Below are positions 1 to 12,290 of a DNA stretch of 12,290 nt, in pieces; within the stretch, counting starts at the first letter, position 1; the number at the start of each line of letters is the position of its first letter. The position numbers were made by a program, and so were the translations under genes. The notes under the pieces are model-generated. The model saw only the letters and a list, made by a program, of their open reading frames with translations. It did not search any database and was not told the origin of the DNA. Source of the stretch: Myxococcota bacterium (lineage in GTDB: Bacteria > Myxococcota > Polyangia > GCA-2747355 > JAKLHH01). Location: positions 1-12,290 of the forward strand of contig JAKLHH010000100.1 of NCBI GenBank assembly GCA_022710245.1, read 5' to 3'.

Positions 1-1
1 C

Positions 2-1066
2 GCGACGGCGCCGGACTGCGCGGTGGCCCCCGAGCACTCGCTGCTCGTCGCTGGCGGGCTCGGCGCCGGAGCCTGCAAGACGCTCACGGCGACCTCGACC
101 AACGTCGGCGCCGGGACCAAGCAGGCCTGGGCCTTCGCCGATCACCTCTGCCAGATCGCCGAGGGCAACGAGGGCAACAACCAGCGCTCCTACACCTACG
201 GCGTCGGCGTCGACGCGCCCGACCTCAAGGTCACCAACTTCACCGTGACCACCGAGGGCGCCTCCGCCACCTTCGTCGCCACGGTCTGCAACGCCGGCGC
301 GGCGGCGGCCGGGGCCTCGGAGCTGGGGATCTTCTACGACCGGACGACCGCGCCGCAGTGCGGGGACGCCGCCGACTGGAGCTCGGCGGTGGCCGGCCTG
401 GCGCCCGGCGAGTGCGAGACGCGCACCTACCAGCGCGAGGGCGTCGCCGGCGGGAGCTACAAGGCGTGGGCCCGCGCCGACGTGGGCTGCGCCGTCGGTG
501 AGAGCGATGAGACCAACAACAGCGCCAGCCACGCCTACGCGATCCAGGCCCAGGTCACCGACCTCGCGGTCACGGCGCTCAGCGCCAGCGTCGCTGGCGA
601 GCGCGTGACCACCATCGCCACCATCTGCAATCGGGGCTCGGTGAAGAGCCCGGCCACGGTCACCGGCCTCTTCCACGACCGGCAGGCCGCCCCGGCCGAC
701 ACCTGCGGCGACGCGCCGGACCAGAAGGCCACCCTCGACCCGCTCGACCCCGGTGGGTGCACGAACCAGTCGTGGGTGCGGGCCAAGGTGCCGGTGGGGA
801 GCTACACCGCCTGGGCGGTCGCCGACGCCGAGTGCGCGGTCACCGAGTCCGACGAGGCGAACAACGCCGCCTCGTCGCCCTACACGGTGGGCGGCGCGGC
901 GAGCGACGCGGGCGTCCGCGAGGCGGGCGCCGACGCGGGGGACGCCGCGGCCCCTGGCGGGGGAGGCTGCTCCTGCAACCTGACGGGGCCGGCGGCCCCG
1001 GCGCTCGGTCTGCTCGTCGGGCTGCTGCTGGCGGTCGTGGCGCTGCTGGCGCGGCGGCGCCGCTGA
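2..1066 (+). CDS. CARDB-repeat surface protein with MYXO-CTERM tail, 5' truncated
   Basis: Seen: the reading frame is open from base 2, before the first possible GTG at 23, so the true start lies outside the window and only the C-terminal part is present. The protein shows two complete repeats of about 105 residues and the end of a third. Each opens with a 'DLxVT' strand and closes with an Asn-Asn motif after acidic residues (DETNN, DEANN), and carries Cys pairs. This is the pattern of CARDB (cell-adhesion-related, Ig-like) domains. The tail has an Ala/Asp/Gly-rich linker, a GGCSC motif, a hydrophobic helix of about 20 residues and RRRR before the stop. Known: this is the MYXO-CTERM sorting signal of myxobacterial surface proteins, thought to be processed at the Cys by a rhombosortase/myxosortase-type protease. 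Inferred: an exported protein anchored at the cell surface; ligand unknown. The domain call is firm, the role is not. Confidence 0.88.
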   Translation, partial: ATAPDCAVAPEHSLLVAGGLGAGACKTLTATSTNVGAGTKQAWAFADHLCQIAEGNEGNNQRSYTYGVGVDAPDLKVTNFTVTTEGASATFVATVCNAGAAAAGASELGIFYDRTTAPQCGDAADWSSAVAGLAPGECETRTYQREGVAGGSYKAWARADVGCAVGESDETNNSASHAYAIQAQVTDLAVTALSASVAGERVTTIATICNRGSVKSPATVTGLFHDRQAAPADTCGDAPDQKATLDPLDPGGCTNQSWVRAKVPVGSYTAWAVADAECAVTESDEANNAASSPYTVGGAASDAGVREAGADAGDAAAPGGGGCSCNLTGPAAPALGLLVGLLLAVVALLARRRR

Positions 1067-1129
1067 GGCCCTCCCCTCGTCCGCGCCTCCCGCACCCAGC
1101 TCGGTACCCGGGACGCAAACTGGCATTCC

Positions 1130-1159
1130 TTGCCCGGTAGCGTAGTGCCGATCTATGAT
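1130..1159 (+). promoter_or_regulatory. candidate sigma70-type promoter of the kinase unit
   Basis: A TTGCCC box (1130-1135; 4 of 6 matches to TTGACA) is separated by 18 nt from TATGAT (1154-1159; 5 of 6 matches to TATAAT). Transcription would start near 1166, about 10 nt before the kinase ATG, which makes a very short leader. The GAGG that would serve as ribosome binding site (1164-1167) lies right at that start, so the exact start site, or the box itself, may be wrong. This is the least GC-rich part of the 110-bp intergenic gap. I see no clear terminator for the preceding gene. Confidence 0.4.
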
Positions 1160-1176
1160 CTCCGAGGTTTACTCGT

Positions 1177-2760
1177 ATGCTGATGAGCCCCGCGCCGATT
1201 CGGGCAGTGCCGCCGGGTGAGCGACGCTTCGGTCGCTACACCCTGCTCTTCCGGATCGCGAGCGGTGGGATGGCGAGTCTGTACCTGGGCCACTACGCCG
1301 GCCCCGACGGCTTCGAGAAGTTCGTCGCCATCAAGCGGATCCACTCCCACCTGGCGGAGAACCCCGAGTTCTGCCGGATGTTCGTCGACGAGGCGCGGCT
1401 CGCGGCGCGCATCTCGCACCCGAACGTGGTGCAGGTGCTCGAGCTCGGCGCGGTGGCCGGCTCGTACTTCATCGCCATGGAGTACATCAACGGCGAGAGC
1501 CTGACCGCGCTCCTCCGCCGCACGCGGCCGCCGGTCGAGGTGGGCCTCAGCGTGGTCTCGCAGGCCGCGCAGGGGCTACACGCCGCCCACGAGCTCCGCG
1601 CCATCGACGGCGCCGCGCTGAACGTGGTGCACCGCGACGTCTCCCCCTCGAACCTGCTGATCAGCTACGACGGGGCCGTCAAGGTGGTGGACTTCGGCGT
1701 GGCGAAGGCCAAGGGCAACACCTCGACCACCGGCGTCGGCGAGGTGAAGGGCAAGTTCGCCTACATCGCGCCCGAGCAGCTCGCGGCGCGCGGCGGCGCC
1801 CGGGTCGATCGGCGCGCCGACATCTTCGCGCTCGGCATCGTCCTCTACGAGGTCACCACCTACAAGCGCCTCTTCTTCGCCGACTCCGACGCGGCGACCG
1901 CCGACCTGGTGCTGCGCGAGCCGATCATCCCTCCCTCGCGGGTCGCCCCGGACTACCCGCCGGAGCTCGAGGCGATCGTGCTGCGAGCGCTGGAGCGAGA
2001 CCCCGACCAGCGCTTCCAGACCGCGCATGACCTCCACCTCGAGCTGGAGGGCTACCTGAACAGCGTGGGGCTCCACGTGCTGCCGAGCACCATCGCCGAG
2101 CTGATGCAGGCCACCTTCCCCGATCTGATCGAGGAGAAGGCCGAGATGGTGCGCCGGAGCCGGGAGATGCTGGAGTCGACCCCGGCGCCCGAGGACCCGA
2201 GCAGCTACCTCTCGGGGCCCGAGGTCGCGGTCGCGGGCGGCAGCCGGCGGCCCTGGCGCGTCATCGGCGGGCTGGTGGCGGCGGTGCTGGTGATCGGCGC
2301 CAGCGTCCTCCTCTATGCGCTCACCCGTCACGGCAAGACGGCCGCCCAGCCCGGGAGCGGCAGCGCCGAGGAGCAGCTCGTGCGCGTGCAGATCCGCACC
2401 ACCCCGGCGACGGCCCGCATCCTCTTCGGCGACAAGCCGGTGGCCAACCCGCTCGACCTCCGACAGCGCAAGGGCGAGGGCATGGTCAAGGTGACCATCA
2501 CCGCGCCCGGCTACCACCAGCGGATCCTCGAGGTCCCGCTCGCCGAGGGCGGCACCTTCCTCGTCGAGCTCGAGCGCGAGGCGCCGGCCACGCAGCCGGC
2601 CACGCAGCCAGTGGCCATCACCGACCCGCCGCGGTCCCCGCGCAAGGGCGGCAAGACGATCCCGACCAGGCCCCCCAAGACCAGCAAGACGACGAAGACC
2701 GGCGGCAAGAAGGACCAGCCGATCGTCAAGGACCTCTTCAAGAACCCCTACGACCAGTGA
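1177..2760 (+). CDS. membrane Ser/Thr protein kinase with C-terminal PEGA domain
   Basis: Eukaryotic-type (Hanks) kinase of 527 aa. Seen: glycine loop around residues 27-38 (IASGGMASLYLG), ATP-binding Lys53 in VAIKR, catalytic loop HRDVSPSN at 152-159 (Asp154, Asn159), DFG at 172-174, and APE at 198-200. The catalytic-loop Lys normally found two residues after Asp is Ser, a variant common in myxobacterial kinases and compatible with activity. One membrane helix lies at about 362-381. An extracytoplasmic PEGA-like beta domain follows at about 402-466, then a Pro/Lys/Thr-rich tail ending in KNPYDQ. Known: such kinases phosphorylate cytoplasmic partners, with the outer domain sensing or anchoring. 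The ATG at 1177 is chosen because GAGG lies 9 nt upstream; a second ATG at 1183 would be too far from it. The next gene starts within 6 nt, so they are probably co-transcribed. Substrates unknown. Confidence 0.95.
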   Translation: MLMSPAPIRAVPPGERRFGRYTLLFRIASGGMASLYLGHYAGPDGFEKFVAIKRIHSHLAENPEFCRMFVDEARLAARISHPNVVQVLELGAVAGSYFIAMEYINGESLTALLRRTRPPVEVGLSVVSQAAQGLHAAHELRAIDGAALNVVHRDVSPSNLLISYDGAVKVVDFGVAKAKGNTSTTGVGEVKGKFAYIAPEQLAARGGARVDRRADIFALGIVLYEVTTYKRLFFADSDAATADLVLREPIIPPSRVAPDYPPELEAIVLRALERDPDQRFQTAHDLHLELEGYLNSVGLHVLPSTIAELMQATFPDLIEEKAEMVRRSREMLESTPAPEDPSSYLSGPEVAVAGGSRRPWRVIGGLVAAVLVIGASVLLYALTRHGKTAAQPGSGSAEEQLVRVQIRTTPATARILFGDKPVANPLDLRQRKGEGMVKVTITAPGYHQRILEVPLAEGGTFLVELEREAPATQPATQPVAITDPPRSPRKGGKTIPTRPPKTSKTTKTGGKKDQPIVKDLFKNPYDQ

Positions 2761-2765
2761 GTCCC

Positions 2766-3677
2766 ATGAGATCGACCCGCAGGACGGCCGCGCTCGTCTT
2801 CCTCCTCGCCGTGCTCGCCGGGGCCCCGGCGCGCGCCGAGCAGGAGAGCGGCACGGCAGCGGACGCCTCGAGGTCCTTTCGCGAGGGGCAGCAGCTCTTC
2901 GAGAAGGCGGACTACGTCGGCGCGATCGAGTCGTTCCAGCGCGCCTACAAGCTGAAGCCACACTTCAGCGTCCTCTGTAACATCGCGCTCAGCTACGAGC
3001 GCCTCGGCAACCTGGTGCGCGCCGCCGAGCGCTACCGCGACTGCCTGACCAAGGGCGCCGAGCAGGCCGGCAACGGCGACGTCGTGCGGAACTCCCTGCA
3101 GCGCGTCGAGGGCCGCATCACCTGGGTCGCGGTGCGCTCGCCGGGCAAGGGCGGCAGCGTCTACCTCGACGGCCTCTTCGTCGGGCCCGCGCCGCAGCGG
3201 GTCCCCGTCAACCCGGGCACCCACGTCGTCGAGGTGAGGCGGGCGGGGGCGGATCCGGCGCGCTTCACCATCACCACGCGCGGCGGCGAGCAGCGGGACG
3301 TGGAGCTCGCGCCGGCGGACGTGGCGGGACCGAAGCCGATCATCGTGGTCAAGGAGCGCGTGCGCACGGTCTCGCGGCGCACCGTGCACCAGGCCTGGTT
3401 CTGGGGCGGGCTCGGCCTCAGCGTGGCGCTGGCGACGGTGGCGACCGTGCTCGGGGTGCAGACGCTCGGCCTCCGCGACGACTACGAGGCGGCGCCGACC
3501 CGCCAGCTCCTCGACAAGGGCACCGCGCGGCGCACCCTCACCAACGTCTTCTGGGGGCTGACGGCGGCGGCCGCGGGGACGACGACGGTGCTCTTCTTCT
3601 TCACCGACTTCAGCCGGCACCGCGAGCAGCCAGCCACGCCCGTCTCCCTCGGAGTCGGCCTGCGAGGGACCTTCTGA
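2766..3677 (+). CDS. exported TPR/PEGA-domain protein
   Basis: 303-aa protein. Seen: Arg-rich N-terminus, hydrophobic core and ARA at about residues 22-24, a Sec signal peptide with likely cleavage before Glu25. TPR-like helical repeats occupy about 36-100 (FREGQQLFEKADYVGAIESF, then the IALSYERLGN...AAERY repeat). A PEGA-like beta domain follows at about 118-183 (SVYLDGLFVG, then NPGTHVVEV). Two hydrophobic segments lie at about 211-235 and 261-280. The end, LGVGLRGTF, is a common tail in myxobacterial proteins of this type. Known: TPR plus PEGA proteins sit near kinase genes in Myxococcota, but their function is poorly defined. A GTG at 2757 overlapping the kinase stop would add three residues; I prefer the ATG at 2766, though neither has a clear SD, which suggests translational coupling to the kinase. 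Inferred role: periplasmic or membrane scaffold of the kinase unit. Confidence 0.88.
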   Translation: MRSTRRTAALVFLLAVLAGAPARAEQESGTAADASRSFREGQQLFEKADYVGAIESFQRAYKLKPHFSVLCNIALSYERLGNLVRAAERYRDCLTKGAEQAGNGDVVRNSLQRVEGRITWVAVRSPGKGGSVYLDGLFVGPAPQRVPVNPGTHVVEVRRAGADPARFTITTRGGEQRDVELAPADVAGPKPIIVVKERVRTVSRRTVHQAWFWGGLGLSVALATVATVLGVQTLGLRDDYEAAPTRQLLDKGTARRTLTNVFWGLTAAAAGTTTVLFFFTDFSRHREQPATPVSLGVGLRGTF

Positions 3678-4942
3678 TGCGCGCCGCCAGCCAGACCCCG
3701 CTGCTCCTCGGCCTCGCCGCGCTCCTCGCGGGCTGCATGGTCACCTTCGACGAGAGCCTCCTTGGCCGGCGCGACGGCAGCGTCAGCGTCGACCAGCCCG
3801 TCTGCGCGGACGCCACCTGCGACGGCGACAACCTGGTCGGCTGCGGACACACCCTGGAGACCTGCGCCCTCGGCTGCGTCGCCGATCCGACGGCGCGCTG
3901 CCGGACGCTGGTCCCCTCCAACGGGATCAGCGCGCCCGGGCGGGCGCAGACGGCCGACCTCGTGGTGAAGGGCAGCTCCATCCTCGACGCCTGCAGCGGC
4001 GACCTCGACGGCGCGCCCATCCCGGGCGTCACCTTCCTCACCCGTGACCAGTCGGGCGGGCCGAAGCTCGGGGTCGTGCGCGTACGCAGCCTCAGCCTCG
4101 CGGCGGGCGCGACGCTGACCGTGCTCGGGACCTGCGCGCTGGCGCTGGTCGCCGACAACCGCGTCGAGCTGGCGGGCGTGCTCGACCTCCGCGGCGGCGC
4201 CAACGCGCCCTACATCGCGGGTCCCGGCGGCTCGCAGGGCGGCTTCGTCGGTGAGGCGGCGGGCTGTGGCAAGGGCGGCAGCGCCGGCTCGCTGGCCGGC
4301 GGCGGCGGCGGCGGCTTCGGCGGCAGCGGCGGCAACGGCGGCAAGTCGGCCAGCTCGATGGGAACGGGAGGCGCGGCGTGCGGGGTGGAGAAGCTCGAGC
4401 CGCTCCTCGGCGGCAGCGGCGGCGGCCGCGGCGGCTGCAAGACCTCCGGCTGCACGAGCGGGCCGGGCGGCGGCGGCGGCGGCGCGGTCGCGTTGATCGC
4501 GGGGCAGGCCGTGGTGGTGCCGGCCGGCGGAGGGGTCAACGTGGGCGGCGGCGGGGGCGGCAGCGGCACCGACGGCGCGTCGGGCGGCGGCGGGGGCGGC
4601 AGCGGCGGCGCCATCCTGATCGAGGCGCCCACAGTGACCCTGGACGGCGTGCTCGCCGCTGGCGGCGGCGGCGGCGGCGGCGTCGGCTCGGGGGCCTCGG
4701 CCGCGGGCCAGCAGGGGCAGCTCTCCGCCGACGCGGCCAAGGGCGGGCAGGGCACGGTGGTGGGCGGCGACGGCTCCAGCGCGACCGCGGCCAGCGGCAG
4801 CGGCGGCGGCTCCGACAACAAGGACGGCTGCGCCGGCGGCGGCGGCGGGGCCGGGCGCGTGCGGGTCAACACCGCGAGCGGCGAGGCGCAGGCCCCGTCG
4901 GTCAACGGGCTCCTCTCGAAGGGCAAGGTGGGGGTCAAGTAG
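3677..4942 (+). CDS. glycine-rich lipoprotein
   Basis: 421-aa protein. Seen: hydrophobic signal ending in the lipobox LLAGC, so Cys20 would be lipidated after signal peptidase II cleavage. A short Cys-rich segment follows at about 43-76, containing TCDGDNLVGC and ALGC and resembling small Cys motifs of myxobacterial lipoproteins. Then comes a beta-rich stretch (about 90-180) and a region of about 200 residues dominated by runs of Gly broken by short beta segments such as GAILIEAPTVTLDG, which suggests a beta-helix or similar elongated fold. The start ATG overlaps the previous stop (TGATG) with GAGGGA 7 nt upstream, so it is coupled to the TPR/PEGA gene. It ends 8 nt inside the convergent E1-like gene. 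Known: Gly-rich lipoproteins of this kind recur in Myxococcota without assigned function. Inferred: outer-membrane or surface structural protein. Lipoprotein call firm, role unknown. Confidence 0.9.
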   Translation: MRAASQTPLLLGLAALLAGCMVTFDESLLGRRDGSVSVDQPVCADATCDGDNLVGCGHTLETCALGCVADPTARCRTLVPSNGISAPGRAQTADLVVKGSSILDACSGDLDGAPIPGVTFLTRDQSGGPKLGVVRVRSLSLAAGATLTVLGTCALALVADNRVELAGVLDLRGGANAPYIAGPGGSQGGFVGEAAGCGKGGSAGSLAGGGGGGFGGSGGNGGKSASSMGTGGAACGVEKLEPLLGGSGGGRGGCKTSGCTSGPGGGGGGAVALIAGQAVVVPAGGGVNVGGGGGGSGTDGASGGGGGGSGGAILIEAPTVTLDGVLAAGGGGGGGVGSGASAAGQQGQLSADAAKGGQGTVVGGDGSSATAASGSGGGSDNKDGCAGGGGGAGRVRVNTASGEAQAPSVNGLLSKGKVGVK

Positions 4943-6509
4943 CCCTCGCCGCTGCCTCGCAGGATCCATCAGCGTCCGACTTCGCCGTCTGCGGACGCTC
5001 CGCCGTCTGCAGACGCTCCGCGAGGAAGGGCGAGGTCGAGGCGAGCGCGCGGTCGAGCGCGCCCTCGTCGGAGAGCGCTGGCATCACCTGCCGGTGGTGC
5101 ACCACGAGGACCCGGCCGCAGGCCTCGCAGCGTCGCTCGGACTCCACGCCGGTCACGTCCTCGAGGCCCAGCCGGACCACCTGACCTGGATAGTCGATCC
5201 CGTAGGCGCCCTCCTCGGCCACGTTGCCGCCGAGGAGGCAGGTGGTGCCCGCGTCGAGCAGGCGCCGCAGCCAGGGGGCGCGGGCAGACGCCGGCAGGAC
5301 GAGCTGCGCGAGGCAGCGCGCGGCCACCTCGGCGACGCGCGCGGTCTCGATCGGGGTCGCCGGCTCGGCGACGAGCTCCAGGTAGGCGCGCTCGCGCTGG
5401 CGGTCATCGAGCTCCTGGTAGAGGAAGCGCGCCAGCTCGTCGTCGAGCGCGGGCGCGCGCTCGAAGCCGCGGTAGAGGTGCCCGCGGAAGCAGGAGAGGC
5501 AGGGCGTCCCCTCGCGCGGCACCACCACCGCGACCTCGAAGAAGCGCGCGCGCGGGTAAGCGACGGCGGCGACGTGGGGGACGCCGCGCTCCCAGAGCAG
5601 GCGCGCGAGGGCGGTGTGGTCCGCGGTGCCCGTGGCGAGGAGCGCGGCGTCGGGCGGATCCTCCTCGAGCAGCCGCCCGAGCCGCGCCAGCTCCCTCTCG
5701 CCGACGCGCCAGCGCCGCGCGCGCACCCGCTCGGGGCCCAGGCGCCGACGGAGCGCGCTCACCTTGAGCTCGCCGAGCTCGCCGGTCCCGAACCACTGCC
5801 GGTGCGGGTTGAAGATGGTGACGCGGCCGGGATCGACGAGCGTCCAGCGCGCGCCCGCCCTGGCCAGCGCGCGGATCGCCTCGCTGCCGACGCTGCCGCA
5901 GCCGATCACCAGGAGGTGCCGGCCAGCGAGCGCGAGCGGCTCCGGCTCCGGCGCCGGCGGCGGCGGCGGCCGCGGCGCGGAGGACTCCGCCCAGGGCCAG
6001 AGGCGGTGGCCGTGGTAGGTGACCCCGTCGGGCAGGGGCGCGCGCCCGAGCAGGTGCTCGCGGGCGCGGAGCGCGACGGCGTAGCTCAGGTTCAGGTGGC
6101 TCCAGCGATCGCCGGGCGCGAGCTCGAGGGTCGCGGTCCGCGCGCGCGCGTCCCAGCGCACCCGAGGCGGCTCGCCCGGCGCCAGGGGCCTGGCCGCGAG
6201 GTGGAGCGCCCCGCGGCCGCGCGTGAGCAGGCGCGCGGGCTCGAAGCCGTTCTTCCAGCAGAGCAGCGCCTGCAGGCGCGCTCGCTCCTCGCCGGGCTCG
6301 CCGCGCGCCACGATCACGCGCCTGAGCGCGCAGCCGGCGAGGAGCTCGATCACACGCCCGGTGACGCCGACGGTCTCCGCCGAGATGATCGCGCCCTCGA
6401 GCCCCGCGCCGAGGAGCGGGCGCAGGCGGGCGAAGTAATCGCGCCGAGGGGAGCGGCGCCGCACAGGTCGGGCGGTCGTGCGTAGCGGCCGCGACCAATA
6501 ATCAGCCAT
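4935..6509 (-). CDS. E1-like ubiquitin-activating (ThiF/MoeB superfamily) enzyme
   Basis: 524 aa. Seen: the adenylation domain begins at about 195 with GCGSVG (203-208), followed by VDPG with Asp226, FNPHRQ (Asn234, Arg237) and GELK with Lys249. These match the ATP-binding pattern of ThiF/MoeB/E1 proteins (nucleotide loop, Asp, N-x-x-R, G-x-x-K). CLSC (337-340) and CEAC (461-464) match the two CxxC pairs of the structural zinc site. Candidate thioester cysteines are Cys399 and Cys424. Residues 1-180 form a separate domain that may be a degenerate adenylation domain, joined by a Pro-rich linker (about 180-191). Known: such enzymes adenylate the C-terminal Gly of a ubiquitin-like protein and pass it on. 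ATG chosen: AAGGAG lies 7 nt upstream and the gene overlaps the JAB stop by 8 nt. Being last in an operon with E2 and JAB makes conjugation more likely than cofactor sulfur transfer. Partner protein not visible. Confidence 0.92.
   Translation of the reverse strand: MADYWSRPLRTTARPVRRRSPRRDYFARLRPLLGAGLEGAIISAETVGVTGRVIELLAGCALRRVIVARGEPGEERARLQALLCWKNGFEPARLLTRGRGALHLAARPLAPGEPPRVRWDARARTATLELAPGDRWSHLNLSYAVALRAREHLLGRAPLPDGVTYHGHRLWPWAESSAPRPPPPPAPEPEPLALAGRHLLVIGCGSVGSEAIRALARAGARWTLVDPGRVTIFNPHRQWFGTGELGELKVSALRRRLGPERVRARRWRVGERELARLGRLLEEDPPDAALLATGTADHTALARLLWERGVPHVAAVAYPRARFFEVAVVVPREGTPCLSCFRGHLYRGFERAPALDDELARFLYQELDDRQRERAYLELVAEPATPIETARVAEVAARCLAQLVLPASARAPWLRRLLDAGTTCLLGGNVAEEGAYGIDYPGQVVRLGLEDVTGVESERRCEACGRVLVVHHRQVMPALSDEGALDRALASTSPFLAERLQTAERPQTAKSDADGSCEAAARAT
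4972..5018. repeat. 18-bp tandem duplication and inverted repeat at convergent gene ends
   Basis: Two adjacent 18-bp units, 4983-5000 and 5001-5018, differ by one base; the second contains the perfect palindrome GTCTGCAGAC. An inverted repeat GCGTCCG (4972-4978) / CGGACGC (4992-4998) overlaps the first unit and could form a 7-bp stem with a 13-nt loop. It lies 30 nt after the lipoprotein stop and inside the last codons of the E1-like gene, where it duplicates RLQTAE/RPQTAK. A role as weak terminator for the + strand transcript is possible, but no T-run follows. Confidence 0.55.
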
Positions 6510-7389
6510 GAACGCTCTCCTTCAGCTCGCGCACCGCGGCCAGCCACGCCTCCGGCGCCAGGCGCGGGCCGCGGCTCGGGTAGGCGCGGCGCACCTCGCC
6601 GCTCGAGGGCGCGACGTAGAAGCGCGGCTCGCGCGAGGGGAACTCGAGCGGCAGCAAGATCACCACGCGGAGGTGCTCGTCGACCTCCACCACGGTCCGC
6701 AGCCAGCCCTCGAAGAGCTCATCGCTCGAGAAGCGGAGGTGCGCGCGCCTGAGCGCCCGCCGCCAGCGCCGCAGGAGGTGCCGCTGCGGAGCGCGCCGCT
6801 CGAGGTGGGGCAGGAGCAGCCGCCGGATCAGCGCGCTCTCGTCGCTGACGACCTGCGCCAGCCCGAGCCCCACCACCTCGCCGCCGTCGAGCGCGAAGCC
6901 GTGGAGCTGCCAGCCACCAGGTCCCGGGGCCGCGATCAGGCTGAAGCTCGTCTCCAGCCCGGCCTCGCGGTTGCGCTCGAGGAGCGGCAGCATGTGGCCG
7001 TCGACGTCGCAGCCGGGGCCCCGCGAGGGCCAGGTGCGGCCGTGAGCGAAGGGGTGCGAGTGGAGGTAGGCGCAGGCGCGCAGGCGCGGGTGCTCCGCGC
7101 AGAGCGCGGCGACCTGGGCGTTGACGCGCTCGTCGCCGCCCGCGCGGACGCTCACCCGCGCCGGGAGGTTCTGCTGGGCCTCGCGCGGCACCAGCACCAC
7201 GCGCGGGACCACGAGGGCGCGGAGATCGCCGAGGCGGAGCGGCGCGCAGGGGTCGGGCTCGCTCGCGCGCGGCACCAGCGCGACCAGCGGCACCGCGATC
7301 CCCTCGTCGGGGTAGACGCGGTCGAGCTCGGCGACGATGGTCTCCCAGCAGGACGCGGCGACGAGCAGCTCGGGGACGGGGCGGATCAT
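6502..7389 (-). CDS. JAB/JAMM-type isopeptidase, variant metal motif
   Basis: 295 aa. Seen: an N-terminal JAB (MPN) domain with a candidate catalytic Glu29 (YPDEGIAVPLVAL) and YLHSHP with His110 and His112, followed by GCDVDGH. Aligning Asp130 as the third ligand leaves Cys127 where the JAMM motif (HxH...SxxD) usually has Ser. The His-to-Asp spacing is about 7 residues longer than in classical JAMM proteins, so an insertion sits in the active-site loop. Residues about 205-295 form an additional domain with LPLEFPSREPRFYV, resembling the central sheet and YPxxPP turn of E2/RWD folds but without a catalytic Cys. Known: JAMM proteases remove or mature ubiquitin-like modifiers, including in bacterial E1/E2 operons. 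The ATG at 7389 has GAGG 7 nt upstream overlapping the E2 stop codon, implying coupled translation. JAB call supported by motif and context; activity unproven. Confidence 0.85.
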   Translation of the reverse strand: MIRPVPELLVAASCWETIVAELDRVYPDEGIAVPLVALVPRASEPDPCAPLRLGDLRALVVPRVVLVPREAQQNLPARVSVRAGGDERVNAQVAALCAEHPRLRACAYLHSHPFAHGRTWPSRGPGCDVDGHMLPLLERNREAGLETSFSLIAAPGPGGWQLHGFALDGGEVVGLGLAQVVSDESALIRRLLLPHLERRAPQRHLLRRWRRALRRAHLRFSSDELFEGWLRTVVEVDEHLRVVILLPLEFPSREPRFYVAPSSGEVRRAYPSRGPRLAPEAWLAAVRELKESVHG

Positions 7390-7398
7390 CGGGGCACC

Positions 7399-8097
7399 TC
7401 AGCTCACGATGGCGAAGGCGTTGCGCTTGCCGGCCGCCCAGTTGAGGAGCTTGATCACGTGCGCGTAGGCGCGCTGCTGCAGCACCTCGCGGCAGGTCAT
7501 CGCGCGCCGCCACTCGCCGCCGGCGAAGAGGCACATGAAGCCGCCGCCGAGGAGGTGCACCTCGTGGCTCGGCGCCTCCCTCGGCATGCCCCGGATCTCG
7601 AAGAAGCCGGGGAGGTAGGCGACCCGGGGCGGCGACTCGGGGTAGCAGCCCAGGTAGACGGCGACGAGCGGCACCAGGAGGTAGGTCCCGGTCGAGGGCT
7701 GCTCGCCGACCACATGCAGGCGCGGCGTCCGCGCGACCAGGCGGTCCCGCAGCGACGGCAGGCCGCCGAGACCCACCGGCGGCAGCAGCCCGAACCAGGC
7801 GAGCTGGGCGGCGCCGAGGGTGGAGAGCGAGGCGCGACGGTCGCAGATCACGCAGCGGAGGCCGCGGTCGAAGACGAGCATGCCGCCGCAGCCGCAGAGG
7901 ACGCGGTCACGGCCGAGGCTGACGGTGAGCAGCCAGCGCGGGAAGTGCTCGGCCATCTCGGCCGCCTCACGACGCAGCCGGGTGCCGCCGTCGCCGGCGT
8001 GCAGGACGCGGCCGGCGGTCTCCAGGTCCACCTCCCAGCGGTGGTGGACCAGGCGGTCGCCTTCGCGGCGCGGGAACACCTGCTCGAGGACCTTCAT
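7399..8097 (-). CDS. E2-like conjugating protein with zinc ribbon
   Basis: 232 aa. Seen: the C-terminal half carries the E2 (UBC) signature: strand LLVPLVAVYL, then CYPESPPRVAY (residues 151-161, the YPxxPP turn), a His-rich stretch (SHEVH, 177-181), and GGGFMCLFAGGEW (184-196). In that motif Cys189 is the likely catalytic Cys and Trp196 the conserved Trp after it; a C-terminal helix follows. The HPN motif of classical E2s is not intact: no Asn is seen, as in other bacterial E2-like families. The N-terminal half has a small metal site, CGC (68-70) and CVIC (82-85). Known: E2s receive a ubiquitin-like protein from E1 as a thioester and transfer it to a target. The start at 8097 is set by GAGG 7 nt upstream, overlapping the stop of the preceding small gene; the JAB gene begins 9 nt after this stop. 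E2 call rests on motif order and on E1/JAB neighbours. Confidence 0.85.
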   Translation of the reverse strand: MKVLEQVFPRREGDRLVHHRWEVDLETAGRVLHAGDGGTRLRREAAEMAEHFPRWLLTVSLGRDRVLCGCGGMLVFDRGLRCVICDRRASLSTLGAAQLAWFGLLPPVGLGGLPSLRDRLVARTPRLHVVGEQPSTGTYLLVPLVAVYLGCYPESPPRVAYLPGFFEIRGMPREAPSHEVHLLGGGFMCLFAGGEWRRAMTCREVLQQRAYAHVIKLLNWAAGKRNAFAIVS

Positions 8098-8101
8098 GGC
8101 G

Positions 8102-8455
8102 TCACCTCGTGGTTCGATCGGGCACGTGGAGCGCGGCGAAGGTCGCGCGCTCGAGGACGATGCGCGTCTTCTCCTCGGTCCGCCGCGGCCGATCCGAGAG
8201 CACGTCGGGACGCGGCGCCGCCTGTGCGGTCGGACCCGGCTCCGCGCCCACGCCCACCGCGAACAGCTCCCCCGTGTCCTCGAAGAGCCCGTCGCCCCGA
8301 TCGAGGTAGACGCGGCGCGTGGTCGGGCAGAGCCGCCGCGCGGCGTCGAGCGCCGGATCCGCCTCGAGCGGCGCCGGCTCGCGGCAGCAGGCGCAGCGGG
8401 CGAGCACCATCCCCGCCACCATCGGTCCCATCAGCTGGCTGGCACGTCCTCTCAT
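8102..8455 (-). CDS. small zinc-ribbon-module protein
   Basis: 117 aa, family not recognised. Seen: after a short N-terminus comes CACC (Cys21, 23, 24), 18 residues, then CPTT (Cys43) followed by VYLDRGDGLFED. This matches the modules in the upstream FN3/zinc-ribbon protein (CxCC ... Cxx[S/T] ... GxGx[F/Y]), so it looks like a free-standing relative of one module. The fourth metal ligand is Thr. The remainder (about 66-117) is Pro/Arg-rich and then helical, without recognisable motif; there is no signal peptide and no C-terminal Gly-Gly. The ATG at 8455 is chosen over an in-frame ATG at 8485 because AGGAGG lies 6 nt upstream. The E2-like gene follows after 4 nt and uses this stop region as its SD. 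Inferred: a zinc-stabilised partner of the conjugation system. Confidence 0.75.
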   Translation of the reverse strand: MRGRASQLMGPMVAGMVLARCACCREPAPLEADPALDAARRLCPTTRRVYLDRGDGLFEDTGELFAVGVGAEPGPTAQAAPRPDVLSDRPRRTEEKTRIVLERATFAALHVPDRTTR

Positions 8456-8461
8456 CGTCGT

Positions 8462-8467
8462 CCTCCT
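8462..8467 (-). promoter_or_regulatory. ribosome binding site deciding the start of the small zinc-ribbon gene
   Basis: AGGAGG on the minus strand, 6 nt before the ATG at 8455. The alternative in-frame ATG at 8485 lies upstream of this site and has no SD of its own, so the 117-aa form is preferred. Confidence 0.75.
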
Positions 8468-8499
8468 CTTCGTGGCAACAGTCATCGTCGCGATCGTGA

Positions 8500-9762
8500 T
8501 CAGGTGCGCCGCTTCCCCCGCGTGATGCCGCGGTCGCAGATCTCGGCGAGCCCCGCGTCCAGGAGCTCGTCGATCGCCGCGGCGTCGAAGATCGGCTGGC
8601 TCGGCGCCAGCACGTAGCCGGCCCCGGCGCGCTGGTGCACCTCGTCCGAGCGGCTGCAGCGGATCCCCTCGCCCTTGCGCACCAGCGGGCGCCGCGGCCG
8701 GCAGCACTGGCAGAGGCCGAAGGGCAGGTCCTCGATCAGGTGGAACCCCTCCGCGCCGTCGAGGCGGATGTGCTCCTTGCCCGAGTGGGCGCAGACGAGC
8801 GCCTCGGGGCCCGCGCTGCCGCGCGGCGTGCGCTGGATCAGGATCTTCTTCGGCAGGCAGCAGCGGCAGCTGCCGAAGCGGAGCCGCGCGAGCTCGAGGT
8901 AGTCGCCGCGGCCGGTGGGGAGGAACTCGGCCCCGCAGCCGCTGCAGAGGAGCAGGTAGCGCTCCCAGCGCACCTGCCCGCGGCAGTGGCAGCAGAGGAG
9001 CGGCGCGGCGTTGGCCGGGGTGGAGGTGGGACCCGGTCCTTGCGTCCCGTCGTTGAAGATCTCCACCTCGGGCGCCAGATCGAGGAAGGGATAGATCAGG
9101 TGGTCCTGCGGCAGGGCGAGGTTCGCCGCGCGCTCCTCGCCCTGCGGCGCGGGCGTGCAGCGCACCTCGGGGAGCCCGGCCCTGAGCACCCCGGCGAAGC
9201 GGGTCTGCAGCCGCACGGCGTAGGGCTGGCCGTTCTCCAGCTGGCAGCCGCGGCCAGCGTCGAGCGAGAGGCTGCTCACCTCGGGCTCGAGGGCGAGGCG
9301 GCGGAGCACACGCTCGCCGGCGCAGAGCTCGAGCTGCAGCCCGTCGACGAACCCGCGCCCGAGCTCCCAGTAGACGGTGAGGCGGCGGTCCTGCGGCATC
9401 ACCCAGAGCCGCCCCACCGCGGCGAGGTGCGCCTCCAGGCCGCAGCCCTCCTCGGGCCGCGCCTCCAGGCCCACGCGCGGCGTCACGCTGAACCAAGGCG
9501 AGCTGGCGACCGGCGCGCGCTTCGCTTCACCCCGCGCGCCGCCGGCGAGGACCGCGACCAGGTAGCGCTGGTGGCGGCTGAGCCCGTTCACGCGGTAGCG
9601 CTCGGTGGCGCGCGTCAGCTGGAGCGCTGTGTACGCGCGCACCGCGCCGGTGCGGATGAAGAGCAGGTGGTAGCTCGCCACCTCGCCGCTCGCCTGCCAG
9701 CGCAGCGCGAGCGCTCCGTCGGCGGGGACCCTGGCCTCGAGCTCGAGCTGGAGCGCGGACAT
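8500..9762 (-). CDS. FN3-like and triple zinc-ribbon-module protein of the conjugation operon
   Basis: 420 aa, family not recognised. Seen: two fibronectin-III-like beta domains at about 1-98 (LALRWQASGEVASYHLLF, then YRVNGLSRHQRYLVAV) and about 103-203 (LTVYWELG, then YAVRLQTRF). A linker follows, then three zinc-ribbon-like modules. The first has full C257-xx-C260 and C273-xx-C276. The second has CRCC (299-302) and Cys324 followed by Ser327. The third has CQCC (351-354) and Cys369 followed by Ser372. Each ends in a Gly-containing turn and an aromatic or aliphatic residue. The tail is acidic-helical, then basic (RGITRGKRRT). There is no signal peptide or membrane segment, so probably cytoplasmic. 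The gene lies 53 nt after the MBL gene and 44 nt before the small module gene. Inferred: scaffold, target-recognition (E3-like) factor or substrate. No enzymatic motif was seen. Confidence 0.82.
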   Translation of the reverse strand: MSALQLELEARVPADGALALRWQASGEVASYHLLFIRTGAVRAYTALQLTRATERYRVNGLSRHQRYLVAVLAGGARGEAKRAPVASSPWFSVTPRVGLEARPEEGCGLEAHLAAVGRLWVMPQDRRLTVYWELGRGFVDGLQLELCAGERVLRRLALEPEVSSLSLDAGRGCQLENGQPYAVRLQTRFAGVLRAGLPEVRCTPAPQGEERAANLALPQDHLIYPFLDLAPEVEIFNDGTQGPGPTSTPANAAPLLCCHCRGQVRWERYLLLCSGCGAEFLPTGRGDYLELARLRFGSCRCCLPKKILIQRTPRGSAGPEALVCAHSGKEHIRLDGAEGFHLIEDLPFGLCQCCRPRRPLVRKGEGIRCSRSDEVHQRAGAGYVLAPSQPIFDAAAIDELLDAGLAEICDRGITRGKRRT

Positions 9763-9768
9763 GATCAT

Positions 9769-9774
9769 CCTCCT
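9769..9774 (-). promoter_or_regulatory. ribosome binding site deciding the start of the FN3/zinc-ribbon gene
   Basis: AGGAGG on the minus strand lies 6 nt before the ATG at 9762 and directly abuts the in-frame ATG at 9768. Spacing favours 9762. The frame extends further upstream into the MBL gene, but those starts lack an SD and would overlap that gene. Confidence 0.75.
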
Positions 9775-9798
9775 CGGCGGCCGATCGGCCGCGCCGAG
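9773..9798 (-). other. intercistronic hairpin next to the ribosome binding site
   Basis: Within the 53-nt gap, CTCGGC (9773-9778) pairs with GCCGAG (9793-9798) around the palindrome GGCCGATCGGCC (9779-9790), with a 2-nt bulge. In the mRNA this makes a GC-only stem of 10 bp or more whose 3' side enters the first bases of the SD region. A second perfect palindrome, GAGCGCGCTC (9808-9817), overlaps the MBL stop. No U-run follows, so it is more likely an mRNA-processing or translation-control hairpin than a terminator. Confidence 0.5.
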
Positions 9799-9815
9799 CA
9801 CCGACTCGAGCGCGC

Positions 9816-12038
9816 TCAGGCCGCGGCCTGGCGCTGCTTCACGATGCGCGAGATCTGGCAGTGGAGCTGCGGCGAGCCGTGCACGATCCGCTTGAACTCG
9901 CCCCCGCGGATGGCGAGCACCTCGCACTCGTCGAGGGTGACGATGGAGGCGTTGCGCGCCTGCTCGAGGAACGGCGCGGTCTCGCCGATCACCGTCCCCG
10001 GGTCGAGCGTCACCGGCGCGCCGCGGACGAGGAGCGGCTCGCTGCCGCGGTAGACCTGCACCCGCCCCTGCACGAGGACGTAGACGGTGGTGCTCGCCGA
10101 GCCCTGCCGGATCAGCGTGGTCCCGGGCGGCAGGGTGCGGCGCACGGCCTCGCCGGCGAGCCGGTTGCGCGTCGTCACCGAGGCGGCGGAGAAGATGGGC
10201 ACGCGCTCGAGGTCGGCGCGCCGGCGCCAGAGCTCGGGGAGCGCCTGCGCCAGGCCGAGCGCGTGGACGAAGCGGCGGAAGGTGGCGCCAGGGATGCGGA
10301 GGAGCCGCGCCGGGGTCGTGGCCCGCACGGTGGCGCTGCGCGGGGCGTCGTTCACCGCCGCCATCTCACCGAAGAGCTCGCCGGCATGGAGCGAGGCGAG
10401 CAGCCGGCCGCCGCTCCCCAGCACGGCGAGCTCGCCGGAGAGCGTGAGGTAGACGTCGCGCGAGCGCTCGGCCTCGCGCAGCACCACCTGGCCGCGATTC
10501 ACCGAGAGCGAGGTCGCCGCGTCGAGGAGGACGTTCAGCCAGTCGGGGTCGGCGCCGGTGAACGCCGAGAGGAGCGCCTTGCTCGCGAGCCCGCGCTCGA
10601 GCGACGTCGGCCGCGGGGTCTCGGCGATCAGCAGGTAGCGGTGGCCCGGCGCGGCGACCGTGAAGGCCGCGCGGTCCTCCTCGGGGAGCCCGCTGGTGTG
10701 GACGCAGACCACGGAGGTCGGGCTGGAGCGGAAGTCGCCGGCGAGCCCGTGGATCATCCCGCCGCCCGCGTCGACCACGGCGACCTCGCCGTCCCAGGCG
10801 TAGAGCGCGAGGAGCTGCTCGAGCCGCGCGGGCGAGAGCACGCCGGCCGCCGCCGCGCGCTCGATGTTCGCGCGCGAGTTGTTGTCGCCGACCACCAGCA
10901 GGCGCCGCTCGCGATCGCCCTCGCGCATGGCCAGCTCGACGCCGGTGCAGGGGATCGAGTGCATGGTGTAGTGGAAGCGGAGACGCAGGCCGAGGTGGCC
11001 CTGCTCCTCGCCGGCGCGGACCGGCACCGGCTGGAAGGCGTCGTCGAGGAGCGTCGCCGGGCTGCTGACGGTCGGGTTCAGGATCGCGAGCTTCCGCCGC
11101 ATCACCGCCAGCGTCTCGCGGGTGGCGAAGAGCGTGAGCCGGTGGGTCACCTCGAGGAGCGCCGAGAGCCCCACCGCGTGGTCCTCGTGCGCGTGGGTGA
11201 GGATGACCGCGCCGACCTGGTCGAGCCCGATGCCCGCGTGCTCGAGCGTGGTGCGGATGTAGGGCCCGCAGTCGATCACCACGAAGCGGCCGTTCGTCTG
11301 CACCACCAGGTTCGAGCAGGGGCCGGTCGGGTCGAACCCGTGGCTGGTGCCGAGCGCGATCAGCTCGAACGGCTGCGGCACGACCGGCGCGCTGGCCGCG
11401 GGGAGGCGGTCCGCGTAGGGCGGCAGCGCCGCGCCGGGCTCCAGGCGGTGCTCCTCGATGCGGTCGTCCGCGGTGAAGAAGGAGTAGGTGTTGTCGCCGT
11501 GCCGCTTGACGCGCAGCGCGCCGAGCTCGGCCACCCCCTCGGCGTCGAAGAGGTGCGGCTCGAGGAGCTCCTCGATCTGCGCGACGCGGCCGTCGGCGTG
11601 CTTCAGCGCGAGGTGGCGGCCCTCGGCGAGGAGCATCGCCGCGGTCTCGGCGTCGACGCCCTCGCGGAGGAGTTCGTCCTCGGCCAGTCCGAGGAGCGTG
11701 AGCCGCAGGTAGAGGACGACCTCCGGCCAGTCCTCGGCGGCGGCGAGCACGGGCACGCGGCGCCCGCGCGCGAAGCAGCCCTGCACGAAGAGCGCGTGGT
11801 AGAGCGGGAACTCGAGCGCCCACTGCACCAGGCCGCCCGCGCTGCGGAGGTCGGGGATCAGCCAGGCGGTGACGCGCTTGCCGGCGCGCAGCCAGGCCTT
11901 CACCACCTCCTCGGGGAAGCCGAGCGCGAGCTGCTCCTCGCCGACCGTGATCACCTCGGCGCCGGGCATCACCTGCTCGATCTGGAGCTCGCCCCCGCGG
12001 CTGGTCTCGCTGCTGAGGTTCCGGGCGTCGCGTTCCAT
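9816..12038 (-). CDS. MBL-fold hydrolase with two cyclic-nucleotide-binding domains
   Basis: 740 aa. Seen: residues 1-220 are unrecognised. From about 225 an MBL domain starts (LIALGTSHG, VVIDCG) with the metal motif HAHEDH (282-287), then MHSIP (His360), VVGDNN (Asp385) and VHTSG (His447). Order and spacing resemble RNase Z-like or phosphodiesterase-like MBL proteins. The C-terminus has two CNB domains: about 515-600 with GELFGEMAAVNDAPRSATVR, a full phosphate-binding cassette (Glu558, Arg567), and about 612-725 with IGETAPFLEQARNASIV (Glu686, Arg695). Known: CNB domains bind cAMP or cGMP and gate attached activities; MBL proteins cleave phosphodiesters, thioesters or beta-lactams. The ATG at 12038 has AGGAGG 5 nt upstream; the frame stays open to the window edge, but earlier starts lack an SD. 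It is first in the operon. Substrate unknown; a nucleotide-controlled nuclease or phosphodiesterase is my inference. Confidence 0.92.
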   Translation of the reverse strand: MERDARNLSSETSRGGELQIEQVMPGAEVITVGEEQLALGFPEEVVKAWLRAGKRVTAWLIPDLRSAGGLVQWALEFPLYHALFVQGCFARGRRVPVLAAAEDWPEVVLYLRLTLLGLAEDELLREGVDAETAAMLLAEGRHLALKHADGRVAQIEELLEPHLFDAEGVAELGALRVKRHGDNTYSFFTADDRIEEHRLEPGAALPPYADRLPAASAPVVPQPFELIALGTSHGFDPTGPCSNLVVQTNGRFVVIDCGPYIRTTLEHAGIGLDQVGAVILTHAHEDHAVGLSALLEVTHRLTLFATRETLAVMRRKLAILNPTVSSPATLLDDAFQPVPVRAGEEQGHLGLRLRFHYTMHSIPCTGVELAMREGDRERRLLVVGDNNSRANIERAAAAGVLSPARLEQLLALYAWDGEVAVVDAGGGMIHGLAGDFRSSPTSVVCVHTSGLPEEDRAAFTVAAPGHRYLLIAETPRPTSLERGLASKALLSAFTGADPDWLNVLLDAATSLSVNRGQVVLREAERSRDVYLTLSGELAVLGSGGRLLASLHAGELFGEMAAVNDAPRSATVRATTPARLLRIPGATFRRFVHALGLAQALPELWRRRADLERVPIFSAASVTTRNRLAGEAVRRTLPPGTTLIRQGSASTTVYVLVQGRVQVYRGSEPLLVRGAPVTLDPGTVIGETAPFLEQARNASIVTLDECEVLAIRGGEFKRIVHGSPQLHCQISRIVKQRQAAA

Positions 12039-12043
12039 GGTGG

Positions 12044-12049
12044 CCTCCT
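12044..12049 (-). promoter_or_regulatory. ribosome binding site deciding the start of the MBL gene
   Basis: AGGAGG on the minus strand, 5 nt before the ATG at 12038. A TTG start at 12104 in the same frame has no SD and would place the start codon upstream of the candidate sigma54 promoter. Confidence 0.75.
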
Positions 12050-12070
12050 CTCGCGTCTGCCGAGGGGTTT

Positions 12071-12086
12071 TGCGAGGCGCGTGCCA
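12071..12086 (-). promoter_or_regulatory. candidate sigma54 (-24/-12) promoter of the conjugation operon
   Basis: Minus-strand TGGCACG-CGCC-TCGCA matches the sigma54 consensus TGGCACG-N4-TTGCW at all but one position and keeps the invariant GG-N10-GC spacing. Transcription would begin near 12060, giving a leader of about 22 nt that contains the AGGAGG site of the MBL gene. Known: sigma54 promoters need an enhancer-binding activator, and these are abundant in myxobacteria. No activator gene is in the window, and I did not identify its binding site upstream. Confidence 0.55.
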
Positions 12087-12201
12087 CCGGGGACAGGGGC
12101 GCAAGCACCGGAAGTCGCGGCCATCTCCGCCGTGACGCGTGGGGTTGCCGCCGCTCCAAAATGGGGCAGCGTTCCAGGATCGGGCGCGCCGCCCCGAAGT
12201 C

Positions 12202-12290
12202 GCGGTGAGCCCGCGGTGAGGTCGCCCGCGAGGTTGCCCGCGATGAGGTCGCGCGCGGGGAGGTCGCCCGCGGGGAGGCTGCCCGGGATG
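12202..12290. repeat. degenerate 15-bp tandem repeats at the window edge
   Basis: Units of consensus GCGGKGAGGTCGCCC run at 12213-12227, 12240-12254, 12255-12269 and 12270-12284, with shorter units at 12202-12212 and 12228-12239. The array continues past the edge. The 15-bp period equals five codons. One minus-strand frame reads GDLPA, RDLIA, GNLA, GDLTA, similar to pentapeptide repeats (A[D/N]Lxx), so it may be the end of an upstream repeat gene. All three minus frames are open here because of the GC content, so coding is unproven. Confidence 0.5.

Follow-up and report, generated by a model that had tools for sequence, protein, structure and literature searches.

Organization and conservation of the operon

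The window analyzed here (the whole stretch of DNA, 12,290 nt) carries an operon of six ORFs that includes genes for E1-, E2- and JAB-like proteins. No ubiquitin-like or beta-grasp family was recognized in any of the six encoded proteins with the sequence profiles of Pfam, NCBIfam and PADLOC.

All six ORFs are located on the minus strand and are packed between positions 12038 and 4935. In gene order, they encode the MBL-CNB protein (9816..12038, 740 aa), a FN3/zinc-module protein (FN3-ZnR; 8500..9762, 420 aa), the small zinc-ribbon protein ZNR (8102..8455, 117 aa), the E2-like enzyme (7399..8097, 232 aa), the JAB protein (6502..7389) and the E1-like enzyme (4935..6509, 524 aa). The intergenic gaps from MBL to E1 are 53, 44, 4, 9 and −8 nt. 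The coordinates and the spacing given for the six genes and five gaps in the first-pass annotation were reproduced.

The gene order was found again in five genomes: it is intact in two of them, includes one split gene in two others and is spread over two contigs in the fifth. Because the order is conserved in other genomes, the operon is not a chance association. In a set of 195 genomes from one phylum, the genes for E2, JAB, FN3-ZnR and ZNR were all detected in the same four, the seed genome G001 among them, and FN3-ZnR had one additional weak match. The N-terminal region of the MBL protein was found in 12 of the 195 genomes, 8 of which showed none of these four genes. In each genome, these searches scored only the top-ranking candidates from an initial screen, so that single members may have been missed. 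A scattering of the homologues, named beforehand as a reason to abandon the operon, was thus not observed for E2, JAB, FN3-ZnR and ZNR, whereas the MBL gene also occurs apart from them. Overall, the distribution is sporadic (4/195 and 1/8 genomes, seed genomes included).

The co-inheritance of the cassette is also apparent from contigs on which the genes occur together. Matched by length and including the window's own, 24 pairs of ZNR and JAB and 18 pairs of ZNR and MBL share a contig, and all three genes do so in 10 cases (contigs of 4 kb or more, leaving out P0166, whose length was not given). For ZNR and MBL, the 18 observed pairs compare to 0.11 expected.

The E1-like, E2-like and JAB proteins

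The E1-like enzyme consists of an N-terminal domain, a ThiF adenylation domain (5927..5490; Pfam ThiF, E 3e-11, over the cut-off) and a region with the candidate catalytic cysteine C424 (5240..5238). The ATP-site residues, the CxxC pairs and C424 are invariant in five sequences (alignment A8, which leaves out L002 and its split E1). A second invariant cysteine is C60, so that C424 is only the likelier catalytic residue. Profile matches were obtained to MoeB, NEDD8-E1, ATG7 and Cap2.

The E2-like enzyme carries a zinc ribbon (7896..7843) and the candidate catalytic cysteine C189 (7533..7531), which is invariant in six sequences together with H178 and H181. The PADLOC E2 model matched five of the six members, with a best E-value of 3.7e-4; no Pfam family was found at E ≤ 1 and no E2 match in a search of the profile against PDB sequences. 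The predicted structure, of moderate confidence, matches E2/UEV folds and thus provides an E2 fold with a candidate catalytic cysteine. The model is weak around this cysteine, and its best Foldseek matches are low, with TM-scores of 0.20–0.42 by query.

The peptidase domain of the JAB protein (6820..7389) was modeled as an Rpn11-like JAMM domain and keeps the metal-site residues Glu, HxH and Asp in an MPN fold. It is followed by a C-terminal E2/RWD-like domain (6502..6792), in which positions 26–82 of the PADLOC E1-E2 profile were matched with an E-value of 0.0065. The same profile was found in 7 of 50 JAB homologues (best 7e-7), the alignment A9 comprising 50 of the 99 homologues, and the predicted structure has the order helix-strands-helix. 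No Pfam family was detected at E ≤ 1 for this protein, nor was a JAMM match obtained with its profile among PDB sequences. The assignment of the three genes as E1, E2 and JAB in the first-pass annotation is therefore borne out by a ThiF domain over the Pfam cut-off, an E2/UEV-like model and an Rpn11-like JAMM model, respectively.

The MBL-CNB and FN3/zinc-module proteins

The MBL protein is composed of an N-terminal domain, an MBL hydrolase domain and two cyclic-nucleotide-binding (CNB) domains. Its orthologues in L001 and L002 show 60% and 50% identity. For the N-terminal domain (residues 15–225; 11364..11996), to which no family was assigned, 63 matches were found, every one of them with a precomputed MBL domain. 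Pfam Lactamase_B was matched over its cut-off. The tandem CNB domains (approximately residues 495–606 and 609–737; 9828..10556) were matched by Pfam cNMP_binding in two stretches over the cut-off (E 4e-36) and, at residues 495–588, by the PADLOC model PycC; their own profile matched PKA-R/PKG CNB proteins. In alignment A10 (37 of the 63 homologues plus two loci), the metal ligands are kept in 38 of 39 sequences, one orthologue having lost them. The conserved Glu and Arg are likewise present in both CNB domains of 38 sequences, and the remaining one is devoid of CNBs. A link between a nucleotide signal and conjugation, as put forward in the first-pass annotation, was not supported and is unproven.

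The FN3-ZnR protein combines an FN3-like N-terminal part with three conserved Cys-rich modules (8994..8635). The Pfam fn3 match is weak (E 0.0016, 19.0 bits compared to a cut-off of 25), and the cysteines are invariant in the four aligned sequences (alignment A12, which leaves out the split FN3 gene of L009). A homology between these modules and ZNR was considered and rejected, since the hhalign E-value of 0.008 was accompanied by a probability of 4.9 over 37 columns.

ZNR and its C-terminus

For ZNR, 187 matches were found. Its four cysteines are invariant in 42 aligned sequences (alignment A11, 42 of 120 listed homologues), which suggests that the protein binds zinc. Neither a Pfam family at E ≤ 1 nor a PDB match by sequence profile was identified. 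A conserved C-terminal block of about 24 residues, DVLSDRPRRTEEKTRIVLERATFA (8135..8206), was found as ...KxRIxLExxTFA in 119 of 120 homologues among the matches listed (187 in all). The single homologue breaking the motif, P0093, was dropped from the tail counts. Among the matches listed, K-12, I-9, L-7, E-6, T-3, F-2 and A-1 are kept in 119/119 and R-10 in 117/119. The first-pass annotation had remarked neither on this block, nor on the E2-like domain of the JAB protein, nor on the lack of a recognizable ubiquitin-like protein.

The block of the window's ZNR ends with ...LERATFA, the last Ala of which is the proposed mature C-terminus. Among the matches listed, 60 of the 119 homologues end exactly at this Ala, and the other 59 extend 1–27 residues past it with variable tails of low information (one residue in one homologue, longer in 58). 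The window's protein has a tail of 10 residues (8105..8134), variable or absent in homologues, which is proposed to be removed by JAB. Mapped on a tree of poor resolution, the tail is gained or lost 20 times or more, and at least five of these switches are forced by well-supported branches. These dispensable tails look like those of a precursor that is trimmed by a JAB protease. Since JAB adjoins a tail-less ZNR in 6 of the 24 pairs, maturation cannot be its sole role.

Proposed conjugation of ZNR and alternative explanations

ZNR thus shows the features of a modifier: an invariant C-terminus, a precursor tail and E1, E2 and JAB as partners. Together with the intact active-site motifs of these enzymes, they make it probable that the operon encodes a full set of proteins for ubiquitin-like conjugation, with ZNR, presumably not of the beta-grasp fold, as the modifier. 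From these features we infer that the operon conjugates ZNR.

Comparable steps have been reported for other systems. In type II CBASS, Cap2 conjugates the CD-NTase, which is not a beta-grasp protein, through a C-terminal Gly/Ala, and conservation of this residue is reported to be confined to operons in which both Cap2 and Cap3 are full-length (PMC10097602). The joining of a C-terminal Ala to lysines of PspA (PMC11153139) and the trimming of BilA by the JAB protein BilC (PMC11354881) have also been described.

The following account of the window's operon is inferred, from each catalytic step to the target, the link to nucleotides and the role in the cell. JAB would cut off the ZNR tail and expose ...LERATFA, the terminal Ala would be adenylated by E1 and transferred to a thioester, probably at C424, and E2 would take over ZNR at C189 and attach it to target amines. 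JAB, possibly aided by its own inactive E2-like domain, would take ZNR off again. The FN3/zinc-module protein may serve as an adaptor or resemble a ligase in function. The MBL protein, which combines a metallo-hydrolase with two CNBs and is also found without the system, may be the regulated effector or the main target; ending with Ala-Ala in 59 of 63 homologues, it could itself be a substrate.

A role of the operon in anti-phage abortive infection, with the MBL protein as a cyclic-nucleotide-gated nuclease or phosphodiesterase effector, is compatible with ZNR as modifier and is a possible, still tentative explanation. It is in line with the sporadic distribution and with the similarities of the E1 to defence E1s, of the MBL domain to RNase Z and weakly to Apyc1, and of the CNBs to PycTIR models. 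Proximity to defence genes, proposed as a check in the first-pass annotation, was not supported by a scan of ten flanking genes of L001, L008 and L009: PADLOC (E ≤ 1e-5) matched two of them, both in L009, leaving no consistent defence neighbours. One is an AAA/DUF4143 protein matching PDC models, which we take to be candidate classes, and the other a ClpA protein matching AAA-bearing models. Neither a CD-NTase nor a pyrimidine cyclase (the Pycsar partner) was recognized among the six proteins or these ten genes, and the ten genes include no other recognized nucleotide cyclase. A link to mobile elements was dismissed, as no relatives were found in plasmids (E2, E1) or viral contigs (E2) at the sensitivity used. 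The orthologue that lost its metal ligands also argues against a nuclease effector. The defence role is unproven. A cofactor biosynthesis pathway, the presence of which had been named as evidence against the operon's proposed nature, was not indicated, since no thiamin or molybdenum genes were present among the ten flanking genes.

It is unlikely that ZNR is an adaptor whose C-terminal block docks E1, E2, JAB or MBL, with the residues after the block free to vary and the conjugated protein lying elsewhere. An adaptor would be expected to co-occur equally strongly with its partners, the conserved block is long for its part, at about 24 residues, and zinc ribbons are common adaptor modules. However, a docking peptide should not favor one end point, whereas among the matches listed the Ala is the last residue in 60 of 119 and only one homologue is a single residue longer. 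No other substrate was recognized in the operon.

A beta-grasp modifier encoded elsewhere or hidden in a domain, for example the N-terminal one of E1 or MBL, which would make the operon a Bil/Bub-like system with extra genes, is improbable. In the available part of a 2025 review, Cap2 alone is known to act on a non-beta-grasp protein (PMC12355090), and the E1 N-terminal domain could correspond to the inactive half described for BilD (PMC11354881). However, no such gene was recognized either within the operon or in the scan of ten flanking genes at other loci, and the short gaps leave no space inside the window's operon.

It is likewise improbable that the MBL protein is activated like the CBASS CD-NTase and conjugated through its Ala-Ala end, with ZNR as accessory: 59 of 63 homologues end this way despite variable preceding residues (of the other four, one is devoid of CNBs, two are apparently truncated and one has a different end), and MBL is usually the sole partner in 6a operons according to the available text of PMC1779556, but a complete close relative in G159, a genome in which E2, JAB and ZNR went undetected, also ends with Ala-Ala (one case, in a stretch holding a run of N that could conceal partners), JAB ends likewise in 35 of 99 homologues, which makes the signature less specific, and the 59 ends have no tail that needs trimming. 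The Ala-Ala end as a modifier signature is weakened accordingly.

The chances are about even that ZNR is a dedicated small non-beta-grasp modifier, forming the second such E1/E2 system after Cap2/CD-NTase and the first with a zinc-ribbon tag, trimmed by JAB to a C-terminal Ala and joined to a cyclic-nucleotide-binding metallo-hydrolase. The operon would then be a concrete, testable second case, and, if true, E1/E2/JAB machinery can pair with a modifier of a different fold. An invariant C-terminus followed by dispensable tails may serve as the signature for finding more.

Comparison with known systems

The gene content of the Bub operons presumably differs from that of the window's operon. BilABCD is similar in its separate E1, E2 and JAB genes and, as far as its description available to us goes, in the trimming of the modifier precursor by JAB, which is proposed here for ZNR; BilA has two ubiquitin-like domains, whereas none was recognized in the window's operon. 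Type II CBASS differs by its CD-NTase gene, of which none was recognized with the window's operon, by a Cap2-type E2-E1 fusion instead of separate E1 and E2 genes, and by the modifier, proposed here to be ZNR, a small zinc-ribbon protein whose tails would be removable.

The type 6a operon, likely the source of the NCBIfam name '6A-MBL' (NF058523), has an MBL gene alongside modules for E1, E2 and JAB, and the accessible part of the source describes no ubiquitin-like gene (Iyer, Burroughs and Aravind, 2006). The window's operon shares these three modules, an MBL gene in the same operon and the lack of a recognized ubiquitin-like protein. In 6a, as far as that source describes it, E2, E1 and JAB form one fused protein and there are usually only two genes, whereas they are separate ORFs in the window, L001, L008, L009 and L010; in L002, part of E1 is in frame with JAB and the remainder in another frame. 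FN3-ZnR, ZNR and the CNB domains are additional in the window's operon. Because its gene content is unlike that of 6a/6A-MBL, CBASS and Bil, the operon is regarded as a new type. This agrees with the earlier suggestion of a distinct, poorly described E1/E2/JAB operon with an MBL-dual-CNB gene, the order of which is conserved. In the searches made of an open-licence library, no paper was found for '6A-MBL', and no listed title appeared to describe this gene combination.

The known relatives named at the outset were only partly right, since the best NCBIfam match of the E1 was NF058523, far under its cut-off (43.2 compared to 320 bits). This cut-off was reached by the E1-bearing protein in none of the five cassette genomes and, as 6A-MBL was looked for in the phylum, in none of the 195 genomes. 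At E ≤ 1e-40, one 6A-MBL match was found among the 195 genomes, in G082, with one stop inside the match. Inspected by eye, this locus shows no match to the window's MBL and carries an E2-E1-type ORF together with a JAB-type ORF.

Conservation and Gene Content of the Operon

The six minus-strand genes encode, in operon order, MBL-CNB (a metallo-beta-lactamase-type protein with two cyclic-nucleotide-binding domains), FN3-ZnR, the small zinc-ribbon protein ZNR, E2, JAB and E1. Their positions and spacing match those of the first-pass annotation, which had also proposed a distinct operon type. ZNR of the window is placed on a contig 12,290 bases long, so the window appears to span an entire contig. 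This proposal holds: the operon is real, its gene order is conserved and its gene content sets it apart. In Pfam searches, the E1 reached the ThiF cut-off and the MBL protein showed an MBL domain and two cNMP-binding stretches. A defence role is a plausible possibility, as is cyclic-nucleotide control.

Two loci in other genomes (L001 and L008) contain all six genes in identical order. The order is also kept in L002, where E1 is in two pieces (6352-8717), and in L009, where the FN3 protein lies across two frames (14672-15902); these splits reflect either decay or assembly error. A further genome carries the cassette on two contigs, with three genes at the end of one and three on the other.

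A search of one phylum (195 genomes) matched E2, JAB and ZNR each in the same four, seed genome included, and FN3-ZnR in these four plus one weak fn3-only match. In a second phylum, E2 was found in one of eight genomes, that of L002 itself. The MBL N-terminal domain was detected in 12 of the 195: the cassette four, a further three sharing 53-60% identity, and five with 28-34%. In the fetched loci of the eight remaining genomes, none of the five partner genes was matched at E<=1e-3, although one contig is just 3.6 kb long and another stops within the MBL gene. FN3-ZnR, ZNR, E2 and JAB travel together; since the MBL protein occurs in eight genomes without matched partners, it probably represents an older signalling protein that is independent of them. 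On size-matched contigs of at least 4 kb, including that of the window, ZNR and JAB were found together 24 times, ZNR and MBL 18 times (0.11 in a shifted-size control) and all three 10 times.

No constant partner was found among the flanking genes of the loci examined, and neighbours vary between loci. In L009, ClpA and ClpS genes (7197-9838) lie downstream of E1 on the same strand, separated by an AAA/DUF4143 gene on the opposite strand, indicating either a proteolysis link or chance. The plus-strand neighbours in the window (1-4942) encode a CARDB repeat protein, a Ser/Thr kinase, a TPR/PEGA protein and a Gly-rich protein, whose gene overlaps the end of E1 by 8 bases.

A 2006 survey lists operon types 6a to 6e, none of which, by their descriptions there, joins separate E1, E2 and JAB genes to MBL-CNB, FN3-ZnR and a small zinc-ribbon protein (PMC1779556). 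The E1 also scored below the cut-off of NF058523, the NCBIfam 6A-MBL model. The type may already have been noted elsewhere, e.g., in later surveys of such operons. Another locus of the same phylum (L018, genome G082) contains, by eye, an E2-E1-type and a JAB-type ORF without the MBL of the window, and is apparently unrelated.

ZNR as Candidate Modifier

No ubiquitin-like family was recognised in the six operon proteins. Four cysteines never vary in the ZNR alignment and were interpreted as a zinc ribbon; the protein also has a linker that differs in length and a C-terminal block. This block was present in 119 of the 120 homologues listed (best 120 of 187); all 119 share K-12, I-9, L-7, E-6, T-3, F-2 and A-1, and 117 of them have R-10. 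Ala is the last residue in 60, one extra residue follows in 1 and 2 to 27 in 58. The tails hold little information, with Gly as first residue in 34 of 59. At least 20 changes between presence and absence of a tail were counted on the ZNR core tree, 5 of them forced by well-supported branches and more than half of the forks being unresolved. At the DNA level, the distance between the Ala codon and the E2 start is 17 to 69 nt in five loci; the stop codon directly follows the Ala codon in three and comes 6 and 10 residues later in two.

An invariant end with dispensable tails is the pattern expected of a protease-trimmed precursor, and JAB would be the trimming enzyme. Tail-less ZNR was found in 6 of 24 ZNR-JAB pairs; JAB thus stands beside both forms and would also have to deconjugate.

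Precedents are available. Cap2 of type II CBASS conjugates the CD-NTase, which lacks a beta-grasp fold, via a C-terminal Gly or Ala, described as conserved only where the operon has full-length Cap2 and Cap3 (PMC10097602). In B. cereus, this residue is Ala331, which is joined to PspA lysines (PMC11153139), and BilC trims BilA before activation (PMC11354881). ZNR as the modifier is the best-supported new idea and is considered somewhat probable.

The E2 C-terminus (7399-7431) carries a GKRNAFAIVS-like tail, kept in all six aligned sequences, which resembles the ERATFA of ZNR and is possibly a pseudo-substrate.

The MBL-CNB Protein

The MBL homologues end in Ala-Ala in 59 of 63 cases (9816-9824 in the window) after variable residues, which makes the protein a second candidate substrate. 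This idea is weakened because a complete MBL relative without detected partners also ends in Ala-Ala, as do 35 of 99 JAB proteins. The end may be a substrate site, a degron or something else. Distant homologues in L040, L041, L042, L043 and L044 (24-27% in tblastn, ORFs of 732-844 aa) have differing C-termini, and their five genomes lack conjugation genes.

Of 39 aligned sequences, 38 retain all metal ligands; several are lost in L002, whose orthologue (1557-3890) has HAHEEQ for HAHEDH and retains the remainder of the protein. The Glu and Arg of both CNBs are kept in 38 of 39, the remaining sequence having no CNBs. Among named families, the MBL part comes closest to RNase Z, with weak similarity to Apyc1 and a cyclic-nucleotide phosphodiesterase. 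The contig end, which lies upstream of the MBL gene, carries a tandem repeat of period 15 that spans 12209-12278 with about 4.9 copies.
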